This document shows, in pieces, positions 1-64,000 of a stretch of DNA of 64,000 nucleotides (the first letter of the stretch is position 1; each line of letters opens with the position of its first letter). Source of the DNA: Clostridia bacterium (GTDB lineage: Bacteria; Bacillota; Clostridia; Oscillospirales; Acutalibacteraceae); the NCBI GenBank assembly GCA_017416765.1, contig JAFQBE010000024.1, forward strand, positions 96,208 through 160,207. Reading direction: 5' to 3'. The notes under the pieces are model-generated. The model worked only from the letters and a program-made list of their open reading frames with translations. It ran no database searches and was not told the origin of the DNA. The position numbers and the translations under genes are program-made.

Positions 1-978
1 ACCGACAAACGAAACCTTTGATTCACTTGTTTCAAAAACTGTTTTTGAAGGCTTTGAGAAAATAAGCTCTTTAAAGAAATCCTTCATAATACCGGTGGAC
101 ATATATTCAGTTATTGCATCGGTAACGGAATTTTCGTTCTTTTCAAGAACTGCATACCGGTAAAAGCCGAAGCCATCGGAAGCAAGCTGCGATACGGCCT
201 GAAGCTGAACGAGAATTTCATCAGGCTTTTCATAACCTTTTGCATTACCTACAAGCTCAACATGCATGCCGAAAACGGTCTGTGCAGTTGTACCGTCAAT
301 ATAATTATTCAAATAAGCTGTTAAATCGCCCTTAATTTCAGAGCTTGATTTAATTATATCGACATATTTATAATCAAATATTCCTGCATTACATACAGAG
401 CTGTATTCATCGGCCGCAACAGAATAGATACCAAGATAAACCTTATCGGAAGCCTTACGCACAGCCTTTGCCGCAACCTGATTTTCGCGCTCGGAAAGTG
501 AACTGTCAAAATCAATAAGAACTGACTCAATTCCGGAATCAACAAGCTGCTTTACACTCTGTTCATCGGCAAGACCGCCTGCAAGAATATCTGCCGCGGA
601 AATTTTAGCAACAGTATATAAGCCTGTGTTTTTAGCCGCCGTTACTGCAGCGGGAAGCATATCAAACTCAAAGCCACTGAAAACAACGGACCTGAAGCCC
701 CATGTATAAATTTTCTGTAAGGCAGGCACAATTTCTTCAGCCTTTGTAAAATCTGTACCATATTCAAGCCATACTGCGCTTAAACCCTGCGACGGGCCGC
801 TGACCGAAATCGGCTGCTCATATACAACCTCAGTTTGCTCGGTTGTGCTTTCTTCTTCGTTAAACAGCGTATTAATATTTTCGCCGAACAAAAGATATAC
901 AGCAAGTGCGATAACACCAAGGCACATAACAAGTATACACGCCGCCATGCCTATCTTTCTGCGTTTTTCGTTTTCCAT
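1..978 (-). CDS. Membrane-anchored TIM-barrel-like (putative glycosidase-related) protein, C-terminus cut by the window
   Basis: The frame is open from an ATG at 978 to the window edge (326 codons), so the C-terminus is missing. The start MENEKRRKIGMAACILVMCL gives a positively charged n-region and one membrane helix at about residues 11-31. An acidic, Thr-rich linker follows, then an extracytoplasmic domain. Alternating beta-strand/helix text such as LSAVWLEYGTDF, FRSVVFSGFEFDML and VLIDFDSSLSERE suggests a TIM barrel like those of the neighbouring GHL10 lipoprotein. I do not recognise the family firmly. AAAGGA lies one base from the ATG, which is close, so the start could differ slightly. 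It has its own promoter (1050-1078) downstream of the GHL10 gene on the same strand. Confidence 0.6.
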   Translation of the reverse strand, partial: MENEKRRKIGMAACILVMCLGVIALAVYLLFGENINTLFNEEESTTEQTEVVYEQPISVSGPSQGLSAVWLEYGTDFTKAEEIVPALQKIYTWGFRSVVFSGFEFDMLPAAVTAAKNTGLYTVAKISAADILAGGLADEQSVKQLVDSGIESVLIDFDSSLSERENQVAAKAVRKASDKVYLGIYSVAADEYSSVCNAGIFDYKYVDIIKSSSEIKGDLTAYLNNYIDGTTAQTVFGMHVELVGNAKGYEKPDEILVQLQAVSQLASDGFGFYRYAVLEKNENSVTDAITEYMSTGIMKDFFKELIFSKPSKTVFETSESKVSFVG

Positions 979-1049
979 TTCCTTTACACCCTGATTCAAA
1001 AATTAAAATGCAAATATCCCCTTTTAAAAATATTCACATTATTAGAAGA

Positions 1050-1078
1050 ATTATAGCATAAAGCTGAACATAAGACAA
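1050..1078 (-). promoter_or_regulatory. Sigma-A promoter of the anchored protein gene
   Basis: On the minus strand TTGTCT (1078-1073) is followed after 17 bases by a perfect TATAAT (1055-1050), about 70 bases before the start at 978. Confidence 0.7.
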
Positions 1079-1116
1079 GATTTTATAAAAATAAAGATTA
1101 ATATTAAAAGTTAAAA

Positions 1117-2226
1117 TTAAGTAAGGTAGGAATATGAAAAAAGCGAATATCCTGACCAGACTGAATCTGCGCTGACACATTCAATCTGTCTTTTTATTAC
1201 ATCGGGGTTATCAATCCACTCATTTTTACCGCTGCCCGCAGCAGAATCGGGTTGACTTATTTTATATGCGGCAAGTCCGCATATAAGACGGATATGTGAA
1301 CCTTCAGCCAGTTTTTCCCATTCTTTTTTAACCTTTTCAAAGGGCTTTTTTTCATGCTCAAAACCAAAATAAATCTGCGGAATTATCCAGTCGGCATAGC
1401 CTCCCCTTTCACACCACAAAGCAATATCGGCATAATAAGAAAACTTGTTTTTAGTTATATCTGCCGCAGGACTTATGCTGAAAATTTTATCTTCTCCAAA
1501 ACTGTGTACAAGTGTATACATAGCCGAAACCAATGAATTCACATTACTTATGCGCCAATCGGAAAGGCTCATTTTACCGCCGTTATTGCGGTATGCTTTA
1601 TATTCCGCACTATCGAAACCTTTATATTTTACGGGATAAAAATAATCGTCAATATGAATTCCGTCAACATTATAGTTTTCAAGTATTTCGCGCACACCGT
1701 CAAGCACAATTTTCTGGCTTTCAATGTTTGCAGGCTGTAAATATACACCCTCATCACACGAAACTGCAGTATCTGAAAATCTGTCATCCGGTGTAAATTC
1801 AGGTTTATAAGATATTCTGTACGGGTTAATCCATGCATGAAGCGCAATGTTGTTTTCATGCGCTGAATTTACAAAAATTTCAAGCGGGTCATACTCAGGC
1901 GGTTTCCCTTTTTTATCAAGTGCGTACTGCGACCATGGAAAATTTCCCGAAGGATACAGCGCATCACAAAATGGGCGCACCTGCAAAAAAACCGTATTTA
2001 TACCGTTGGACAGACATTTTTCAAATATTTCATCAACCTTTACCTTGAATTTCTGTTCATCACCTTGTGAAAACAAGGGCTGTAATTCATAACAGCTTAT
2101 CCAGACGGCAAAAATCTTATCTTCTTCGGGTTTAGGTATTTCAACAATATCGTTTTTTGCAGTTTTTCCGCAAGAAGTAAATAAAAGCGATATGCAAAGC
2201 ATTAAAACTAAAACTGTTCTTTTCAT
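1117..2226 (-). CDS. GHL10-family (DUF187) glycoside-hydrolase-like lipoprotein
   Basis: A 369-residue secreted lipoprotein. The start at 2226 is chosen because GGGAG lies 4-5 bases upstream and it opens directly into a lipoprotein signal (MKRTVLVLMLCISLLFTSCG, lipobox before the Cys near residue 19). A longer upstream frame lacks this. The body has the hallmarks of the family-10-like hydrolases: FAVWISCYELQPLF at the start of the barrel, VFLQVRPFCDALYPS, the ALHAWINPYR segment and the acidic strand end HIDDYFYP, where family members carry putative catalytic acids. Homologues are thought to act on cell-wall or polysaccharide glycans; the substrate is not known. It is divergent from the DUF1294 gene with only 55 bases between starts. 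Confidence 0.85.
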   Translation of the reverse strand: MKRTVLVLMLCISLLFTSCGKTAKNDIVEIPKPEEDKIFAVWISCYELQPLFSQGDEQKFKVKVDEIFEKCLSNGINTVFLQVRPFCDALYPSGNFPWSQYALDKKGKPPEYDPLEIFVNSAHENNIALHAWINPYRISYKPEFTPDDRFSDTAVSCDEGVYLQPANIESQKIVLDGVREILENYNVDGIHIDDYFYPVKYKGFDSAEYKAYRNNGGKMSLSDWRISNVNSLVSAMYTLVHSFGEDKIFSISPAADITKNKFSYYADIALWCERGGYADWIIPQIYFGFEHEKKPFEKVKKEWEKLAEGSHIRLICGLAAYKISQPDSAAGSGKNEWIDNPDVIKRQIECVSADSVWSGYSLFSYSYLT

Positions 2227-2281
2227 TTTTCTCCCTTTACACCGTCGAGAAAATGTATTAAAATCTTCTCGGGTGAATAAA

Positions 2282-2566
2282 ATGATTGAATTCAAAATTA
2301 TATTACTTTATTTTATTATTCTTGCTGTTATCAGCACAATAGTTACCGTTTACGACAAGAGTGCCGCAAAGCTCAACAAACGGCGAATATCTGAAAAAGC
2401 ACTTTTTATCGTTGCCGCCATAGGCGGTGCATTACCAATGTTTATAACCATGAAAACAATAAGACACAAAACCAGACATAAAAGGTTTATGCTTGGTCTG
2501 CCCGTAATTATTCTTATTCATGCGGTATCAGCAGCACTTTACATTACATATTCATTAAATCATTAA
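2282..2566 (+). CDS. DUF1294 family small membrane protein
   Basis: A 94-residue protein with three hydrophobic segments. The ATG at 2282 follows GGGTGA at good spacing; the frame upstream to 2192 overlaps the divergent lipoprotein gene and is disregarded. The block from YDKSAAKLNKRRISEKAL through GGALPMFITMKTIRHKTRHKRF is typical of DUF1294, whose members are about 90 residues with basic loops between helices. Function is unknown. The hairpin at 2584-2624 ends its transcript. Confidence 0.8.
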   Translation: MIEFKIILLYFIILAVISTIVTVYDKSAAKLNKRRISEKALFIVAAIGGALPMFITMKTIRHKTRHKRFMLGLPVIILIHAVSAALYITYSLNH

Positions 2567-2583
2567 TTTAATAATAAACAACA

Positions 2584-2624
2584 AAACGGCGAAAAGCAAG
2601 TTAATGTAATGCTTTACGCCGTTT
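2584..2624. terminator. Bidirectional terminator between DUF1294 and the exonuclease gene
   Basis: AAACGGCG (2584-2591) pairs with CGCCGTTT (2617-2624), extended inward by AAAAGC/GCTTT. It sits between two convergent genes. Confidence 0.7.
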
Positions 2625-2630
2625 AAATTT

Positions 2631-3500
2631 TTATTCTGAATTCTCCTTATCAGTTTCGGGCGGAATATACGGTACAACGGTTTTTTTGACATCTACCCTA
2701 TCGTACATACGCATAAAGCGCACGGAAACCTTTGACATTTTTCCGCAATACGGACATCTGAACACGGCACGGAAAAAGCGGTTTGAATACTTCCAGTCCG
2801 TTTGTCTGTGAGCGTTCGCCTTACAATCAGGACAAGAATAAGTAAGGTGTTTTTTATCAACCAGCGGATTTTTAAGGTTGCTTATCGGGTGCGGTTTAAA
2901 GGCAAGCTTTGCATAAAATTCTGTATTGCAGGGACGAATAAAACCTGCAAGGTCATTTTCATCAAAAACCTTACGGAAACATTCTGCGCTGAGCCTGCTG
3001 TCGTCAAGTGCACGATGGTGAGAATAATCCGCATCGTCAATGCCGAGAGCTTCCGCAGCCTTACCAAGACCAATCTGCTGACCTTTTTCCGTTTTAACCT
3101 TACGCTGAACAAAAACCTGCAGGTCAACATAATTTGTAAGAAACGGAATATAGGTAATGCCGTTAAGGTACTTGTAATTTTCAATAAGAACGCGTATATC
3201 ACCGTCACCCCATGTAAGGATAACCGTGGGTTCAGAACCAATCCATTTACGGAAAGCGGAAAAAACATGTGTAAAAAGCTCACCGCCCAGAACATCATCG
3301 TTTGTAATGTGCGTAAGCTTTTTTACGCTGCCGCGCAGGCGTTTGCCTATACAAGGCTTGACAAAGCTTGAAAAGCTAGATATTTCATTTAAGTTTTCAT
3401 CAAGCTTTACGGCACCGATTTCAATAATTTCATTTATAAATCCGTTTATTTTCCGTCCGTAAACGTTATTCCATTCAAGGTCGAAGACAACATACTGCAT
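2631..3500 (-). CDS. DEDDh 3'-5' exonuclease (DnaQ/KapD-like) with C-terminal zinc ribbon
   Basis: A 289-residue cytoplasmic nuclease. Exo motif I is VVFDLEWN near residues 4-11 (Asp and Glu metal ligands). Motif II lies in the region around ILTWGDGDIRVL and YVDLQVF. Motif III is YSHHRALDDSRLSAE (His and Asp of the DEDDh class). After residue about 215 comes a zinc ribbon with two CPxC pairs (SCPDCKA, CPYCGKM), not usual in KapD and perhaps for nucleic-acid binding. The substrate (RNA or DNA ends) cannot be told. It starts 27 bases after the end of the WYL regulator gene and is probably co-transcribed with it. Confidence 0.85.
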   Translation of the reverse strand: MQYVVFDLEWNNVYGRKINGFINEIIEIGAVKLDENLNEISSFSSFVKPCIGKRLRGSVKKLTHITNDDVLGGELFTHVFSAFRKWIGSEPTVILTWGDGDIRVLIENYKYLNGITYIPFLTNYVDLQVFVQRKVKTEKGQQIGLGKAAEALGIDDADYSHHRALDDSRLSAECFRKVFDENDLAGFIRPCNTEFYAKLAFKPHPISNLKNPLVDKKHLTYSCPDCKANAHRQTDWKYSNRFFRAVFRCPYCGKMSKVSVRFMRMYDRVDVKKTVVPYIPPETDKENSE

Positions 3501-3527
3501 ATGAAAGCAATCTCACCTGCCATTATA

Positions 3528-4520
3528 TCAATCATTATAAATTTTTGCAATTTCCGCAGCCCTGTTGCCAATCGCCGTACGCAGCTCCTGCGGAGAAATA
3601 ATTTTAATATCAGAACCGTACTGAAGCACCCAGGATACAAAACCTTCACCTGTAACGGCAACAACCTCAGCGGTAAAAGATTCGGCATTCTGCGATGTAA
3701 TTTTTATACTGTCGCCAAAGCGGTCAGTAATTTCTTCAAGAATTCTGTTAGAACAACGCATACTCACACGCTGCTCCTTACCCGAAAACATATTGAAAAG
3801 CTTGCCTGCATAGTCGGCAGAATCAAACCTGTCTGTATATTTACTTACTTGGCTGAACGGTCTTACGGGAGCATCAAGCATTTCAACCTTTTTCATTCTG
3901 TCAAGCCTTGTGTGCATCAGATTATCGTAATTTGCATTGTTACAGATAAGATAGTAGTGGTCGTTGGACCAGATTAATGCATACGGGCTTACGGTAAACT
4001 CACGCTCCGAAAGCTGGACTTCAAGTTCAGGCGAAACAGTAAGATGGTGATAAGTAAAACGCACTTGCTTTTTGGCTAAAACAGCTTTATGAAGAACATC
4101 TATTGTATAATAAATCTCTTCATTCTTGCGTTTTCTGGCTCGGTCAATATAAACCTGCGAATTCAGCTTTTTTGCCTGTGCCTCACTTGCAAGTGAGCTG
4201 ATTTTATTAACAAGCGCATCGGTCTTTTTAGCAGTAATGAATTTCGCAGCCTGAACAGCGTCAATCATAAGGCGCACTTCCGCTTCCTCAAAATCGCGTG
4301 AAGCCAGAAAATAGCCTTTTTTCGGGCTGTGTGTGCACACTATATCCATACCGGACTGATTGAGCGCCTGAATGTCGTCATATAATGCCTTGCGTTCGGC
4401 AGAAATGCCCATATCGTTGAGATAATCACAGATTTCTCCGGTGGAATAAACATGCTCCTCATCGGTATATTTTTTAAAGAATTCAGCTGTTGCAAGCAGC
4501 CTTTGTTTACCGTTACCCAC
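3528..4520 (-). CDS. WYL-domain transcriptional regulator
   Basis: A 330-residue DeoR-like regulator. The N-terminal winged helix (about residues 1-70) includes STGEICDYLNDMGISAERKALYDDI; the WYL ligand-sensing domain (about residues 140-240) contains VSPYALIWSNDHYYLICN; a WCX-type C-terminal part follows. The start is GTG at 4520 preceded by GAGGTGAT at good spacing. WYL proteins bind nucleotides or single-stranded DNA and often control DNA-damage or defence genes; here the downstream partner is an exonuclease, which fits but proves nothing. Its promoter overlaps the stop of the GH3 gene. Confidence 0.88.
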   Translation of the reverse strand: MGNGKQRLLATAEFFKKYTDEEHVYSTGEICDYLNDMGISAERKALYDDIQALNQSGMDIVCTHSPKKGYFLASRDFEEAEVRLMIDAVQAAKFITAKKTDALVNKISSLASEAQAKKLNSQVYIDRARKRKNEEIYYTIDVLHKAVLAKKQVRFTYHHLTVSPELEVQLSEREFTVSPYALIWSNDHYYLICNNANYDNLMHTRLDRMKKVEMLDAPVRPFSQVSKYTDRFDSADYAGKLFNMFSGKEQRVSMRCSNRILEEITDRFGDSIKITSQNAESFTAEVVAVTGEGFVSWVLQYGSDIKIISPQELRTAIGNRAAEIAKIYND

Positions 4521-4560
4521 CAGGTATCACCTCACAAAAATCAGCAAAACATTAACAGAT

Positions 4561-4590
4561 ATTATATAATGTCAGGGCTTATATTGTCAA
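4561..4590 (-). promoter_or_regulatory. Sigma-A promoter of the WYL regulator/exonuclease pair
   Basis: Minus-strand TTGACA (4590-4585), 18-base spacer, TATAAT (4566-4561). The -35 box lies over the stop codon of the upstream GH3 gene. Confidence 0.75.
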
Positions 4591-6998
4591 TCATTAGGCA
4601 TATTTTTTTCGGGAAGTCTGAGAATAAGGTTGCAGACATGCTTTGCAGTTCTCTGCATTTCGCCAAGGGTCATACCGTCGGGTTTACCATAGGTTTCAAG
4701 CAGGGTGCCGTCGGGCTTGCCTGTATTTACCCTTTCACCGCCCGGCATAAGAACATCTACACCGGCTCGCACTCTGTATGCATTATCGCGTATTGCGGGG
4801 AATTCAGGGCTTCTGCTTTTTCTCATCCACCAATCTGTCATTACGCAGCCTTCAAAGCCCCATTCTGAAAGAACAGACATACAAAGCTCATAATTATAGT
4901 GTCCCCATACACCGTTAATTTTGTTGTAGGAGGTCATAAGGCATTTGGGGCTTGCTTCTTTTACGCATATTTCAAAGCCTTTAAGATATATTTCTCTTAA
5001 AGCTCTTTCACTCACCCTTGAATCGTTATGACAACGGTTTGTTTCCTGATTGTTGCAAGCAAAATGCTTCGGGCAAGCACTCAATCTGCTTGACTGTATG
5101 CCGCGAACTACGGCAGCGGCAATTTTACCGCTGATTAACGGGTCTTCGCTGAAATATTCAAAGTTTCTGCCGCATAAGGGATTACGGTGAATATTCATAC
5201 CGGGTGCAAGAAGCACATCAGAACCTCGGTCAAGCATTTCCTTACCAATAAGTGTATAAAGCTGTTCAACCAACGCTTCATTCCATGTACATGCAAGAAG
5301 TGTACCAATAGGAAGCAAAGAACAACTTGCTTTAAGGCGTATACCGGAAGGACCGTCTGTAGTTACAACAGGTGTAATGCCCTTATTACGCATTGATTCA
5401 AGCACACCGCCGAATGCGCCTGCATTACCTTCCGCGCCGAGCTTGCTGTGCATTGTGTAATCACCGCGGCTGATAGCTTCAAGCTCATCAAGACTCAATT
5501 GAGCAATAAAATCATTCATCAGCACTTTACCGCTTCTAACATCGGAAAGTTTAAAGCCCCTATCCCCTGTCAGCTCAATATCGGCAGGAATATTTTTCTT
5601 AATAAGCGCTTTAATATCTTTAGTATTTAGCGGTACAGGGTGCTTTGTGTTTTTATCAAGGCTGTCAATTCTGTTGAAGCTTTCGGTAGGCGCTGCGCAT
5701 TGAGTAAGCTGATTTATAAGTTTGGTTTCACATTCAAAGCTCGCATAATTCCACGCTGAAACAGCATCGGTGCCGACATAAATTTTATAGCTGCCCTTTT
5801 CCTGCACCCATGCGTATTTATAGCCTGTTACACCAAAATCATCGTACGAAGCGTAAGCTGAATTCGGGTATGTAATAACCATATCCTGTTCTTCACCGGG
5901 TGCAAGCAACTTTGTTTTTTCAAAGGCAACAAGCTGTCTGCCGGGTTTTACAAGCTTTGTGCCTTCTGCACCGTAATAAACCTGAACAACTTCCTTACCT
6001 GAATATTTATCAGAAATATTTTTAACCCTTACCGTAACCTCGGTATTTTCTTTACCTACATTTACTGCAAGGCAGTTCAAATCAAATCTTGCATAGCTCA
6101 AACCGAAACCGAACGGATAAACAACCTTTTCCTTATCAAAGGTAGAAAAATAACGGTAACCAACAAAAATATCCTCTTCATAGCAAGTAAATTTCTTCTT
6201 GCCGAAATTACTGCTGCTTGGATAATCTTTATAGCTTTTTGCAACAGTATCGGTAAGCTTGCCGCAGGGTGTAACCCTACCACAGAGCAGGTCTGCAACA
6301 GCATTGCCGCTTTCCATGCCGCCCTGCCATACCACCATAACAGCTCCGATTTTGTCGCCGAATTCATCAAGCCAAGAAAAATCAATAATACTGCCTATGT
6401 TGAGTATAACAGCAACCTTTTTAAAACAGTTTGTTACCTTACGGAGCATTTTAAGTTCATCTTTTGTAAGGTAATAACTGCCTTTTTTTAGAACATTTTC
6501 CCTGTCCTCACCCGAGGACCTGCCAATGAATACAACCGCTGTATCGGATTGATTTGCGGCATTTTTAACAGTTTCATCACTAAGCGGCATTTCAGGAAGA
6601 TAGCGCGGCCACATTCCCCACACAGCATCAAATACAGGATTCTTTGCACACCAATCGGTATAAATATCCGCAAGCTGTGTATTAAATGTAATATTTTCGC
6701 AATTTTTAATACCTTCAAGGTAGCTGATTTTATACGGTGCATTTACATCGCCGCCCGAGCCGTAGCCGACAAAAAATGTATTAACCTGTACCCTGCCAAA
6801 AAGTGAAACAGTCTGCTCCTTTGAAACAGGCAGAACACCGTTATTTTTTAGCAGTACAGCGCCTTCCGCAGCTGCCGAACGGACAAGCTCAGGCATACCG
6901 GGTGTAACCTCACCTTCAGCTAAACCGATATTTTGAGACTGTGAAAGAGTGTTGATTTTACGGGCAACAAAACCAAGAGCCTTCTGAACAATTTTCAT
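4587..6998 (-). CDS. GH3 beta-glucosidase with permuted domain order
   Basis: An 803-residue enzyme (ATG at 6998; a TTG two codons upstream is possible). It has no signal peptide, so it is cytoplasmic. The usual C-terminal (alpha/beta)6 domain comes first (about residues 25-270), with the acid/base candidate E164 in GRSSGED. A fibronectin-III-like domain follows (VTVRVKNISDKYSGKEVVQVYYG). The TIM barrel is last (about residues 480-790), with VTTDGPSGIR, the KHFACNNQE substrate-binding segment and the nucleophile D722 in VMTDWW. This reversed order is known in some rumen and gut Clostridia beta-glucosidases, such as those of Butyrivibrio fibrisolvens and Ruminococcus albus. It probably cleaves beta-glucosides taken up from plant glycans. 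Confidence 0.92.
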   Translation of the reverse strand: MKIVQKALGFVARKINTLSQSQNIGLAEGEVTPGMPELVRSAAAEGAVLLKNNGVLPVSKEQTVSLFGRVQVNTFFVGYGSGGDVNAPYKISYLEGIKNCENITFNTQLADIYTDWCAKNPVFDAVWGMWPRYLPEMPLSDETVKNAANQSDTAVVFIGRSSGEDRENVLKKGSYYLTKDELKMLRKVTNCFKKVAVILNIGSIIDFSWLDEFGDKIGAVMVVWQGGMESGNAVADLLCGRVTPCGKLTDTVAKSYKDYPSSSNFGKKKFTCYEEDIFVGYRYFSTFDKEKVVYPFGFGLSYARFDLNCLAVNVGKENTEVTVRVKNISDKYSGKEVVQVYYGAEGTKLVKPGRQLVAFEKTKLLAPGEEQDMVITYPNSAYASYDDFGVTGYKYAWVQEKGSYKIYVGTDAVSAWNYASFECETKLINQLTQCAAPTESFNRIDSLDKNTKHPVPLNTKDIKALIKKNIPADIELTGDRGFKLSDVRSGKVLMNDFIAQLSLDELEAISRGDYTMHSKLGAEGNAGAFGGVLESMRNKGITPVVTTDGPSGIRLKASCSLLPIGTLLACTWNEALVEQLYTLIGKEMLDRGSDVLLAPGMNIHRNPLCGRNFEYFSEDPLISGKIAAAVVRGIQSSRLSACPKHFACNNQETNRCHNDSRVSERALREIYLKGFEICVKEASPKCLMTSYNKINGVWGHYNYELCMSVLSEWGFEGCVMTDWWMRKSRSPEFPAIRDNAYRVRAGVDVLMPGGERVNTGKPDGTLLETYGKPDGMTLGEMQRTAKHVCNLILRLPEKNMPND

Positions 6999-7029
6999 AA
7001 CCAAACACCGCCGTTTAATAATTTATTTA

Positions 7030-7058
7030 ATTATACAATGCATAACATATAATGTCAA
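7030..7058 (-). promoter_or_regulatory. Consensus promoter of the GH3 gene
   Basis: Minus-strand TTGACA (7058-7053), 17-base spacer, TATAAT (7035-7030): a perfect sigma-A promoter about 30 bases from the start. No operator-like repeat is seen over it. Confidence 0.85.
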
Positions 7059-7075
7059 AATAAAATAGAAAAATC

Positions 7076-7104
7076 GCTGTCAAAGCATATAATCAATTGA
7101 CAGC
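7076..7104 (-). terminator. Terminator of the small XRE regulator gene
   Basis: GCTGTCAA (7076-7083) pairs with TTGACAGC (7097-7104). On the minus strand it is followed by a T-rich stretch. Confidence 0.65.
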
Positions 7105-7115
7105 GGATAAAACAA

Positions 7116-7331
7116 CTATTTCATATTAAATTGCGGTGTATCAGAAAGTTCTAAAATATAATCTGTTGTTACACCGTAGTACTTTGCTATACCAATTAAA
7201 ATATCAGTAGGAATATCACGCTGTCCAAGCTCATAATTGCTGTAAACCTGTTGCGAACAGTTCAACGCTGCCGCCAATTCACGCTGTGTCTTGTCATTAT
7301 CTTCACGCAGCTCTCTTATCCTTTTATACAT
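7116..7331 (-). CDS. Small XRE-family repressor
   Basis: A 71-residue protein that is almost entirely one Cro/C1 helix-turn-helix: KTQRELAAALNCSQQVYSNYELGQRDIP is the HTH core and LIGIAKYYGVTTDYILEL the closing helices. GAGGTGG lies 8 bases from the ATG. It has no effector domain. It is divergent from the M28-like hydrolase gene, and the shared region contains a perfect palindrome, so it probably represses that gene and perhaps itself. Confidence 0.85.
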   Translation of the reverse strand: MYKRIRELREDNDKTQRELAAALNCSQQVYSNYELGQRDIPTDILIGIAKYYGVTTDYILELSDTPQFNMK

Positions 7332-7378
7332 TGCAGCACCACCTCAAAAAAGATACTACAATACTGCATTTTGTTGTA

Positions 7379-7407
7379 TTGACATTTACTGCAAATTGCA
7401 GTAAAAT
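7379..7407 (+). promoter_or_regulatory. Promoter with palindromic operator in its spacer
   Basis: TTGACA (7379-7384) and TAAAAT (7402-7407) are separated by 17 bases. The 21-base palindrome at 7385-7405 (arms TTTACTGCAA and TTGCAGTAAA around one central base) starts at the first spacer base and runs into the -10 box. A related half-site TACTGCA is at 7362-7368. A repressor bound here would block RNA polymerase directly; the adjacent XRE protein is the obvious candidate. Confidence 0.75.
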
Positions 7408-7440
7408 TGCTTTAAGTAATAAAAGGAGGCAAACAACTGA

Positions 7441-8916
7441 ATGAATTTTACAATTTCAAAAGAAGAAATGCTTGAAGGAATGCATAGAATGAATTCCTTC
7501 GGAACAAGACTTACAGGAAGCCAAGGACACAACAACTTTATAAAATGGCTTAAAGATGAAATCAATAAAATGGATATTCCGATATTCAGCGACCCGTTTT
7601 ATTTTAAGCGTTGGGAAGAAAAAAATTCATCAATTGAAATAATTGACAGTGAAGAAAAAATCAACATCCCCGTTTCATCAGCTTATCCGTATTCTGGTGA
7701 AACATCAGCCGACGGAATAACAGAAGAGCTTGTGTATATTAAAAATATAAAAGATATACCTAAAACCACAGGCAAAATTGCAGTTTTCAATATATCAAAC
7801 ATTAACTTTTTGCCAAGCGAAATCGCATTTGATAAGCGTACAAGCTACCCTGCTGATGTTGTGCTTGAAAAGAAATACGAAGGTCCTGTAATAACAAGTT
7901 TTGTTCAATGCTTTTATGGAATAGTTTCCAAATTATCCAAAGCCAAAGCTGTTATATTAGTATGGAAGGGTTTGCATGATGATTGTATAGAGGGTCAATA
8001 TCTTTCCTTTATAACCAGTTATCAGAAAATACCTATGTTATGGGTAAACGAAACTAACGGCAAAATAATTATTGAAGCAGCTAAACAACATAAAAAGGCA
8101 AAATTCGTTCTTGAAGCAGAAATTGAAGAACGCGCCTTTACCGAAAGCTTTTACTGCATAATTAAAGGCAAGAATCAAAAAGAAAATGTTATTGTCAATA
8201 CCCATACCGACGGTACAAACTGTGTAGAAGAAAACGGACCGATTGCTCTTTTGCAGCTTATGAAAAACCTTAAAGACCAAGAGCTTGAAAGAACGCATAT
8301 TTTTGTTTTCACAACCGGTCATTTTCGCTTACCGCATTTTGAAGATTTACGAACAGGTTCTTTTCAATCTGCTTCGCGTTGGCTTGCCATGCACAGAGAA
8401 CTGTGGGACGGCAAAGGCGATCATATGAAATGTGTTGCTAACCTTACTTTAGAGCATCTGGGCTGTAAAGAATGGCGTGACATATGCGGTGAATATAAAT
8501 ACACCGGTAAACCTGAGGTTGAGCTTGTATATACCGGTAACAATTTCATGGACAGACTTTATATTGATACCGTAAAAGATAGAACTACAGTACGCACAAT
8601 GACACTGCGAGGTCATAACGCCCTGCATTTTGGCGAGGGACAAAATTTCTTTACAATGGGTATTCCTGAAATAAGTCTTGTACCTGCTCCATACTACCTT
8701 TGTGTTGTAAGCGAAAGCCACGAAATGGAAAAGTTTGATATTGACCTTATGGTAGAGCAAACTGAAACTTATGCTATTCTGATAGAGAAAATTGAAAAAA
8801 TTTCAACCGATAAGCTCGGAAGAAGTGATTTCTATTCTATCCTAAAAGCCCAAAGCGTATCAGGTGGACACGATTTCAGTTTAAAAGGCTTAATAAACAA
8901 AATTTTTTCTAAATAA
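7441..8916 (+). CDS. M28-like zinc aminopeptidase-related hydrolase
   Basis: A 491-residue protein with no signal peptide. The N-terminal part includes FGTRLTGSQGHNNF, typical of the entry to M28 peptidases, and residues about 85-230 look like a PA-type insertion. The catalytic-domain text IVNTHTDGTN (H255, D257) resembles the first metal site, LTLEHLG (E338) the Glu of the second, and PEISLVPAPYY the late conserved loop. Some canonical ligands are hard to place, so peptidase activity is probable but not certain. AGGAGG lies about 11 bases before the ATG. It is controlled by the promoter/operator at 7379-7407. Confidence 0.65.
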   Translation: MNFTISKEEMLEGMHRMNSFGTRLTGSQGHNNFIKWLKDEINKMDIPIFSDPFYFKRWEEKNSSIEIIDSEEKINIPVSSAYPYSGETSADGITEELVYIKNIKDIPKTTGKIAVFNISNINFLPSEIAFDKRTSYPADVVLEKKYEGPVITSFVQCFYGIVSKLSKAKAVILVWKGLHDDCIEGQYLSFITSYQKIPMLWVNETNGKIIIEAAKQHKKAKFVLEAEIEERAFTESFYCIIKGKNQKENVIVNTHTDGTNCVEENGPIALLQLMKNLKDQELERTHIFVFTTGHFRLPHFEDLRTGSFQSASRWLAMHRELWDGKGDHMKCVANLTLEHLGCKEWRDICGEYKYTGKPEVELVYTGNNFMDRLYIDTVKDRTTVRTMTLRGHNALHFGEGQNFFTMGIPEISLVPAPYYLCVVSESHEMEKFDIDLMVEQTETYAILIEKIEKISTDKLGRSDFYSILKAQSVSGGHDFSLKGLINKIFSK

Positions 8917-8949
8917 TAAAGCCCCGTTTAACTTAACATAAAAGCAAAA

Positions 8950-8979
8950 AACGGAGAACAGCGAAAACTGTTCTCCGTT
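8950..8979 (-). terminator. Terminator of the rpsB-tsf operon
   Basis: AACGGAGAACAG (8950-8961) pairs perfectly with CTGTTCTCCGTT (8968-8979) around a 6-base loop. On the minus strand a T run follows at once. Confidence 0.9.
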
Positions 8980-8997
8980 AATTAAATTATTGGTTAA

Positions 8998-10098
8998 TTA
9001 CTGAACCATCTTTGCAATTTCGTCTGCGAAATTGTCTTCTCTCTTTTCAAGACCTTCGCCCTTTTCGTAGCGGATAAAGCCTGTGATCTTAACATCAGCA
9101 CCGAGCTTCTTAGCAACATCAGCAATGTAGCCGCCTACTGTGCCATCGAAGAGATCAGAACGAACGAACGGCTGGTCGAGAAGGCAGATTTCTTTAAGCT
9201 GCTTCTTGATACGGCCTTCAACAGCGCCGGAAAAGATCTTATCGTTAACATATTCTTCCTTACCTGCAACTGCAAGCTGTGCGAGAGTTGCAACTGCTTC
9301 CTTGGAAAGGAAGTTGAAAAGGAAGTTGTTGTTCTTCTGTGCTTCATAAGCAGCAATGTCTTCATCGCTGAAGAGCTTTTCAGCAATAGCCTTGTCAAAG
9401 AGAGCTCTGAGAATGGGCTTGGGAAGAGTGTCGGGCTTGTTGAGAGAGCTGTCGATTGTGATAGACTTCATCTTAGCAAGCTCATCAGCAGAAATATCTT
9501 CCTTGCTGAGGTATTCGGGGTTCATAGCTGCAACCTGCATAGCAATGTTCTTACCCATAGCAACAAACTCTGCGTTATCAGCAGCAACATCTGTATCGAA
9601 CTTAACAAGAACACCAACGGAACCGCCGCCGTGGATGTAAGTTGTGCAAACGCCTTCAACTCTTTCAAAACGGCGAACCTTCTGGTTTTCACCGATTGAA
9701 AGGATGTTATCCTGAAGGTTTTCCTGAACTGTTCTATCGCTGCCGTCAAGCTTGCAAGCAAGAAGAGCATCGAGATCAGCAGGAGCTTCATTGATAACTG
9801 TATTTGCAACAGCCTTTACAAAGCTTGTGAACTTATCGTTCTTAGCAACGAAGTCTGTTTCTGCGTTAACTTCAACAACAACACCAACATTCTTGTCAGC
9901 ATCGTAGTAGGGATAAACCATACCTTCTGCAGCAATTCTGCTTGCCTTCTTTGTAGCAGCTGCAAGACCCTTTTCTCTGAGGAAGTCAATTGCCTTTTCC
10001 ATATCGCCGTCTGTTTCGGTAAGAGCCTTTTTGCAGTCCATCATACCAACGCCGGTCTTCTCACGAAGAGCCTGGACATCTTTAGCTGTAAATGCCAT
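8998..10098 (-). CDS. tsf: Translation elongation factor Ts, with a long insertion
   Basis: EF-Ts is the nucleotide-exchange factor for EF-Tu. The N-terminal UBA-like domain is clear (VQALREKTGVGMMDCKKAL), as is the core VVVEVNAETDFVAKND with the TDFV motif that contacts EF-Tu. The late segment RIKKQLKEICLLDQPFV is also typical. At 366 residues it is longer than the usual 280-310. The excess is a block of about 60 residues around residues 228-288 (from about TLPKPILRAL to about GKEEYVNDK), just before the KEICLLDQPFV segment. The block has no stops and codon use like the rest. It lies 43 bases downstream of rpsB, as in most Firmicutes. Confidence 0.95.
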   Translation of the reverse strand: MAFTAKDVQALREKTGVGMMDCKKALTETDGDMEKAIDFLREKGLAAATKKASRIAAEGMVYPYYDADKNVGVVVEVNAETDFVAKNDKFTSFVKAVANTVINEAPADLDALLACKLDGSDRTVQENLQDNILSIGENQKVRRFERVEGVCTTYIHGGGSVGVLVKFDTDVAADNAEFVAMGKNIAMQVAAMNPEYLSKEDISADELAKMKSITIDSSLNKPDTLPKPILRALFDKAIAEKLFSDEDIAAYEAQKNNNFLFNFLSKEAVATLAQLAVAGKEEYVNDKIFSGAVEGRIKKQLKEICLLDQPFVRSDLFDGTVGGYIADVAKKLGADVKITGFIRYEKGEGLEKREDNFADEIAKMVQ

Positions 10099-10141
10099 TG
10101 TATTAGTCCTCCTATATAATAGATTGAAATAATTTATTTAA

Positions 10142-10870
10142 TTATTCAGCTGCAGCTTCTTCTGAAACTTCTTCTGCAGCAACCTGCTCGCCCTGTCTGC
10201 CTTCAAGAACAGCGTTAGCCATTTCAGCAGCAATGAGCTTAACAGCGCGGATAGCGTCGTCGTTACCGGGGATTACATAGTCGATTTCATCGGGATCGCA
10301 GTTTGTGTCAACAATAGCTACTACGGGGATACCAAGTCTCTTTGCTTCTGCTACTGCGTTCTTTTCCTTGCGGGGGTCAACAACAAACATAGCAGCGGGC
10401 TGCTTCTTCATGCCTGTGATACCGCCCATGAACTTTTCAAGCTTTTCAATTTCGAGCTTGAGCTTGACAACTTCCTTCTTGGGAAGCATATCGAATGTGC
10501 CGTCAGCTTCCATGTTCTTGAGCTGAGCAAGTCTCTTGATTCTCTTCTGGATTGTCTTGAAGTTTGTAAGCATACCGCCGAGCCAACGTGCGTTAACAAA
10601 AGGCATGCCGCAACGGATAGCTTCCTCACGGATTGAATCCTGAGCCTGCTTCTTTGTACCGACGAAGAGAACTTCGCCGCCTTCTGCTGCGATTTCTGTT
10701 ACAAACTTGTAGGCTTCATCGAGCTTTTTAACTGTTTTCTGAAGGTCGATGATGTAGATGCCGTTACGCTCAGCAAAGATGTACTGAGCCATTTTGGGGT
10801 TCCATCTTCTGGTCTGGTGACCGAAGTGTACGCCAGCTTCGAGAAGCTGTTTCATTGATACTGTTGCCAT
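10142..10870 (-). CDS. rpsB: 30S ribosomal protein S2
   Basis: A 242-residue S2 with the family signature at the start ([20 protein letters not shown]) and the conserved [41 protein letters not shown] and [13 protein letters not shown]. The start at 10870 is fixed by AAGGAGG 9-10 bases upstream; the longer open frame upstream is leader sequence. The C-terminus ends in an acidic Glu/Ala tail. It is the first gene of the rpsB-tsf operon. Confidence 0.97.
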
Positions 10871-10971
10871 TGTGTTTTTCCTCCTTAGTTTTTCCTCCGC
10901 AGAGCTATTGAAATTTACCGAACAGACAGCATTTCTACCGCCTGCACTTCGGCATGAACACTCTACGTGCG

Positions 10972-11013
10972 AAATGCACGGGCAATTATAACACATTGCC
11001 CGTGCATTTTCAA
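10972..11013 (-). promoter_or_regulatory. rpsB promoter embedded in a perfect inverted repeat
   Basis: Minus-strand TTGAAA (11013-11008), 17-base spacer, TATAAT (10990-10985). A perfect 15-base inverted repeat, AAATGCACGGGCAAT (10972-10986) and its complement (10995-11009), covers the -35 edge, the spacer and the -10 box. Transcription should start inside the left arm, so the repeat works, if at all, at DNA level. The leader to the rpsB start is about 105 bases. Confidence 0.8.
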
Positions 11014-11065
11014 GTATTTTTTGCTATAAATTTGAAATTATTTTTAATAATTAATTGGGTATTTC

Positions 11066-12211
11066 TTACATAAGGCTTCTGTAAAGAGCTTCAATTTCTT
11101 CAACGCTGATATCGCGCGGATTACCGGGACGGCAAGCATCTGCAAATGCATCTGCTGCAAGTGCCTTGACATCCTCTTCCTTAACAACACCTTTAAGGCT
11201 TGTTACGATACCGACGTCCTCTGCAAGCTGACGGACAGCCTCAACAGCTGCATTTCTTGCATCTTCAAGGCTCATTGCGTCTACACCCTCAACGCCCATA
11301 GCCTTTGCAATATCGCGGTACTTCTCGCCTGTTGCGGGAGCATTGAATGCCATAACCGCAGGAAGAAGAGTTGCGCAAGCCTTACCGTGGGGCATATCGT
11401 AATATGCGGAAAGAGTGTGAGCCATGGAGTGGTCAACACCGAGGCCAACATTTGAGAAGCCCATACCGGCAATATACTGACCGAGTGCCATACCGTCGCG
11501 ACCTTCTTTTTCGTTCTTAACTGCACCGCGAAGGCTCTTTGCAATAACCTCAATAGCCTTGATATGGAACATATCGGAAAGTTCCCATGCACCCTTGGTG
11601 ATATAGCCTTCGATAGCATGAGTAAGAGCGTCCATACCGGTTGCGGCAGTAAGACCTGCGGGCATAGAAGCCATCATATCGGGGTCAACAACAGCAACTA
11701 CAGGAATATCGTGAACATCTACGCATACAAACTTGCGCTTCTTTTCAACATCGGTGATAACATAGTTGATTGTAACCTCAGCTGCAGTACCTGCTGTTGT
11801 GGGAACAGCGATAATGGGAGCGCAGGGATTCTTTGTAGGAGCAACACCTTCAAGAGAACGGACATCTTCAAACTCAGGGTTTGTAATGATGATACCGATA
11901 GCCTTAGCAGTATCCATTGAAGAACCGCCGCCGATAGCTACGATACAGTCAGCTTCTGCAGCTTTGTAAGCAGCAACGCCGTTCTGTACATTTTCAATTG
12001 TGGGATTAGCCTTAATATCGGAATAAACAGCGTAAGGAATTTCAGCCTTATCAAGCAGATCTGTAACCTTTGCTGTAATACCGAACTTAATAAGATCAGG
12101 GTCGGAAGCTACAAAAACTTTCTTATAGCCTCTTGCCTTGATTTCGTCCGGAATTGCGGCAATGGCACCTGCACCGTGGTAAGAAACTTCGTTAAGTACA
12201 AATTTGTTCAT
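11066..12211 (-). CDS. Iron-containing alcohol dehydrogenase (lactaldehyde reductase/FucO-like)
   Basis: A 381-residue group III alcohol dehydrogenase, the usual length. The start at 12211 follows GAGGTGAT at good spacing. The N-terminal dinucleotide-binding part contains CIVAIGGGSSMDTAKAIG and VPTTAGTAAEVT. Iron ligands are expected in GMDALTHAIEGY (Asp and His) and HSMAHTLSAYYDMPHGKA (two His). The family reduces small aldehydes such as lactaldehyde, glycolaldehyde or acetaldehyde with NAD(P)H during fermentation; the substrate here is not determined by context. It is a single gene with its own promoter. Confidence 0.92.
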   Translation of the reverse strand: MNKFVLNEVSYHGAGAIAAIPDEIKARGYKKVFVASDPDLIKFGITAKVTDLLDKAEIPYAVYSDIKANPTIENVQNGVAAYKAAEADCIVAIGGGSSMDTAKAIGIIITNPEFEDVRSLEGVAPTKNPCAPIIAVPTTAGTAAEVTINYVITDVEKKRKFVCVDVHDIPVVAVVDPDMMASMPAGLTAATGMDALTHAIEGYITKGAWELSDMFHIKAIEVIAKSLRGAVKNEKEGRDGMALGQYIAGMGFSNVGLGVDHSMAHTLSAYYDMPHGKACATLLPAVMAFNAPATGEKYRDIAKAMGVEGVDAMSLEDARNAAVEAVRQLAEDVGIVTSLKGVVKEEDVKALAADAFADACRPGNPRDISVEEIEALYRSLM

Positions 12212-12259
12212 TGGAATCACCTCATAATATATTTTTACAGGAGTTATTTCCTGAATACA

Positions 12260-12288
12260 ATTATACATATCAAAGTGTATTAATTCAA
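12260..12288 (-). promoter_or_regulatory. Promoter of the alcohol dehydrogenase gene
   Basis: Minus-strand TTGAAT (12288-12283), 17-base spacer, TATAAT (12265-12260), about 50 bases before the start. Confidence 0.75.
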
Positions 12289-12314
12289 GTATGTATGACA
12301 ACTATAATTAATTT

Positions 12315-13889
12315 TTATGACTCTTTACCCGTATATTCAGCACGATATTGATTAAAGTACTCAATACTAACTATTTCTATTTCAGCATCAGTATTTAAAC
12401 CGTAAAAAGGCCTGAACCGTTCTGCCCATATTTCGGAATGAGGATTCGGTGTATGAATAAATTCAGGATACGGTAACTCACAAACAGCAATACGACTTTC
12501 GTTGTTTTCCGTCTGAAGTTTAGCAAACTCAATACGAGCCTTATCGTAACTGTTTATCTGTGCGTATATGCTGATAAAAACAATTGAAAGTACCGCCGTT
12601 ACTGCTGTAAATCCACAAGTCAAAACTTTAGTATCAATATTATATAGAACAGTTTCTTGCAATGAATATTCAAACAAATCAACAACAAAAATCATGATAA
12701 GTAAATGAGCAAAGAAAAAGCATCTTCCACCTATAGGATTAACAACAATCAGCGGCACAACAGAAAGCGGAACACAAAGCAAAACCAGCAAGAAGCCCAA
12801 ACATCTTTTTTTATCAATGCAAATTATCAGAACAGCAATAACAGTAGATACATACAATAGCGCAACAAGAATAAACGCAGATTTTAATACAATGGATATT
12901 ACAGAATTATCTGTATCAATAAAATCTAAAAACAACCTTTTACATACAAAAGCAGCCACACTTAGCACATTTAAAACCACTGCCCCAAGTAACAGTTTGT
13001 TTTTTGATTGTTTACAAGATTTTAAAGCAATCAATAATAATAGAACACTGACAATCAAGCACACTGCAACATTTGAAATAACAACATTATTGCAGATGGT
13101 ATAACCGTTACTGAAACAATATTTGATAAGACTGATAAAATCGTCAGGGATTGACCGATATGAATCTTCACCTGCTGAAACAGCATCATAAGCTGAATTT
13201 GAAAACATCCATAAAGCTCCAAAAACAGCACCAAGCAGAAATCCAGCATGTAATGCAAATACTTTTTTATATTTCAGCGCGGTATAAGCCACAACCAAAA
13301 CACCGAAAACGATATTAAAAATTGCAATATTCTCAATAAACGGTGCAGCAATGAAGCCGAGTATAAATGTCAGTAAACACATATATCGTGAGTAATTTAA
13401 TCGAGATGAAAGCAATGAATTTTTAACAAAAGCAATATATCCTGCACTTAATAAAGCAGGAGGAACATAGTTAGAGTAGCCCGAAGTCCACACAACAGCC
13501 TGCGCAAAAATATTCCGTGGCATTATAAAAAAAAGAAACGCAGCAAATAACAATAAAATAGTTTTATTGTTTTTAGCGGATTTACAGCAAAGCAAACAGC
13601 ACAATAAATATGATATTGCCATTAATATAGTTTTCAACAATCGACTCCTTGTTAGAGTCAACACTAAAAGGTTACCGAAATATCTGCCGTTATATCCATC
13701 GAAAAAATTATCTATTCTTGACAGGCCGATATTTATGCCCCATGACCAATCATCACCGGTATATGGAAATAAATACGCAAGAACTGTAAATACCGATAAT
13801 AAACAAACGCAAATAACAATAAAATTTCTGTTATCTTTATGTACACATGCCAAGGCATAATTTTTAATTTTATCTGATCTGAAGCGCAA
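12315..13889 (-). CDS. Polytopic membrane protein, GT-C glycosyltransferase-like
   Basis: A 524-residue protein with roughly 11-12 hydrophobic helices. The start is TTG at 13889 with GGGTGGTG upstream. After the first helix comes FPYTGDDWSWG, an acidic pair in the first outer loop as in GT-C enzymes that use lipid-linked sugars, then NGRYFGNLLVLTLTRS. The C-terminal part outside the membrane (about residues 435-524) contains IAVCELPYPEFIHTP. It resembles the DUF6056 family in Clostridia, as far as I can judge by eye. A role in decorating cell-surface polymers is an inference. No polymer genes are adjacent. Confidence 0.6.
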   Translation of the reverse strand: MRFRSDKIKNYALACVHKDNRNFIVICVCLLSVFTVLAYLFPYTGDDWSWGINIGLSRIDNFFDGYNGRYFGNLLVLTLTRSRLLKTILMAISYLLCCLLCCKSAKNNKTILLLFAAFLFFIMPRNIFAQAVVWTSGYSNYVPPALLSAGYIAFVKNSLLSSRLNYSRYMCLLTFILGFIAAPFIENIAIFNIVFGVLVVAYTALKYKKVFALHAGFLLGAVFGALWMFSNSAYDAVSAGEDSYRSIPDDFISLIKYCFSNGYTICNNVVISNVAVCLIVSVLLLLIALKSCKQSKNKLLLGAVVLNVLSVAAFVCKRLFLDFIDTDNSVISIVLKSAFILVALLYVSTVIAVLIICIDKKRCLGFLLVLLCVPLSVVPLIVVNPIGGRCFFFAHLLIMIFVVDLFEYSLQETVLYNIDTKVLTCGFTAVTAVLSIVFISIYAQINSYDKARIEFAKLQTENNESRIAVCELPYPEFIHTPNPHSEIWAERFRPFYGLNTDAEIEIVSIEYFNQYRAEYTGKES

Positions 13890-13976
13890 AATAGAAACAC
13901 CACCCTGAAATTAACTGTGTATTGAATTATATCAAAAGCTTTACCCGCTGTCAATTTAACAACATATAACCAAAGG

Positions 13977-14005
13977 TTGACAAATTTATGAATGTGTGCT
14001 AACAT
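13977..14005 (+). promoter_or_regulatory. mntP promoter
   Basis: TTGACA (13977-13982), 17-base spacer, TAACAT (14000-14005). The start site near 14012 coincides with the 5' end of the riboswitch. Confidence 0.75.
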
Positions 14006-14011
14006 ATCAAA

Positions 14012-14112
14012 AGTTCTTATGAGGGAGTAGCAAGCGCAATAAGAAACGCGTAGCAAGTCAACATACTGGTTTTAAACCTGGCTTGTTTTAAATTGCGAGA
14101 CTCATGTATATC
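14012..14112 (+). promoter_or_regulatory. yybP-ykoY manganese riboswitch
   Basis: The leader matches the conserved features of the yybP-ykoY aptamer: GGGAGTAGC at 14023-14031, then GCAAGTCAACATACTGG and CCTGGCTTG, and TGCGAGACT near 14094-14102. P1 can form between ATGAG (14019-14023) and CTCAT (14101-14105), and a second helix between CGCAAT (14035-14040) and ATTGCG (14092-14097). This class senses Mn2+ and switches on exporters. The downstream gene is mntP, which fits exactly. Confidence 0.92.
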
Positions 14113-14151
14113 TTTTTTGCTATGCATGGGGTCTTTATATGATTAAGAGAA

Positions 14152-14188
14152 AATCCTGCGCATAGTAATTATGCACAGGATTATTTTT
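14152..14188 (+). terminator. Riboswitch-controlled terminator
   Basis: AATCCTGCGCATA (14152-14164) pairs with TATGCACAGGATT (14170-14182), one C-A mismatch, followed by TATTTTT. It lies between the aptamer and the mntP start, so Mn2+ binding probably prevents termination here. Confidence 0.85.
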
Positions 14189-14212
14189 ATCAGATTAAGG
14201 CAGGAAATAGAA

Positions 14213-14803
14213 ATGGAGCTTAATTTTTCGTTTGTTCTCACCAGCGCAATGCTCGGTATCGGGCTTGCGATGGACGCTTTTTCGGTATCGCTTGCCAACG
14301 GACTTAACGAACCGAAAATGAATAAGCGCAAGCTTTGTGCTGTTGCGGGAATATTTGCATTTTTCCAGGCACTCATGCCGATGATTGGCTGGGTATGCGT
14401 ACATACATTCGTACAGTATTTTCAGAAATTTGAAAAGTTTATCCCGTGGATTGCGCTTGCACTTTTGATTTACATAGGCGGTCAGATGCTTTATGACGGA
14501 ATAAAGAAAAAATGTCCTGAAGGTGAAGAAGGCTGCCACGCAGTAACCTTTAAAATGCTTATTGTTCAGGGCGTTGCAACATCAATTGATGCGCTTTCCG
14601 TTGGGTTCACAATATCGGAATACAATTTACCTATGGCACTTATATGTGCTGCAATTATCGCTGTACTGACCTTTGTAATATGTACCGCAGGCATTCTGAT
14701 AGGTAAGAAATTCGGTACTAAGCTCGCAGACAAAGCTTCAATTTTTGGAGGCATAATACTTATATTAATCGGTATAGAAATTCTTGTAACCGGTATATTT
14801 TAA
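14213..14803 (+). CDS. mntP: Manganese efflux pump MntP
   Basis: A 196-residue, six-helix membrane exporter. The start at 14213 is chosen by AGGAAAT upstream; the longer frame begins inside the terminator. Conserved text includes LGIGLAMDAFSVSLANGL in helix 1, with the acidic residue needed for metal transport, and the matching GVATSIDALSVGFTIS in the second half, showing the internal duplication of the family. The cytoplasmic loop has KKKCPEGEEGCH. It removes excess Mn2+ and is induced through the upstream riboswitch. Confidence 0.95.
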   Translation: MELNFSFVLTSAMLGIGLAMDAFSVSLANGLNEPKMNKRKLCAVAGIFAFFQALMPMIGWVCVHTFVQYFQKFEKFIPWIALALLIYIGGQMLYDGIKKKCPEGEEGCHAVTFKMLIVQGVATSIDALSVGFTISEYNLPMALICAAIIAVLTFVICTAGILIGKKFGTKLADKASIFGGIILILIGIEILVTGIF

Positions 14804-14818
14804 CAGTAACATATCACA

Positions 14819-14849
14819 GCGGGACACTTGATTATTTCAGGTGTCCCGC
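14819..14849. terminator. Terminator after mntP
   Basis: GCGGGACAC (14819-14827) pairs with GTGTCCCGC (14841-14849), followed on the plus strand by CTATTTTT. It also separates mntP from the convergent gene. Confidence 0.85.
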
Positions 14850-14855
14850 CTATTT

Positions 14856-15794
14856 TTAATATTTAGCTTCCTCGTCAGAGTAAACCAATTCACCGTTCAG
14901 GTCAAAAATCTGTTTTACATAATTTGAATCCGGCAAGGCTATGGGATTATCGTGGACGGTTTTAAGTTCTTCCCAGTATAATACCGGGGCTTTATATGTG
15001 TAACCCAGACTATCAACGGTAACTACATAAACACAAATATTATCACCTTTCGATACATAATATGTCTTATCTATAGTAGAAGAATAAGAACCTTGATTAT
15101 ATGTATGTGAAGCCTTGACATCGTTTGTTATATCCTCACGCGAAATTTCATTGCCGTTTTTCTCGGTAACAAGATAAAACTTATCCATATAAGCGTAATC
15201 TGTCTTGTAAAAATCAATACTATAGGCTGTACCGATATGTGCTTTTCCATTATTAACTCTTGTACCGTCAACAGAATACGAACCCCAAAGTGTAGGAAGA
15301 ATTTCATCCCAAAGATTCATCAAATCATTACCTTCAAGGTATTCTGTCTGAACTGTACCGTCTGTTTCAATGCTGACCGAAGGATAACAGTTTTCTTTTA
15401 TAAACGCATCTACAGATACTGCTCCGCTGAACAAATTTCCATTTTTAGTGAGTTCAGTTTTCTCATTATCAGTAGTAACAAAAATACGCATACCATTTGT
15501 AATGACTTTAGGTATAATATTGAAGCTTACTTTAGCGGTATTTGTTTCAGCATCAAGCCCTCCGATTTTCATTTCAGCACTTGTGAGAATGCTTGCCTGT
15601 TTTTTTAATTGCTCATCAACATTTGAATAAATATCATTAATTTCATAATTCATGTTTGAAATTTGGCTTTGAAGATTGGACTGGTTTGCGGCAATGCGCG
15701 ATTCAAGTTCATCTGTTTTTTCGAACAAATGAAACACACATACGACTAAAGCGGCTGACACAAGCCAAGGCAAAAGCTTTTTAAATTTCTCCAT
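14856..15794 (-). CDS. Membrane-anchored coiled-coil protein of unknown function
   Basis: A 312-residue protein that I do not recognise. The start at 15794 follows GGGAGGA; an earlier in-frame start would lie in the leader terminator. One N-terminal membrane helix (about residues 6-25) is followed by a coiled coil (about residues 26-75, heptads in FEKTDELESRIAANQSNLQ and QISNMNYEINDIYSNVDEQL), then an extracytoplasmic beta-rich part without Cys clusters or catalytic motifs. The expression unit is unusual: a structured RNA with competing hairpins (15816-15963) precedes it, so it is probably controlled by attenuation. It is the last gene before the convergent mntP. Confidence 0.75.
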   Translation of the reverse strand: MEKFKKLLPWLVSAALVVCVFHLFEKTDELESRIAANQSNLQSQISNMNYEINDIYSNVDEQLKKQASILTSAEMKIGGLDAETNTAKVSFNIIPKVITNGMRIFVTTDNEKTELTKNGNLFSGAVSVDAFIKENCYPSVSIETDGTVQTEYLEGNDLMNLWDEILPTLWGSYSVDGTRVNNGKAHIGTAYSIDFYKTDYAYMDKFYLVTEKNGNEISREDITNDVKASHTYNQGSYSSTIDKTYYVSKGDNICVYVVTVDSLGYTYKAPVLYWEELKTVHDNPIALPDSNYVKQIFDLNGELVYSDEEAKY

Positions 15795-15815
15795 TATTAA
15801 ATTCCTCCCGAATAA

Positions 15816-15963
15816 TAAAAAATGCGCAGTCAAAGCTGCGCACGAAAAACGCAGCCTCGATTTCTGTTACCACACAGTTCATTCCTCAGACAGGATATGA
15901 CAATCAAAGCATACATTTTTACCAAAAGTATGCCTGTCTGATCGAATTTTAAACTGTGTGGTA
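15816..15963 (-). ncRNA. Structured leader RNA (candidate riboswitch or attenuator)
   Basis: In transcript order: a 13-base-pair outer stem (15964-15952 with 15879-15867), an 8-base-pair stem (15940-15933 with 15894-15887), and an inner hairpin GCATAC/GTATGC (15933-15928 with 15914-15909). TCGAT at 15945-15941 can pair with ATCGA at 15861-15857, a possible pseudoknot. Next come two mutually exclusive hairpins sharing 15840-15836: an antiterminator (15855-15850 with 15840-15835) and a terminator (15842-15836 with 15829-15823) followed by six T. It begins at the predicted start site and ends 22 bases before the start codon. It matches no class I can name. Confidence 0.6.
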
Positions 15964-15968
15964 ATTTT

Positions 15969-15977
15969 ATTTTATCA
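15969..15977 (-). promoter_or_regulatory. Extended -10 promoter of the structured RNA
   Basis: Minus-strand TGATAAAAT (15977-15969) is a TGn-extended -10 box. The -35 region is only T-rich. The start site, 6-8 bases downstream, is at the foot of the outer RNA stem. Confidence 0.6.
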
Positions 15978-16009
15978 CATATCAGTAAGAAAATAAAGTA
16001 TTTTTAAAT

Positions 16010-16046
16010 AAAAAGCGTCAGGCAAGGCTAACAAGCACCGCCTGAC
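16010..16046 (-). terminator. Terminator of the ftsK-zinc-ribbon operon
   Basis: GTCAGGC (16017-16023) pairs with GCCTGAC (16040-16046); on the minus strand the hairpin runs into GCTTTTTATTT. Confidence 0.8.
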
Positions 16047-16056
16047 ACAATTTTTA

Positions 16057-16473
16057 TTATGAATTTTTTGTAACTTTCACTCTGCATTTCGGGCAGGTTA
16101 CAGATATCTTGCCCTTTCCTTTAGGTATGCGTAAAGATGCACCGCAATTTTTACATTTAAAATACTTGTGTGTTTTTCTGTCGCGGATTCTGTTTTTCAA
16201 AAGTTTAAATTCTGCCACAGGCTTTTCCATAAGCTGTAAAAATTTATACCTTTCATCACTGCGCTTTGCAATATTCTTTGAAAGCATACGCCATACAGCA
16301 ATTGCCAGCACAGCTATTGCAATAAAGTATAGATAGCGCAACGGACGAAAATTTGACAAAAATGTAAGGATGCAGCTGAAAACAAACAGTGCTGCAACAA
16401 GCTCATCAGGTCCATAACGACCAATCATATATTTTTGCAGCGCAGCAGCCGCCCTTTGAAAATAGCCTTTCAT
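16057..16473 (-). CDS. Membrane protein with C-terminal zinc ribbon
   Basis: A 138-residue protein. Two membrane helices (about residues 24-40 and 46-62) are followed by a basic helix and a C-terminal zinc ribbon, with the pairs CKNCG and CPKCR about 18 residues apart. AAGGAAG lies 9 bases before the ATG. Such proteins are common in Clostridia; no function is established. It is 80 bases behind the DUF3006 gene and is probably the last gene of the operon that starts at ftsK. Confidence 0.7.
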   Translation of the reverse strand: MKGYFQRAAAALQKYMIGRYGPDELVAALFVFSCILTFLSNFRPLRYLYFIAIAVLAIAVWRMLSKNIAKRSDERYKFLQLMEKPVAEFKLLKNRIRDRKTHKYFKCKNCGASLRIPKGKGKISVTCPKCRVKVTKNS

Positions 16474-16553
16474 TTCTCAATACTTCCTTAACTGATTTAT
16501 TTCAGTTCAATTATAGCACATGATTGTGTCGAAAAAATTGAAAATTTTAAAAC

Positions 16554-16772
16554 TTATTCATCAAACAGGCTTTCCTGCAAATTAAAAAGCTTTTCTCGCC
16601 TCTCATTTTCTTCTTCGGGACAAAGCTCATATAAACCGTTGTTCTCCACCAACACACTACCCTCTTTAGCACCATAAGGCAGATAAAAAAAATCGAGTTC
16701 AGTCATTTCACCGTTTTCGTTTTCACAAACGGCAAAGCCGTCTTCAATTCTGTCCACAATCAGCATTTTCAT
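16554..16772 (-). CDS. DUF3006 family protein
   Basis: A 72-residue acidic protein. The start MLIVDRIEDGFAVCENENGE is diagnostic of DUF3006, as is DFFYLPYGAKEGSVL. It overlaps the stop of the metallo-beta-lactamase gene by ATGA, so the two are translationally coupled. DUF3006 genes are often found next to ComEC-type hydrolases, as here; the role is unknown. Confidence 0.85.
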   Translation of the reverse strand: MKMLIVDRIEDGFAVCENENGEMTELDFFYLPYGAKEGSVLVENNGLYELCPEEENERREKLFNLQESLFDE

Positions 16773-17668
16773 TTTTCGGTATACACCTCAATGGTATTAT
16801 TGGTTACAGTAAAAACTATACTTCCGTCTTCATCCGTACGGTAAACGGGTATTTCCAAATCATATATTGCTTCAATAACTTCCCTGTGCGGATGACCGTA
16901 ATCGTTATTTTCGCCGCAGGATATTACGGCATAACCGGGATTTACCGCATTCAAAAATCCGAGAGTATTAGATGTTGAGCTGCCGTGATGACCGAGTTTA
17001 AATACATCAGCAGACAAATCGTATTCAGAATTAATCAACTGCTTTTCAACCTGTTTTTCAGCATCTCCGGTAAACAAAAAGCTTCTGCCCTGATAAGTCA
17101 GCTTTACAACTACAGACATATTGTTAAGATTTTCATCCTGCTCAAACGGAGCAAAAATTTCAAATTCCGCACCGCCAACAGAATAAACATTACCGGGCAC
17201 AGCTGCAATGATGCGCGCACCACTGCTTTTAGCCGCAGTAAGCAGCTTTTCATATGTCATTGTTGTAGGAGTATTTGATTTTGAAAGACGGGGCATGATA
17301 ATATTTGAAACCGCACTTGCTTCAATAACCTCGGCAAGTCCGCCGATATGGTCGGAATGAGGATGCGTGGCAACTATATATTCAAAGCTATCAGCATTGT
17401 ACTTATCAAGATAATCAAGAACGGTTTGTTCATTGCCGTTTTCACCTGCGTCAATAAGCATATTTTTACCGTTTGACTGAATAAGTACACAATCACCTTG
17501 TCCGATATCAATAAAATGCACAGCGAAATCGGCATTTAGGTTTTCGGGTGTTTCGCCGCTGAAAAACGGTAAATCCGCCTTTTCAGATAGCAAAACAATT
17601 ATCAGCAAAATTATAACTGTTACAAGTGAAGTAACGGTTTTATTTTTTGCGCTTTTTCGGTTGGCCAT
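16769..17668 (-). CDS. ComEC-like metallo-beta-lactamase-fold hydrolase, membrane anchored
   Basis: A 299-residue protein. The start at 17668 (MANRKSAKN) has GAGG upstream and lies inside the last codons of the radical SAM gene (29-base overlap). One N-terminal helix (about residues 13-30) anchors it; the hydrolase domain is outside. Motifs are AVHFIDIGQGDCVLIQ, MLIDAGENG, the metal site THPHSDHIGG, LFTGDAE and KLGHHGSSTS, as in the C-terminal domain of ComEC. Relatives lacking the ComEC channel may degrade DNA or cyclic nucleotides outside the cell; the substrate is unknown here. Confidence 0.88.
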   Translation of the reverse strand: MANRKSAKNKTVTSLVTVIILLIIVLLSEKADLPFFSGETPENLNADFAVHFIDIGQGDCVLIQSNGKNMLIDAGENGNEQTVLDYLDKYNADSFEYIVATHPHSDHIGGLAEVIEASAVSNIIMPRLSKSNTPTTMTYEKLLTAAKSSGARIIAAVPGNVYSVGGAEFEIFAPFEQDENLNNMSVVVKLTYQGRSFLFTGDAEKQVEKQLINSEYDLSADVFKLGHHGSSTSNTLGFLNAVNPGYAVISCGENNDYGHPHREVIEAIYDLEIPVYRTDEDGSIVFTVTNNTIEVYTEK

Positions 17669-19517
17669 AGCTTTTCTTACCTCTGAAATCGTTATTTTTT
17701 GCAGATTTGTTGTGTCCTTGTGCAGGCTGTGAATCACCCTTAATCAGGCAATTGGGTCCGCTGCCGATTAAATCAGCTCTGCCCGCACGCTTTAACGCTT
17801 CAGTTACAAGGGCTTTGTTTTTCGGGTTGAAATACTGAAGTAATGCACGCTGTAAAGCCTTATCGTGTTCTGATTTTGCAACATAAACCTCTTTTAATGT
17901 ATACGGGTCAAGCCCCGTATAAAACATACAGGTTGAAACCGTACCTGGGGTCGGATAAAAATCCTGAACCTGTTCGGGACGGATTTTGTTTTTCTTCAGA
18001 AACAGCGCAAGCTCAACTGCATCCTTGAGTGTACTGCCTGGGTGCGATGACATAAGGTAAGGAACAAGATACTGCTCTTTACCGATTTCTTTATTATACT
18101 TATAATAACGCTTTGCAAATTCAAGGTAGGTTTCAATATGCGGTTTGCCCATAGAATCAAGAACCGCTGCCGAACAATGCTCGGGTGCAACCTTGAGCTG
18201 ACCGCTGATATGGTGCTGAACAAGCTCGCGGAAAAACTTATCGTCTTTATCAGCGATAAGATAATCAAAGCGTATACCGGAGCGTACAAAGACCTTTTTG
18301 ATTTTAGGTAAGGAGCGCACTTCACGCAGAATATCAAGGTATTCCTCATGGTTGGCTATAAGATTCGGGCAAGGCTTTGGGGCAAGGCATTTTTTACCCT
18401 TGCAAAGCCCTTTTTCAAGCTGAATATCACAAGCTGGTCTGCGGAAATTTGCCGTAGGACCGCCGACATCGTGAATATATCCCTTAAAATTCGGCATAGA
18501 TGTAAGAAGCTTTGCTTCTTCAACAACCGACTGTTTGCTTCTTGATGTAATAAACCTGCCCTGATGAAAGGCAAGCGAACAGAAATTACACGCACCGTAG
18601 CAGCCGCGGTTGTGAGTAATTGAAAATTCAACCTCTTCAATAGCCAGCACACCGCCCTTTGAAGCATAAACGGGATGCACGGCACGCATAAACGGCAGCT
18701 TATAAACCGCATCGAGCTCCTCAGTTGTAAGCGGGGGCATAGGCGGATTCTGCACAAGTATTTTATTGCCATGGCGCTGTTTAATCAGCTTACCTCGGAT
18801 ATGGTCAGCCTCATCCATTTGTATGCGGCAGGAAACGGCATATTCGCGCTTGTTATTTACAACATTTTCAAATGACGGACATTCTGCACCCATAAGCGGA
18901 GTTTCACGCACATCACAGGCATAGCAAGTACCTTTAATATCTCTGATTGTGCTGATATGTTCACCTTTAGCAAGTCTGTCAGCAATTTCTGCGGTCTGCT
19001 TTTCGCCCATACCGTAGGAAAGCAAATCCGCCTGTGAATCAAAAAGAATTGAACGGCGCACTTTATCATCCCAATAATCATAATGTGCAAAGCGACGCAA
19101 AGAGGCTTCAAGCCCCCCGATAATTATCGGCACATCACCGTAAAGCTCACGGATTTTATTACAGTAAACTATAACTGCTCTGTCCGGTCTTTTACCGCCT
19201 ATACCGCCGGGTGAATATGCATCATCATGTCTGCGTTTTTTGGCTGCGGTATAATGTGCAACCATTGAATCTATATTACCGCTGCTGACAAAAAAACCAA
19301 GGCGCGGCTTACCAAAGCGCATAAAATCATCATTATTGCGCCAATCCGGCTGTGCCAGAAAAGCAACGCGATATCCCCTGCTTTCAAGCACACGGCAAAT
19401 TATTGAAGCACCAAAGCTCGGGTGGTCAACATACGCATCACCGCAGACATATACAAAGTCTATGCTATCCCACCCGCGTTCTTTTACTTCCTGCATATTT
19501 ATAGGAAAAAACGGCAT
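17640..19517 (-). CDS. YgiQ-family radical SAM protein
   Basis: A 625-residue UPF0313/YgiQ protein. The N-terminal cobalamin-binding-like part includes FVYVCGDAYVDHPSFG and VAFLAQPDW. The radical SAM cluster is C306, C310 and C313 in NRGCYGACNFCSLAFHQG. Further conserved text is YIHDVGGPTANFR and QDFYPTPGTVSTCMFYTG. The basic tail (KKSYGQPKKRKK) is typical. It probably carries out a radical methylation or rearrangement; the substrate is unknown. It starts three bases after the ftsK stop, so the two are coupled. Confidence 0.93.
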   Translation of the reverse strand: MPFFPINMQEVKERGWDSIDFVYVCGDAYVDHPSFGASIICRVLESRGYRVAFLAQPDWRNNDDFMRFGKPRLGFFVSSGNIDSMVAHYTAAKKRRHDDAYSPGGIGGKRPDRAVIVYCNKIRELYGDVPIIIGGLEASLRRFAHYDYWDDKVRRSILFDSQADLLSYGMGEKQTAEIADRLAKGEHISTIRDIKGTCYACDVRETPLMGAECPSFENVVNNKREYAVSCRIQMDEADHIRGKLIKQRHGNKILVQNPPMPPLTTEELDAVYKLPFMRAVHPVYASKGGVLAIEEVEFSITHNRGCYGACNFCSLAFHQGRFITSRSKQSVVEEAKLLTSMPNFKGYIHDVGGPTANFRRPACDIQLEKGLCKGKKCLAPKPCPNLIANHEEYLDILREVRSLPKIKKVFVRSGIRFDYLIADKDDKFFRELVQHHISGQLKVAPEHCSAAVLDSMGKPHIETYLEFAKRYYKYNKEIGKEQYLVPYLMSSHPGSTLKDAVELALFLKKNKIRPEQVQDFYPTPGTVSTCMFYTGLDPYTLKEVYVAKSEHDKALQRALLQYFNPKNKALVTEALKRAGRADLIGSGPNCLIKGDSQPAQGHNKSAKNNDFRGKKSYGQPKKRKK

Positions 19518-19520
19518 TTT

Positions 19521-22223
19521 TTATTCCTCGCTGCCTTCAATGCCTAAAGGCGAAGAATCGCCTCTGGCTATCATTTCGTTAAACTGCTGCTTACTCATAA
19601 GCACCTTACGCGGCTTTGCACCCTCAAACGGACCGATAATTCCTTTTTCTTCAAGCTCGTCCATTATGCGCGCTGCCTTAGCATAGCCTATTTTCAGCTT
19701 GCGCTGCAGCAAGGTTGTTGAAGCAAGCTGATTTTCCACAACAACAGCGATTGCGCGCATTGTTTCTTCGTCAGCCTGGCTGTCGGGACTGCTGTCGGGG
19801 TCAGGCAAATCAGAGCCCTTCTTCTTTTCCATTACAGCCGCTTTTTCAATTTCTTCCATAACCTCGCTGTCGTATTCACATTCACCCTGCGCACGGATGA
19901 AATCGGTTACCTTTTCAACCTCTTCATCGGATACGTAGCAGCCCTGAATACGAAGCGGCTTTGAAATGCCGACTGGGCTGAACAGCATATCGCCGTTACC
20001 GAGCAGCTTTTCAGCACCTGCGGTATCAATAATTGTTCTGGAGTCAACCTGCTGCGAAACATAAAGAGCAAGTCGGCTGGGAATATTGGCCTTGATAAGA
20101 CCTGTGATAACATCAACAGACGGACGCTGTGTTGCAATAACAAGGTGCATACCTGCGGCACGAGCCATCTGAGCAAGGCGGCAGACAGAATCTTCAACCT
20201 CATTTTTTGCAACCATCATAAGATCGGAAAGCTCGTCGATGAAAATACAAATCTGGTACATAGGCTGCATATCGGGGGTTTTTGCGGCAAGCTTATTATA
20301 TCCGCCTATGTCGCGAACACCCTTTTCCGAAAACAGCTTATAGCGTTTAAGCATTTCGGAAACCGCCCATGAAAGCGCACCGGCAGCCTTTCTTGCATCG
20401 GAAACAACCGGTACCATAAGGTGCGGTATACCTCGGTAAACTGTAAATTCAACCTGCTTGGGGTCAATCATAATGAGCTTGACTTCATCGGGTGTTGAAT
20501 TGAAAAGAATACTGATAATCATTGCGTTAAGGCATACGGATTTACCCGAACCCGTAGTACCTGCAACAAGCAAGTGAGGCATTTTTGCAAGGTCGGTACA
20601 GATAACGTTTCCCGAAATATCCTTACCGAGTGCAACATTGAGCTTGCTTTTTGCCGACCTGAACTGCGGCGATTCAACAATTTCACGCATGGTAACGGTA
20701 AGCCTTGTACGGTTGGGAACTTCTATACCGACAGCGGCTTTATTCGGAATAGGTGCTTCAATACGCACACCGGAGGAAGCAAGATTCATTGCAATATCAT
20801 CCGCAAGGTTTGCTATACGGCTGATTTTTATACCCGGGGCAGGCTGCAACTCATAACGCGTAACAGACGGACCGCGTGCTATATCAACTATTTTTGTTTC
20901 AATATTGAAGTTGCGCAGGGTTTCCACAAGCTTGTTTGCATTTGCGGTAAGCTCATCCTTTATATCCGCATCGCCCGAACTCTGTGCTTCTGCAAGACAT
21001 TCAACTGCGGGCAGAACATAAACATGCTTATGCTCTTCGGGTTCTTCTTCAATTGTTTCCTGCGCGGGCGGTTCTTCCTGTGCTTCGCGTGCAGCCTTGT
21101 CAATAAGGTCAACTACATCCTGCGCCGGCAACTGTTCCTGTGCTTCTTCAGCAACATCAGGTTCAGCAATAATCTGCGGTTCTTCCGCAGGAATTTCCGC
21201 AACAGGTTCTTCTTTGGTTTCCGCCTTTTCATCCGGCACAATATCAAGATTTATACCGCTTGGCATGGGACTGAACACGGGAATATCGGGCTTAAACTCA
21301 TCATCATTCTGCTCGACATACTCAATCGGTTCATCCTTTTTATTTGGCAGCGGGTCATAATCATCGTGGAAAAAGCCTCTACCGAGTTTAGGTCTTTTAA
21401 GGACCTTTTCAGGCTCGGGCAGCTGATAATCGTCTGTCTTTTTACTTGCAGGCCTCTTTTCTTCCTTAACCTTTACTGGCTTGGTTTCTTCTTCAAGGCG
21501 CTTTTGCTCCATACGCTGCTGAGTATAATCAGTTGCCTTGCTGAACGGCTTTACAACAAGCTCCATAAGTTTCGGAATAGTAGTGCCCGTGAGTAACATA
21601 ACAAGCACAAAAAGAAGTATTATTACAGTAATCAAACCGCCGACCTTGCCGAAAAGTCTTGTAATAATGCCGCCGAAAATCGCACCTGCTGCACCGCCGT
21701 TGGTAATGCTCAAGCCTTCTTGCCACGCAGAGGTTATCTGCTCGGAAAAGGCTGTATGCGCAAGATAATCGGAGCTATGCGATGCCGCATGAAGCACGGA
21801 AGAAAGGCATACTGCTGCGCTTGCAATACCACCTATACGCAAGGCTATACCGTTAAGCGGTCTGTCCTTTGAAAGAACATACGCCGAATAAAACAGCATA
21901 ACGGGAATTGCAAAGGCACACACACCGAAAAGGCCGAAGAAAATATCCTTCAGTCCCTGCCATAAATTTGTTTCACCTTCGGCAACACCACTGGGCACTA
22001 TTGTAATACAAAGCAATAAAATAGCTACAGCAAACATAACGCTTGAAACAACCTGCCTGCGCGCTGCACTGCGTGCTGCCGCTTCTGCCTGCTGTTTTTT
22101 GGTTTGTGCAGCCTTTGAAGTGCCTGATTTTTTATTAAAATTGGTCTGCTTCTTTGTTGCAGAAGCAGCACCAGTATTTTTCTTGGATGCGTTTGATTTT
22201 TTCTTGTTGTTGGTTTCTGCCAT
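19521..22223 (-). CDS. ftsK: DNA translocase FtsK/SpoIIIE
   Basis: A 900-residue membrane DNA pump. A basic, Lys/Ala-rich N-terminus (about residues 1-55) is followed by four membrane helices (to about residue 215), a long acidic Pro/Glu linker (about residues 230-420) and the motor: Walker A VAGTTGSGKS near residue 550 and Walker B CIFIDELSDL. The gamma winged helix (about residues 820-885; TTLLQRKLKIGYAKAARIMDELEE) reads the orienting DNA sequences. GAGGAT precedes the ATG. It moves chromosomes at the closing septum and, as SpoIIIE, into a forespore; the sequence does not separate the two roles. Confidence 0.95.
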   Translation of the reverse strand: MAETNNKKKSNASKKNTGAASATKKQTNFNKKSGTSKAAQTKKQQAEAAARSAARRQVVSSVMFAVAILLLCITIVPSGVAEGETNLWQGLKDIFFGLFGVCAFAIPVMLFYSAYVLSKDRPLNGIALRIGGIASAAVCLSSVLHAASHSSDYLAHTAFSEQITSAWQEGLSITNGGAAGAIFGGIITRLFGKVGGLITVIILLFVLVMLLTGTTIPKLMELVVKPFSKATDYTQQRMEQKRLEEETKPVKVKEEKRPASKKTDDYQLPEPEKVLKRPKLGRGFFHDDYDPLPNKKDEPIEYVEQNDDEFKPDIPVFSPMPSGINLDIVPDEKAETKEEPVAEIPAEEPQIIAEPDVAEEAQEQLPAQDVVDLIDKAAREAQEEPPAQETIEEEPEEHKHVYVLPAVECLAEAQSSGDADIKDELTANANKLVETLRNFNIETKIVDIARGPSVTRYELQPAPGIKISRIANLADDIAMNLASSGVRIEAPIPNKAAVGIEVPNRTRLTVTMREIVESPQFRSAKSKLNVALGKDISGNVICTDLAKMPHLLVAGTTGSGKSVCLNAMIISILFNSTPDEVKLIMIDPKQVEFTVYRGIPHLMVPVVSDARKAAGALSWAVSEMLKRYKLFSEKGVRDIGGYNKLAAKTPDMQPMYQICIFIDELSDLMMVAKNEVEDSVCRLAQMARAAGMHLVIATQRPSVDVITGLIKANIPSRLALYVSQQVDSRTIIDTAGAEKLLGNGDMLFSPVGISKPLRIQGCYVSDEEVEKVTDFIRAQGECEYDSEVMEEIEKAAVMEKKKGSDLPDPDSSPDSQADEETMRAIAVVVENQLASTTLLQRKLKIGYAKAARIMDELEEKGIIGPFEGAKPRKVLMSKQQFNEMIARGDSSPLGIEGSEE

Positions 22224-22277
22224 TTCTATATCCTCAACTGTTCTGAAAATTACTTAAAAGAAACAAATATTTAAGTT

Positions 22278-22306
22278 ATTATATCACTTTTAAAACATTT
22301 GTTCAA
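22278..22306 (-). promoter_or_regulatory. Promoter of the ftsK operon
   Basis: Minus-strand TTGAAC (22306-22301), 17-base spacer ending TGA, TATAAT (22283-22278): an extended -10 promoter 55 bases upstream of ftsK. Confidence 0.8.
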
Positions 22307-22459
22307 TAGATTTAATTATTTTTTGCAGTAGAATTACTTTGCTGTTGAAGTTGAAAAAATAGTATTCATATGATATTTTTAAAATGTTTTAATTATTTTT
22401 CCAACCTTTTTAAACCTTATGTGTCTATATGTATGAAAGCAGCTTTCAAGGAGAACAAA

Positions 22460-24100
22460 ATGAACAGAACTGATGCTGAAAAATGGACAAATGAATATTT
22501 AAAGCCGGTCTTTGGCTTTGCTTTGAAAAAGTGCGCAAACATTGAGGATGCAGAAGATTTATCGCAGGAAATTATGGCGAAGGTTTATATTGCCTTGATG
22601 AAGCGTAATGATATTGAAGATACTTCAAAATTCATCTGGACTATTGCACACAACTGCCTGAACAATTATTACCGCGATAATAACCACAGTTTTATCGGTG
22701 TACCGATTGACGAGGTTGAGAACTGCCTTTGTGATGATATTCCGATTGCTGAATCAGCACTGATTGAGCGTGAAGAAATTTCAAAACTTTATTCCGAAAT
22801 TGCGTATCTGTCAAAGCTGCAACGCCGAATAGTAATTATGTATTACTATGAAAATCGAAATCAGAAAGAGATAGCTGAAGCGTTAAATATTCCGCTCGGC
22901 ACAGTAAAGTGGCATTTGTTCGAAGCCAAAAATGAACTTAAAAGAGGTATGGAAATTATGAGAGAACCAAGCAACCTGGTATTCAACCCCATAAAATTTG
23001 ATATGTGCAGTTTCAGTGGTAAAGCAGGTACAAAGGGCGATATTTCAAGCTTTTTCCGAAGTGTATTTTCGCAAAACATTGTTTATGCCATAAGAAATAA
23101 AGCGAAAACGATAAATGAAATAGCCGATGAATTAGGAGTATCGCCTGTTTATGTTGAAAGCGAAGCAGAATATTTAGAAGAATACGGATTTTTGTTAAAG
23201 CAGAAAAACAAATACATTTGTAATATTATTCTTTCAGAACCTACAGATGAGATTAACCGCTTACATGACGAAATGTATCAGAAAGCAGCAAAGATTTTTG
23301 CAAACGAGTTATATGATGAGCTTATTAAATCTGATTTGATAGAAAGTGATTGTATTTTAGGCGGCTACAATGATACACTGGATAAAAACTTTTTAATGTG
23401 GGCACTTGTACCGTTCATTACAGCTTTCAGTAGTAAAAATATACCGGATAAAAGCATAGCTTTTTCCGACATTTATACTATAAGACCTGACGGCGGTAAA
23501 AATATTTGCTATGCAACAGTTTCATCACCCGATGTAAATCCTCCGATATATAACGAAGAAATGAAAAAATTTAAAGGTCCTTTTTGGAACGGTCTGACCG
23601 ATAAAATAACTCTATGGACCATTGACTCCGAATGGTCGAATAATCGCATTAACGAAAACTATCAGCTGACGGTAGTGCGCGATTTGACCTTGCTTAATAA
23701 TTACCTGAATGATGTGGTTTTAAGCGAAGATGACTATGCATATCTTGCAGAAAAAGGGTACATTTCCGTCAACGGCAAACCTGAAGAAAAATTCAAAACC
23801 GCTTTAAAAATTATCTATATAAAGGATGAAACATCTCGAAACAAGCTGTTATCAATCGGTGATGCTATAAAAGAAGAACACAAAGATTACTTCGAAAAAC
23901 TGAAAAAGCCATATATAAATGCAGTACTCAAAGCCACACCTGAACACTTACAAAAAATGAGAATGTACGGTTTGCAGCATATCTTTCACGGCGATGCATG
24001 GTTTATTCTGCATTGTATTAAAGAGCTTGTTAATAACGGTAAATTAACATTACCCACCGAAAAACAAAAACAGGCGCTTATGACAATATTATTTAAATAA
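22460..24100 (+). CDS. ECF-type sigma factor with a long C-terminal extension
   Basis: A 546-residue protein; the start at 22460 is set by AAGGAG 6 bases upstream. Region 2 (about residues 10-80) includes CANIEDAEDLSQEIMAKVY and FIWTIAHNCLNNYYRD. Region 4 (about residues 115-165) includes LQRRIVIMYYYENRNQKEIAEALN and GTVKWHLFEAKNELK. A standard ECF sigma ends here; this one has about 380 more residues. They begin with a second winged helix (IVYAIRNKAKTINEIADELGVSPVYVES) and continue with an unrecognised domain. No anti-sigma gene is adjacent, so the extension may sense the signal itself. The -10 box is probably TATGAT near 22371. Confidence 0.85.
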   Translation: MNRTDAEKWTNEYLKPVFGFALKKCANIEDAEDLSQEIMAKVYIALMKRNDIEDTSKFIWTIAHNCLNNYYRDNNHSFIGVPIDEVENCLCDDIPIAESALIEREEISKLYSEIAYLSKLQRRIVIMYYYENRNQKEIAEALNIPLGTVKWHLFEAKNELKRGMEIMREPSNLVFNPIKFDMCSFSGKAGTKGDISSFFRSVFSQNIVYAIRNKAKTINEIADELGVSPVYVESEAEYLEEYGFLLKQKNKYICNIILSEPTDEINRLHDEMYQKAAKIFANELYDELIKSDLIESDCILGGYNDTLDKNFLMWALVPFITAFSSKNIPDKSIAFSDIYTIRPDGGKNICYATVSSPDVNPPIYNEEMKKFKGPFWNGLTDKITLWTIDSEWSNNRINENYQLTVVRDLTLLNNYLNDVVLSEDDYAYLAEKGYISVNGKPEEKFKTALKIIYIKDETSRNKLLSIGDAIKEEHKDYFEKLKKPYINAVLKATPEHLQKMRMYGLQHIFHGDAWFILHCIKELVNNGKLTLPTEKQKQALMTILFK

Positions 24101-24117
24101 AATGCTGTATATCTGCC

Positions 24118-24146
24118 TTGACAAATAAAGCAATAAGTTTTAATAT
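24118..24146 (+). promoter_or_regulatory. Promoter of the aconitase-isocitrate dehydrogenase operon
   Basis: TTGACA (24118-24123), 17-base spacer, TAATAT (24141-24146), about 33 bases before the aconitase start. Confidence 0.8.
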
Positions 24147-24178
24147 ATATCCATATGTTTTTTGGAGGAAAAGGAAAT

Positions 24179-26119
24179 ATGGGTTATAACATAGCACAAA
24201 AGCTTATCAAGAGCCATCTTGTAAGCGGCGAAATGATTCCCGGAACGGAAATCGGTCTTAAAATCGACCAGACTCTTACTCAGGATGCAACAGGTACAAT
24301 GGCATACCTTGAATTTGAGGCAATGGGCGTTGAAAGAGTAAGAACCGAACTTTCCGTTGCATACATTGACCACAACACACTTCAGACCGGCTTTGAAAAC
24401 GCTGACGACCACCGCTTTATCCAGAGCGTAGCCAAAAAGCGCGGTCTTCGATACTCACGCCCCGGTAACGGTATCTGCCACCAGGTTCACCTTGAACGCT
24501 TCGGCAAACCGGGCAAAACCCTTATAGGCTCAGACAGCCACACACCCACAGGTGGCGGTATTGGTATGCTTGCAATGGGTTCGGGCGGTATGGATGTTGC
24601 TGTTGCAATGGGCGGCGGTACATACTATATTCCGATGCCGAAGGTGGTTAAAGTTAATCTTACAGGCAAGCTTTCTCCCTGGGTAGCAGCAAAAGACGTT
24701 ATACTTGAAGTTCTGCGCATTATGAGCGTTAAAGGCGGTGTGGGCAGAATTATTGAATACGGCGGTGAAGGTGTCAAAACACTTTCCGTACCCGAAAGAG
24801 CCACAATTACAAACATGGGTGCAGAGCTTGGTGCCACCACCTCTGTTTTCCCGTCAGACGAAAATACAAAGGCTTTCCTTGCTGCTCAAGGCAGAGAGGA
24901 AGACTGGATAGAGCTTAAAGCAGATGACGATGCTGAATACGAAAAGGTTATTGATATTGACCTTTCAAGCCTTGCTCCTATGGCAGCTATGCCCCACATG
25001 CCCGATAATGTTAAATCCGTAACAGAAATCGGCGAAATCAAGGTTGACCAGGTCTGCATCGGCTCATGCACAAACTCTTCACTTCACGATATGCTTAAAG
25101 TTGCAGCTATCCTCAAGGGTAAGACAGTTAACCCCGATGTCAGCCTTTCCATTGCACCCGGCTCAAAGCAGGTTCTTACCATGCTTTCTCTCAACGGTGC
25201 ACTTGCCGATATGATTGCAGCCGGTGCAAGAATACTTGAATCAGCCTGCGGTCCGTGTATCGGTATGGGTCAATCACCTAATTCAAAGGGTATTTCACTT
25301 CGTACCTTCAACAGAAACTTTGAAGGCAGAAGCGGTACTGCAGACGCAGGTATTTACCTTGTAAGCCCCGAGGTTGCCGCAGCAAGCGCAATAACAGGCG
25401 TACTGACAGATCCGAGAACACTCGGCGAATTCCCCGAAATTGAGATGCCGGAAGAATTCCTTATCAACGATAATATGGTTGAGCTTCCCGCAAGTGTTGA
25501 GGAAGCAGACGCAGTTGAAATCAAATACGGTCCTAACATAAAGCCCTTCCCCACAAGCGTTGCTCTTCCCGACAGCATTGAAGCCAAGGCAATACTCAAG
25601 GTTGGCGACAACATTACAACCGACCATATTATGCCCGCAGGCGCAAAGATTCTCCCCTACCGTTCAAATATTCCCTACCTTTCAAACTTCTGCTTTAGAC
25701 AGTGCGACGAAAACTTTGCAGAAAACTGCAAGCGTGAAGGCAGCGGCATAATTATCGGCGGTGCTAACTACGGTCAGGGTTCATCGCGTGAGCATGCAGC
25801 ACTTGTTCCGCTGTATCTTGGAATCAAGGCTGTTATAACGCAGTCCTTTGCGCGTATCCACTGCGCAAACCTTATAAACGCAGGTATTATCCCCTTCACA
25901 TTCAAAAATGCTGAAGATTACAACAAGATTGACACAAACGATGTTCTTTATATGCCCGATGTCAGAGCTGAAATTTCCGAAGGTAAGGAAGTCAAGCTCA
26001 TCAATAAGACAAAGAACGAAGAATACACACTCTGCTACGAGCTTTCCGACCGTCAGCGCGATATGATACTTGCGGGCGGACTGCTCAACTACACAAGAGA
26101 AAACGGAAAGGATAACTGA
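24179..26119 (+). CDS. acnA: Aconitate hydratase
   Basis: A 646-residue aconitase of the shorter type found in Clostridia. The start at 24179 is supported by GGAGG and AAGGAAA just upstream. The [4Fe-4S] ligands are in CIGSCTNSS (one Cys) and SACGPCIGMG (two Cys). Substrate residues lie in GSDSHTPTGGGIGMLA and in the swivelling C-terminal domain (ANYGQGSSREHAAL). It interconverts citrate and isocitrate in the cytoplasm. Five bases separate it from the isocitrate dehydrogenase gene, so the two make 2-oxoglutarate precursors for glutamate. No citrate synthase gene is in the window. Confidence 0.93.
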   Translation: MGYNIAQKLIKSHLVSGEMIPGTEIGLKIDQTLTQDATGTMAYLEFEAMGVERVRTELSVAYIDHNTLQTGFENADDHRFIQSVAKKRGLRYSRPGNGICHQVHLERFGKPGKTLIGSDSHTPTGGGIGMLAMGSGGMDVAVAMGGGTYYIPMPKVVKVNLTGKLSPWVAAKDVILEVLRIMSVKGGVGRIIEYGGEGVKTLSVPERATITNMGAELGATTSVFPSDENTKAFLAAQGREEDWIELKADDDAEYEKVIDIDLSSLAPMAAMPHMPDNVKSVTEIGEIKVDQVCIGSCTNSSLHDMLKVAAILKGKTVNPDVSLSIAPGSKQVLTMLSLNGALADMIAAGARILESACGPCIGMGQSPNSKGISLRTFNRNFEGRSGTADAGIYLVSPEVAAASAITGVLTDPRTLGEFPEIEMPEEFLINDNMVELPASVEEADAVEIKYGPNIKPFPTSVALPDSIEAKAILKVGDNITTDHIMPAGAKILPYRSNIPYLSNFCFRQCDENFAENCKREGSGIIIGGANYGQGSSREHAALVPLYLGIKAVITQSFARIHCANLINAGIIPFTFKNAEDYNKIDTNDVLYMPDVRAEISEGKEVKLINKTKNEEYTLCYELSDRQRDMILAGGLLNYTRENGKDN

Positions 26120-26124
26120 TTAAT

Positions 26125-27291
26125 ATGTACGAAGCACAAATCAAAGAAGCTGCCGCCAAATACGAAACACTCCTTCGCGAACAACTTGAAAGAAACGAAA
26201 GAATCAAATCAATCGGCGATTTCACCGACTACGCAAAGCTTGATAAAATAGTTATCGGTATCTGCGGCGGTGACGGAATCGGTCCGATAATCTGTAAAGA
26301 GGCAGAAAGAGTCCTTCGCTACATGCTAGCTGACGAAGTTGCAAGCGGCAAGGTAGAATTTAAGGAAATCGACGGTCTTACAATTGAAAACCGCGTTGCA
26401 GTAAACAAGGCAATTCCCGACGATGTTATGGAAGAGCTCAAGGCCTGCCATGTAATTCTCAAGGGTCCGACAACTACACCACAGGCAGGTGACCCGTGGC
26501 CCAATATTGAAAGCGCAAATGTTGCAATGAGAAAGGCTCTTGACCTTTTCTGCAACCTTCGCCCCGTTAAAATTCCCGAAGAAGGCATTGACTGGGCATT
26601 CTTCCGTGAAAACACAGAGGGTGCATATGCAGTAGGCTCAAAGGGTGTTAATGTAACAGACGAGCTTGCAACAGACTTTGTTGTTACCACAACAGAGGGT
26701 ACAGAGCGTATTGCCCGCCTTGCATACAACTATGCAAGAGCAAACGGCAAAGAAAGAGTATCCATTATCACAAAGGCAAACATCATCAAAACCACTGACG
26801 GTAAGTTCCTTAATATCTGTAAGAAAATCGGCGAAGAATACCCCGAAATCATAACAGATGAATGGTATATTGACATTACAACAGCAAAGCTTATTGACCC
26901 CAAGCGCCGCAAGGATTTCAAGGTATTTGTTCTTCCCAACCTTTACGGCGATATCATAACTGACGAAGCTGCTGAATTCCAGGGCGGCGTAGGCACAGCA
27001 GGCAGCGCAAACATCGGTAAAAAATACGCTATGTTTGAAGCTATCCACGGTTCAGCCCCCAGAATGATTAAGGAAGGCAGAGGCGCATACGCTGACCCCT
27101 GCTCAATGCTCAGAGCGGCTGTCATGCTCCTTTCTCACATCGGCTTTGTTGACAAGGCAAACGCCCTTGAAGCCGCACTTGACAAGTGCATGATTACAGA
27201 AAAGAAGCTTGTTATCACAGGACGCGACGACGGCTGCACCTGCAGCGAGTTCGGCGATTACCTGATGGAAACAGTTGAAGCAATGAACTGA
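26125..27291 (+). CDS. icd: Isocitrate dehydrogenase (isocitrate/isopropylmalate dehydrogenase family)
   Basis: A 388-residue decarboxylating dehydrogenase. A family-specific N-terminal extension of about 40 residues precedes KIVIGICGGDGIGPIICKEA. Substrate residues lie in the WAFFRENTEGAYA segment; the catalytic Lys and Tyr regions are around ITKANIIK; metal-binding Asp residues are in LYGDIITDEAAEFQGGVGTAGSANIG; the cofactor loop is EAIHGSAPRM. Adjacency to aconitase makes isocitrate the likely substrate rather than isopropylmalate. NAD or NADP use cannot be decided by eye. The ribosome site is weak (AAAGGA inside the end of the aconitase gene), suggesting coupling. Confidence 0.88.
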   Translation: MYEAQIKEAAAKYETLLREQLERNERIKSIGDFTDYAKLDKIVIGICGGDGIGPIICKEAERVLRYMLADEVASGKVEFKEIDGLTIENRVAVNKAIPDDVMEELKACHVILKGPTTTPQAGDPWPNIESANVAMRKALDLFCNLRPVKIPEEGIDWAFFRENTEGAYAVGSKGVNVTDELATDFVVTTTEGTERIARLAYNYARANGKERVSIITKANIIKTTDGKFLNICKKIGEEYPEIITDEWYIDITTAKLIDPKRRKDFKVFVLPNLYGDIITDEAAEFQGGVGTAGSANIGKKYAMFEAIHGSAPRMIKEGRGAYADPCSMLRAAVMLLSHIGFVDKANALEAALDKCMITEKKLVITGRDDGCTCSEFGDYLMETVEAMN

Positions 27292-27304
27292 TTACAATAA
27301 CTTT

Positions 27305-27344
27305 CAATGCCCCTTGCAGTTTATAAAAATTGCAAGGGGCATTG
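27305..27344. terminator. Bidirectional terminator after icd
   Basis: CAATGCCCCTTGCA (27305-27318) pairs perfectly with TGCAAGGGGCATTG (27331-27344), then TTTATT. It also serves the convergent XRE-TPR gene. Confidence 0.85.
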
Positions 27345-27348
27345 TTTA

Positions 27349-28425
27349 TTATCCGAGTGCTTTCAATATTTCTTTAAATTCATTTAAGGATTTAAAATCT
27401 TCTGACAAAGGATACGTTTCAGTCAAAAGCATTTTAAATCTGTTTTGGGCTTTATATGTACTTCCGAGAGTATCTTTATTAAATTTCTTACCGTTAAACA
27501 GTTCAGAATTTAAAACTGTTATTTTATCAAGGCTATCAAATTGCGCCGCCAATTCTGCACACTTTTTGAAGCTTAAAAGTGCCTTTTCATTATCGCCGTT
27601 TTTATGGCAGTAAACACCGAGATAACCGTATTTATAAATTACAGCCTGCCACATTTTACTGTAATTCCCATCATCATAAATAAAATTCAACAAATCAATT
27701 TCTTTTTCAAGCATTTTGATTTTAAAAGCATAATCAAATTCATCATTGAAAAGATAGTAATGGCTTAAAGTATTGCTAAACAATAAAAGCTCTTCTTCTA
27801 ACGCTTTAATCATTTTGGTTTTATGCTGCGGATGATTTACGGGATAATAAAATGAAAACATTTCTGCACTGTCCCTCATACGGGGCATATCCTCAATATA
27901 CTTTTCACACAGCTCAAACGGCACTTGTTCATCGCTTTGAGTAGTAAGAGTATGATAGTAAGAAATAACAGCGCGTTTTGCAGTAATGCGGATTTTATCA
28001 ACAGTACAGTTTTTCTGTATGTTATCATAAATTGTCATAACTTCGTTTTCGCTTTTCTTTGTCGGACTAACCATAACAAGGCAGGCAAGATAACGAATCA
28101 GAACTCTGAAATCATTAGGATATTTTTCTTTCAAAACCTTTATCAATTCCCACATAAGTTTGTAATCTGTGAGATTATCATATTTTTCAATTCCGTTTAT
28201 GATTTCTTTTTCATTTTCAGATTTATTTATACCAAGCAAACAATCTACGCTCACTTTAAAAAAGCCTGCAATATCCGGCAGAGTACAAATATCCGGGTAT
28301 GTTTCCCCTCTCTCCCATTTGCTAATGGTCTGAAAGGATACATTTAAGCAATCGGCTAAATTTTCCTGTGTAAGCTTTCTTTTTTGTCTTAATTCTCTTA
28401 AATTTTCGCCAAAATAAATATTCAT
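27349..28425 (-). CDS. XRE regulator with TPR-like C-terminal domain
   Basis: A 358-residue regulator. The HTH (about residues 1-65) has LRELRQKRKLTQENLADCLN and FQTISKWERGETYPD. The rest is helical with repeating hydrophobic spacing and Tyr/Cys/Ala-rich pairs (YLGVYCHKNGDNEKALLSFKKCAEL), fitting tetratricopeptide repeats. Such proteins in Clostridia are often stand-alone regulators or peptide-pheromone receptors of the RRNPP type. No small peptide gene is evident next to it. GGTGAT lies upstream of the ATG. Confidence 0.82.
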   Translation of the reverse strand: MNIYFGENLRELRQKRKLTQENLADCLNVSFQTISKWERGETYPDICTLPDIAGFFKVSVDCLLGINKSENEKEIINGIEKYDNLTDYKLMWELIKVLKEKYPNDFRVLIRYLACLVMVSPTKKSENEVMTIYDNIQKNCTVDKIRITAKRAVISYYHTLTTQSDEQVPFELCEKYIEDMPRMRDSAEMFSFYYPVNHPQHKTKMIKALEEELLLFSNTLSHYYLFNDEFDYAFKIKMLEKEIDLLNFIYDDGNYSKMWQAVIYKYGYLGVYCHKNGDNEKALLSFKKCAELAAQFDSLDKITVLNSELFNGKKFNKDTLGSTYKAQNRFKMLLTETYPLSEDFKSLNEFKEILKALG

Positions 28426-28539
28426 ATGTTATCACCATAAAATTATATTCAACTGCGCCGTTGTAACAATATATTATCGAAAACCTCTGTTGATAGCAAT
28501 AACTTATACATAGAAGTAAATTCTCTTAACAATAGAAAG

Positions 28540-28569
28540 CTTCCCTTGCACAGTCCTGCACAAGGGAAG
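28540..28569 (-). terminator. Terminator of the sigma/anti-sigma operon
   Basis: CTTCCCTTG (28540-28548) pairs with CAAGGGAAG (28561-28569). On the minus strand the hairpin is followed by CTTTCTATT. Confidence 0.7.
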
Positions 28570-28577
28570 TATCATTT

Positions 28578-29105
28578 TTAGTATTCTGCCGCTACTGTTG
28601 TAGGAACATATTCATCATCGCTGTCATTGAGTATTAAATCAACTTCTGCCGCTTCGGAGTTTTCGGATTTATCGTTGATTATTACCGTACCGAAGTGGAT
28701 ATCGCCATCGGTGTCCGAGCCGTCAATTTCAAATTCAATCTTTGAATAAGAGTCTCCGTTGGGCTCAGTTACCGAAATCTCACCAACAAAATAGGTGCTG
28801 CCGTCTTCGCCCGTATGCTCTTCAACATTTACGTCAACATCGACCGCTTCTCCGTTGACAAAAACATGAACCTTTTTTGAAAATGTTTCAGCAACATTCG
28901 AAATAGCTTCGGTTACTGCACCGTCGGTTGCCGCATTAGCAACAACACCCAGTGTACACAGTATAACAGCTATTGCCGCCATACACGAAACAAATCTTTT
29001 TGCAGTTGTTTTTTGCTTTTTATCAGTCATCTCCATTATCCTTTCCAATGAATTATCGGAAGGACGGATTTGTGAAAAAGCGCTTTTATAATCAGTCCTG
29101 TTCAT
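28578..29105 (-). CDS. Probable membrane anti-sigma factor
   Basis: A 175-residue protein encoded with the sigma gene below; its start lies inside the end of that gene (14-base overlap). The first 36 residues are cytoplasmic and hydrophilic (IRPSDNSLERIMEMTDKKQK), one membrane helix follows (about residues 37-58), and the outer part is strongly acidic, rich in Asp and Glu, with beta-strand character (VNGEAVDVDVNVEEHTGEDG). Position, topology and coupling suggest an anti-sigma factor. It lacks the Cys/His ZAS motif, so the contact with sigma is of another kind. Confidence 0.65.
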   Translation of the reverse strand: MNRTDYKSAFSQIRPSDNSLERIMEMTDKKQKTTAKRFVSCMAAIAVILCTLGVVANAATDGAVTEAISNVAETFSKKVHVFVNGEAVDVDVNVEEHTGEDGSTYFVGEISVTEPNGDSYSKIEFEIDGSDTDGDIHFGTVIINDKSENSEAAEVDLILNDSDDEYVPTTVAAEY

Positions 29106-29583
29106 TTATCCAATCATCTCCCAATTCTTCTTTTAATTTTTCTCTTGCACGGCTGAGCCTGGTTTTTACTGCGTTTTCCTTGATTTTTAAATTCTTAGCA
29201 ATATCTCTTACGCTCATATCCTCGTAATAAAACAAGTGTATTACCGTGCGGTACTTTTTAGGTAAATTCATAACAGCGTTGAACAAATCCTGCTGTGCCT
29301 GCGTTTCAAAGCTGTCAGGTGAAACCAATACACAATCATCAATATCCGTATGGTTTCTGAACAGCGACTTTATGTAGTTTTTGCTTTCGTTAACGCAAAC
29401 AAAAGTCAGCCACTTATCAATATGTGCGTTATCTTCAAAAGGTTTTGCTTGCCTCCATAATTTCAAAAAAACATTATGCATTATATCTTCCGAATCGCAT
29501 GTGTTTTTTGTAAATGATAAAGCTATAAGATATATCCTTTGGCTGTTACGCTTTACTGCCGATTCAAATTCATCGCCTGTCAT
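29092..29583 (-). CDS. ECF RNA polymerase sigma factor
   Basis: A 163-residue sigma factor. The start at 29583 is chosen over a frame opening 33 bases earlier because GGTGA lies at suitable spacing. Region 2 includes NTCDSEDIMHNVFLKLWRQ, and region 4 is LPKKYRTVIHLFYYEDMSVRDIAKNLKIKENAVKTRLSRAREKLKE cut at the usual length. It directs transcription of envelope-response genes under control of the coupled membrane protein. There is no clear autoregulated promoter motif that I can name. Confidence 0.9.
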   Translation of the reverse strand: MTGDEFESAVKRNSQRIYLIALSFTKNTCDSEDIMHNVFLKLWRQAKPFEDNAHIDKWLTFVCVNESKNYIKSLFRNHTDIDDCVLVSPDSFETQAQQDLFNAVMNLPKKYRTVIHLFYYEDMSVRDIAKNLKIKENAVKTRLSRAREKLKEELGDDWINEQD

Positions 29584-29649
29584 TATTTCACCAACTTTAC
29601 TGAAAGGTCCTTTCACCTATATAACAATTCAAAGCGCAAAAAGGTTACA

Positions 29650-29677
29650 AAAAACTCCTCCGAAAAACGAAGGAGTT
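29650..29677 (-). terminator. Terminator of the lipase gene
   Basis: AACTCCT (29653-29659) pairs with AGGAGTT (29671-29677); on the minus strand a run of T follows. Confidence 0.75.
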
Positions 29678-29688
29678 GATTGAATATT

Positions 29689-30630
29689 TTATTTTTCAAG
29701 CTGTTTATCGCACCATGCGAGAATATCTTCCATAACCGTTTGTCTGTCAAGCTCGTTAAGGATTTCGTGGCGGTCGCCGGAATAAAGCTTGATTGAAGCC
29801 TTTTCATGCCCTGTCTTTTTAAGGTCTTTATAAACCTGCTTAACGCCTTTTCCGTATTCACCTACAGGGTCAGCATCACCAGCGATAAGAAACATCGGTA
29901 AATCTTTACGCACACCTTTATACCAAGATTTGCCTGAAACAAATTTAAGCACAGTAAATAAATCTCGGTAGCCGCAGGCTGTAAACAAAAAGCCGCAGTA
30001 TTTATCGGCAACATATTTATCAACAATGTCATTATCCTTGGTAAGCCAGTCAAAATCTGTTCTTACGGGCTTAATCTTTTTATTATAGGCACCGAAAGCG
30101 ATTGTATTAATAAATTCGCTGCGGTATTTATTGCCCTTGCTTTTTGCTATTGCATCGGCAATTTTAATTGCTATGCCTGCGGCGGGGTTAGTACCGCTTG
30201 TACCGCAAAAAACAGCCGCGGTCAGCTTTATACCGTGAATTTTTGTATATGCCCTTGCAATAAATGAACCCATGCTGTGACCGAAAAGAATTACGGGCTT
30301 ATTGCCGAATTCTTCCTTTGCGTATTCGGTTATGGTGTTTACATCTTCAACAAGGTTTCTCCAACCTGCTCTTTCGCCGAAATAGCCCAAATCATCATCG
30401 CTGTTGACTGATTTGCCGTGGCCTGCATGGTCATGAATAAAAACAGCATAACCGTTTTCTGCCATAAATGTACAGAATTCATCATAGCGTTCCTTGTGTT
30501 CTGCCATGCCGTGTGCAATCTGAAAAATTGCATTGACATTTGCCTTTACAACGGGAGAATATAAAAAGCCTTTGACTGTAATACCGGGAAGTGCGGAGCT
30601 TACTGAAAACTCGGTTCTTTCAGTTTTCAT
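29689..30630 (-). CDS. Alpha/beta hydrolase, monoacylglycerol lipase/lysophospholipase family
   Basis: A 313-residue cytoplasmic serine hydrolase. The oxyanion segment is FQIAHGMAEHKERYDEF; the nucleophile elbow is VILFGHSMGSFIA; the acid is in FLIAGDADPVGEY; the His is in LYSGDRHEILNE. These match the lysophospholipase/YtpA branch (Hydrolase_4), which deacylates monoacylglycerols and lysophospholipids. It is transcribed alone from the promoter at 30663-30691. Confidence 0.9.
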   Translation of the reverse strand: MKTERTEFSVSSALPGITVKGFLYSPVVKANVNAIFQIAHGMAEHKERYDEFCTFMAENGYAVFIHDHAGHGKSVNSDDDLGYFGERAGWRNLVEDVNTITEYAKEEFGNKPVILFGHSMGSFIARAYTKIHGIKLTAAVFCGTSGTNPAAGIAIKIADAIAKSKGNKYRSEFINTIAFGAYNKKIKPVRTDFDWLTKDNDIVDKYVADKYCGFLFTACGYRDLFTVLKFVSGKSWYKGVRKDLPMFLIAGDADPVGEYGKGVKQVYKDLKKTGHEKASIKLYSGDRHEILNELDRQTVMEDILAWCDKQLEK

Positions 30631-30662
30631 AGGACAACCACCTTATAAATGTAATTTTTTAC

Positions 30663-30691
30663 AGTATATCATAAAAACAAAGATTTGTAAA
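30663..30691 (-). promoter_or_regulatory. Promoter of the lipase gene
   Basis: Minus-strand TTTACA (30691-30686), 17-base spacer ending TGA, TATACT (30668-30663). Confidence 0.7.
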
Positions 30692-30717
30692 ATATTATTT
30701 CTATATGAATACTCCGG

Positions 30718-30746
30718 TTGAAAAAACAAATAAAATGTGGTAAACT
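30718..30746 (+). promoter_or_regulatory. Promoter of the TagB-like/GNAT pair
   Basis: TTGAAA (30718-30723), 17-base spacer ending TGG, TAAACT (30741-30746), about 32 bases before the TTG start. Confidence 0.7.
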
Positions 30747-30777
30747 GTAAAGCAAATAACAAAACGGAGAAAAACGC

Positions 30778-32172
30778 TTGAACATAAAAGCCAAAATCAA
30801 AAACAGCAAAAATATTTCAAATATCTTTTATTTTGTAAGAAGCCTTAAATTAAGGCTTAATTTGTGTTGCAAGAAATTAACAAGCGATAAACTCCGCAGC
30901 TTCACCCATTACGATTTATACTGCACTAAGGTTTACGGCAAGGAAAAGCACAAGCTTTTTGCTGAAAGCATACACAAAACAGCACTTGAAAGCATTTCAG
31001 CAAAAGAAAAAATTAAAATCGGCTTTGTCGTTTATTCGGCAGATATGTGGTCATGCAGTAAGCTGTATTCACTTTTTGAAGCAGACAGCCGCTTTGAACC
31101 TTTTATTATTGTTTGCTCAATGAAGAACGAAACAAAGCAGGCTGAAGCAAATAACTATAATAAAGCGCTTGATTTTTTTACAAACGGCGGATACCGTACT
31201 GTAGCGGCAGCAGACTGTAAAAGCGCACTTTCTGACTGCGGTGACCCCGATATTCTTATTTACCTTACCCCATACACATCAGTACTTACTCCGGGTTGCT
31301 TCAATATTTCAAACATTCCGCTTGATAAACTGACAGTGTATATTCCTTACAGCATCATAGTATCCGGCAACGAAAGTTTACTTGAAAACCCGACAATTAA
31401 CCTTGCGTGGAAGTTTTTCTGTGAAAGCAGGACTTACCTTGAACTAATGCGCGAAAAATCCCCCTTTGGCGGTTACAATACCGTTTACACAGGCTTTCCG
31501 GGCATAGATGCACTGATTGAAGGCAACGGCGACAAGCAAATTTTCAAAGCAGAAAGCACAATGAAAAAAATTATTTATGCTCCGCATTTTTCGGTAGGTA
31601 ACGAAGGAATAGGATATTCAACCTTTGCACAAAACCACAAATTCATGCTCGAGCTTGCAAAAGCTACAAAAGACAGAGTTTCGTGGGTAATAAAGCCTCA
31701 TCCCAGACTTAAAACAGAATGTGTCAAGTTCGGTGTTTTTGAAAGCGAAGAAGGCTTTGACGAATATATTTCCGCATGGGATAATTTACCGAATGCAAAA
31801 TCCGTTTTCGGCGGCGGATACAATGACCTTTTTGCAGAATCGGATGCGATAATTTTAGACAGCGCATCTTTCCTTGCAGAATACCAGTTTACAGGCAATC
31901 CCCTTTTATTCCTTACAAATTCAAGGCAGAAATTCAACAGCTTCGGTCAGGCTGTGCTCAACACCGCTTACAAGGCTGACGGCAGCAATTTTAATGCAAT
32001 TGAACACTTTGTAACCGATACGGTATTAAATTCTGAAGACCCGATGAAAACTGTAAGAAAAGAATTTTTTGACACACAGTTAAACTATGTTAAACACAAC
32101 GGCGGCTTGAATGCAAGCGAAAAAATATACAGCATTATCAAAAATGAGGTCTGCAATGGAAATAACAATTAA
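30778..32172 (+). CDS. CDP-glycerol glycerophosphotransferase-like (TagB/TagF fold) protein
   Basis: A 464-residue protein starting at TTG with CGGAG 8 bases upstream. A basic N-terminus leads into a first Rossmann-like half (KIKIGFVVYSADMWSCSKLY). The second half contains KIIYAPHFSV, WVIKPHPRL and the late motif AIILDSASFLAEYQFTGNPLLF, as in teichoic-acid glycerophosphotransferases. The HGxxxK box of true TagF is not obvious, so donor and acceptor may differ. There is no membrane helix; attachment would be peripheral. It overlaps the GNAT gene by 17 bases. A role in surface polymer or capsule synthesis is probable. Confidence 0.72.
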   Translation: MNIKAKIKNSKNISNIFYFVRSLKLRLNLCCKKLTSDKLRSFTHYDLYCTKVYGKEKHKLFAESIHKTALESISAKEKIKIGFVVYSADMWSCSKLYSLFEADSRFEPFIIVCSMKNETKQAEANNYNKALDFFTNGGYRTVAAADCKSALSDCGDPDILIYLTPYTSVLTPGCFNISNIPLDKLTVYIPYSIIVSGNESLLENPTINLAWKFFCESRTYLELMREKSPFGGYNTVYTGFPGIDALIEGNGDKQIFKAESTMKKIIYAPHFSVGNEGIGYSTFAQNHKFMLELAKATKDRVSWVIKPHPRLKTECVKFGVFESEEGFDEYISAWDNLPNAKSVFGGGYNDLFAESDAIILDSASFLAEYQFTGNPLLFLTNSRQKFNSFGQAVLNTAYKADGSNFNAIEHFVTDTVLNSEDPMKTVRKEFFDTQLNYVKHNGGLNASEKIYSIIKNEVCNGNNN

Positions 32173-32773
32173 AGAGCGTACAGAAGATATCAGCTTTGAA
32201 GAAATTGCAAAGCTTGTGCGCAAAGCATATTCCGTGTGGGATGAAAAGGGTTATGATTATGCAGCACGCAACTACACCGCGGAAGATATTGAGCGCGTTT
32301 CCAAGGGCGGTACAGTACTTATTGCCCTTGCGGACGGTAAAGCCGTAGGTACTCTTATATACTATCTCGGCAGAAAATACAAAGACCTTGGCACAGTGAA
32401 CAGCGTACATTCGCACATTGCGGCAGTTTTACCTGAATACAAAGGTAACAGAATTGGCAGAATGCTTTTTGAAAAAATGTTTACTGATGCAAAAAAAGCA
32501 GGCTGCGGCGAATATGTCGGCGACACCTGTGCAGAAAACAAGAAGCTGCTTGAGTGGTACAAAAGAATGGGCTGTGAAGTTGTAAGCTACACTTCTTTTC
32601 CTAACACAAGCTACTATTCCGTTGTATTTTTAAAGCCGCTCAATAATAAATACAGTAAAGCTTTTTATATTTCACACAGAATTAAAGGCTGGATTAAAAC
32701 TCACCTGCTTTATAATGCAGACGGCTCATACAGACTGCTTGCCAGACTTTTAAGAAAATTAAAAAACATATAA
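32156..32773 (+). CDS. GNAT-family N-acetyltransferase
   Basis: A 205-residue acyltransferase with start at 32156 after GAGGT, overlapping the preceding gene. The GNAT core covers about residues 1-150: the AcCoA loop is VLPEYKGNRIGRMLFEKM (Q/RxxGxG/A variant) and the last strands are VGDTCAENKKLLEWYKRMGCE. A basic C-terminal tail of about 45 residues is extra. Coupling to a TagB-like transferase suggests it acetylates a sugar or nucleotide precursor of the same polymer. Confidence 0.85.
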   Translation: MEITIKERTEDISFEEIAKLVRKAYSVWDEKGYDYAARNYTAEDIERVSKGGTVLIALADGKAVGTLIYYLGRKYKDLGTVNSVHSHIAAVLPEYKGNRIGRMLFEKMFTDAKKAGCGEYVGDTCAENKKLLEWYKRMGCEVVSYTSFPNTSYYSVVFLKPLNNKYSKAFYISHRIKGWIKTHLLYNADGSYRLLARLLRKLKNI

Positions 32774-32780
32774 AAACTTA

Positions 32781-32808
32781 ACGGACAGCTTATTCTGATA
32801 GGCTGTCC
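32781..32808. terminator. Bidirectional terminator
   Basis: CGGACAGC (32781-32788) pairs with GCTGTCCG (32801-32808); on the minus strand it runs into TTAAGTTTTT, so it ends mainly the sialidase-like transcript. Confidence 0.75.
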
Positions 32809-32824
32809 GCTAATATTTATGCTT

Positions 32825-33796
32825 TTATTTGATTTTAATTTTCGCAAATACAATGCGTTTTCTGTTCCATGTATATGAAACGAGCAGTTCATTGCCGTTT
32901 GCAACAATTGCAGGATATGAATATTCGCCGGGCATGCTTTCAAGCACAACGCCCATATCCCATGTTTTGCCGTTATCCTTTGAAGCAACAACGGTAAGCG
33001 GTGTACGCTCGCCCCAGTTTTCCTTTACCGGATTTGAAATGAGGTACAAAGTGCCATCATCGGTCTTTGCAACGTCAATGCCGCTGTTGTTATTGAAAAG
33101 CCCTGTTTTATATGCCTTGCACCAGGTTTTGCCGCCGTCTGTTGAATCGCTGCGGAAGATATAGCGTGCATTAGTGCGAAGAAGCATATGAACGGTATCG
33201 GGTTCAGACTCCCAGAGTGTGGGCTGAATCATACCGACAGTTTTGCCGTAACGCTTGGGACGCTCGATAAAATCTGTCTTTTCCCAGGTTTTCATATCAT
33301 CATCGGAAATATCTGCAAAGCTCTTCCAATCCTTATTCTTTTCCGAAGATGAAGGAGCAACAATTCTACCGCTCATAAGGCGGATAGCCTTGTTTTTAAC
33401 CGGACCTCTGCCGCCGCATGTATCACCCTCAACAAGTTCTTTGGGTTCAGACCATGTTCTGCCGCAATCGGTTGAAGTAACAAAATAGGTCTGCCAATCT
33501 GCAATTTCTTTACCTACTTTAAAGAAAAGAACTACTGTTCCGTCTTCCTTTTTGTAAAGCACGGGATTCCAGTGGGCTATATTCTCTGCCGCGCTTATTC
33601 TTTCGGGCTTTGACCAGCCCTTTGAATTGCGGCGGGAATACCAGATATCAACATCATCAGCTTTTTCATGCTTGCCGCCGAACCATGCACAAAGAATTTC
33701 ACCGTTATCCATCATAACCAATGTCGAGGCATGGCTTGACGGAGTGGGTTTATTCTTATCGTCAATTATAAATTCTTTGATTACTTCTGTTTTCAC
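32825..33796 (-). CDS. Sialidase-like six-bladed propeller (exo-alpha-sialidase family, cytoplasmic)
   Basis: A 323-residue protein. GTG at 33796 is taken as the start because GAGGTGA lies 6 bases upstream; a GTG at 33805 is part of that site. Three Asp-box repeats are visible (STDCGRTW, STDGGKTW, SKDNGKTW), one per blade. The N-terminus (PTPSSHASTLVMMDNGEILCAWFGG) and RPKRYGKTVGMIQPTLWE match bacterial BNR-type exo-sialidases, often annotated GH33-like. There is no signal peptide, so it would act on imported sugars or on something else than sialic acid. The Arg triad is not clear by eye. Confidence 0.8.
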   Translation of the reverse strand: MKTEVIKEFIIDDKNKPTPSSHASTLVMMDNGEILCAWFGGKHEKADDVDIWYSRRNSKGWSKPERISAAENIAHWNPVLYKKEDGTVVLFFKVGKEIADWQTYFVTSTDCGRTWSEPKELVEGDTCGGRGPVKNKAIRLMSGRIVAPSSSEKNKDWKSFADISDDDMKTWEKTDFIERPKRYGKTVGMIQPTLWESEPDTVHMLLRTNARYIFRSDSTDGGKTWCKAYKTGLFNNNSGIDVAKTDDGTLYLISNPVKENWGERTPLTVVASKDNGKTWDMGVVLESMPGEYSYPAIVANGNELLVSYTWNRKRIVFAKIKIK

Positions 33797-33814
33797 AAAA
33801 ATCACCTCTGGAAA

Positions 33815-33843
33815 ATGATAACAAAGTTAATCAATAAAATCAA
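33815..33843 (-). promoter_or_regulatory. Promoter of the sialidase-like gene
   Basis: Minus-strand TTGATT (33843-33838), 17-base spacer ending TGT, TATCAT (33820-33815); the leader is only about 15 bases. Confidence 0.65.
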
Positions 33844-33889
33844 GCATTTTAACATTCTTGTACGCATATTTTTATTCAGAGGTGCTTGT

Positions 33890-35416
33890 ATGCGTAACAC
33901 AAAGCTGCTGCTTATCAATACCGCCGTACTTACAGCGGGCGGGTTTCTTATGCGGACCATTGCCGTTTCGTTTAATGTATACCTGACAAACCGGATAGGT
34001 GCTTCAGGAATGGGGCTATTTCAGCTTATAATGGCTGTTTACGGTCTGCTGATTACCTTTGCAAGTGCAGGAATAAAGCTCGGTGCTACCCGCCTTGTAA
34101 CAGATTCGCTTTGCAAAAAAGAAGCGGACACAAAGAAAACCATGGGTGTCTGCATTCGTTATGCACTTGCCGCAGGCTGTGCCGTTGCAGGTACAGCATA
34201 CCTTTTTTCAAATTTAATATGTACAAAATGGATAGCTGATGTTCGCGCTGACTATTCGCTTAAAATACTTGCTTTAAGCTTGCCGCCTATTGCTGTTTCT
34301 GCCGCACTAAACGGCTATTTTACGGCGCGTAAAACAATGGTTAAATACGCGGGTGTTCAGCTTGCCGAACAAATCTGCAAAATAGCTGTAACGGTTTTTA
34401 TGCTGAATGTTTTTTCAGGTCAGGGTTTAAGATATATGTGCGGTGCTGTGGCAATAGGAACAACCTGTTCGGAATTAGTTTCGTGCATGCTGTCTTTTGG
34501 GCTTTATCTGCGCGATAAAAAGCCTGCAAACGCAAAGACAAAGCAAAAACGGATTCTCGGTTCGCTTTTACATATAGCAGTACCCGATGTAATGGGTTCG
34601 GGTATGCGCAGCATACTGCTGACGGTTGAGCATCTGCTTATTCCCGGAGGCTTCAAAAAATCTGGTCAGAGCACGGAAGAAGCGCTCAGCACCTACGGAA
34701 CAGTACACGGCATGGCTTTGCCCGTCATATTATATCCTGCCGCTGTGTTGACTTCTCTTTCAAGCCTGATTGTACCCGAGCTTGCAAGATATCTTACACT
34801 AAAAAAACAGGATAAAATAAACAAAGCCGCCGGCGAATGTATACGCATAACAACAATATTCGGTTTCGGAACAGCGGCTTTCATGTTCACATTTTCAGAC
34901 TGTATATCACAGGCAGTTTACAATTCAACAGAATCAGCTTTTTATATAAAGCTGTTAAGCGTACTGTTACCCGTAATGTACCTTGATACAGTTGTGGACG
35001 GCATGCTTAAAGGGCTTGACCAGCAAGTGGCATCAATGCGATACAATATATTTGATTCGGGGCTGTGCGTAATTCTTGTATATTTTCTGCTTCCGAAATA
35101 CGCAGTAAAGGGATACATATTTATACTGTTTATAAGCGAAATCATCAATTTTTCATTAAGTATAAACCGTCTTATGAAGGTGGCAACCCTTTCCGTCAAT
35201 CCGATACGCGATTTTTTAAAGCCTGCCATAGCATCGCTGGGTGCTTGCGCAACGGTCAATATTGTAATACTGAAAATACTCTACGGTATATCACCGAAAA
35301 TTCAGCTTATTCTTGCAATAATAATGTTTGTAACTATTTACATACCTGCTAATTTCATGCTCGGAAGTGTCGAAAGACATGAAATCAAAGAATTCTCATC
35401 AAGAATAAAGGGTTAA
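33890..35416 (+). CDS. MOP-superfamily flippase, SpoVB-like
   Basis: A 508-residue membrane protein with about 14 helices. The start at 33890 follows AGAGGTG. The opening NTAVLTAGGFLMRTIAVSFNVYLTNRIGASGMGLFQL is characteristic of stage V sporulation protein B and related polysaccharide flippases, as are LATR-type segments (IKLGATRLVTDSL) and ALSLPPIAVSAALNGYF. It moves lipid-linked wall or polysaccharide precursors. SpoVB paralogues occur in several copies in spore formers, so it hints at, but does not prove, sporulation. Confidence 0.88.
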   Translation: MRNTKLLLINTAVLTAGGFLMRTIAVSFNVYLTNRIGASGMGLFQLIMAVYGLLITFASAGIKLGATRLVTDSLCKKEADTKKTMGVCIRYALAAGCAVAGTAYLFSNLICTKWIADVRADYSLKILALSLPPIAVSAALNGYFTARKTMVKYAGVQLAEQICKIAVTVFMLNVFSGQGLRYMCGAVAIGTTCSELVSCMLSFGLYLRDKKPANAKTKQKRILGSLLHIAVPDVMGSGMRSILLTVEHLLIPGGFKKSGQSTEEALSTYGTVHGMALPVILYPAAVLTSLSSLIVPELARYLTLKKQDKINKAAGECIRITTIFGFGTAAFMFTFSDCISQAVYNSTESAFYIKLLSVLLPVMYLDTVVDGMLKGLDQQVASMRYNIFDSGLCVILVYFLLPKYAVKGYIFILFISEIINFSLSINRLMKVATLSVNPIRDFLKPAIASLGACATVNIVILKILYGISPKIQLILAIIMFVTIYIPANFMLGSVERHEIKEFSSRIKG

Positions 35417-35489
35417 AACAAGTTACGCTTGACTAACCGAAATATATTTTCTAAAATATTTATTAGTTTTTAAAGTTAGGAAGTTTGAA

Positions 35490-36656
35490 ATGACAAATTT
35501 ATTAATCAGATTATTTATACCCGATTATCAGAACACAAAATCTCCGCAGGTCAGAGCAAAATACGGCTCACTCAGCGGATTTGTCGGAATAGCTGTAAAC
35601 ATAATACTTACAATTGTTAAATTTATTATAGGTTCAATAACCGGCAGCATCGCCATCACCGGTGATGCGCTCAACAACCTTTCAGATGCCGGCAGTTCAG
35701 CCATATCGCTGCTTGGTTTCAGACTTTCCTCAAAGCCTGCCGACGAAGAACACCCCTACGGACACGGCAGAATTGAATATGTCTGCGGTATGGGTGTTGC
35801 CGTTGTAATTATGTTTATGGGCTATGAGCTTATTAAAAGCTCAATTCAGAAAATAATCACACCGGAAAAAACTGTTTTTTCATGGGTAGCCGTCATTGTG
35901 CTTGCCATATCTATTCTCGGAAAGCTCTGGTTAGCGCTGTTCAATAAAAACATAGGCAAACGAATTGAATCGGGCACAGTTGATGCCGTTGTAGCCGACA
36001 GCATAAGCGATATTGCCGCAACAAGCGCTTCTATTATCGCACTTATTCTGTCAAACTATTTCAATTTCCCCTTTGACGGTATTTTCGGCGTAATTGTTTC
36101 GGGATTTGTTCTTTTTGCAGGCTTCGGTGTTTTCAAAGGTACGCTTGCATCCATTCTCGGTCAGCCTCCCACGCAGGAAACCGTAGAAGAAATACAAAAT
36201 AAAATCCTTGCATACCCCGGAATACTTGGCGTGCACGACCTTATTGTTCACGATTACGGACCCGGACGCTGCTTTGTTACTGCGCATGCGGAAGTTTCTT
36301 CCGAAACGGATATAATGGTCAGCCATGATCTGCTTGATGTTATAGAGCAGGATATAAAAGAACAGACGGGCTTTATAGTAACGCTTCATATGGACCCGCT
36401 CGTTGAAAACGATGAAGCAATAAGCACAGCAAGAAATATGATAAATGAAATAATAAAACCAATTGATGAAAAACTGTCATTTCATGATTTCAGACTTGTT
36501 TCCGGTCCGCACCATACTAACCTTATTTTCGACCTTGTGATTCCCTTTTCCGTAAAAACCGATGCAGGATTTATAATTAATACAATAAATGAACAGCTTC
36601 AGGGCAGAGATAGAGAATACCACGCAGTAATAACGGTAGACAGAAGTTATATTTAG
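35490..36656 (+). CDS. Cation diffusion facilitator (CDF) transporter
   Basis: A 388-residue metal/proton antiporter. Six helices span about residues 28-215. Metal-site residues are in GDALNNLSDAGSSAISLLGF (helix 2) and VADSISDIAATSA (helix 5), and the loop HPYGHGRIEY is the usual family signature. The C-terminal ferredoxin-like cytoplasmic domain begins near residue 225 and extends further than in YiiP, with a second repeat-like part. Ions are Zn2+, Mn2+ or Fe2+; which one is not clear. AGGAAG precedes the ATG. Confidence 0.92.
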   Translation: MTNLLIRLFIPDYQNTKSPQVRAKYGSLSGFVGIAVNIILTIVKFIIGSITGSIAITGDALNNLSDAGSSAISLLGFRLSSKPADEEHPYGHGRIEYVCGMGVAVVIMFMGYELIKSSIQKIITPEKTVFSWVAVIVLAISILGKLWLALFNKNIGKRIESGTVDAVVADSISDIAATSASIIALILSNYFNFPFDGIFGVIVSGFVLFAGFGVFKGTLASILGQPPTQETVEEIQNKILAYPGILGVHDLIVHDYGPGRCFVTAHAEVSSETDIMVSHDLLDVIEQDIKEQTGFIVTLHMDPLVENDEAISTARNMINEIIKPIDEKLSFHDFRLVSGPHHTNLIFDLVIPFSVKTDAGFIINTINEQLQGRDREYHAVITVDRSYI

Positions 36657-36671
36657 TTTTTTGAATTAAGC

Positions 36672-36723
36672 GCAAACTTTTGGCAGTTTCGACAAAACTA
36701 TGCCAAAAGTTTGCCTTTTTTTC
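36672..36723 (+). terminator. Terminator of the CDF gene
   Basis: GCAAACTTTTGGCA (36672-36685) pairs perfectly with TGCCAAAAGTTTGC (36701-36714), followed by CTTTTTTTCT. Confidence 0.9.
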
Positions 36724-36757
36724 TACTATCAATTTTTTCACAAAAAACTTTTTATTA

Positions 36758-36786
36758 TTTACAAAAGTAAAGTTATTATGTACAAT
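36758..36786 (+). promoter_or_regulatory. Promoter of the PRPP synthetase gene
   Basis: TTTACA (36758-36763), 17-base spacer, TACAAT (36781-36786). The leader is about 50 bases. Confidence 0.65.
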
Positions 36787-36842
36787 ATATATTGTTAGTT
36801 TTGGCGAACTATACATTATAAGACGGCAAAGGAGATTGTAAC

Positions 36843-38036
36843 GTGAAATTCACCGAACTTGATGAAAACTTCCAGACTATACCCAACGGTCCTCTCGGCA
36901 TTATTGCTCTGCCCGGCTGTGAAGAGCTTGCTAAGAAAATTGACTGGTATCTCACATCATGGAGATCCAAAAGACATGCCGAACACAAGGAAACACTCCA
37001 TTTCCGTGGCTACGACCGTTCATCATACCTTGTAGATATCCGCTTCCCCCGCTTCGGCACAGGCGAAGGCAAGGCAACAATCCGTCAGACAGTACGCGGC
37101 TATGACCTGTTTATTCTCTGCGACTGCTTTAACTACGGCGTTACATACGAAATGTATGGTATGGAAGTTCCCATGAGCCCGGACGAGCATTTTGCCAACC
37201 TCAAGCGCGCTATCAGCGCAATCGGAGGCAAGGCAAAGAGCATTACTGTAATCATGCCTATGCTTTACGAAGGCAGACAGCACAAGCGTTCCTCACGCGA
37301 ATCACTTGACTGCGCAAACATGCTTCAGGAGCTTTGCAACGAAATGGGTGTTGACAACATTATCACCTTTGATGCACACGACCCCAGAGTTCAGAACGCT
37401 ATTCCGCTCAAGGGCTTTGAAAACGTACAGCCTGTTTATCAGATGATAAAGGCTATGACAAGAACAATCGACAATCTCCATTTTGATAAAGACCACCTTA
37501 TGGTCATCTCCCCCGATGAAGGCGGCATGGGTCGCTGCATTTATTACTCAACAGTCCTTGAAGTTGAACTCGGTATGTTCTACAAGCGCCGCGACTATAC
37601 AAGAATAGTAAACGGCCGCAATCCCATCATTGCACATGAATTCCTCGGCGCAAATGTTGAGGGCAAGGATGTCATCATTGTTGACGATATGATTTCCTCC
37701 GGCGAATCCATGATTGAAGTTGCAACAAAGCTCAAGGCACTCAAGGCAAACCGCATTTTTGTCTGCACAAGCTTTGGCCTTTTCTGCAACGGACTTGACG
37801 CATTCGACGAAGCATACGAAAAGGGTCTTATTCACAAGGTATTCACAACTAACCTTATTTACCGCACACCCGAACTTCTTGCACGCCCCTGGTACGCAGA
37901 GGTTGACCTTTCAAAGTATGTATCACTCCTCATTGATACCCTCAACCACGACCTTTCCGTAAGCAGCCTGCTTGACCCCGCAGACAGAATTGAAAATCTG
38001 CTTGTTGAAAAGGGCTTTAAGCAAACAAAGGAATAA
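36843..38036 (+). CDS. prs: Ribose-phosphate pyrophosphokinase
   Basis: A 397-residue cytoplasmic PRPP synthetase that makes 5-phosphoribosyl diphosphate from ribose 5-phosphate and ATP for nucleotide, His and Trp synthesis. The start is GTG with AAGGAGAT 7-8 bases upstream. Conserved motifs: MPMLYEGRQHKRSSRE (ATP loop region), IITFDAHDPRVQNAIP (the DxHxxQ metal motif), VISPDEGGMGR and the PRPP loop DVIIVDDMISSGESM. It is longer than the 310-320-residue class I enzyme, with about 50 extra N-terminal residues, a variant common in Clostridia. The codon bias looks like that of a highly expressed gene. Confidence 0.95.
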   Translation: MKFTELDENFQTIPNGPLGIIALPGCEELAKKIDWYLTSWRSKRHAEHKETLHFRGYDRSSYLVDIRFPRFGTGEGKATIRQTVRGYDLFILCDCFNYGVTYEMYGMEVPMSPDEHFANLKRAISAIGGKAKSITVIMPMLYEGRQHKRSSRESLDCANMLQELCNEMGVDNIITFDAHDPRVQNAIPLKGFENVQPVYQMIKAMTRTIDNLHFDKDHLMVISPDEGGMGRCIYYSTVLEVELGMFYKRRDYTRIVNGRNPIIAHEFLGANVEGKDVIIVDDMISSGESMIEVATKLKALKANRIFVCTSFGLFCNGLDAFDEAYEKGLIHKVFTTNLIYRTPELLARPWYAEVDLSKYVSLLIDTLNHDLSVSSLLDPADRIENLLVEKGFKQTKE

Positions 38037-38051
38037 GTTTTACAGTTTTAT

Positions 38052-38088
38052 AAAAAGCCTGCGATTCATTTTGAACCGTAGGCTTTTT
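38052..38088 (+). terminator. Terminator of prs
   Basis: AAAAAGCCT (38052-38060) pairs with AGGCTTTTT (38080-38088). Confidence 0.8.
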
Positions 38089-38193
38089 ATATCATTAAAC
38101 TAACAGTATACAGAAATGAATAGCGGCACGATAATTAATTAAGCGAACCAATATCTCTACAGAAATTAAAACAACATTTAATACATACAGCAC

Positions 38194-38231
38194 AAAAAGT
38201 ACGGCAAACACAAACGATTGCCGTACTTTTT
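38194..38231. terminator. Terminator of the VWA-metzincin operon
   Basis: AAAAAGTACGGCAA (38194-38207) pairs perfectly with TTGCCGTACTTTTT (38218-38231), just past the protease stop codon. Confidence 0.85.
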
Positions 38232-38236
38232 CCATT

Positions 38237-40684
38237 TTACTTATGACTTATACCACAAGCACAAATATCATTTGTTCCAAATATAATCCAAAATAATCTG
38301 ACAAAAAGGTAAATAAATCTCATAAATCCTGTTTGATGACAGATGCAAGAACAATTAAGAACATCAGAATTCTCTATTACATTATTCATTTCATCAATTA
38401 CAACTTCATCTATAGAGCCAATTTCCGATGCTTCCTCTAAAGTAGTTTTAAGTTCTACTAACTCATAATATGTCGGTTCATAAACCGGAACATAAAAATC
38501 GATTGATTTAGTAAAATCACCACTTGAAACAACACACGAAATATTATAATCACCAGTTGCCAGCTGAGAGTTAACCGGAACAATTATTCTTACACTTTCT
38601 AATACTTCTTTAGAACCTGGAACAAATATATTATTTTCATAACTCTCGTCAAACAGCTCGCTTTCGATCGATACATTAAACACAGTATCTTCTGCACTTA
38701 AATTAATCACATCAAAATAAACTCTTTGATTATCTATATCTTTAATAATTGTAGATTCAACCCATTCTAAAGTTCCGACATTATCAAAAGCTAACGTAGA
38801 TGTTCTCAAGGATTCTTCGAGCGTTTTTTCAATAATTACATCACTTTTTTCAATATCAGCATTTAATCCCATAGAGTTAAGTTCTTCGTTTGAAATACCA
38901 GTAGTAATATTTCCACTGCTATATGTCAGTGAACCCCAATCTCTATGACCAGTTAATATGGATATAGTATTATCATAAACTGCTCCACCAGGATTAAGAT
39001 CCATTCTTACATTCCGATCCAAAGTACCGTTTCCGTTAAAGTCGATTCCAACTCTTGAAATAGCTCCAGTCATTCGTTCAGAATCTGTTCTATAAAATAA
39101 AGTAGTGGCTAATCCTGTACCATGTGTTAAACCGCTAGGATCCAAACCATTAGATTCATTTATATTAGACTCGTCGATATCTGGTAACTTATAATTTGAG
39201 TAGCTAACAGCTCCTGTACCGGCTAAACCAGTGGTCTGAAAAGCGTAATTCATTATACTTAAATAATTAGGCTTGTAATGTTCGTGATTAGATCCACCAT
39301 GACACAACCCGAGTGTATGACCCAGTTCGTGCATAAAAGTACCTGCAATAGAAATATCTCCTCCGTTATAAACCCAATCTTGGTTTGCAACGATAAAATA
39401 TTGTCCAGGTATATCGTTGGCAATTCCGGAACTTGTTCCGCCATTGTATTGATCAGCAAAAATACAGTGTCTGAAAACAACGCTTCTAACTGTGCTAAAA
39501 TTGCGATTTATAATTGAGTTCCAGTTAGCAAAATTGCTCCCCAATTCCAAATTTGAAACATAGTCGATTTCATTACCTTCTGATAAAGAACCCCATTTTT
39601 TACCTGTAACAAAATCAATAGAATCCGATCCAGCATCTATGTGAATATTTATTCCATGTTCTTTAAAAGAGTTATAAACCATCCTCATTGATGATTCACT
39701 TGGTTTCATATTTCGCTCAGATTGTGTTTTCCAAAACAAAAACTTCTTTGCAGGACGAACCATCCAATCAACTTCAACAAATATATCAGGAACTTTTGGA
39801 TCGGCACCCATAGCCTTTAAATCTAGCTCCAATTTGCCATCGTCATTTGTATCGATACCGTAGGTTTCCCAATAATCACAAATTCCATCTCCATCGGTAT
39901 CTAAATCCCAATCGATTATTACAACTGTTGCATTTGCAGTTGAACCATCAGATGAAGTCACAGTTAAAGCATATTCCCCACCCTTTAATCCTGTTGCAAT
40001 AATGCTAAAAATAATTTCCTTATCAGATACGGTTAACATAGAAGCAGGCGTATCAAAATATATTGCTTTTGAATCACTGCAGCTCCATGTTAAAGAAACA
40101 TCAGAAACTTTATCTTTAAACTTGATCGTTCCACTAATTGTAAACTCTTCATCTTTCTCTACTTTATAATCTTTTTCCGAAAGAGTTATTTCTGATTTAG
40201 CTTTACTAAGTGTTAAAATGCCTTTATCTTTTGCATACTTATACGCATAGGAATCTTCTTCACAAGCTATAACAACAGCATTAGAGTTTTTAAATGTATT
40301 GGCTCCAATCGAAGTAACGCTTGACGGAATAGAAATCTCCGACAAATTAACACAGTAAGCAAAAGCATAGTTACCTATTGCAGTTACAGTAGAAGGAATA
40401 ACTACAGAGTCAAGCGTAGTGCATGCATAAAATGAATATGAACCTATTTCAGTTACCGTATAACCGCCGAGTTTGCTCGGTATCTCAATATCTCCGCCGG
40501 CTGTTTCAGGGAATGAAACAATTTTAGCTTTGCCACCGGAAACCGTATATGTATAGTTACCTTCCGTATACTCAACTGCCGCATCTGCAACCATAGGCAC
40601 AGTCGCAGAGACCGTGCCTATAAGCATGAGAACAGTCAAGAATAAGGAAAGTGATTTTAACATAAATGTTTTTAATGATTTCAT
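38237..40684 (-). CDS. Secreted metzincin protease with BspA-type repeats and Cys-rich hydrophobic tail
   Basis: An 815-residue exported protein, start at 40684 after AAGGAGAG. In order: signal peptide (about residues 1-35); leucine-rich repeats of BspA type (about 60-140, e.g. LDSVVIPSTVTAIGNYAFAYC); a beta domain (about 160-260); a Ca-binding stretch DTDGDGICDYWE...DTNDDGKLELD; the protease with HELGHTLGLCH (H452, E453, H456, H462) and the Met-turn LSIMNY; a further beta domain; and the tail CSCICH, about 20 hydrophobic residues, CACGISH. The zinc site and Met-turn make it a metzincin. The A/T-rich codons differ from its neighbours. It follows the VWA gene by 41 bases. Confidence 0.85.
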   Translation of the reverse strand: MKSLKTFMLKSLSLFLTVLMLIGTVSATVPMVADAAVEYTEGNYTYTVSGGKAKIVSFPETAGGDIEIPSKLGGYTVTEIGSYSFYACTTLDSVVIPSTVTAIGNYAFAYCVNLSEISIPSSVTSIGANTFKNSNAVVIACEEDSYAYKYAKDKGILTLSKAKSEITLSEKDYKVEKDEEFTISGTIKFKDKVSDVSLTWSCSDSKAIYFDTPASMLTVSDKEIIFSIIATGLKGGEYALTVTSSDGSTANATVVIIDWDLDTDGDGICDYWETYGIDTNDDGKLELDLKAMGADPKVPDIFVEVDWMVRPAKKFLFWKTQSERNMKPSESSMRMVYNSFKEHGINIHIDAGSDSIDFVTGKKWGSLSEGNEIDYVSNLELGSNFANWNSIINRNFSTVRSVVFRHCIFADQYNGGTSSGIANDIPGQYFIVANQDWVYNGGDISIAGTFMHELGHTLGLCHGGSNHEHYKPNYLSIMNYAFQTTGLAGTGAVSYSNYKLPDIDESNINESNGLDPSGLTHGTGLATTLFYRTDSERMTGAISRVGIDFNGNGTLDRNVRMDLNPGGAVYDNTISILTGHRDWGSLTYSSGNITTGISNEELNSMGLNADIEKSDVIIEKTLEESLRTSTLAFDNVGTLEWVESTIIKDIDNQRVYFDVINLSAEDTVFNVSIESELFDESYENNIFVPGSKEVLESVRIIVPVNSQLATGDYNISCVVSSGDFTKSIDFYVPVYEPTYYELVELKTTLEEASEIGSIDEVVIDEMNNVIENSDVLNCSCICHQTGFMRFIYLFVRLFWIIFGTNDICACGISHK

Positions 40685-40725
40685 AATTACACTCTCCTTA
40701 ATCAAAAATCAACTGAATATAACGA

Positions 40726-41577
40726 TTAAAGCTTATCCCACTGGAATGTAATAAAGTAAAATATCTTCATAAGAAAATTCAAAACCTTGTCCCAAAAGGT
40801 TTCAGCATCTTCGACTACTTCGGGAATTTCATCAATAATCTCAGTAATTATGCCGGTAATATCTTCAGACGAACCAGCAGTAAAGCTTCTGCCTCCGGTT
40901 CCGCTTGCAAGTTCATCAAAGCAAGCAATTGTTTCACTATTGCCAGATGTAGCAATGGTAAAGAGAGTTACCTTGCTTCTTGCTGTAGCCTGTGAAGCAA
41001 AATTAGAAGTAATTGACATAAGAGAATAATCTCTGCTATCTTCATATGCAACATCATCATAAACCAGTTTATTGATTGCCATTTCTGTTGTGTAACCGGT
41101 AATGGGTTCTGGATCAAGAGCAGGAGCATCGCCCATCAAGATAGCAGCCTTACCTGCTTCACTTCGCCAAGAAAGAGAATCAAGACCATCTATGAGAGCA
41201 GAAAGAACAGTTTCTTCCCAGTCACCGCCGTCGCCAAGATCAATTGCTTTAATAGAGCTGCTAATATTATCATAATTATCAGAAAAATCCAATGATACAC
41301 GATAAGCAAAGTCTGCATAATCGTCTGTTCGTTCAGGGAAATCTCTATACTCAACTATAGCTATACGATAATCCATGCCAGAAGCATCAAGGTCATCAAG
41401 ATATGCCTGAATATCTGTTTTCACCTGGTAAATATCACTACCCATTGAACCTGTAGTATCAACAACAAAAGCCAAATCAAGCTTTCTGAGTGAAGCTGCA
41501 GATACACCGATTACAAGCATAGAAGAAACCATTATTAAAGACAAAACAACGCTAAAAATTTTAGTGATTTTATTCAT
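40726..41577 (-). CDS. Secreted von Willebrand factor A-domain protein
   Basis: A 283-residue exported protein. The signal peptide ends near residue 27 (VIGVSAA). The VWA domain (about residues 30-240) has a full MIDAS: DTTGSMG near residue 40, the Thr/Gly region and a late Asp. The tail FWDKVLNFLMKIFYFITFQW is amphipathic-hydrophobic and may hold it at the membrane. GGAGG lies 11 bases before the ATG. VWA domains bind proteins through a metal ion; together with the downstream secreted protease it may form an adhesin or substrate-capture/protease pair. It is the first gene of the operon. Confidence 0.85.
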   Translation of the reverse strand: MNKITKIFSVVLSLIMVSSMLVIGVSAASLRKLDLAFVVDTTGSMGSDIYQVKTDIQAYLDDLDASGMDYRIAIVEYRDFPERTDDYADFAYRVSLDFSDNYDNISSSIKAIDLGDGGDWEETVLSALIDGLDSLSWRSEAGKAAILMGDAPALDPEPITGYTTEMAINKLVYDDVAYEDSRDYSLMSITSNFASQATARSKVTLFTIATSGNSETIACFDELASGTGGRSFTAGSSEDITGIITEIIDEIPEVVEDAETFWDKVLNFLMKIFYFITFQWDKL

Positions 41578-41774
41578 TATAGTTCGACCTCCAAATTTTT
41601 TCTATATTTCAAAATGCCGCTATGTAACCTTCCTCAAATCAAATTACAAATATATAATTAGCGCCCCCTCTTGGAAAAATTTTGCAATTGCAGCATCTTA
41701 AAATTACAACGTTATTTTAAACAATATTTACATAAAACTGTTTATATGCCATGCCATGAACAGGAAACAAATTA

Positions 41775-41840
41775 ATCATATCACAAAAAAACAAAAATCA
41801 CATCAAATGGTACAGAAACCCAGTTTAGGGGTACAGAAAC
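41775..41840 (-). promoter_or_regulatory. Candidate LytTR-type operator and weak promoter of the VWA-metzincin operon
   Basis: Minus-strand TGATATGAT (41783-41775) is an extended -10 box without a proper -35. Two identical 11-base repeats, GTTTCTGTACC on the minus strand (41840-41830 and 41819-41809), lie just upstream at 21-base spacing, that is 9-base cores separated by 12. Two direct repeats two helical turns apart next to a poor -35 is the layout used by LytTR activators such as AgrA. Confidence 0.5.
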
Positions 41841-41903
41841 TTTTAATTTTAATTTGAAAATTTTTATATTTAATAGAATATCACCATAAAAAGCAAAAGT
41901 CAA

Positions 41904-41970
41904 CTCATTTGAGGTAACTTTATTTATTAAAAATGTCTAAACTAAAGTTATAAAAATTATCTCATTTGAG
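41904..41970. promoter_or_regulatory. Paired CTCATTTGAG boxes near the HTH gene
   Basis: The near-palindrome CTCATTTGAG occurs at 41904-41913 and 41961-41970, the second just ahead of the HTH start. An inverted pair lies between them. They are candidate operators for the small HTH protein (autoregulation, perhaps also of the divergent operon). Confidence 0.4.
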
Positions 41971-41976
41971 TTTGGA

Positions 41977-42228
41977 GTGATTGACATTACTACGGGCGAT
42001 GCAGTCAGGCAGCGTATACTTGAACTATGTAGAGAACACAACATAACCATAAACAAGCTTGCTACCATCAGCGGAGTTACCCAATCAACAGTAAACAATA
42101 TTATTAGTATGAGAAATAACAGCGCAACTATAGTAACTATCAAAAAACTTTGTGATGGTGTAGGAATAACACTGTCAGATTTTTTTAGTACAGATTATTT
42201 TAATAATTTGGAACAGGAAATTAAATAA
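41977..42228 (+). CDS. Small XRE-family regulator
   Basis: An 83-residue HTH protein: ILELCREHNITINKLATISGVTQSTVNNIISMRNN is the Cro/C1-type core and VTIKKLCDGVGITLSDFF the closing helices, as in the stand-alone regulators of many Clostridia. The start is uncertain: GTG at 41977 overlaps the GGAG that would have to be its ribosome site, so initiation may be at a nearby non-ATG codon or be weak. It is divergent from the VWA-metzincin operon and followed by its own terminator. Confidence 0.78.
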   Translation: MIDITTGDAVRQRILELCREHNITINKLATISGVTQSTVNNIISMRNNSATIVTIKKLCDGVGITLSDFFSTDYFNNLEQEIK

Positions 42229-42242
42229 AGCAATTAAATTAG

Positions 42243-42268
42243 GCGGCTAATTGCCGCTTTATTTTTTT
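42243..42268 (+). terminator. Terminator of the small HTH gene
   Basis: GCGGC (42243-42247) pairs with GCCGC (42253-42257), then TTTATTTTTTT. Confidence 0.75.
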
Positions 42269-42270
42269 AA

Positions 42271-42299
42271 TTGCTATTTTCATAAAAATATGTTATTGT
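42271..42299 (+). promoter_or_regulatory. Promoter of the propeller/PQ-loop/SGNH operon
   Basis: TTGCTA (42271-42276), 17-base spacer ending TGT, TATTGT (42294-42299). Confidence 0.65.
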
Positions 42300-42331
42300 T
42301 TAATTAATTACAGTTTTAAGGAGAAAGCACT

Positions 42332-43195
42332 ATGTACATCATCAGAAAAATATGGTCGATAATTACTCTTCCCCTTTTGCTTTTAACAATTCTTACAACC
42401 CCGGCTGCATCAAGTACGGACACGGCAGAGCTTGTTTCAACAAATACCTTTGTTTTTGAAAAGGCACTGCTCATGGGTCAGGGAATAACAACAGATGGCG
42501 AATACTATTACACAAGCGGTGCTATAGCTGCGCTTGACCTTACTGCACTTGCAAAATTCACCTTTGATGATATGGAGCTTGTAGACAGTCATATCAATCC
42601 CCTGCCAAAAGAATGCACCGATAATAAAGATGACCATATAGGCGGCATCAGTTACTATAACGGCAAAATTTACGCTTCGGTTGAAGACAGCGACGATTAT
42701 TTATATCCCTGCATTGTTGTATTTGACTGTGAAACCCTTGAAGCTACAGGCGAAGTATATCCCCTGCCTGCAGATATTTTTGATGACGGTGTACCGTGGT
42801 GCGCTGTTGACCCGGCTACAGGCTACCTTTACGCCTCAAAATGGAGCAATGCAACAAGCGTTTATGTATACAATACCGCTGATAACATGAGCTTTGTAAA
42901 AGAAATAAAGCTCACAGGTCTCGGCGTAATCGACCGCATACAGGGTGGCGAATTCTATAACGGAAAGCTTTACCTTTCCAACGATTGCCATGATAACGGC
43001 AACAATAAAAATATTCTTTGCCTCGACATTCAGACGGGTGAAGTTACGCTTGCCGCAATTCGCGATGTCGGCGGAGAAAATATAGAAGCAGAAGGAATTA
43101 CTTTTTGTGAATCAGAAGACGGTAGCGCTATGCATGTACTCGACTACAACAAAATAATAGGCATATTTGTTCATCACTACAAGGTAGATTTTTAA
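42332..43195 (+). CDS. Secreted beta-propeller-like protein
   Basis: A 287-residue exported protein (signal peptide ending near TPAASS, residue about 29) after a strong AAGGAG site. Repeated strand pairs of the form GGISYYNGKIYASVED, GYLYASKWSNATSVYVYN and GGEFYNGKLYLSND suggest a six- or seven-bladed propeller of the SMP-30/YncE kind. No catalytic set is evident, so it may be a binding protein or lactonase-like. It is the first of three coupled genes with a PQ-loop protein and an SGNH-like hydrolase. Confidence 0.65.
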   Translation: MYIIRKIWSIITLPLLLLTILTTPAASSTDTAELVSTNTFVFEKALLMGQGITTDGEYYYTSGAIAALDLTALAKFTFDDMELVDSHINPLPKECTDNKDDHIGGISYYNGKIYASVEDSDDYLYPCIVVFDCETLEATGEVYPLPADIFDDGVPWCAVDPATGYLYASKWSNATSVYVYNTADNMSFVKEIKLTGLGVIDRIQGGEFYNGKLYLSNDCHDNGNNKNILCLDIQTGEVTLAAIRDVGGENIEAEGITFCESEDGSAMHVLDYNKIIGIFVHHYKVDF

Positions 43196-43207
43196 AGGTG
43201 AAAGCTG

Positions 43208-43504
43208 ATGGCTGAAATACTTGAAGTAATAATGATTATATGCTTTGGTGCATCATGGCCTTTTAATGTAATAAAATCATACAAAGCACGCACCGCAAAA
43301 GGCAAAAGCCCCGTATTTCTCTGCCTTATAATTTTAGGCTACATAGCGGGTATTGCGGCAAAATTCATGAATGAGGCTTTCATGGCTTCAAAATCGGAAA
43401 AATGGTATGTACTGTTTTTCTATTTTCTGAATCTTATTATGGTAAGCGCTGACCTTGTGCTGTATTTAAGAAACAGAAGGCTTGATAAAAGGAGCGGCAT
43501 ATGA
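43208..43504 (+). CDS. PQ-loop/SemiSWEET-like membrane protein
   Basis: A 98-residue protein with three helices. FGASWPFNVIKSYKARTAKGKSPVFLCLIILGYIAGI carries the PQ-loop-type turn (WPFN in place of PQ) with the basic loop TAKGKS, as in bacterial SemiSWEET sugar channels that work as dimers. AAAGGTG lies upstream. Its end overlaps the next start by ATGA. Transport of a small sugar is likely but unproved. Confidence 0.75.
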   Translation: MAEILEVIMIICFGASWPFNVIKSYKARTAKGKSPVFLCLIILGYIAGIAAKFMNEAFMASKSEKWYVLFFYFLNLIMVSADLVLYLRNRRLDKRSGI

Positions 43505-44226
43505 AGGTTTTATCAATAGGCAACAGCTTTTCAACCGATGCGCACAAGTTCCTACATACCCTTGCAGCACTCAATGGTGAAGATATTTATACAGCCAACC
43601 TTTTTATCGGAGGCTGCAGCCTTGAAACACACTTTACAAATGTGCTTGAAGACAATGCGTATTATGACTATGAAATAAACGGCAGCGAAGCACAGGAAAA
43701 AATCAGTATAGCCGATGCGCTCGAACGAAACAAATGGGATATTGTAACCATACAGCAGGCAAGTCCATACAGCGGAATGTATGAAACCTATCAGCCGTAT
43801 CTGAATAACCTTGCTGAACTTGTTAAAAGTAAACTGCCCGAAGTGAAGATGTATTTTCATCAGACCTGGGCTTATGAAGCCGATTCCCCTCACCCCGGTT
43901 TTGCAAACTACAGTAACAGCCAACAAAAAATGTATGACTGTATTGTTTATGCTTCACAACAGGCTTGCAAAGCAATTGATGCAAAGCTTATTCCCACAGG
44001 TACGGTAATACAAACGGTACGCAATGATATCAAAGAATTTGATTATGAAAACGGCGGTACTTCTCTATGCCGTGACGGCTTTCATTTATCAAACGATTAC
44101 GGCAGATATACAGCAGCGGCAACATGGCTTAAAAGCCTGACAGGTAAAAATATAATTTCTGACACTTTTAACAACTTAAACCCCAATCTCATCAAAGCAA
44201 TAAACGATATTGTAAACTCACTATAA
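43501..44226 (+). CDS. DUF4886 SGNH-like hydrolase
   Basis: A 241-residue protein. It opens with VLSIGNSFSTDAHKFLHTL, the Gly-Asn-Ser block of SGNH esterases, and continues with FIGGCSLETHF, WDIVTIQQASPYSG and the late DGFHLSNDYGRYTAA that supplies the Asp/His pair. The set fits DUF4886, whose members lie in polysaccharide-use loci and may remove acyl groups from sugars. It has no signal peptide. It is translationally coupled to the PQ-loop gene. Confidence 0.85.
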   Translation: MKVLSIGNSFSTDAHKFLHTLAALNGEDIYTANLFIGGCSLETHFTNVLEDNAYYDYEINGSEAQEKISIADALERNKWDIVTIQQASPYSGMYETYQPYLNNLAELVKSKLPEVKMYFHQTWAYEADSPHPGFANYSNSQQKMYDCIVYASQQACKAIDAKLIPTGTVIQTVRNDIKEFDYENGGTSLCRDGFHLSNDYGRYTAAATWLKSLTGKNIISDTFNNLNPNLIKAINDIVNSL

Positions 44227-44237
44227 TATGCTTTTTT

Positions 44238-44274
44238 AAAGCTCAATGAATCTATAATTGTTCATTGGGCTTTT
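44238..44274 (+). terminator. Terminator of the SGNH operon
   Basis: AAAGCTCAATGAA (44238-44250) pairs with TTCATTGGGCTTT (44262-44274), one G-U pair, then TATTATG. Confidence 0.8.
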
Positions 44275-44322
44275 ATTATGTTGTTATAGAAAAATTAAGC
44301 TTACATTATACACAAAAATGTA

Positions 44323-44380
44323 TTTACATTTAAATAAATAAATGATAATATTAAATAAAATATGGGATAATCATTATCCC
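44323..44380 (+). promoter_or_regulatory. Promoter and 17-base palindrome of the ceramidase-like/GH38 operon
   Basis: TTTACA (44323-44328), 17-base spacer ending TGA, TAATAT (44346-44351). The perfect palindrome GGGATAAT-C-ATTATCCC (44364-44380) follows at about +6 to +22, a usual place for a repressor operator, and 21 bases before the start codon. Confidence 0.65.
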
Positions 44381-44401
44381 TCAAGAAAAGAAGGTTAAAA
44401 C

Positions 44402-46249
44402 ATGAAAAAAACATTCAAGGTTATTATCGCTCTGGTTTTATGCTGCTGCATAATCATGCCTACAGCTGCCTTTGCGCAGGAAGATGAAACAACATACTCT
44501 TCCGTTGAAGAATATGTTGCTCAAGCGCAGACCGACGAAGGGACTGACAGCTCATTGAAAACTAAAATTGTACTTGCTAAATTTCTTAACAAGCTGAGCA
44601 ATTTTGTAATCAACGGCATACTCGGCACAGCACTTAACCTTATTATCCCCGATTCCGCCGCAGTTGCAGATTTTGAAGATTTCGATTTGAACAAATATGA
44701 AAACTTCTATGCGGGTATGGACAAATTTATTGATGAACCTCAGGGAGAAAAAGTATGGAGCCTCGGTTACGGCAAGGCTTCAGTTCTTCCTGCTGATTTC
44801 GGCAGTAAGAAATACGCAAAGGGTGCCTATATTCCCTACATCTTCGGCAACAGCATGTACACCGACGAAGACGGTCAGGAAGAAGACCTTATGGTAAGAG
44901 CTGTTGTTATGAATGACGGGTCAGGCAGAGGTAATGTTGTATTTATTGCTCTTGATGCTATGGGCTTTGCAAATGCAGACGTAAGAAAAATCCGTGAAGG
45001 ACTCAAAGACATTGCAAAGCAGTACAACATTGTAAGCATTAATGTTTCCTGCACACATATTCACACAGGTATTGACTCACAGGGTGTATGGACTGACCCC
45101 ATCGGTTGTATCATCAACAACATCATCAGCCCGAATGTAAGATACGGCGTTGAACGCTCATTTATCAACTCAGTAGTAAACGGTTCAAAGAAGGCTGTTG
45201 AAGATGCACTTGCAGACATGACTACAGGCGAACTTTACTACTCAAAGATTAATGTAAATGACTATGTGTGGGACAGAACAGCTCCCATTGCATATGACCC
45301 CTTCCTTTACAAGCTTGAATTCCAGCCCTCCAACCCCAACACAGCCCCCACTATTATTGCTACATATGGCTGCCATCCCGAATCAGCAAGCTATGACTGG
45401 GCAAGTGCAGACCCTGAAAAATCAGTTTCTTTTGACAAGAAATTCTCACCCGACTTTATCTGGCATGCAGAAAAGGTTATCAATTCCGCAGGCTACAACT
45501 TCATTTTCCTTCAGGGTAATGTTTCAACAGTTACTTCTTCAAGAGGTCTGACCGGCGACGGCGTTGACGAATTCCCCGGCAACGCACACTACACAGCAGT
45601 ACGCTACGGCTATGAAATCGGCTACATTCTTCTCGGCATGAACATGAATGAAGAAGAAAGAATTGCACTCAACGAAGCTACCGGTGACAGACTCGGTGTT
45701 GCTGAATACAGCGGCAAAGAAGAATATCCCCGCTATACCGTATGGTATGAAGGTCTTGAAACAGTTGAAGCTCAGGAAGTAAAGCCTGTTCTCAATATCA
45801 AACTCAAGCAGTTTACAGTCAGAATTGACAACAACATCATTGCTCTTCTTGGTAAAACATCTGTTGCGGACAATTTTGTTCTTAAAGATAATTGGGGCCG
45901 ATATTACACAGTTTCCGAGGTTGGTTACCTTGAATTCGGCGACAATATGAAGGTTTACATGAGCCCCGGCGAAACATTCGGCGAGTTGTTCCTTGGCGGC
46001 AGCGGTGCTGAAGGCTTTGAACTCGAACCCATCAGAGAATACACAGGCGAAGATATCATTGTTATGGACCTTATGAATGATGCCGCAGGCTATGTTGCAA
46101 ATCCGGCTAATTATGTACTTGCAGGTCTTCAGTACAATGAAAATTCCGGCGAATTTGACAGCGATACCTGGTGCCTTATCTCCTACGGCAAAGGTGCCGC
46201 CCCGACATTCATCGGCAATTTCTATGATATTTACGACAGCGTAAGATAA
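44402..46249 (+). CDS. Secreted neutral/alkaline ceramidase-like hydrolase, paralogue 1
   Basis: A 615-residue exported protein (signal peptide to about residue 25, PTAAFA). After a helical N-terminus comes the ceramidase-like fold: VWSLGYGKASVLP, VVFIALDAMGFANADVRKIRE, the zinc motif SCTHIHTGID (H219, H221), YGCHPES with a further His, and LQGNVSTVTSS, where S375 sits at the place of the nucleophile of the GDVSPN box. The family cleaves the amide of ceramide, but this member departs from the GDVSP consensus, so another amide or ester may be cut. It heads the operon with GH38 and the second paralogue (33-base gap). Confidence 0.78.
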   Translation: MKKTFKVIIALVLCCCIIMPTAAFAQEDETTYSSVEEYVAQAQTDEGTDSSLKTKIVLAKFLNKLSNFVINGILGTALNLIIPDSAAVADFEDFDLNKYENFYAGMDKFIDEPQGEKVWSLGYGKASVLPADFGSKKYAKGAYIPYIFGNSMYTDEDGQEEDLMVRAVVMNDGSGRGNVVFIALDAMGFANADVRKIREGLKDIAKQYNIVSINVSCTHIHTGIDSQGVWTDPIGCIINNIISPNVRYGVERSFINSVVNGSKKAVEDALADMTTGELYYSKINVNDYVWDRTAPIAYDPFLYKLEFQPSNPNTAPTIIATYGCHPESASYDWASADPEKSVSFDKKFSPDFIWHAEKVINSAGYNFIFLQGNVSTVTSSRGLTGDGVDEFPGNAHYTAVRYGYEIGYILLGMNMNEEERIALNEATGDRLGVAEYSGKEEYPRYTVWYEGLETVEAQEVKPVLNIKLKQFTVRIDNNIIALLGKTSVADNFVLKDNWGRYYTVSEVGYLEFGDNMKVYMSPGETFGELFLGGSGAEGFELEPIREYTGEDIIVMDLMNDAAGYVANPANYVLAGLQYNENSGEFDSDTWCLISYGKGAAPTFIGNFYDIYDSVR

Positions 46250-46282
46250 AATGAAAAAATAATATTGCGGAGAGTCTGCTTT

Positions 46283-49200
46283 ATGGGCAAGAATAAATCA
46301 AAGGTTTATACCGTAGCAACAGCACACCTTGATACATCATGGTTATGGACCCTTGAAGAAACCATAACCAACTATATTCCCGATACAATTAAAAGTAATT
46401 TTAAATTACTTGAAGCATATCCGGAATATAAATTTAATTTTGAGGGCAGCTACAGATACGAACTGATAAAGGAATATTTCCCGAAGGATTATGAGAAAAT
46501 CACCGAATTTGCAAAAAGCGGAAGATGGCATCCTTGCGGCTCATGCTATGAAAACGGCGATGTAAATATTCCCTCGCCCGAAGCACTCACACGCAATATA
46601 CTCTACGGAAACGGATTCTTTCAAAAAGAATTCGGTGTGAAATCAAATGATATTTTCCTGCCCGATTGTTTCGGCTTTGGCAGAGCATTACCTACGGTTG
46701 CAGCCCACTCAGGGCTTACCGGTTTTTCAACCGGTAAGCTTTTCTGGGGCTGTGCCGTTGATGTGCCTTTCGATATCGGATATTGGACAGGACCCGACGG
46801 CAAAGGCATAGGTGCAGCACTTATGCCTTTTTCCTATACCACCGCCTTCGGTGATATAAAAAAAGCAAAAAGAATAAACGAAAAGCTTGAAAAAATTAAA
46901 ACCAACGGTTTACCCGCCTTAACCTTTGCCTACCACGGAATCGGTGACAGAGGCGGCGCACCGCATAAAGCATCGGTCAAGAATGTTGTAAAGGCACAGC
47001 GCAACAACACTTGTTCCGATACGGAAGTTTATTCCGCAACAACCAAAGAATTTTTTGATAAACTCGACAGCTTACCTGAATCAGAAAAAAGCAAGCTTCC
47101 GGTATATGACGGAGAATTTCTGCTTACGGCACACGGTGCAGGCAGCTACACATCAAGGACAGTAACAAAGCGTTGGAACAGACGCTGTGAACTGCTTGCA
47201 GATGCTGCAGAAAGATTTTCAAGTGCGGCATTTATATATGGACTGGGTCAATACCCGCAATACGGTATTGATACTGCGTGGAAAAAGGTACTTGCCCACC
47301 ATTTTCACGACGACATTACAGGTACATCATTTGAAGAATGCTATAAGCGCAATCACAACGATTATGTGCAGGCAATGAACACTTTTTCGGGCGAATATAC
47401 TGCCGCCTGCAAAGCACTTTCAAATAAGCTTGACACATCATTTGCAAAGGGAACGCCCATAGTTGTTTCAAACCCTGTGCAGACTGTATCTTCAAGAAAA
47501 GAAGCAGTAAAGGTTACCCTGAAAAGCAGTTCGCAACACTTTTCGGTTTACGATAAGAACGGTATGGAGTTACCGTCGCAGACAAAAGCTTTGCCTGACG
47601 GCAATAAAGAAATAACCTTTGTTGCCGATGTACCCTCCTGCGGTCTTGCCGTATACGATATGCAGGAAAACAAAGAAGAATGCACGCTCACAACAGAGCT
47701 TAAAGCAGATAAACAATATATTGAAAATAAATATTTAAAAGTAAAGTTAGATACAAACGGCGATATATGCTCAATATTTGACAAACGGCTTGGCAGAGAG
47801 CTGTTAAGCAGCCCGATCAGGCTTGCCGTTATGAACAACACGCACAGCTTTGAATGGCCTGCCTGGGAAGTAAAATACGAAGATTTAAGCGAAAAGCCGT
47901 ATTTATACCCTGCCAAACCCCAAATAGAGATTTCAGATTGCGGTCCTGCACTCTGCGCACTTGAAATAACACGCAAAGCAGGCAAATCTACATTTAAACA
48001 AACTGTTTCGCTTGATTGCGAAAGCGAATATATAAGCATTTATAACGAAACTGACTGGCGTGAAGAAGCTTCCCTGCTCAAAGCAGAATTTAACCTTGCC
48101 GCCCAAAATGAAAAAGCAAACTATGATATAGGCATAGGTTATACCGAACGCGGCAACAACACAAAAAAGCTGTATGAAGTACCTGCACAGAAATGGGCGG
48201 ATATAACAGATAAAAACGAAACTTTCGGTGTAAGTATATTCAGCGATTCAAGAGCGGGCTGGGATAAGCCGGATAATTCAACGCTTCGCCTGACGGTTGT
48301 TCACACGCCACTGACAGGCTACCGTTGGGAATGCTCACAGCATGTTATGGATATGGGAATCAACCGCTATTCATTTGCCGTTATGGGTCACAGCGGCACA
48401 CCCGGAAGCATTACTGCATATGCAGATACCTTCTGCCAGCCTATGCACACCTTTATTACAGATATACATAGCGGTGAGCTTGGTAATGAAATCAGCTTTG
48501 CTAAGCTGAATAACGACAATGTCAGAATTACCGCAATAAAGAAAGCGCAGGAATCAGACAGAATTATCCTTCGCGTTGCAGAATGTTCGGGCAACAATCA
48601 AAATGAAGTTGAAGCTGAATTTTCAAAGCCGATACTTGAAGCGTATGAAATAAGCGGCGATGAAACTGAAATTGCACCGCTTGATGTTACACACGGAAAA
48701 TTATGCTTTGATATCACGCACAACTCAATAAAAAGCTTTGCACTTGTTTTTGCAGAAGAAGAAAAGCCTGACATCGGCGACAAACTTGAGCTTGATTTTA
48801 ACGCAATGGGTATTACAAACGACAGCGAATACAGCTTATCCACACTCCACGGCGGAATATCAATCCCCCGTGAAATAACACCGGATACGCTGATTTATAA
48901 AGGCGTTGAATATTCTTTTTCAAAGCAAAAACTCAACTGCCTCGCATGTAACGGCAGTAAAATTGATATCGGCAAAGGCTATTCTGAATTGCATTTGCTT
49001 ATAGCCTCACTCGATAAAGATAAAAAGACCGAATTTAAATGTAACGGTAAAGCTGTTCAGGTAACTGTACCCGACTGCTTTGAAGAACTCGGACACTGGG
49101 ACCTGATGCGTGAAAAGCAGACGGGCTACATAAAGCCTATTCCGCAGGCACTTACGCTTACCCACACTCACACAAAAAGCGGCAATACGGCAGCAAAGCA

Positions 49201-49579
49201 GTTTTATATATTCCATGCCGAAATACCGCTTGACGGTGCAGATTCCGTTGAACTGCCAAACGACAATAGCCTTGTAATCTTTGCCGCAACGGCTACAAAG
49301 AAATCCGGTATATTTATCAAGGGCGATGAACATTTTGATACACTTGAAAAGCGTAAATTCGACTATGAATTTTCCGATTCAGCCGTAAAGCGCATGAATC
49401 CGAACAAACTTGAACGCATACTTGATAAATTCTTCAACCGTGACTTTTCAATAAAAATTAAAATTGACGGATTCTACAACAAATTTTCTTTAGGTGAGCT
49501 TTATTATATAGTTCGTAAGTTCAGCGAAAGCCTCACCTACAAAAAGCAAGTACAAAAGCTGACCGACAGCCGAAAATAA
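46283..49579 (+). CDS. GH38 alpha-mannosidase
   Basis: A 1098-residue cytoplasmic enzyme with start at 46283 after GCGGAGAG. The catalytic N-terminal domain has the zinc motif AHLDTSWLWTLEE (His and Asp), the nucleophile/metal Asp D128 in FLPDCFGFGRALP, and the later His in LAHHFHDDITGTSFEE. A three-helix bundle and long beta-sandwich domains follow; the unusual C-terminus is longer than in MngB. GH38 removes alpha-mannose with retention. It lies between two ceramidase-like genes (gaps of 33 and 22 bases) and upstream of a sugar transporter, so it probably trims imported mannosides. Confidence 0.92.
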   Translation: MGKNKSKVYTVATAHLDTSWLWTLEETITNYIPDTIKSNFKLLEAYPEYKFNFEGSYRYELIKEYFPKDYEKITEFAKSGRWHPCGSCYENGDVNIPSPEALTRNILYGNGFFQKEFGVKSNDIFLPDCFGFGRALPTVAAHSGLTGFSTGKLFWGCAVDVPFDIGYWTGPDGKGIGAALMPFSYTTAFGDIKKAKRINEKLEKIKTNGLPALTFAYHGIGDRGGAPHKASVKNVVKAQRNNTCSDTEVYSATTKEFFDKLDSLPESEKSKLPVYDGEFLLTAHGAGSYTSRTVTKRWNRRCELLADAAERFSSAAFIYGLGQYPQYGIDTAWKKVLAHHFHDDITGTSFEECYKRNHNDYVQAMNTFSGEYTAACKALSNKLDTSFAKGTPIVVSNPVQTVSSRKEAVKVTLKSSSQHFSVYDKNGMELPSQTKALPDGNKEITFVADVPSCGLAVYDMQENKEECTLTTELKADKQYIENKYLKVKLDTNGDICSIFDKRLGRELLSSPIRLAVMNNTHSFEWPAWEVKYEDLSEKPYLYPAKPQIEISDCGPALCALEITRKAGKSTFKQTVSLDCESEYISIYNETDWREEASLLKAEFNLAAQNEKANYDIGIGYTERGNNTKKLYEVPAQKWADITDKNETFGVSIFSDSRAGWDKPDNSTLRLTVVHTPLTGYRWECSQHVMDMGINRYSFAVMGHSGTPGSITAYADTFCQPMHTFITDIHSGELGNEISFAKLNNDNVRITAIKKAQESDRIILRVAECSGNNQNEVEAEFSKPILEAYEISGDETEIAPLDVTHGKLCFDITHNSIKSFALVFAEEEKPDIGDKLELDFNAMGITNDSEYSLSTLHGGISIPREITPDTLIYKGVEYSFSKQKLNCLACNGSKIDIGKGYSELHLLIASLDKDKKTEFKCNGKAVQVTVPDCFEELGHWDLMREKQTGYIKPIPQALTLTHTHTKSGNTAAKQFYIFHAEIPLDGADSVELPNDNSLVIFAATATKKSGIFIKGDEHFDTLEKRKFDYEFSDSAVKRMNPNKLERILDKFFNRDFSIKIKIDGFYNKFSLGELYYIVRKFSESLTYKKQVQKLTDSRK

Positions 49580-49601
49580 AAACTCAAAGGAGATTAGTGC
49601 T

Positions 49602-51359
49602 ATGAAAAAACGAACACAAAAACTTATTTCACTCACCCTTGCAATAGTTTTACTGTTTACCGGTTCAACCTTTGCTAACGCGCAGGATGCACAGGCAGCA
49701 GACAACAGCGCTATGATTGCCGTTGCAGGTGCAATAAACGGTATACTGAATGCGGTTTTCAAGGGTTTCGGCTCGCTTTTTCCCAACGATTTTAAAACAG
49801 TAGACGAATACTATGCAGGCGAAAGTGAAAACTTCTATGAAGGCACGGAAACTTTCCTTGATTCCCCTGCCGAAGGTGCAAGATGGCAGCTCGGCTTCGG
49901 TAAAGCAAGTATGGTACCGGAAAACCTGAGAGACGGTTCTAAAGAATACTACACCGGTGGCTATTTCACCCAGAAAATCAACGGTGTTTACGATGACCAG
50001 GGTGCAAACGCAGTTGCAATAAGCGACAATTCAGGCAGAGGCACGGTTATCATGTGCGCTGTTGACGGTGTTGGCGTAAACAATGCTGATATACGTACAA
50101 TACGTGCTGAAGTTGAACGCAAGCTGCTCGCACAGGGTATATTCAGCGATATAGTTGCAATCAACATAAATGCAACCCACTGCCACACCGTTATTGATAC
50201 ACAGGGCTTCGGGCTTGAACTTATTCTCAAGGCTTTTCAGAACATATTCTCCGGAATTATTCCTTTTATTCCGAATACAAGAAGCATCAACCCCGAATTC
50301 TATGAACTTATGATTGACGGCACATCCGATGCAATTGTTCAGGCTTACCTCAATATGGAATTCGGCGAGCTTTACTACTACGAAACTGTAGGTATAGGCT
50401 ACAGCGAAAGAAACAATAACTACCTTGATGACGAATACGGATACCTCTACAATAAAAGATACGATAAAGAGGGCTATCAGCATGTTATCACCTGCTTCAA
50501 ATTTGTACCTGATAACGCTGAATCCGCTCCCACGGTTATTGCAAACCTCGGCGGCCATCCCACAACAATAAGCAGAGATACTAAGCTCCTTTCCGCTGAC
50601 TATCCGCACTATATGGAAACAAAAATGAATGCCGCTGGTATGAATTTTATGTTCATTCAGGGCGCACAGTCCCCCATTTCCGTAAACGCTGGTGCAGTTG
50701 AAACCAAAGAAATTCTTGACGAAGTAAATGCAGAAATAACCGCAGATCCTGTAGCACAGGATTACGCACAACCTAAAAAACTTGGTTATGAATTTGCAAG
50801 GCTTATACTTGAGGCTGAAGCAAATGCAGTTAGGGTTGAACCCGTTCTCAATGTGCAGATGAAGGAAGTAACCGTACCGCTTGAATACGGACTTATGGAG
50901 CTTGGTGCCGTATCACAGCTGCTCGGTATGACAACGGTTTACGATTCATCAACCGAAAGCGGCTATTCAATAATCAGCGAAGTTGGCTACCTTGAAATCG
51001 GTACGGATTTGGTTATGCTGACTGTTCCCGGCGAGCTTATTCCTCAGCTTGTTTACGGTCAGGTAGTTGACAAAACAGAATCCTACCTCGGCACAGACTG
51101 GGAGCTTGAATGCACAGCAGAGCTTATAGACGATGATAAAACCGTACTCGTAATGGGTCTTTGCAATGATGCAATCGGCTACATTGTTCCCGACAATGAT
51201 TTTGCTCCGTTTATTGCAGATTCACTGTGGAATTCTGACCTTGGCGAAAAGCTTTACGGCAAGCCGCAGCACCACTATGAAGAAATGCTTACCACAGGCA
51301 GTAAGGCAGGCTCAACCATTATGGGCGCAGTAAACACACTTGTTAAAGCACATAACTGA
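49602..51359 (+). CDS. Secreted neutral/alkaline ceramidase-like hydrolase, paralogue 2
   Basis: A 585-residue exported protein (signal peptide to about residue 27). It follows the same plan as the product at 44402: ARWQLGFGKASMVPENL, VIMCAVDGVGVNNADIRTIR, NATHCHTVID (H193, H195), NLGGHPTTI and IQGAQSPISV with S357 at the nucleophile place. The two diverge strongly outside these blocks, so the duplication is old or they act on different substrates. The C-terminus (about residues 400-560) is a beta-sandwich, as in ceramidases. AAGGAGAT precedes the ATG. Confidence 0.78.
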   Translation: MKKRTQKLISLTLAIVLLFTGSTFANAQDAQAADNSAMIAVAGAINGILNAVFKGFGSLFPNDFKTVDEYYAGESENFYEGTETFLDSPAEGARWQLGFGKASMVPENLRDGSKEYYTGGYFTQKINGVYDDQGANAVAISDNSGRGTVIMCAVDGVGVNNADIRTIRAEVERKLLAQGIFSDIVAININATHCHTVIDTQGFGLELILKAFQNIFSGIIPFIPNTRSINPEFYELMIDGTSDAIVQAYLNMEFGELYYYETVGIGYSERNNNYLDDEYGYLYNKRYDKEGYQHVITCFKFVPDNAESAPTVIANLGGHPTTISRDTKLLSADYPHYMETKMNAAGMNFMFIQGAQSPISVNAGAVETKEILDEVNAEITADPVAQDYAQPKKLGYEFARLILEAEANAVRVEPVLNVQMKEVTVPLEYGLMELGAVSQLLGMTTVYDSSTESGYSIISEVGYLEIGTDLVMLTVPGELIPQLVYGQVVDKTESYLGTDWELECTAELIDDDKTVLVMGLCNDAIGYIVPDNDFAPFIADSLWNSDLGEKLYGKPQHHYEEMLTTGSKAGSTIMGAVNTLVKAHN

Positions 51360-51424
51360 ATTTATTCGGCATACTTTACATAATACTTGTGTTTTTATTG
51401 TTTAACTTAACATATTGCTTTTCA

Positions 51425-51453
51425 TTGCCAAAAGTGTAATATTCTGTTACAAT
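51425..51453 (+). promoter_or_regulatory. Internal promoter before the GPH transporter gene
   Basis: TTGCCA (51425-51430), 17-base spacer ending TGT, TACAAT (51448-51453). The 136-base gap here thus starts a new transcript, with read-through possible. Confidence 0.7.
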
Positions 51454-51495
51454 TAAAGATAATATCAAATCATAATTTTTTCAGGGGTGAAAATT

Positions 51496-53115
51496 ATGGC
51501 CAAAAAGCAAAACTCCCAATCAGCTTCAAAAGAAGCATTTGAACAGTTGCGCAACCAACAGCAAAAGCTTGATGAAAAAGCGGCTGCCGAGCAGGTGCCT
51601 AACCGACGCTATGTCGGCACTAAAGAAACACTCGGCTTCATCATCTGGGACGCTGCACAGAGCTTCAACATAAATATTTATTCAGACCGTTTTATTACCA
51701 GTATTGTTGGTGTTGACCTGGGTTTACAGACTATTGTAAATTCAATAAACAGCGTATGGGATATCATTAACGATATTTTCTTCGGTGCTGTGGTTGACAA
51801 AACCCGTACTCGCTGGGGAAAATTCAGACCATATCTGCTTTTTCTTGCCGTTCCCGGCTGTATACTTACATCGCTTTACTGGCTGATGCCGCATCTTTTT
51901 GTCGGTGCATCACAAACAGACATTATAAAGTTTGTTTTCTACCTTGTACTGTCTGTTGCCCGTGAAGGTGTAACCACCTTCCAGACTATTTCACGAACCG
52001 GTCTGATGTCTACAATTACTCCGCACCCGGTTGACCGTACCCGATTGATTACTCTAGCTAACTTTGCATCGGGTTTCTTTGGTGAAAAGCTTCCCGAGCA
52101 GGCAGTTACCATACTTATCGACGTACTCAGAAACTTATATATGCACGATTCAAGCAAGCTATCAAAGGCTTACACAAACCTTTTCGTCGGTATGGGTATA
52201 TTTACAACCGTAGCATCAAGTGCCTCCTCTTTCTGGTTCTTCTACAATTCAAAAGAAAGAGTTATGCAGTCAATCAAATCACCAAGCGTTATTCAGTCTG
52301 TTAAATCTGTTATAAGCAACAAGCCCTTGCTGCTTATAACACTTTCCGATTTCTTGAGCGGCTTCGCAATAAAAGGCAGAGAAGATGACTATTATACAGA
52401 TGTTCTCCACTTCTCATCAATGACACTTGTTGCAGGTATACCCGCAGCGCCTATCAGCCCGTTGAGCTATTCATGGGTTCCGTGGATGAGAGAGCGTTTT
52501 TCAAGCCGCCTGCTTTATATACTTGCAAAAGAAATCGGCAATATTCTCTACATTCCCGTATTCCTTTTCGGCTGTATCGGCATGAAGAAGGACTATTCGG
52601 GCGGTATGTATCAGAAGGTTGTACCCATGGGCTTTGCAATGGCTATATGGGAGCTTATCTGGACACTGTTCTTCGGTCTTAAATCCGTTATCGGTACAGA
52701 AATGTATAACGAAGCTATGGACTACTGTGAATGGAAAAACGGCTACCGTACAGAAGCTATGGCATCGGTTGCCAAAGGCATTGCCGCAAAGATTTCTTCC
52801 AACACAAGTGCTGTTGTAACTACGGCATTAAAGAAGATGATTGGCTACGAAGCTGATGCATTCCGTACAGGTACAGAACAGACAGATAAGGTTAAATTCT
52901 TCCTGTTTGCTATGTTTACAATTATTCCTGCCGTTACAGGTTCACTCGGCATTATCCCCATGCTATTCTACGACCTGAACAATGACAAAAAAGAGCGTAT
53001 GTATGCTGAACTTCTTGCACGGCGTAACCTTATGTCGGCAACAGTTGCCAGTGGAAACGAAGATGCGCTTGAACAGGCTGCCAAAGCGCAGATAAGTGTT
53101 GGCAAAAGCAAATAA
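51496..53115 (+). CDS. GPH-family (MelB-like) sugar:cation symporter
   Basis: A 539-residue membrane protein with about 12 helices. The start at 51496 follows GGGGTGAAAA. A hydrophilic N-terminus of about 45 residues precedes the first helix. The cytoplasmic loop AVVDKTRTRWGKFRPYLLF is the GPH signature, matched in the second half by the conserved EMYNEAMDYCEWKNGYRTEA; the C-terminal YDLNNDKKERMYAELLARR is also typical. It imports glycosides or oligosaccharides with Na+ or H+. With a cytoplasmic GH38 upstream, a mannoside is the likely cargo. Confidence 0.87.
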   Translation: MAKKQNSQSASKEAFEQLRNQQQKLDEKAAAEQVPNRRYVGTKETLGFIIWDAAQSFNINIYSDRFITSIVGVDLGLQTIVNSINSVWDIINDIFFGAVVDKTRTRWGKFRPYLLFLAVPGCILTSLYWLMPHLFVGASQTDIIKFVFYLVLSVAREGVTTFQTISRTGLMSTITPHPVDRTRLITLANFASGFFGEKLPEQAVTILIDVLRNLYMHDSSKLSKAYTNLFVGMGIFTTVASSASSFWFFYNSKERVMQSIKSPSVIQSVKSVISNKPLLLITLSDFLSGFAIKGREDDYYTDVLHFSSMTLVAGIPAAPISPLSYSWVPWMRERFSSRLLYILAKEIGNILYIPVFLFGCIGMKKDYSGGMYQKVVPMGFAMAIWELIWTLFFGLKSVIGTEMYNEAMDYCEWKNGYRTEAMASVAKGIAAKISSNTSAVVTTALKKMIGYEADAFRTGTEQTDKVKFFLFAMFTIIPAVTGSLGIIPMLFYDLNNDKKERMYAELLARRNLMSATVASGNEDALEQAAKAQISVGKSK

Positions 53116-53127
53116 GCCACAAACATC

Positions 53128-53170
53128 AAAACCTCCCTATGCTATATTTTCATTGCACGGGAGGTTTTTT
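53128..53170 (+). terminator. Terminator after the transporter gene
   Basis: AAAACCTCCC (53128-53137) pairs with GGGAGGTTTT (53159-53168), then TT. No promoter was found before the next gene, so it probably depends on partial read-through. Confidence 0.8.
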
Positions 53171-53190
53171 GATAAACTAAGGAGAAATAT

Positions 53191-54354
53191 ATGGAAGTAA
53201 GATATATCAGCCCAGAGGAAGCCGTTGCTTACCTTAAAATATCTGCGGCATCTTTTATCTGGAATTTTGACCCTGAGGTTGACAAAAGTGTAGAGGTACC
53301 CGTACTCGGTGCATTCGACGAGGGTAAACTTATTGCCGGCGTTGAAATATTTGATTTCAAAACCAACTACTGCGGTAAGGTGCTTAATGCAGTAGTTGCC
53401 AGCGGTGTGTGTTCTATACCCGAAAAACGCAGAACGGGCGGTGTACGCGAAATTTTTAACGAAATCGGTAAAACAGCCGTTGAAAACGATATAACCTTCG
53501 GCTTTCTCCGCCCCTTCTCAATTTTCTGCTACGAAAAATTCGGCTACGCAAACCTCAACCGTATGTTTGCAATAAGAATACCGCTTGCAAACATGACCCA
53601 TATCCCCCGCAACACAGATGTTGAGCTGTACACAGGCGAACAGCTTGAAGAAATTTGTAAACTGCATAATAAATGTGCATTTAAAGAAAATCTTTTGACC
53701 CTGCGCGAAGACAGTAAGCACTTCTGTGATAAACCGCTTGAAGAATCGGTTTACACATATCTGCACCGTATTTCTTCGGGTGAAGCGGACGGTTATGTAC
53801 GGTTCAAAGTAAACCGTTCTGAGCGTATTCTTGCCGTACAGGAGCTTTTTGTATTGAACAAGGATGCTTTATATGGCTTACTGGGCTTTCTTCGCAACTA
53901 CGACGGCTTGGTTAACCACCTGCGTGTAAGAGGACAGTATCAGGGTTCGCCGCTTTCCTGTATTGCAGACAGAATTGATGATGTCGTTTACGAACCCGAC
54001 GGCGGTGTTGCCGGCAGAATTTACAACCTGAAAAAGCTGCTTGAAAGCAACACATACCCTGAAAAGCATGGTAAATTCAGACTGTTAAGTCTTGATGAGC
54101 TTGAACAGAACAAAGGCATTTTCGAGGTTGAGTACGAAAACGGCATTGCTGCAGTTACCCGAACAGATGAAGGCGAATATGATATTTCCCTAACCCCACC
54201 CGCCGCAGCACGGCTTATGCTTGCAGGCGAAGGACATAATGCACAAACGGCTTCATTCATTGACGGAGTTGAAATAAACGGCAACGCAGATGACTTTTTC
54301 AGAGCCTTCCCCTACCGTGCAACCTGTTTTTATGACAGCTTCTGGTCAACATAA
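53191..54354 (+). CDS. Eis-like GNAT acetyltransferase
   Basis: A 387-residue protein with the three-part layout of Eis-type enzymes: a first GNAT domain (about residues 1-150, with VVASGVCSIPEKRRTGGVREIF as AcCoA loop and FLRPFSIFCYEKFGYAN), a second GNAT-like domain (about 155-285) and a C-terminal SCP2-like domain (about 290-387) whose last residues carry the catalytic carboxylate. Known relatives acetylate aminoglycosides or protein amines; the substrate is unknown. AAGGAG precedes the ATG. Why it lies in a glycan/lipid locus is not clear. Confidence 0.85.
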   Translation: MEVRYISPEEAVAYLKISAASFIWNFDPEVDKSVEVPVLGAFDEGKLIAGVEIFDFKTNYCGKVLNAVVASGVCSIPEKRRTGGVREIFNEIGKTAVENDITFGFLRPFSIFCYEKFGYANLNRMFAIRIPLANMTHIPRNTDVELYTGEQLEEICKLHNKCAFKENLLTLREDSKHFCDKPLEESVYTYLHRISSGEADGYVRFKVNRSERILAVQELFVLNKDALYGLLGFLRNYDGLVNHLRVRGQYQGSPLSCIADRIDDVVYEPDGGVAGRIYNLKKLLESNTYPEKHGKFRLLSLDELEQNKGIFEVEYENGIAAVTRTDEGEYDISLTPPAAARLMLAGEGHNAQTASFIDGVEINGNADDFFRAFPYRATCFYDSFWST

Positions 54355-54376
54355 AGTAATAAAAAAGGAGTGGATT

Positions 54377-56293
54377 ATTATCAATACTTTCAAGAGAATA
54401 ATGAGCTTTGCCGTAGCTGTTATCCTGACTGCTTCATGCTTTACGGTTGCAGCCTCTGCAAAAGAAAATGAATTTGATGTAACTAAGTCAGCCATTGTAA
54501 CCGATGAAAGCGCCACCATTCAGGAAAACTATGCTGCAGAAAAGCTAAAATATTACCTCGACAAAATCACAGGTGGAAATATACCGATTATCACGGACAG
54601 CGATGCGGCAGAATACAAAATTTCCGTAGGTGCTGCCAACAGCCCGGATACTGATTTTTCAACCGCTGCTGACGGCAGCTATATAATCACCTCAACGGAT
54701 AAGCAGGTTATTATTAACGGTGCAGGTAACAAAGGCACACTAAACGGTGTATATGCATTCCTTGAAAAATACTGCGGCTGTCATTGGTATGAAGCTGAAG
54801 TAATTGTAATACCCGAAAATAAAAATCTTACCGTACCTGCCGGTATAAAGCTTGAATACACACCTTACTTTGAATACAGCGAAACCGATACAACAAGCGC
54901 ACGCGACCCCGAATTTTCGGTTGCAAACGGTCTGACAGGCGGAATTTATAAGAAGCTTACTGACGAACAAGGATGTGCGGTTGAATATCTCGGTGGTTCA
55001 AGCCATACACTTGTGAACCGATACTGCAAACCATCAGTATATTTCAACGAACATCCTGAATATTTTGCTCTGCACGATGGCGTAAGAACAACCGGTCAGC
55101 TGTGCCTTACAAACGAAGATGTAAAGAATATAGTAACACAGGAAGCTATTGCCCTGCTGGAAGAAAAGCATAATCCCGAGGCAACCATTCAGATTCTTTC
55201 AATTACCCAGGCTGATAACGGAGAATACTGCCAATGTGAAAGCTGCGCTGCACTTGATGCGGCAAACGGTTCACAGGCAGGCACAATGCTCACCTTTGTC
55301 AATGAAATTGCCGACAGAATAAAAGCTACAGGCAAGTATAATAACATCGTTTTCGATACATTTGCGTACCAATATACACGCAAAGCACCGACAAATGTTG
55401 TTCCGCGTGAAGATGTTATAGTCCGCCTTTGTTCAATAGAATGTTGCTTCGGTCATACGCTGGATGATGCTGATTGCAGTGAAAACAAAGCATTCATGCA
55501 GGACCTTTCAGATTGGAGCAAAATATGCAACAGGCTGTATATATGGAACTACAACCTTAACTGTGACGAAAGCGTTAATATTTACGCTAATTTCGGCACT
55601 ATGCAAAGAAATACACAGATTTTCTACGAACACAATGTAAAGGGCATATATCAGCAAGGCGTTTTTTATATAGCGGAATGTGACGCTGAATTCGGCGAAA
55701 TGAAGAACTATCTGCTTGCCAAGCTGATGCAGGACCCCTACCTTGATTTTGATGCCGAAATGCTCAATTATGCTCTTGCGGTGTACGGTCCCGGCGGTAA
55801 ATATATTAAGGAATTTATTGACATAACTACAAAGCGTTCCGTTACAAAATACCGGCATTTACAGCTTGAACAGGATTCACGCTATTCACTGCCCGGTATC
55901 ACATTAAGTGAAATAAAACGCTGTAACGAGCTGTGGGAGCTTGCAAAGGCAGAGGCTGAAACAGATGAACAGTTGAACCGTATCCGCCGCTCGGAGCTTT
56001 GCTGGAGATACTGGAAATGTTCTAACCACAGCACGGAGTTTTCAAGGCTTCAGCACCCCTATCTGTGGATGAAAGCAAACAAAGACCTGTACAACGATTT
56101 TGTAGAGTTCGGTGTAACACGCATGGGAGAACGCCCGAATCATGAGCTTTCAAGCAACGATTTAAGGCATCTGACAAGAAGAATATACACATGGATAACA
56201 CTTTATGATGAACCGATATGGGACGCTATAAATCCCTATGCATTAAAGGTATATGAATGGCTCGAAAAATCGTATAAGCTTTTCCATGTATAA
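54377..56293 (+). CDS. Secreted DUF4838 protein, probable glycosidase-related (start codon ATT?)
   Basis: About 638 residues. AAGGAG at 54365-54370 is followed by ATT at 54374 and 54377 and ATC at 54380; the first in-frame ATG near it (54401) is 30 bases away and would remove the basic n-region INTFKR of an otherwise perfect signal peptide. An ATG at 54290 exists but overlaps the previous gene and lacks a good site. The mature protein begins with a domain like the N-terminus of GH67/GH20 (EKLKYYLDKITGGNIPI, NGVYAFLEKYCGCHWYE), then DUF4838 (LSITQADNGEYCQCESCAAL, YTRKAP). Members occur in polysaccharide loci; activity is undescribed. Confidence 0.75.
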   Translation: MINTFKRIMSFAVAVILTASCFTVAASAKENEFDVTKSAIVTDESATIQENYAAEKLKYYLDKITGGNIPIITDSDAAEYKISVGAANSPDTDFSTAADGSYIITSTDKQVIINGAGNKGTLNGVYAFLEKYCGCHWYEAEVIVIPENKNLTVPAGIKLEYTPYFEYSETDTTSARDPEFSVANGLTGGIYKKLTDEQGCAVEYLGGSSHTLVNRYCKPSVYFNEHPEYFALHDGVRTTGQLCLTNEDVKNIVTQEAIALLEEKHNPEATIQILSITQADNGEYCQCESCAALDAANGSQAGTMLTFVNEIADRIKATGKYNNIVFDTFAYQYTRKAPTNVVPREDVIVRLCSIECCFGHTLDDADCSENKAFMQDLSDWSKICNRLYIWNYNLNCDESVNIYANFGTMQRNTQIFYEHNVKGIYQQGVFYIAECDAEFGEMKNYLLAKLMQDPYLDFDAEMLNYALAVYGPGGKYIKEFIDITTKRSVTKYRHLQLEQDSRYSLPGITLSEIKRCNELWELAKAEAETDEQLNRIRRSELCWRYWKCSNHSTEFSRLQHPYLWMKANKDLYNDFVEFGVTRMGERPNHELSSNDLRHLTRRIYTWITLYDEPIWDAINPYALKVYEWLEKSYKLFHV

Positions 56294-56316
56294 CAATTTA
56301 AAAACAAACATATTAA

Positions 56317-56353
56317 AAACGATGCGCACTCCGTACAGGAATGCGCATCGTTT
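56317..56353. terminator. Bidirectional terminator between the two convergent hydrolase operons
   Basis: AAACGATGCGCA (56317-56328) pairs perfectly with TGCGCATCGTTT (56342-56353), then ATTTTT on the plus strand. Confidence 0.88.
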
Positions 56354-56372
56354 ATTTTTGGAATTAAACAGA

Positions 56373-58184
56373 TTATGCGAAAATACCGCCGATAGCCTTG
56401 AATAAGTTCAGAATTGTAAGCCAGGGCATTTCGGAGAAGCCGTTTGGACCGTAATTGTCAAAGAGCCAGAGGCTGAGATTTGTAAAGAATGTTGAAGGTT
56501 CTTCAGGAACGCTTGCCTCTCTTACGCCAATCTTGACGAGGATAGCAATAAGTCTGTCTTCAACCTCTTTCTGCTGACCGTCATAGCAGGCCTTGTTTGC
56601 TACGAAAGCTTCAGCTTGGGCAAGAGCTTCTGCAAGCTCCTTTGCATCTTCTTCGCTGAGTTTTGATGTATCTACAGCCTTTGCTTCAGGAATGTAATGG
56701 TTGTTGAGTGCACGGGGGTCTCTTCTGCCGCTGAACTGCGGGAAATCCTCAACAGAATAAACATCCTTGATATCGTCAGTTGCAAGAAGTCTTGTAGCAA
56801 GTGCGATAATAGCATCGTTTCTTGCTGTTTGCTCGTGACCCTGACCGTCAAAATAGAATGTATGGTCGGGAAGAAGACCTGTAGAAGCATCAACAACACC
56901 GTCGGGAGAAATATGGTTGTGTGAACGGTCGGAGCAGTTAGGGCTGGTGTTAGCCTGAACATAACCGGCGCCAAGTGTTTCGCCTACAAGTGCACTGTGA
57001 ACACCCATAGCTGTTGAAGAAAGGTGGATAACGCCGTCTGCATTATCATTATTCCAGGAATTACCGATAAGGTAGAGCGGTACATCATAGTCAACAATGT
57101 TGAAAACCTCTACACCCTTGTCTACAAGAGTCTGAATATTTGCATGTGCATCAAGCTGTGCCTGATAGAAGCGGTCTGTCTGTGCCTTGATTCCGGGCTT
57201 GCCTGCAAGAAGAAGTGTTGATGCTTCAAGGTAATCTTCCTTCGGGCACAGACCCCAGAGGCTCGTTATGTTGGCAGCTATATCCTCTACAAGACAGTCA
57301 GCAACCTTATGGAGAACCTTAGTAAGAACCTGGTCGGGAATGATTCTGGCGATAACCTCAATCATTCTTGCCTCTTCCTCATCCATAAGAGCCTCAAGGA
57401 AGCCGTTATAGAGGAAGCTTGTGTTAAAGAATGCGAAATCCTTTTTGAAAAGGTCGCCGACAATTGATGAGCCGTTGAGAGCGGGAACGATATAAACAAC
57501 CTTTTCAAGCTTATCCATAACATCAGGATAATACTCAAACAGAGCATCTGCAATTGAGCCACCCATACTGATGGGGACAATATTTACCTTGTCGTGGCCT
57601 GTTTCTTCAAGAACCATCTGAATAAAATCGTAAAGCTCGTTTACGGTGTTTTCAAGGTTGCTGAAGGAGTTGTATGCGAAGTAGTAGAGGTGATCCTCAC
57701 CTGCCTGCTTGGCAAAATCAACAAGAGGAATGTTATCGTAAATCTGCTCTTTTTCGTAGTCGCTACATTCTGCAACAGATTTGAGATACTTTTCAACCTC
57801 AAAGTTGCCTGTATTCTTGCCGGTGTTTTCATCGCAGAGATTTACTTCAAATGCGTCCATAAGAATGGAGCAAAGTGCATCTGAAAGGCCGAAATCAGTC
57901 TGGAACAAAAGGCTGAGAAGAACAGGGAAAACAGCTTTGACAACAATTGAGCCGACATTAACAACTGCAGGGAAAGCGCTTATTCTTTCGCCGTCTGCAT
58001 CGAGAAGATACTCGCCGTTGTCATCAAGCGCCCATACATTGGACTGACCAATACCGGGAACAACAATTGCGGGGCATGTGTCGCAGTCACCCTGACAGTC
58101 TGTTTTAACATTTGCAAAAGCCGAAACAGAAACAAGTGAAAAAACAAGGGAAACCACGAGAAGGATGGAAATAAATTTTTTCAT
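56373..58184 (-). CDS. Secreted alpha/beta-hydrolase, paralogue A
   Basis: A 603-residue exported protein (signal peptide to about residue 24, VSAFA). The mature start has paired cysteines (DCQGDCDTC) just before the first strand, AIVVPGIGQSNV. The nucleophile is S206 in VPISMGGS, with Pro where serine hydrolases normally have Gly. NNDNADGVIHLSS probably carries the Asp, and GHE in FDGQGHEQTARND the His. The fold is that of lipases/esterases of the LCAT/PGAP1 type that act on membrane lipids. It is the last gene of a three-gene operon (24-base gap) and a paralogue of the gene at 58209. Confidence 0.75.
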   Translation of the reverse strand: MKKFISILLVVSLVFSLVSVSAFANVKTDCQGDCDTCPAIVVPGIGQSNVWALDDNGEYLLDADGERISAFPAVVNVGSIVVKAVFPVLLSLLFQTDFGLSDALCSILMDAFEVNLCDENTGKNTGNFEVEKYLKSVAECSDYEKEQIYDNIPLVDFAKQAGEDHLYYFAYNSFSNLENTVNELYDFIQMVLEETGHDKVNIVPISMGGSIADALFEYYPDVMDKLEKVVYIVPALNGSSIVGDLFKKDFAFFNTSFLYNGFLEALMDEEEARMIEVIARIIPDQVLTKVLHKVADCLVEDIAANITSLWGLCPKEDYLEASTLLLAGKPGIKAQTDRFYQAQLDAHANIQTLVDKGVEVFNIVDYDVPLYLIGNSWNNDNADGVIHLSSTAMGVHSALVGETLGAGYVQANTSPNCSDRSHNHISPDGVVDASTGLLPDHTFYFDGQGHEQTARNDAIIALATRLLATDDIKDVYSVEDFPQFSGRRDPRALNNHYIPEAKAVDTSKLSEEDAKELAEALAQAEAFVANKACYDGQQKEVEDRLIAILVKIGVREASVPEEPSTFFTNLSLWLFDNYGPNGFSEMPWLTILNLFKAIGGIFA

Positions 58185-58208
58185 AGTTATTTAGTCCTTT
58201 CTGTATTT

Positions 58209-60083
58209 TTATTTAAACAGTCCGACAACGCGCTCGGACAGTTTTCTTACGGGTGAAAGTACTCTGTCTATGGGGCTGCCGCCGCCAAAGAGTGCAAGCG
58301 AACCCTTGCTCATTGCATATGTAATGCTCTGCCATACTGAATCAAGCGGAGAATCCTTTGCGGGTTCAATATTTTCATAGCCCGGTGCGCCAACCTGATG
58401 AAGGGCGGCAATAAGCTGTGCTTCTGCTTTTTCAGCACGCTCCTTATCGGCAAGCGTCATTTTAAGTACAGCTTCGCCTTCTGCTATAGCGGCGTTGAGC
58501 ATTGCCTTATCTTCTTCACTGAGTGTTGACTGGTCAACGCGCTTTGCATCAGGCAGCTTCCAACGGCGTATGCCTTGAGTGTAGCAGGTGCCGTTATACT
58601 GCGGATAGATGTCGGGCTTATCGTTTACATCCTTTACCTCGCCAAGGAAAATTGCCTTTGCAAGGTTGAGAACGACATCGTTATAGCCCACTTCGTGGTG
58701 CTGGTTAAGGAATACCCATGTGTTTTCGGGGAGAACAGCTGTTGAAGTATCAACCATATTGTCGGGTGAAACGTGGTTGTGTTCGGGATTGCTGCAATAT
58801 GTATTCTTTTTATAATCAACATCATCAAGTGTCTTTTTGCCGGGTGCGCCTGTAGCACCGAGAGTTGTTGAGGAAAGGTTAACAATACCGTCGGAGTTTA
58901 CCTTTTCAGCAGAAGCGACAATATTGAAATATGTATACATTTCTTCGCCAAGGTCAAGGTTTGCGCCTGCAATTGAGTTTACGCGAACACCGTCAGCCAC
59001 AGCATCAAGGATATTCTGCTTTAAATTCAGCCTTGCTTTCTGGAAACTGTCGGTTCTTGCTTTAAGCTCAGGCTTATCGGAAAGATATCTTTTGGCAAGT
59101 GCTTCGTATCTGTAAGAAGGAAGCATAGCCCAGAACTGCGGACAGTTGAGCATGAGTGTGTCGAGTATAGCACTCATAGCACCTGTAAGTAAAGCGTTAA
59201 TTGCCGAACGCGGAACAATATGAAGCAGAGAATTGATAAGATATCCGAGTGTAGGCTTACCTTCCGATTCAACCATAATGTTTGCAAAAAACTGATGATA
59301 GAGATATTCATCTTCAAGCCGCCATTCTCTTGCGTAAAAATCGGCTACAATATCAGTACCGTCAAGGCAGGCAACTGCGTTTACAATCTGGTCAATACCG
59401 TCATGACCGTACTTTTCAAGGTAAGCTGTAAGAATTGTACCGCCAAGGCTTACGGGAAGAAGTGAAACCTTATCGTGACCTGTCTGTTCCTTTACCATTG
59501 CGATATAATCTTTCAGCTCATCGGCTGAATCCATCGGGTCGCCAACAAGGTTGAAGGTGAAGAAATAAACATGGTCCTCGCCTATTTCATCAACAAGCGA
59601 CTTCATCGGAACCATTCTGTAGGTCCAGTCAAGGTCTTCTTCAGACATATGCTCAAGCGAATAATTCCAACGCTTTGTCTTGAGGTTTTCAACATGGTTA
59701 CCCTTATCATCGCAACGCTGATATTTGAAAATATCGCTTACAAGCTCATATGCTACCTTATCAACACCTAAATTAGCCTGCAGAACAATTGAAGCAACAA
59801 CTCTTATAATTGCTTTTGCTATAGCTTTGGTAGTAAGCGCGGATTCATTGAGAATAAGCAGTGTGCCGCCAATATGGTTGCCGTTATACAAAACGGGATT
59901 ATCGTTTTCATCATAAAGATATGTAGGAGAATGGTTGATACCGGGAAGAACGATTATGGGAGAATGCTCGCATTTACCCCTGCAATCGGTTTCGGTAGCC
60001 GCGGAAACTCCTGCCGCACCCATAGAAGCAAGCATAGCCGCGCAAAGCATAAAGGCAATCACCCTTTTCAAAGCTTTTTTCAT
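58209..60083 (-). CDS. Secreted alpha/beta-hydrolase, paralogue B
   Basis: A 624-residue exported protein (signal peptide to about residue 28, GVSAA). It repeats the plan of the neighbour: DCRGKCEHSPIIVLPGINHS at the mature start, S212 in LPVSLGGT, a large helical cap (about residues 240-340), NSDGIVNLSSTTLG, SNPEHNHVSPDNMVDTS and NQHHEVGYND with the His. The HNH(I/V)SPD motif is shared by both, and is a family mark rather than a known one. Substrate unknown; a lipid ester is most likely. It starts 21 bases after the phosphoesterase stop. Confidence 0.75.
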   Translation of the reverse strand: MKKALKRVIAFMLCAAMLASMGAAGVSAATETDCRGKCEHSPIIVLPGINHSPTYLYDENDNPVLYNGNHIGGTLLILNESALTTKAIAKAIIRVVASIVLQANLGVDKVAYELVSDIFKYQRCDDKGNHVENLKTKRWNYSLEHMSEEDLDWTYRMVPMKSLVDEIGEDHVYFFTFNLVGDPMDSADELKDYIAMVKEQTGHDKVSLLPVSLGGTILTAYLEKYGHDGIDQIVNAVACLDGTDIVADFYAREWRLEDEYLYHQFFANIMVESEGKPTLGYLINSLLHIVPRSAINALLTGAMSAILDTLMLNCPQFWAMLPSYRYEALAKRYLSDKPELKARTDSFQKARLNLKQNILDAVADGVRVNSIAGANLDLGEEMYTYFNIVASAEKVNSDGIVNLSSTTLGATGAPGKKTLDDVDYKKNTYCSNPEHNHVSPDNMVDTSTAVLPENTWVFLNQHHEVGYNDVVLNLAKAIFLGEVKDVNDKPDIYPQYNGTCYTQGIRRWKLPDAKRVDQSTLSEEDKAMLNAAIAEGEAVLKMTLADKERAEKAEAQLIAALHQVGAPGYENIEPAKDSPLDSVWQSITYAMSKGSLALFGGGSPIDRVLSPVRKLSERVVGLFK

Positions 60084-60104
60084 AAATCTTAACTCCTTTA
60101 CTGC

Positions 60105-61376
60105 TTATTTTTTAAGCGGAGCAGACTGCATACCGTAGCAGTTTTCCGCAACAATTTCAAGCGTGTACTCGCCTTCGGGAAGGTTTTCGAGCTTAATTTT
60201 TACAGTGTCGGGCACATTATGAATATAGTATTTAGGAGTTGCTTTACCAACGGGGGTTCTGTTACCCTGTGCGTCAACGGCAAAGGCTCTGTAAATAAAT
60301 ATCGGCATACCGTCGGCTGACTGAGCAGCGTCAAACTTTGCTGTGCTGCCGCTGACTTTAAGCTTAGCACCGTCAGCAAATACGGGCGGCTTTGAGCGAG
60401 CCTGCTGTGCTTCAGGTGTGTAGCTGCGGTCAAACGGACTTTCAAGAATATATTCGCAAAGGTATTCCTGCGCGCCAAGGTCAACAGCCCTTAATCTGAT
60501 ACGGTTGTTTGCATCAACCTCAACTACCCAGAAGCTGGAAACAAATCTGTAACCCTGCGGGTGAACGGTTCTTATATCGTCCACAGTAAGCTCAACATAA
60601 TAAAGACCACCGGTACCGATTGCAGTATATTCATTCTGCCAGATTGAGCGGGCGTCATTAATCGGATAATGTGAGTGGCCGGAAAAGTCAATAACCTGCG
60701 GATACTTTTTAAGTATATCGGCAAAGTCGGGCATGCCCCAGCCTTCAAAATCAGAGCTGCCGTAAACCGTGTTTGAAATATGCTCATGCTGCATAACAAA
60801 TATCGGCTTTGTCGGGTCATCGGCTACAGCGGCATCAAGCTGTTCAACCAACCAATCCTTCTGATACTGGCTGTAATGTTCACCGTCAATTTTTGAAACG
60901 GAAATACCGATAAAGTGGAAGCCGTTAATCACACGGTGGAAATCGGTTTCCTGACCCATAACCTGTGAATAAAGCTCGCAAGCACCTTCTTGACCAAAGC
61001 CTCTGCTGTCGTGCGATTCGGCAATAACACCGAGGAACTGTGTATCACCTTTAAGCACAGGCTCGGTTGCAGCTTTAATGCTGTTTATTGCAATTTTTGT
61101 GCCCTGGTCGGTAATATCGCCCGCAACAAGTACAGCATCAAGTTTATTGTATTCAGCATCTTTTTCAGCAATTTTGTAGCTGAGTTTAATCATTTTTTCA
61201 AGGCGCGTAGTCTGAACATCGCCTATTGTTGTGATATGCGCATCGCTTGTAATTACAAAACGCATAACCGGGGTAAATTCGCCTGTATCCTGCGGCGCCT
61301 GCGGATGAACAAAAAGCGAAACAAGTGTGCCGTAGGAAATGAGAACAGATAAAAAGAAAGCCATCAAACCGTTCAT
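60105..61376 (-). CDS. Exported calcineurin-like metallophosphoesterase
   Basis: A 423-residue protein. The start at 61376 follows GGGAGA; the longer frame has no ribosome site. A hydrophobic N-terminal helix (about residues 5-22) exports or anchors it. Metal motifs in order: VITSDAH, VLVAGDITD, AESHDS (in place of the usual GNHD), FVMQHEH and FSGHSHYP. A C-terminal fibronectin-like beta domain (about 320-420) follows. It cleaves phosphate mono- or diesters outside the cell; the substituted third motif may change metal binding or specificity. It heads the operon with the two secreted hydrolases. Confidence 0.85.
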   Translation of the reverse strand: MNGLMAFFLSVLISYGTLVSLFVHPQAPQDTGEFTPVMRFVITSDAHITTIGDVQTTRLEKMIKLSYKIAEKDAEYNKLDAVLVAGDITDQGTKIAINSIKAATEPVLKGDTQFLGVIAESHDSRGFGQEGACELYSQVMGQETDFHRVINGFHFIGISVSKIDGEHYSQYQKDWLVEQLDAAVADDPTKPIFVMQHEHISNTVYGSSDFEGWGMPDFADILKKYPQVIDFSGHSHYPINDARSIWQNEYTAIGTGGLYYVELTVDDIRTVHPQGYRFVSSFWVVEVDANNRIRLRAVDLGAQEYLCEYILESPFDRSYTPEAQQARSKPPVFADGAKLKVSGSTAKFDAAQSADGMPIFIYRAFAVDAQGNRTPVGKATPKYYIHNVPDTVKIKLENLPEGEYTLEIVAENCYGMQSAPLKK

Positions 61377-61407
61377 AAAATTCTCCCTGAAAAAATCTAT
61401 TTGGATA

Positions 61408-61436
61408 ATTATAGCACTATATAATATATAAATCAA
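61408..61436 (-). promoter_or_regulatory. Promoter of the phosphoesterase/hydrolase operon
   Basis: Minus-strand TTGATT (61436-61431), 17-base spacer, TATAAT (61413-61408), 32 bases before the start. Confidence 0.75.
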
Positions 61437-61533
61437 TAAAAATAATATAGTTTAATAATTATTTTATATATAACTTGACTATAAAAAGATAAAAAAATAA
61501 ATTGTTCACAAAAATGAACACTTTTACGGATAA

Positions 61534-61563
61534 AAAAACGACAAGCCTGAGCTTGTCGTTTTT
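61534..61563. terminator. Strong terminator hairpin downstream of the lipoprotein gene
   Basis: AAAAACGACAAGC (61534-61546) pairs perfectly with GCTTGTCGTTTTT (61551-61563) around a 4-base loop. Confidence 0.85.
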
Positions 61564-61580
61564 GGTGCGGGTGTTCATAA
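61563..61580 (+). repeat. Direct repeat, left copy
   Basis: TGGTGCGGGTGTTCATAA; the same 18 bases with one change occur at 62999-63016. Both copies abut a terminator hairpin. A 12-base part (GGGTGTTCATAA) recurs inverted at 62345-62356. Confidence 0.6.
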
Positions 61581-61650
61581 TTGATTATTGTTAAAACTCA
61601 CAAGTCTAGTACATTAACATTTATCTATTTTAAAAGAACCCATTGCTAAA

Positions 61651-62310
61651 TTATGAAGCAATTTCAGATTTTGTATAAGCTTCCCTGTCAGAAGCCGTAA
61701 CAAGATATGTAAACTTTTCTGTTTTTCCTTCTGAATTAGGAATGTTGAAGGTTATTTTAACATCAGCAGTTAAATCCTTAATCTCGGTTTCAATATCTAT
61801 ATAGGCACGACGAGTTTCTTTTTCGCCGGTCAGAAGCAATAAATTATTACCGGGGTCAGAATACCATGCACCGGCTTTTTTGGTTTTAAGACTTCCATCA
61901 ATATCAATATATTGTTCTTGCTCATACTGATAGTAAGCACCTTCATCCATAGCCCTGTACTTCTTATTATCATATTCTACCGAAGCGAAGGAACCGTCAT
62001 GGAATTCGCTATCTGCTCTATTTAAATTTGTAACCGTATAAGAAAAAGCAGCATAAGTATGTCCTACAGGAGCAACAAAGGGATTATCATCATCTTCATT
62101 GGGAATATATTCTTTCGGTGTAAAATAATTTTCATCATATATGCTATTAAGTGCAATTGTAAATTCAGCTGCGTTTAATTTAAATTCAAAAATATCAGTT
62201 GAAACAGTATCTCCTAATTTGTAATAGGTTGTATTTCCGCTCGATTTATCGCAAGCTGCAAAAGAGGAACATAAAACAACTATTAAAGCTAATGCAATGA
62301 TTTTTTTCAA
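61651..62310 (-). CDS. Lipoprotein with immunoglobulin-like domain (DUF4352-like)
   Basis: A 219-residue exported lipoprotein: lipobox SSFAAC near residue 19, then Ser/Gly linker. TTG at 62310 is preferred because AAAGGATGAT lies 4-10 bases upstream; an ATG at 62319 would sit inside that site. The body has alternating strands (VGHTYAAFSYTVTNLNRADSEFHDG, RRAYIDIETEIKDL, VKITFNIPNSEGKTEKFTYLV) like the telokin-type DUF4352 domains that bind wall or partner proteins. It is flanked by copies of an 18-base repeat. Function unknown. Confidence 0.7.
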   Translation of the reverse strand: MKKIIALALIVVLCSSFAACDKSSGNTTYYKLGDTVSTDIFEFKLNAAEFTIALNSIYDENYFTPKEYIPNEDDDNPFVAPVGHTYAAFSYTVTNLNRADSEFHDGSFASVEYDNKKYRAMDEGAYYQYEQEQYIDIDGSLKTKKAGAWYSDPGNNLLLLTGEKETRRAYIDIETEIKDLTADVKITFNIPNSEGKTEKFTYLVTASDREAYTKSEIAS

Positions 62311-62366
62311 GTTTATCATCCTTTTTTATATGATTTACGGAAATTTATGAACACCCAAAATATAAT

Positions 62367-62570
62367 TCACTTTTCTATCTCCGCAAAATAAAAAAGTGCG
62401 CCAACCGAAGTCAACGCACCGAAAACGCAAACTCCGATTGTCGCTACACAAAACCAGATAAAGGGAATGACAAAGATTCGCATATCATCTGTGGAATTTG
62501 CGGTTTTGCAAATTTCAAAATGACACACGAAAAATATAGTATCCCTAAAAAAAGAAAATACCATTCCCAT
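62367..62570 (-). CDS. Possible small membrane protein
   Basis: A 67-codon frame whose C-terminal half (MRIFVIPFIWFCVATIGVCVFGAL) is a clear hydrophobic segment with a charged end. Neither ATG (62570, 62564, 62483) has a convincing ribosome site, and a second frame of the same stretch is also hydrophobic, so this may be a decayed gene. It lies between the lipoprotein gene and the hairpin array. Confidence 0.3.
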   Translation of the reverse strand: MGMVFSFFRDTIFFVCHFEICKTANSTDDMRIFVIPFIWFCVATIGVCVFGALTSVGALFYFAEIEK

Positions 62571-62967
62571 TACTTTTATTCGGTTTTGTGTAGCATAATT
62601 AGTATATCACAATTATTTGAGTTTTTGCAATAGTTAAAAAAATAATCCCACCTGACATGCTTACAGTTTATAACTGAAAGCGTCATAATGGGTTATATAC
62701 TTTGATATAAAGGTATAAAAAATTGAGTATTCACATGTAAATCCTTTATGAATACTCAATTTGGAGGGAATGACAATAACGGATTTGATAAAATGCTTTT
62801 AATGAAGTACCGACTTTGTCGGTATGAAGAAAAAGCCTTACGGCTTCTATGAATCACTCGCTGTGTTCGTATGAAGAGAAGTGTACTTATCATTCTGTGA
62901 ACCGAAGGCTCGCTTCATAGGACAAAGCCCTGCTTCATTTTTCGTGTATCGCAGATACGCTTCATTG

Positions 62968-62997
62968 AAAAAAGCACTTACGAAGAAGTGCTTTTTT
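62968..62997 (-). terminator. Terminator of the LytTR-DUF3021 operon
   Basis: AAAAAAGCACTT (62968-62979) pairs perfectly with AAGTGCTTTTTT (62986-62997), 35 bases past the DUF3021 stop. Confidence 0.85.
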
Positions 62998-62998
62998 C

Positions 62999-63016
62999 TG
63001 GTGCGAGTGTTCATAA
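62999..63016 (+). repeat. Direct repeat, right copy
   Basis: TGGTGCGAGTGTTCATAA, 17 of 18 bases identical to 61563-61580, spacing 1436 bases. Confidence 0.6.
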
Positions 63017-63031
63017 GGGATTCACTCAAAC

Positions 63032-63484
63032 TTAATGGTCTTTATCAATTGATGAATATTGCTGCTTTTCTTTCAGCATTTCATTAAGCTTTTTAGTATT
63101 TCGTTTAGTTACGCAATAAATAATTGCCCAAACTGCCAAATACCCTACAACAAAAATACCTGAGAAAACCAAAATTGGTGTTGTGCCCCATTCAATCCAA
63201 TCATTAATCAGATAAGCACCTAAATAGCTGAAATATAAGATAATACCGTGAATCAAAATTGCCGACATCAAGGGTAGGCGTTCTATGTGATAAACAGCAT
63301 TCATACCGCCTGCTGTAAAGGCAAGTACAGTTATTGAAAAAATACCTGTACAGACCTGATTAACAGTTAATGTATCTATCAGACCCTTATAATACAGAAT
63401 CAGATATAAAACAGCAAGAACAATCGGACCGAAACCGCAAGCAATCAGACCTCTGCGGAAAAATTCCGTAATAAATCTTTTCAT
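63032..63484 (-). CDS. DUF3021 family membrane protein
   Basis: A 150-residue protein with four helices (about residues 12-32, 42-60, 72-92, 102-125) and a basic, Lys-rich C-terminus. The start at 63484 overlaps the LytTR stop by ATGA, with AAGGAGGT upstream. DUF3021 proteins are regularly encoded with a LytTR regulator and may hold it inactive at the membrane, as in other Firmicutes LytTR systems; that role is inferred from the pairing. The operon ends at the hairpin at 62968. Confidence 0.88.
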   Translation of the reverse strand: MKRFITEFFRRGLIACGFGPIVLAVLYLILYYKGLIDTLTVNQVCTGIFSITVLAFTAGGMNAVYHIERLPLMSAILIHGIILYFSYLGAYLINDWIEWGTTPILVFSGIFVVGYLAVWAIIYCVTKRNTKKLNEMLKEKQQYSSIDKDH

Positions 63485-63924
63485 ATTCCTTCGTACCTCC
63501 TTCTTATTTGTGAAAAGCAACGCCTTGAAACATACTCACGATAACCGCATCTGAATACTGCATCCACACCGCCGTTGAACACAGCATCAAATCGCTCAAT
63601 ACGATGTTCGTTGGCAAGGGTAGACTTGTTGATGCGTATAAAATACGAAGGCAGAATATTCTCTAAATCACGAAGCCTTTCCTGAATACGATAGCGATTT
63701 CCCTTAGTATCGACAGCTGTTACCTTTTTATCAACAACAGTTATACACTCTATTTCAGAGAATAATAGCTTTTTCATCTCATCATCATTGTATCCCATAA
63801 TGCTTTCAGCACCTGAAAAGCTACAGACAAGATTTTCTATCTGCTCAGTCAGAGAAGATGGAGCGTGAACCTTTGCAATTATCTCTTCGTCCGCATCTTT
63901 ATCTATAATGAGTTTGTATTTCAT
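63481..63924 (-). CDS. LytTR-family DNA-binding regulator
   Basis: A 147-residue regulator without a receiver domain. The N-terminal part (about residues 1-45) contains KYKLIIDKDADEEIIAKVHA. The LytTR domain (about 50-145) has LLFSEIECITVVDKKVTAV, YRIQERLRDLENILPSYFIRINKSTLAN and YREYVSRRCFSQI. Such regulators bind pairs of 9-base direct repeats spaced 12 bases apart. AAGGAT lies upstream of the ATG. It is coupled to DUF3021. A repeat of the right geometry lies 22 kb away at 41809-41840. Confidence 0.92.
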   Translation of the reverse strand: MKYKLIIDKDADEEIIAKVHAPSSLTEQIENLVCSFSGAESIMGYNDDEMKKLLFSEIECITVVDKKVTAVDTKGNRYRIQERLRDLENILPSYFIRINKSTLANEHRIERFDAVFNGGVDAVFRCGYREYVSRRCFSQIRRRYEGI

Positions 63925-63936
63925 CGCATCAAATCC

Positions 63937-63999
63937 TTATTGTTTTTTCATTTGTCTGAGAAAGCTGAGAACAGCTATCGCAGTTATAAATACACTGTA
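63937..63999 (-). CDS. C-terminal end of a membrane protein gene cut by the window edge
   Basis: Twenty codons (YSVFITAIAVLSFLRQMKKQ, then TAA at 63939-63937) end 12 bases before the LytTR start. The text is one hydrophobic segment with a basic end, as in a membrane protein, perhaps a transporter part. Only the end is present, so no family can be given. Confidence 0.35.
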   Translation of the reverse strand, partial: YSVFITAIAVLSFLRQMKKQ

Positions 64000-64000
64000 C

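Follow-up and report, generated by a model that had tools for sequence, protein, structure and literature searches.

Attenuators of the PyrR type consist of an anti-antiterminator, an antiterminator, and a terminator, and in Bacillus it is the RNA-binding protein PyrR that controls the attenuator. The riboswitch classes for c-di-GMP and glycine have many targets and occur in tandem. As far as article texts go, the published idea that comes closest to the RNA presented here is the SLH motif (Stav et al. 2019, PMC6429828). The text of that article presents it as an orphan riboswitch candidate before S-layer genes, with 80 examples in Synergistaceae, Clostridia, and Negativicutes, about 60% of them at SLH genes, and floats c-di-GMP as its ligand. 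The automated gut-microbiome RNA candidates of Fremin and Bhatt 2021 (PMC8040213) might include the present family, which is not recognisable in the main text of that article. No description of the family was found in the main text of PMC8040213, PMC6429828, PMC2965389, and PMC2864571; word searches of PMC8632094 and PMC11109978 gave no occurrence, and literature searches gave no description in article text.

The window (the whole stretch of 64,000 nucleotides of DNA that was analysed) contains a leader at 15964-15814 on the reverse strand, which comprises its own promoter, a long hairpin, and a predicted pair of antiterminator and terminator (Table 1). It resembles PyrR-type attenuators, in layout only, in that mutually exclusive pairings would decide termination, and differs from them in its lack of an Rfam match, its long-range anti-antiterminator, and its unrelated target genes. 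As with the c-di-GMP and glycine riboswitches, there are many target genes per genome and some tandem copies; unlike in these classes, there is no Rfam aptamer, and each tandem copy has a promoter of its own (seven loci). With the SLH motif, as described in its article's text, it shares a candidate role ahead of genes for surface-layer and unknown proteins, and the presence in Clostridia. The descriptions of the two differ: the SLH motif is reported across several groups, whereas the present RNA was found in none of the other 298 genomes drawn across the phylum, a few members of the same class included, and SLH domains mark not most of its targets but 2 of the 99 proteins encoded downstream (a large part of these incomplete, with the best 25 of 71 families counted).

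The leader in the window

No Rfam 15 family matches the window at the gathering cut-off, and none matches over the leaders of 39 further loci (19 + 20), where the matches obtained, two 5S rRNAs and three tRNAs, lie outside the leaders. The best sub-threshold match of the window leader is SNORA53, with 20.8 bits against a cut-off of 38, and in E-value mode the window copy and two others (L025 and L063) gave unrelated weak matches only, far below cut-off. An earlier, sequence-only reading of this DNA had placed the leader in no known class, and the Rfam comparison agrees; the family is apparently not yet catalogued.

Most of the anatomy proposed in that reading stands. The extended -10 promoter was located upstream of the leader. 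Among the stems described as having 13, 8, and 6 bp, the outer one (P1) indeed has 13 bp and is 100% paired, and the inner hairpin holds a 6-bp GCATAC/GTATGC stem, but the middle, or upper, stem has 9 bp instead of 8. The complementarity described as a possible 5-base pseudoknot is present but is part of a longer one, between strands B and C. At the 3′ end, the two halves of the antiterminator lie at 15850-15860 and 15830-15840, and the terminator, located by eye from the strands, pairs TGCGCAG (15836-15842) with CTGCGCA (15823-15829); bases 15836-15840 had been assigned to both of these mutually exclusive hairpins, which is correct to within one base.

The stretch 15810-15964 has a minimum free energy of -61.5 kcal/mol (z = -7.7), equalled in 0 of 200 dinucleotide shuffles, and the fold stability of 15800-15990 has a z of -7.6. 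The antiterminator, not the terminator, appears in the minimum-energy fold of the window leader. The conserved U run of this copy lies mostly in the antiterminator loop, and C:D hardly needs it; its conservation would be explained by pairing with B.

Table 1. Positions of the leader elements, the second leader copy, and the genes that follow them in the window
Feature	Positions	Strand	Remarks
-35 position of leader promoter	15992..15997	-	TTTATT, weak; from composition by position in 96 copies
Extended -10	15969..15979	-	TGTGATAAAAT; 4 nt upstream of the RNA domain
P1, 5′ strand	15952..15964	-	transcript predicted to start among its first bases
Upper stem, 5′ strand	15933..15941	-	family name P1b/A5
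Strand A	15922..15933	-	5′ side of inner hairpin
Strand B	15905..15920	-	AAAAATGTATGCTTTG; 3′ side of inner hairpin, complementary also to C
Upper stem, 3′ strand	15886..15894	-	family name F/P1b′
P1, 3′ strand	15867..15879	-	
Strand C	15845..15859	-	CGAGGCTGCGTTTTT; 5′ arm of antiterminator, can pair with B instead
Strand D	15831..15842	-	3′ arm of antiterminator, 5′ arm of terminator
Strand E	15817..15829	-	terminator 3′ strand and U tail
RBS	15801-15809	-	
Gene for 312-aa protein	14859..15794	-	hydrophobic N-terminus; start codon ATG at 15794, 19 nt past leader end; no known family by Pfam and NCBIfam scans
Second, longer leader copy	62388..62596	-	R1 68 bits, E 7.6e-11
Lipoprotein-like gene	61654..62310	-	77 nt past second copy; TTG start by start-codon rule

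A family of leaders, probably in Clostridia

When the window's own genome was searched at the nucleotide level, four further matches turned up, and at least one match was obtained in 10 of the 11 genomes of the genus, own genome included. Alignments of 20 and 17 copies led to a hand-set structure and to a covariance model, R1 (17 copies, seeds from the source genus; 161 positions, 33 pairs). R1 has 12 matches in the source genome, two of them inside the window. Among 117 relatives it reaches up to 13 matches per genome, and at least 42 genomes are positive (E ≤ 0.01; own genome counted), of which 10 belong to the seed genus and 32 do not. Among 391 genomes drawn from the class, at least 95 are positive (E ≤ 1e-4; own genome counted). 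These genome counts are lower bounds because few candidates were scored per genome (7 to 24) under strict filters. In a phylum-wide draw of 299 genomes, which included a few members of the same class, the own genome alone is positive. The family is real, large, and widespread, with the window leader as an ordinary member, and it was found in one class of bacteria, probably Clostridia to judge from gene content.

The aligned matches number 143 (96 and 47 in two sets). Promoter composition was tabulated in all 96 copies of the first set, including an antisense match (L080 +) and a broken copy (L111). Gene spacing was counted in 139 copies, leaving out the antisense match and three copies cut by contig ends. 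For the pairing tests, the antisense match and a truncated copy (L090 778-922) were dropped, and 4 of the remaining 141 fail the anchor rules, which leaves 137.

The promoter is part of the conserved unit. Counting from the first base of the hairpin, T, T, and G occupy -33 to -31 in 94, 82, and 73% of the copies, T and G occupy -13 and -12 in 87 and 91%, and there is a T at -10 in 88%, an A at -9 in 94%, and a T at -5 in 92%. With the promoter thus fixed, the predicted transcript start falls among the first bases of P1. Measured from base to bulge, the median stem length is 32 bp (quartiles 29-35, range 6-48; 136 copies). After the 5′ side of the stem come B, usually GGUAAAAAUGCAUGCUC, then a bulge rich in U, the 3′ side, and a short linker, and finally C (usually GAGCUAUGCGUUUUU), D, and E with its U tail; B starts on average about 58 nt ahead of the start of C.

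Genes were assigned by a rule in which the start codon needs a Shine-Dalgarno-like motif and which can pick the wrong ORF (the one given to L135 2881-3043 clearly crosses the next copy). By this rule, a gene follows within about 300 nt in 121 of the 139 copies and none does in 18. The start codon is 10-40 nt past the match end in 84 copies, and in 63 of these it is at 10-20 nt. Such regularity makes it very improbable, in our view, that the unit is a mobile terminator-bearing repeat (BIME/MITE-like) spread in intergenic DNA and devoid of regulatory role. The numerous copies per genome, the tandem copies at seven loci, and the copy L179, which lies downstream of an integrase-like gene, do recall such elements, but the position is not independent of genes, pairings are preserved between dissimilar copies (see below), and the other matches in the own genome are related to the window copy by 77% over 141 bases or by short stretches only. 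A simple repeat is disfavoured because the promoter and the gene spacing are kept across copies.

Two strong promoter-leader-terminator units stand in tandem at L067, L076, L135, L145, L163, L164, and L165, each with its own promoter. Six of these loci precede an ORF by the start-codon rule, and L164 has no gene by the same rule. No convincing co-directional gene follows L002 237-381, a copy near a contig end in the source genome. A longer subtype, of about 195-226 nt, has a second inner hairpin, and its B and C letters differ yet still match; it comprises L063, L064, L101, L104, L108-L110, L112, L115, and the second copy in the window. In most of its members B ends with AAATTCC and pairs with GGAGTTTGCG. 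Another dispersed repeat, which is palindromic (GGGCAATTCACGAATTGCCC and GGGCGATTCATGAATCGCCC forms), is found near several leader copies of the source genome (L002 about 175-200, L003 about 1760-1850, and L004 about 1400-1490).

Carriage by viruses was considered and rejected on pattern and record searches: two exact leader patterns had 0 matches each in viral contigs, and one leader element used as query retrieved 0 plasmid records and 2 records in a phage search, both of them unannotated, unverified faecal scaffolds. The L178 scaffold has, by eye, chromosome-like genes, including a Clp-type ATPase fragment. In L179 (MT837627.1), a faecal scaffold, the leader lies downstream of the integrase-like gene and before genes for a zinc-ribbon membrane protein and a lipoprotein-like protein; in both scaffolds, again by eye, it precedes a lipoprotein-like or membrane protein gene. 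The location of the L179 leader near an integrase-like gene indicates that the unit occurs on accessory DNA.

Alternative pairings and a candidate switch

Each pairing was tested by setting the mean duplex energy of the native strands against the values obtained when partners were re-dealt among the copies 500 or 1000 times. P1 scores z = -32.7 (137 of 141 copies). The five successive pairings of the chain all beat re-dealt partners: A5:F (-32.7), A:B (-14.8), B:C (-16.1), C:D (-14.9; these last three in 137 copies), and D:E (-29.0; 135 copies); A5:B3 has a z of -10.7. Pairs of strands that are not neighbours in the chain give no signal (A:C 0.3, A:D -0.7, B:D -1.3, B3:F 1.2, F:C 1.1). The strands in these controls come from copies that are just as closely related, so kinship among the sequences does not by itself account for the pairing signal. 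In the 60 mutually dissimilar copies among the 137, A:B, B:C, and C:D retain -8.7, -9.8, and -9.9, against -0.6 to 0.7 for six controls, and B:C deprived of its invariant AAAAA/UUUUU part still has -8.9. The rules of the test are fixed and mis-set a few anchors (L036, L152), which weakens the native mean. Across the aligned copies, covariation lends support to the alternative pairings.

The mean energies of the antiterminator and the terminator are near balance (-16.4 and -15.7 kcal/mol), as expected for a switch, and the antiterminator is the stronger in 90 of 137 copies, a comparison biased toward the antiterminator because its energy was taken as the most favourable among 12 cut lengths. 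For the window copy, the values are -18.7 for the antiterminator versus -12.7 kcal/mol for the terminator, and the default state of this leader would be on. In L025 the stretch from C to E folds as the terminator. The family combines a conserved, structured domain with an expression platform, as riboswitches do, and has a C:D antiterminator that excludes a D:E intrinsic terminator ahead of the gene, as attenuators have. The attenuator layout of no known class proposed in the sequence-only reading finds support in a leader free of Rfam matches, a large family with covarying stems, and tight spacing to the start codon. As a sensor RNA in the strict sense, which would bind a ligand, the leader is a candidate.

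We regard it as quite probable that the unit is a promoter-attenuator cassette, reused many times per genome, in which A:B with C:D means read-through and B:C with D:E means stop. Transcription would start at the base of the hairpin of about 30 bp, the promoter being placed by alignment and the start site predicted from it. In the default fold, A5:F and A:B would close the hairpin, the C:D antiterminator would form, and the polymerase would read into the gene. If B were freed, it would pair with C, acting as a long-range anti-antiterminator; D would then be released, the D:E intrinsic terminator would form just before the ribosome site, and the gene would be off. Judging from the sequences compared here, the leaders probably decide whether the downstream gene is transcribed. 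The B:C/C:D chain offers clear mutants.

What would free B may be a protein. In this special case of the same layout, which we view as a tentative possibility, an RNA-binding protein would grip the hairpin or the B:C helix and so set termination. The order B:C, C:D, D:E is that of anti-antiterminator, antiterminator, and terminator in PyrR-type attenuators, and an AATA stretch outside the main pairings (positions 11-24) is conserved in 101 of 137 copies, against 26% by shuffling. This sits less well with the patchy distribution of the RNA within one family of genomes and with the result for LoaP, the sole candidate examined: it exceeds the cut-off in 1 of the 117 relatives, G068, which is outside the 42 that bear the RNA, and LoaP-dependent antitermination is disfavoured.

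Within the cassette reading, the geometry of B:C deserves attention. With the long stem intact, the linkers allow B to reach C in cis in 68 of 136 copies under a contour rule of 6 Å per linker nucleotide and 2.8 Å per base pair, which makes it doubtful in this model that B:C forms while the stem is intact. Since B:C in cis is sterically tight, it may need partial unwinding of the stem or two transcripts of one locus. In the latter case, which we think unlikely, the B hairpin of a finished or terminated leader would pair in trans with C of a nascent transcript of the same locus and switch the gene off. The covariation signal is the same for a cis switch and for B:C in trans. Inside a single genome, B pairs better with the C of its own copy than with those of other copies (G000, 12 copies, z = -5.5; G003, 11 copies, z = -2.9). 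If pairing in trans were true, each gene would count its own leader, i.e., it would have a locus-specific, sequence-addressed self-control.

With a promoter and a terminator in nearly all copies, and 18 of 139 copies lacking a gene by rule, one could also see the unit as a stand-alone small RNA, read-through into genes being incidental. We hold this to be rather improbable, as the C:D antiterminator pairing is preserved by covariation and start codons mostly come directly after the leader.

Downstream genes

The gene behind the window leader had been described as of unknown family, and scans of its 312-aa product with Pfam and NCBIfam bear this out, with nothing over cut-off. Homologues occur in 5 of 79 genomes, own genome included. 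Aligning the leaders of these homologues, the check proposed with the sequence-only reading, leads nowhere: the leader is beside the gene in 0 of the 4 other homologous loci, where the single leader match with E ≤ 1 (14.8 bits, in L174) is away from the homologue gene. As these four loci lack it, the leader RNA is modular and not tied to the 312-aa protein.

Targets in the family at large are often surface proteins. Pfam was scanned with 99 of the 101 proteins that start within 130 nt, many of them partial, and the best 25 of 71 families include BspA-type LRR_5 (18 proteins), Listeria-Bacteroides repeats (8), dockerin (7), and CHAP (5), as well as Ig-like, SLH, M23, and lectin domains (2 to 4 each). 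Signal peptides or lipoboxes are seen by eye in many other targets. By a crude score, a hydrophobic N-terminus is found in 54 of the 84 direct targets versus 18 of 45 window ORFs; since so many window ORFs also have one, the enrichment in exported proteins is modest by this measure. The Pfam list is the stronger argument for surface targets because the export estimate is crude.

Surface-protein targets would also suit a c-di-GMP riboswitch of a new class, and a GGDEF match was indeed obtained in 18 of the 42 genomes that bear the RNA. The other 24, several of them 97-99% complete, show none (E ≤ 0.001), which disfavours this ligand, and GGDEF is also present in 47 of the 75 genomes without an RNA match; we consider such a riboswitch extremely improbable. 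Whatever its signal, a switch RNA borne by roughly one in four of the class genomes sampled (at least 95 of 391) could be a major regulator of the choice of surface and secreted proteins, and the many targets per genome make the search for its ligand or regulator tractable.

A minority of the targets look, by eye, non-exported; these include small SLOG-like proteins, AMP ligases, and an XRE-like protein. Two kinds recur: the small targets of L047, L071, L074, and L094, which we take to be SLOG-like, and AMP-binding enzymes, found in three of the 99 downstream proteins (L044, L085, and L107; best 25 of 71 families). Both may hint at the signal.
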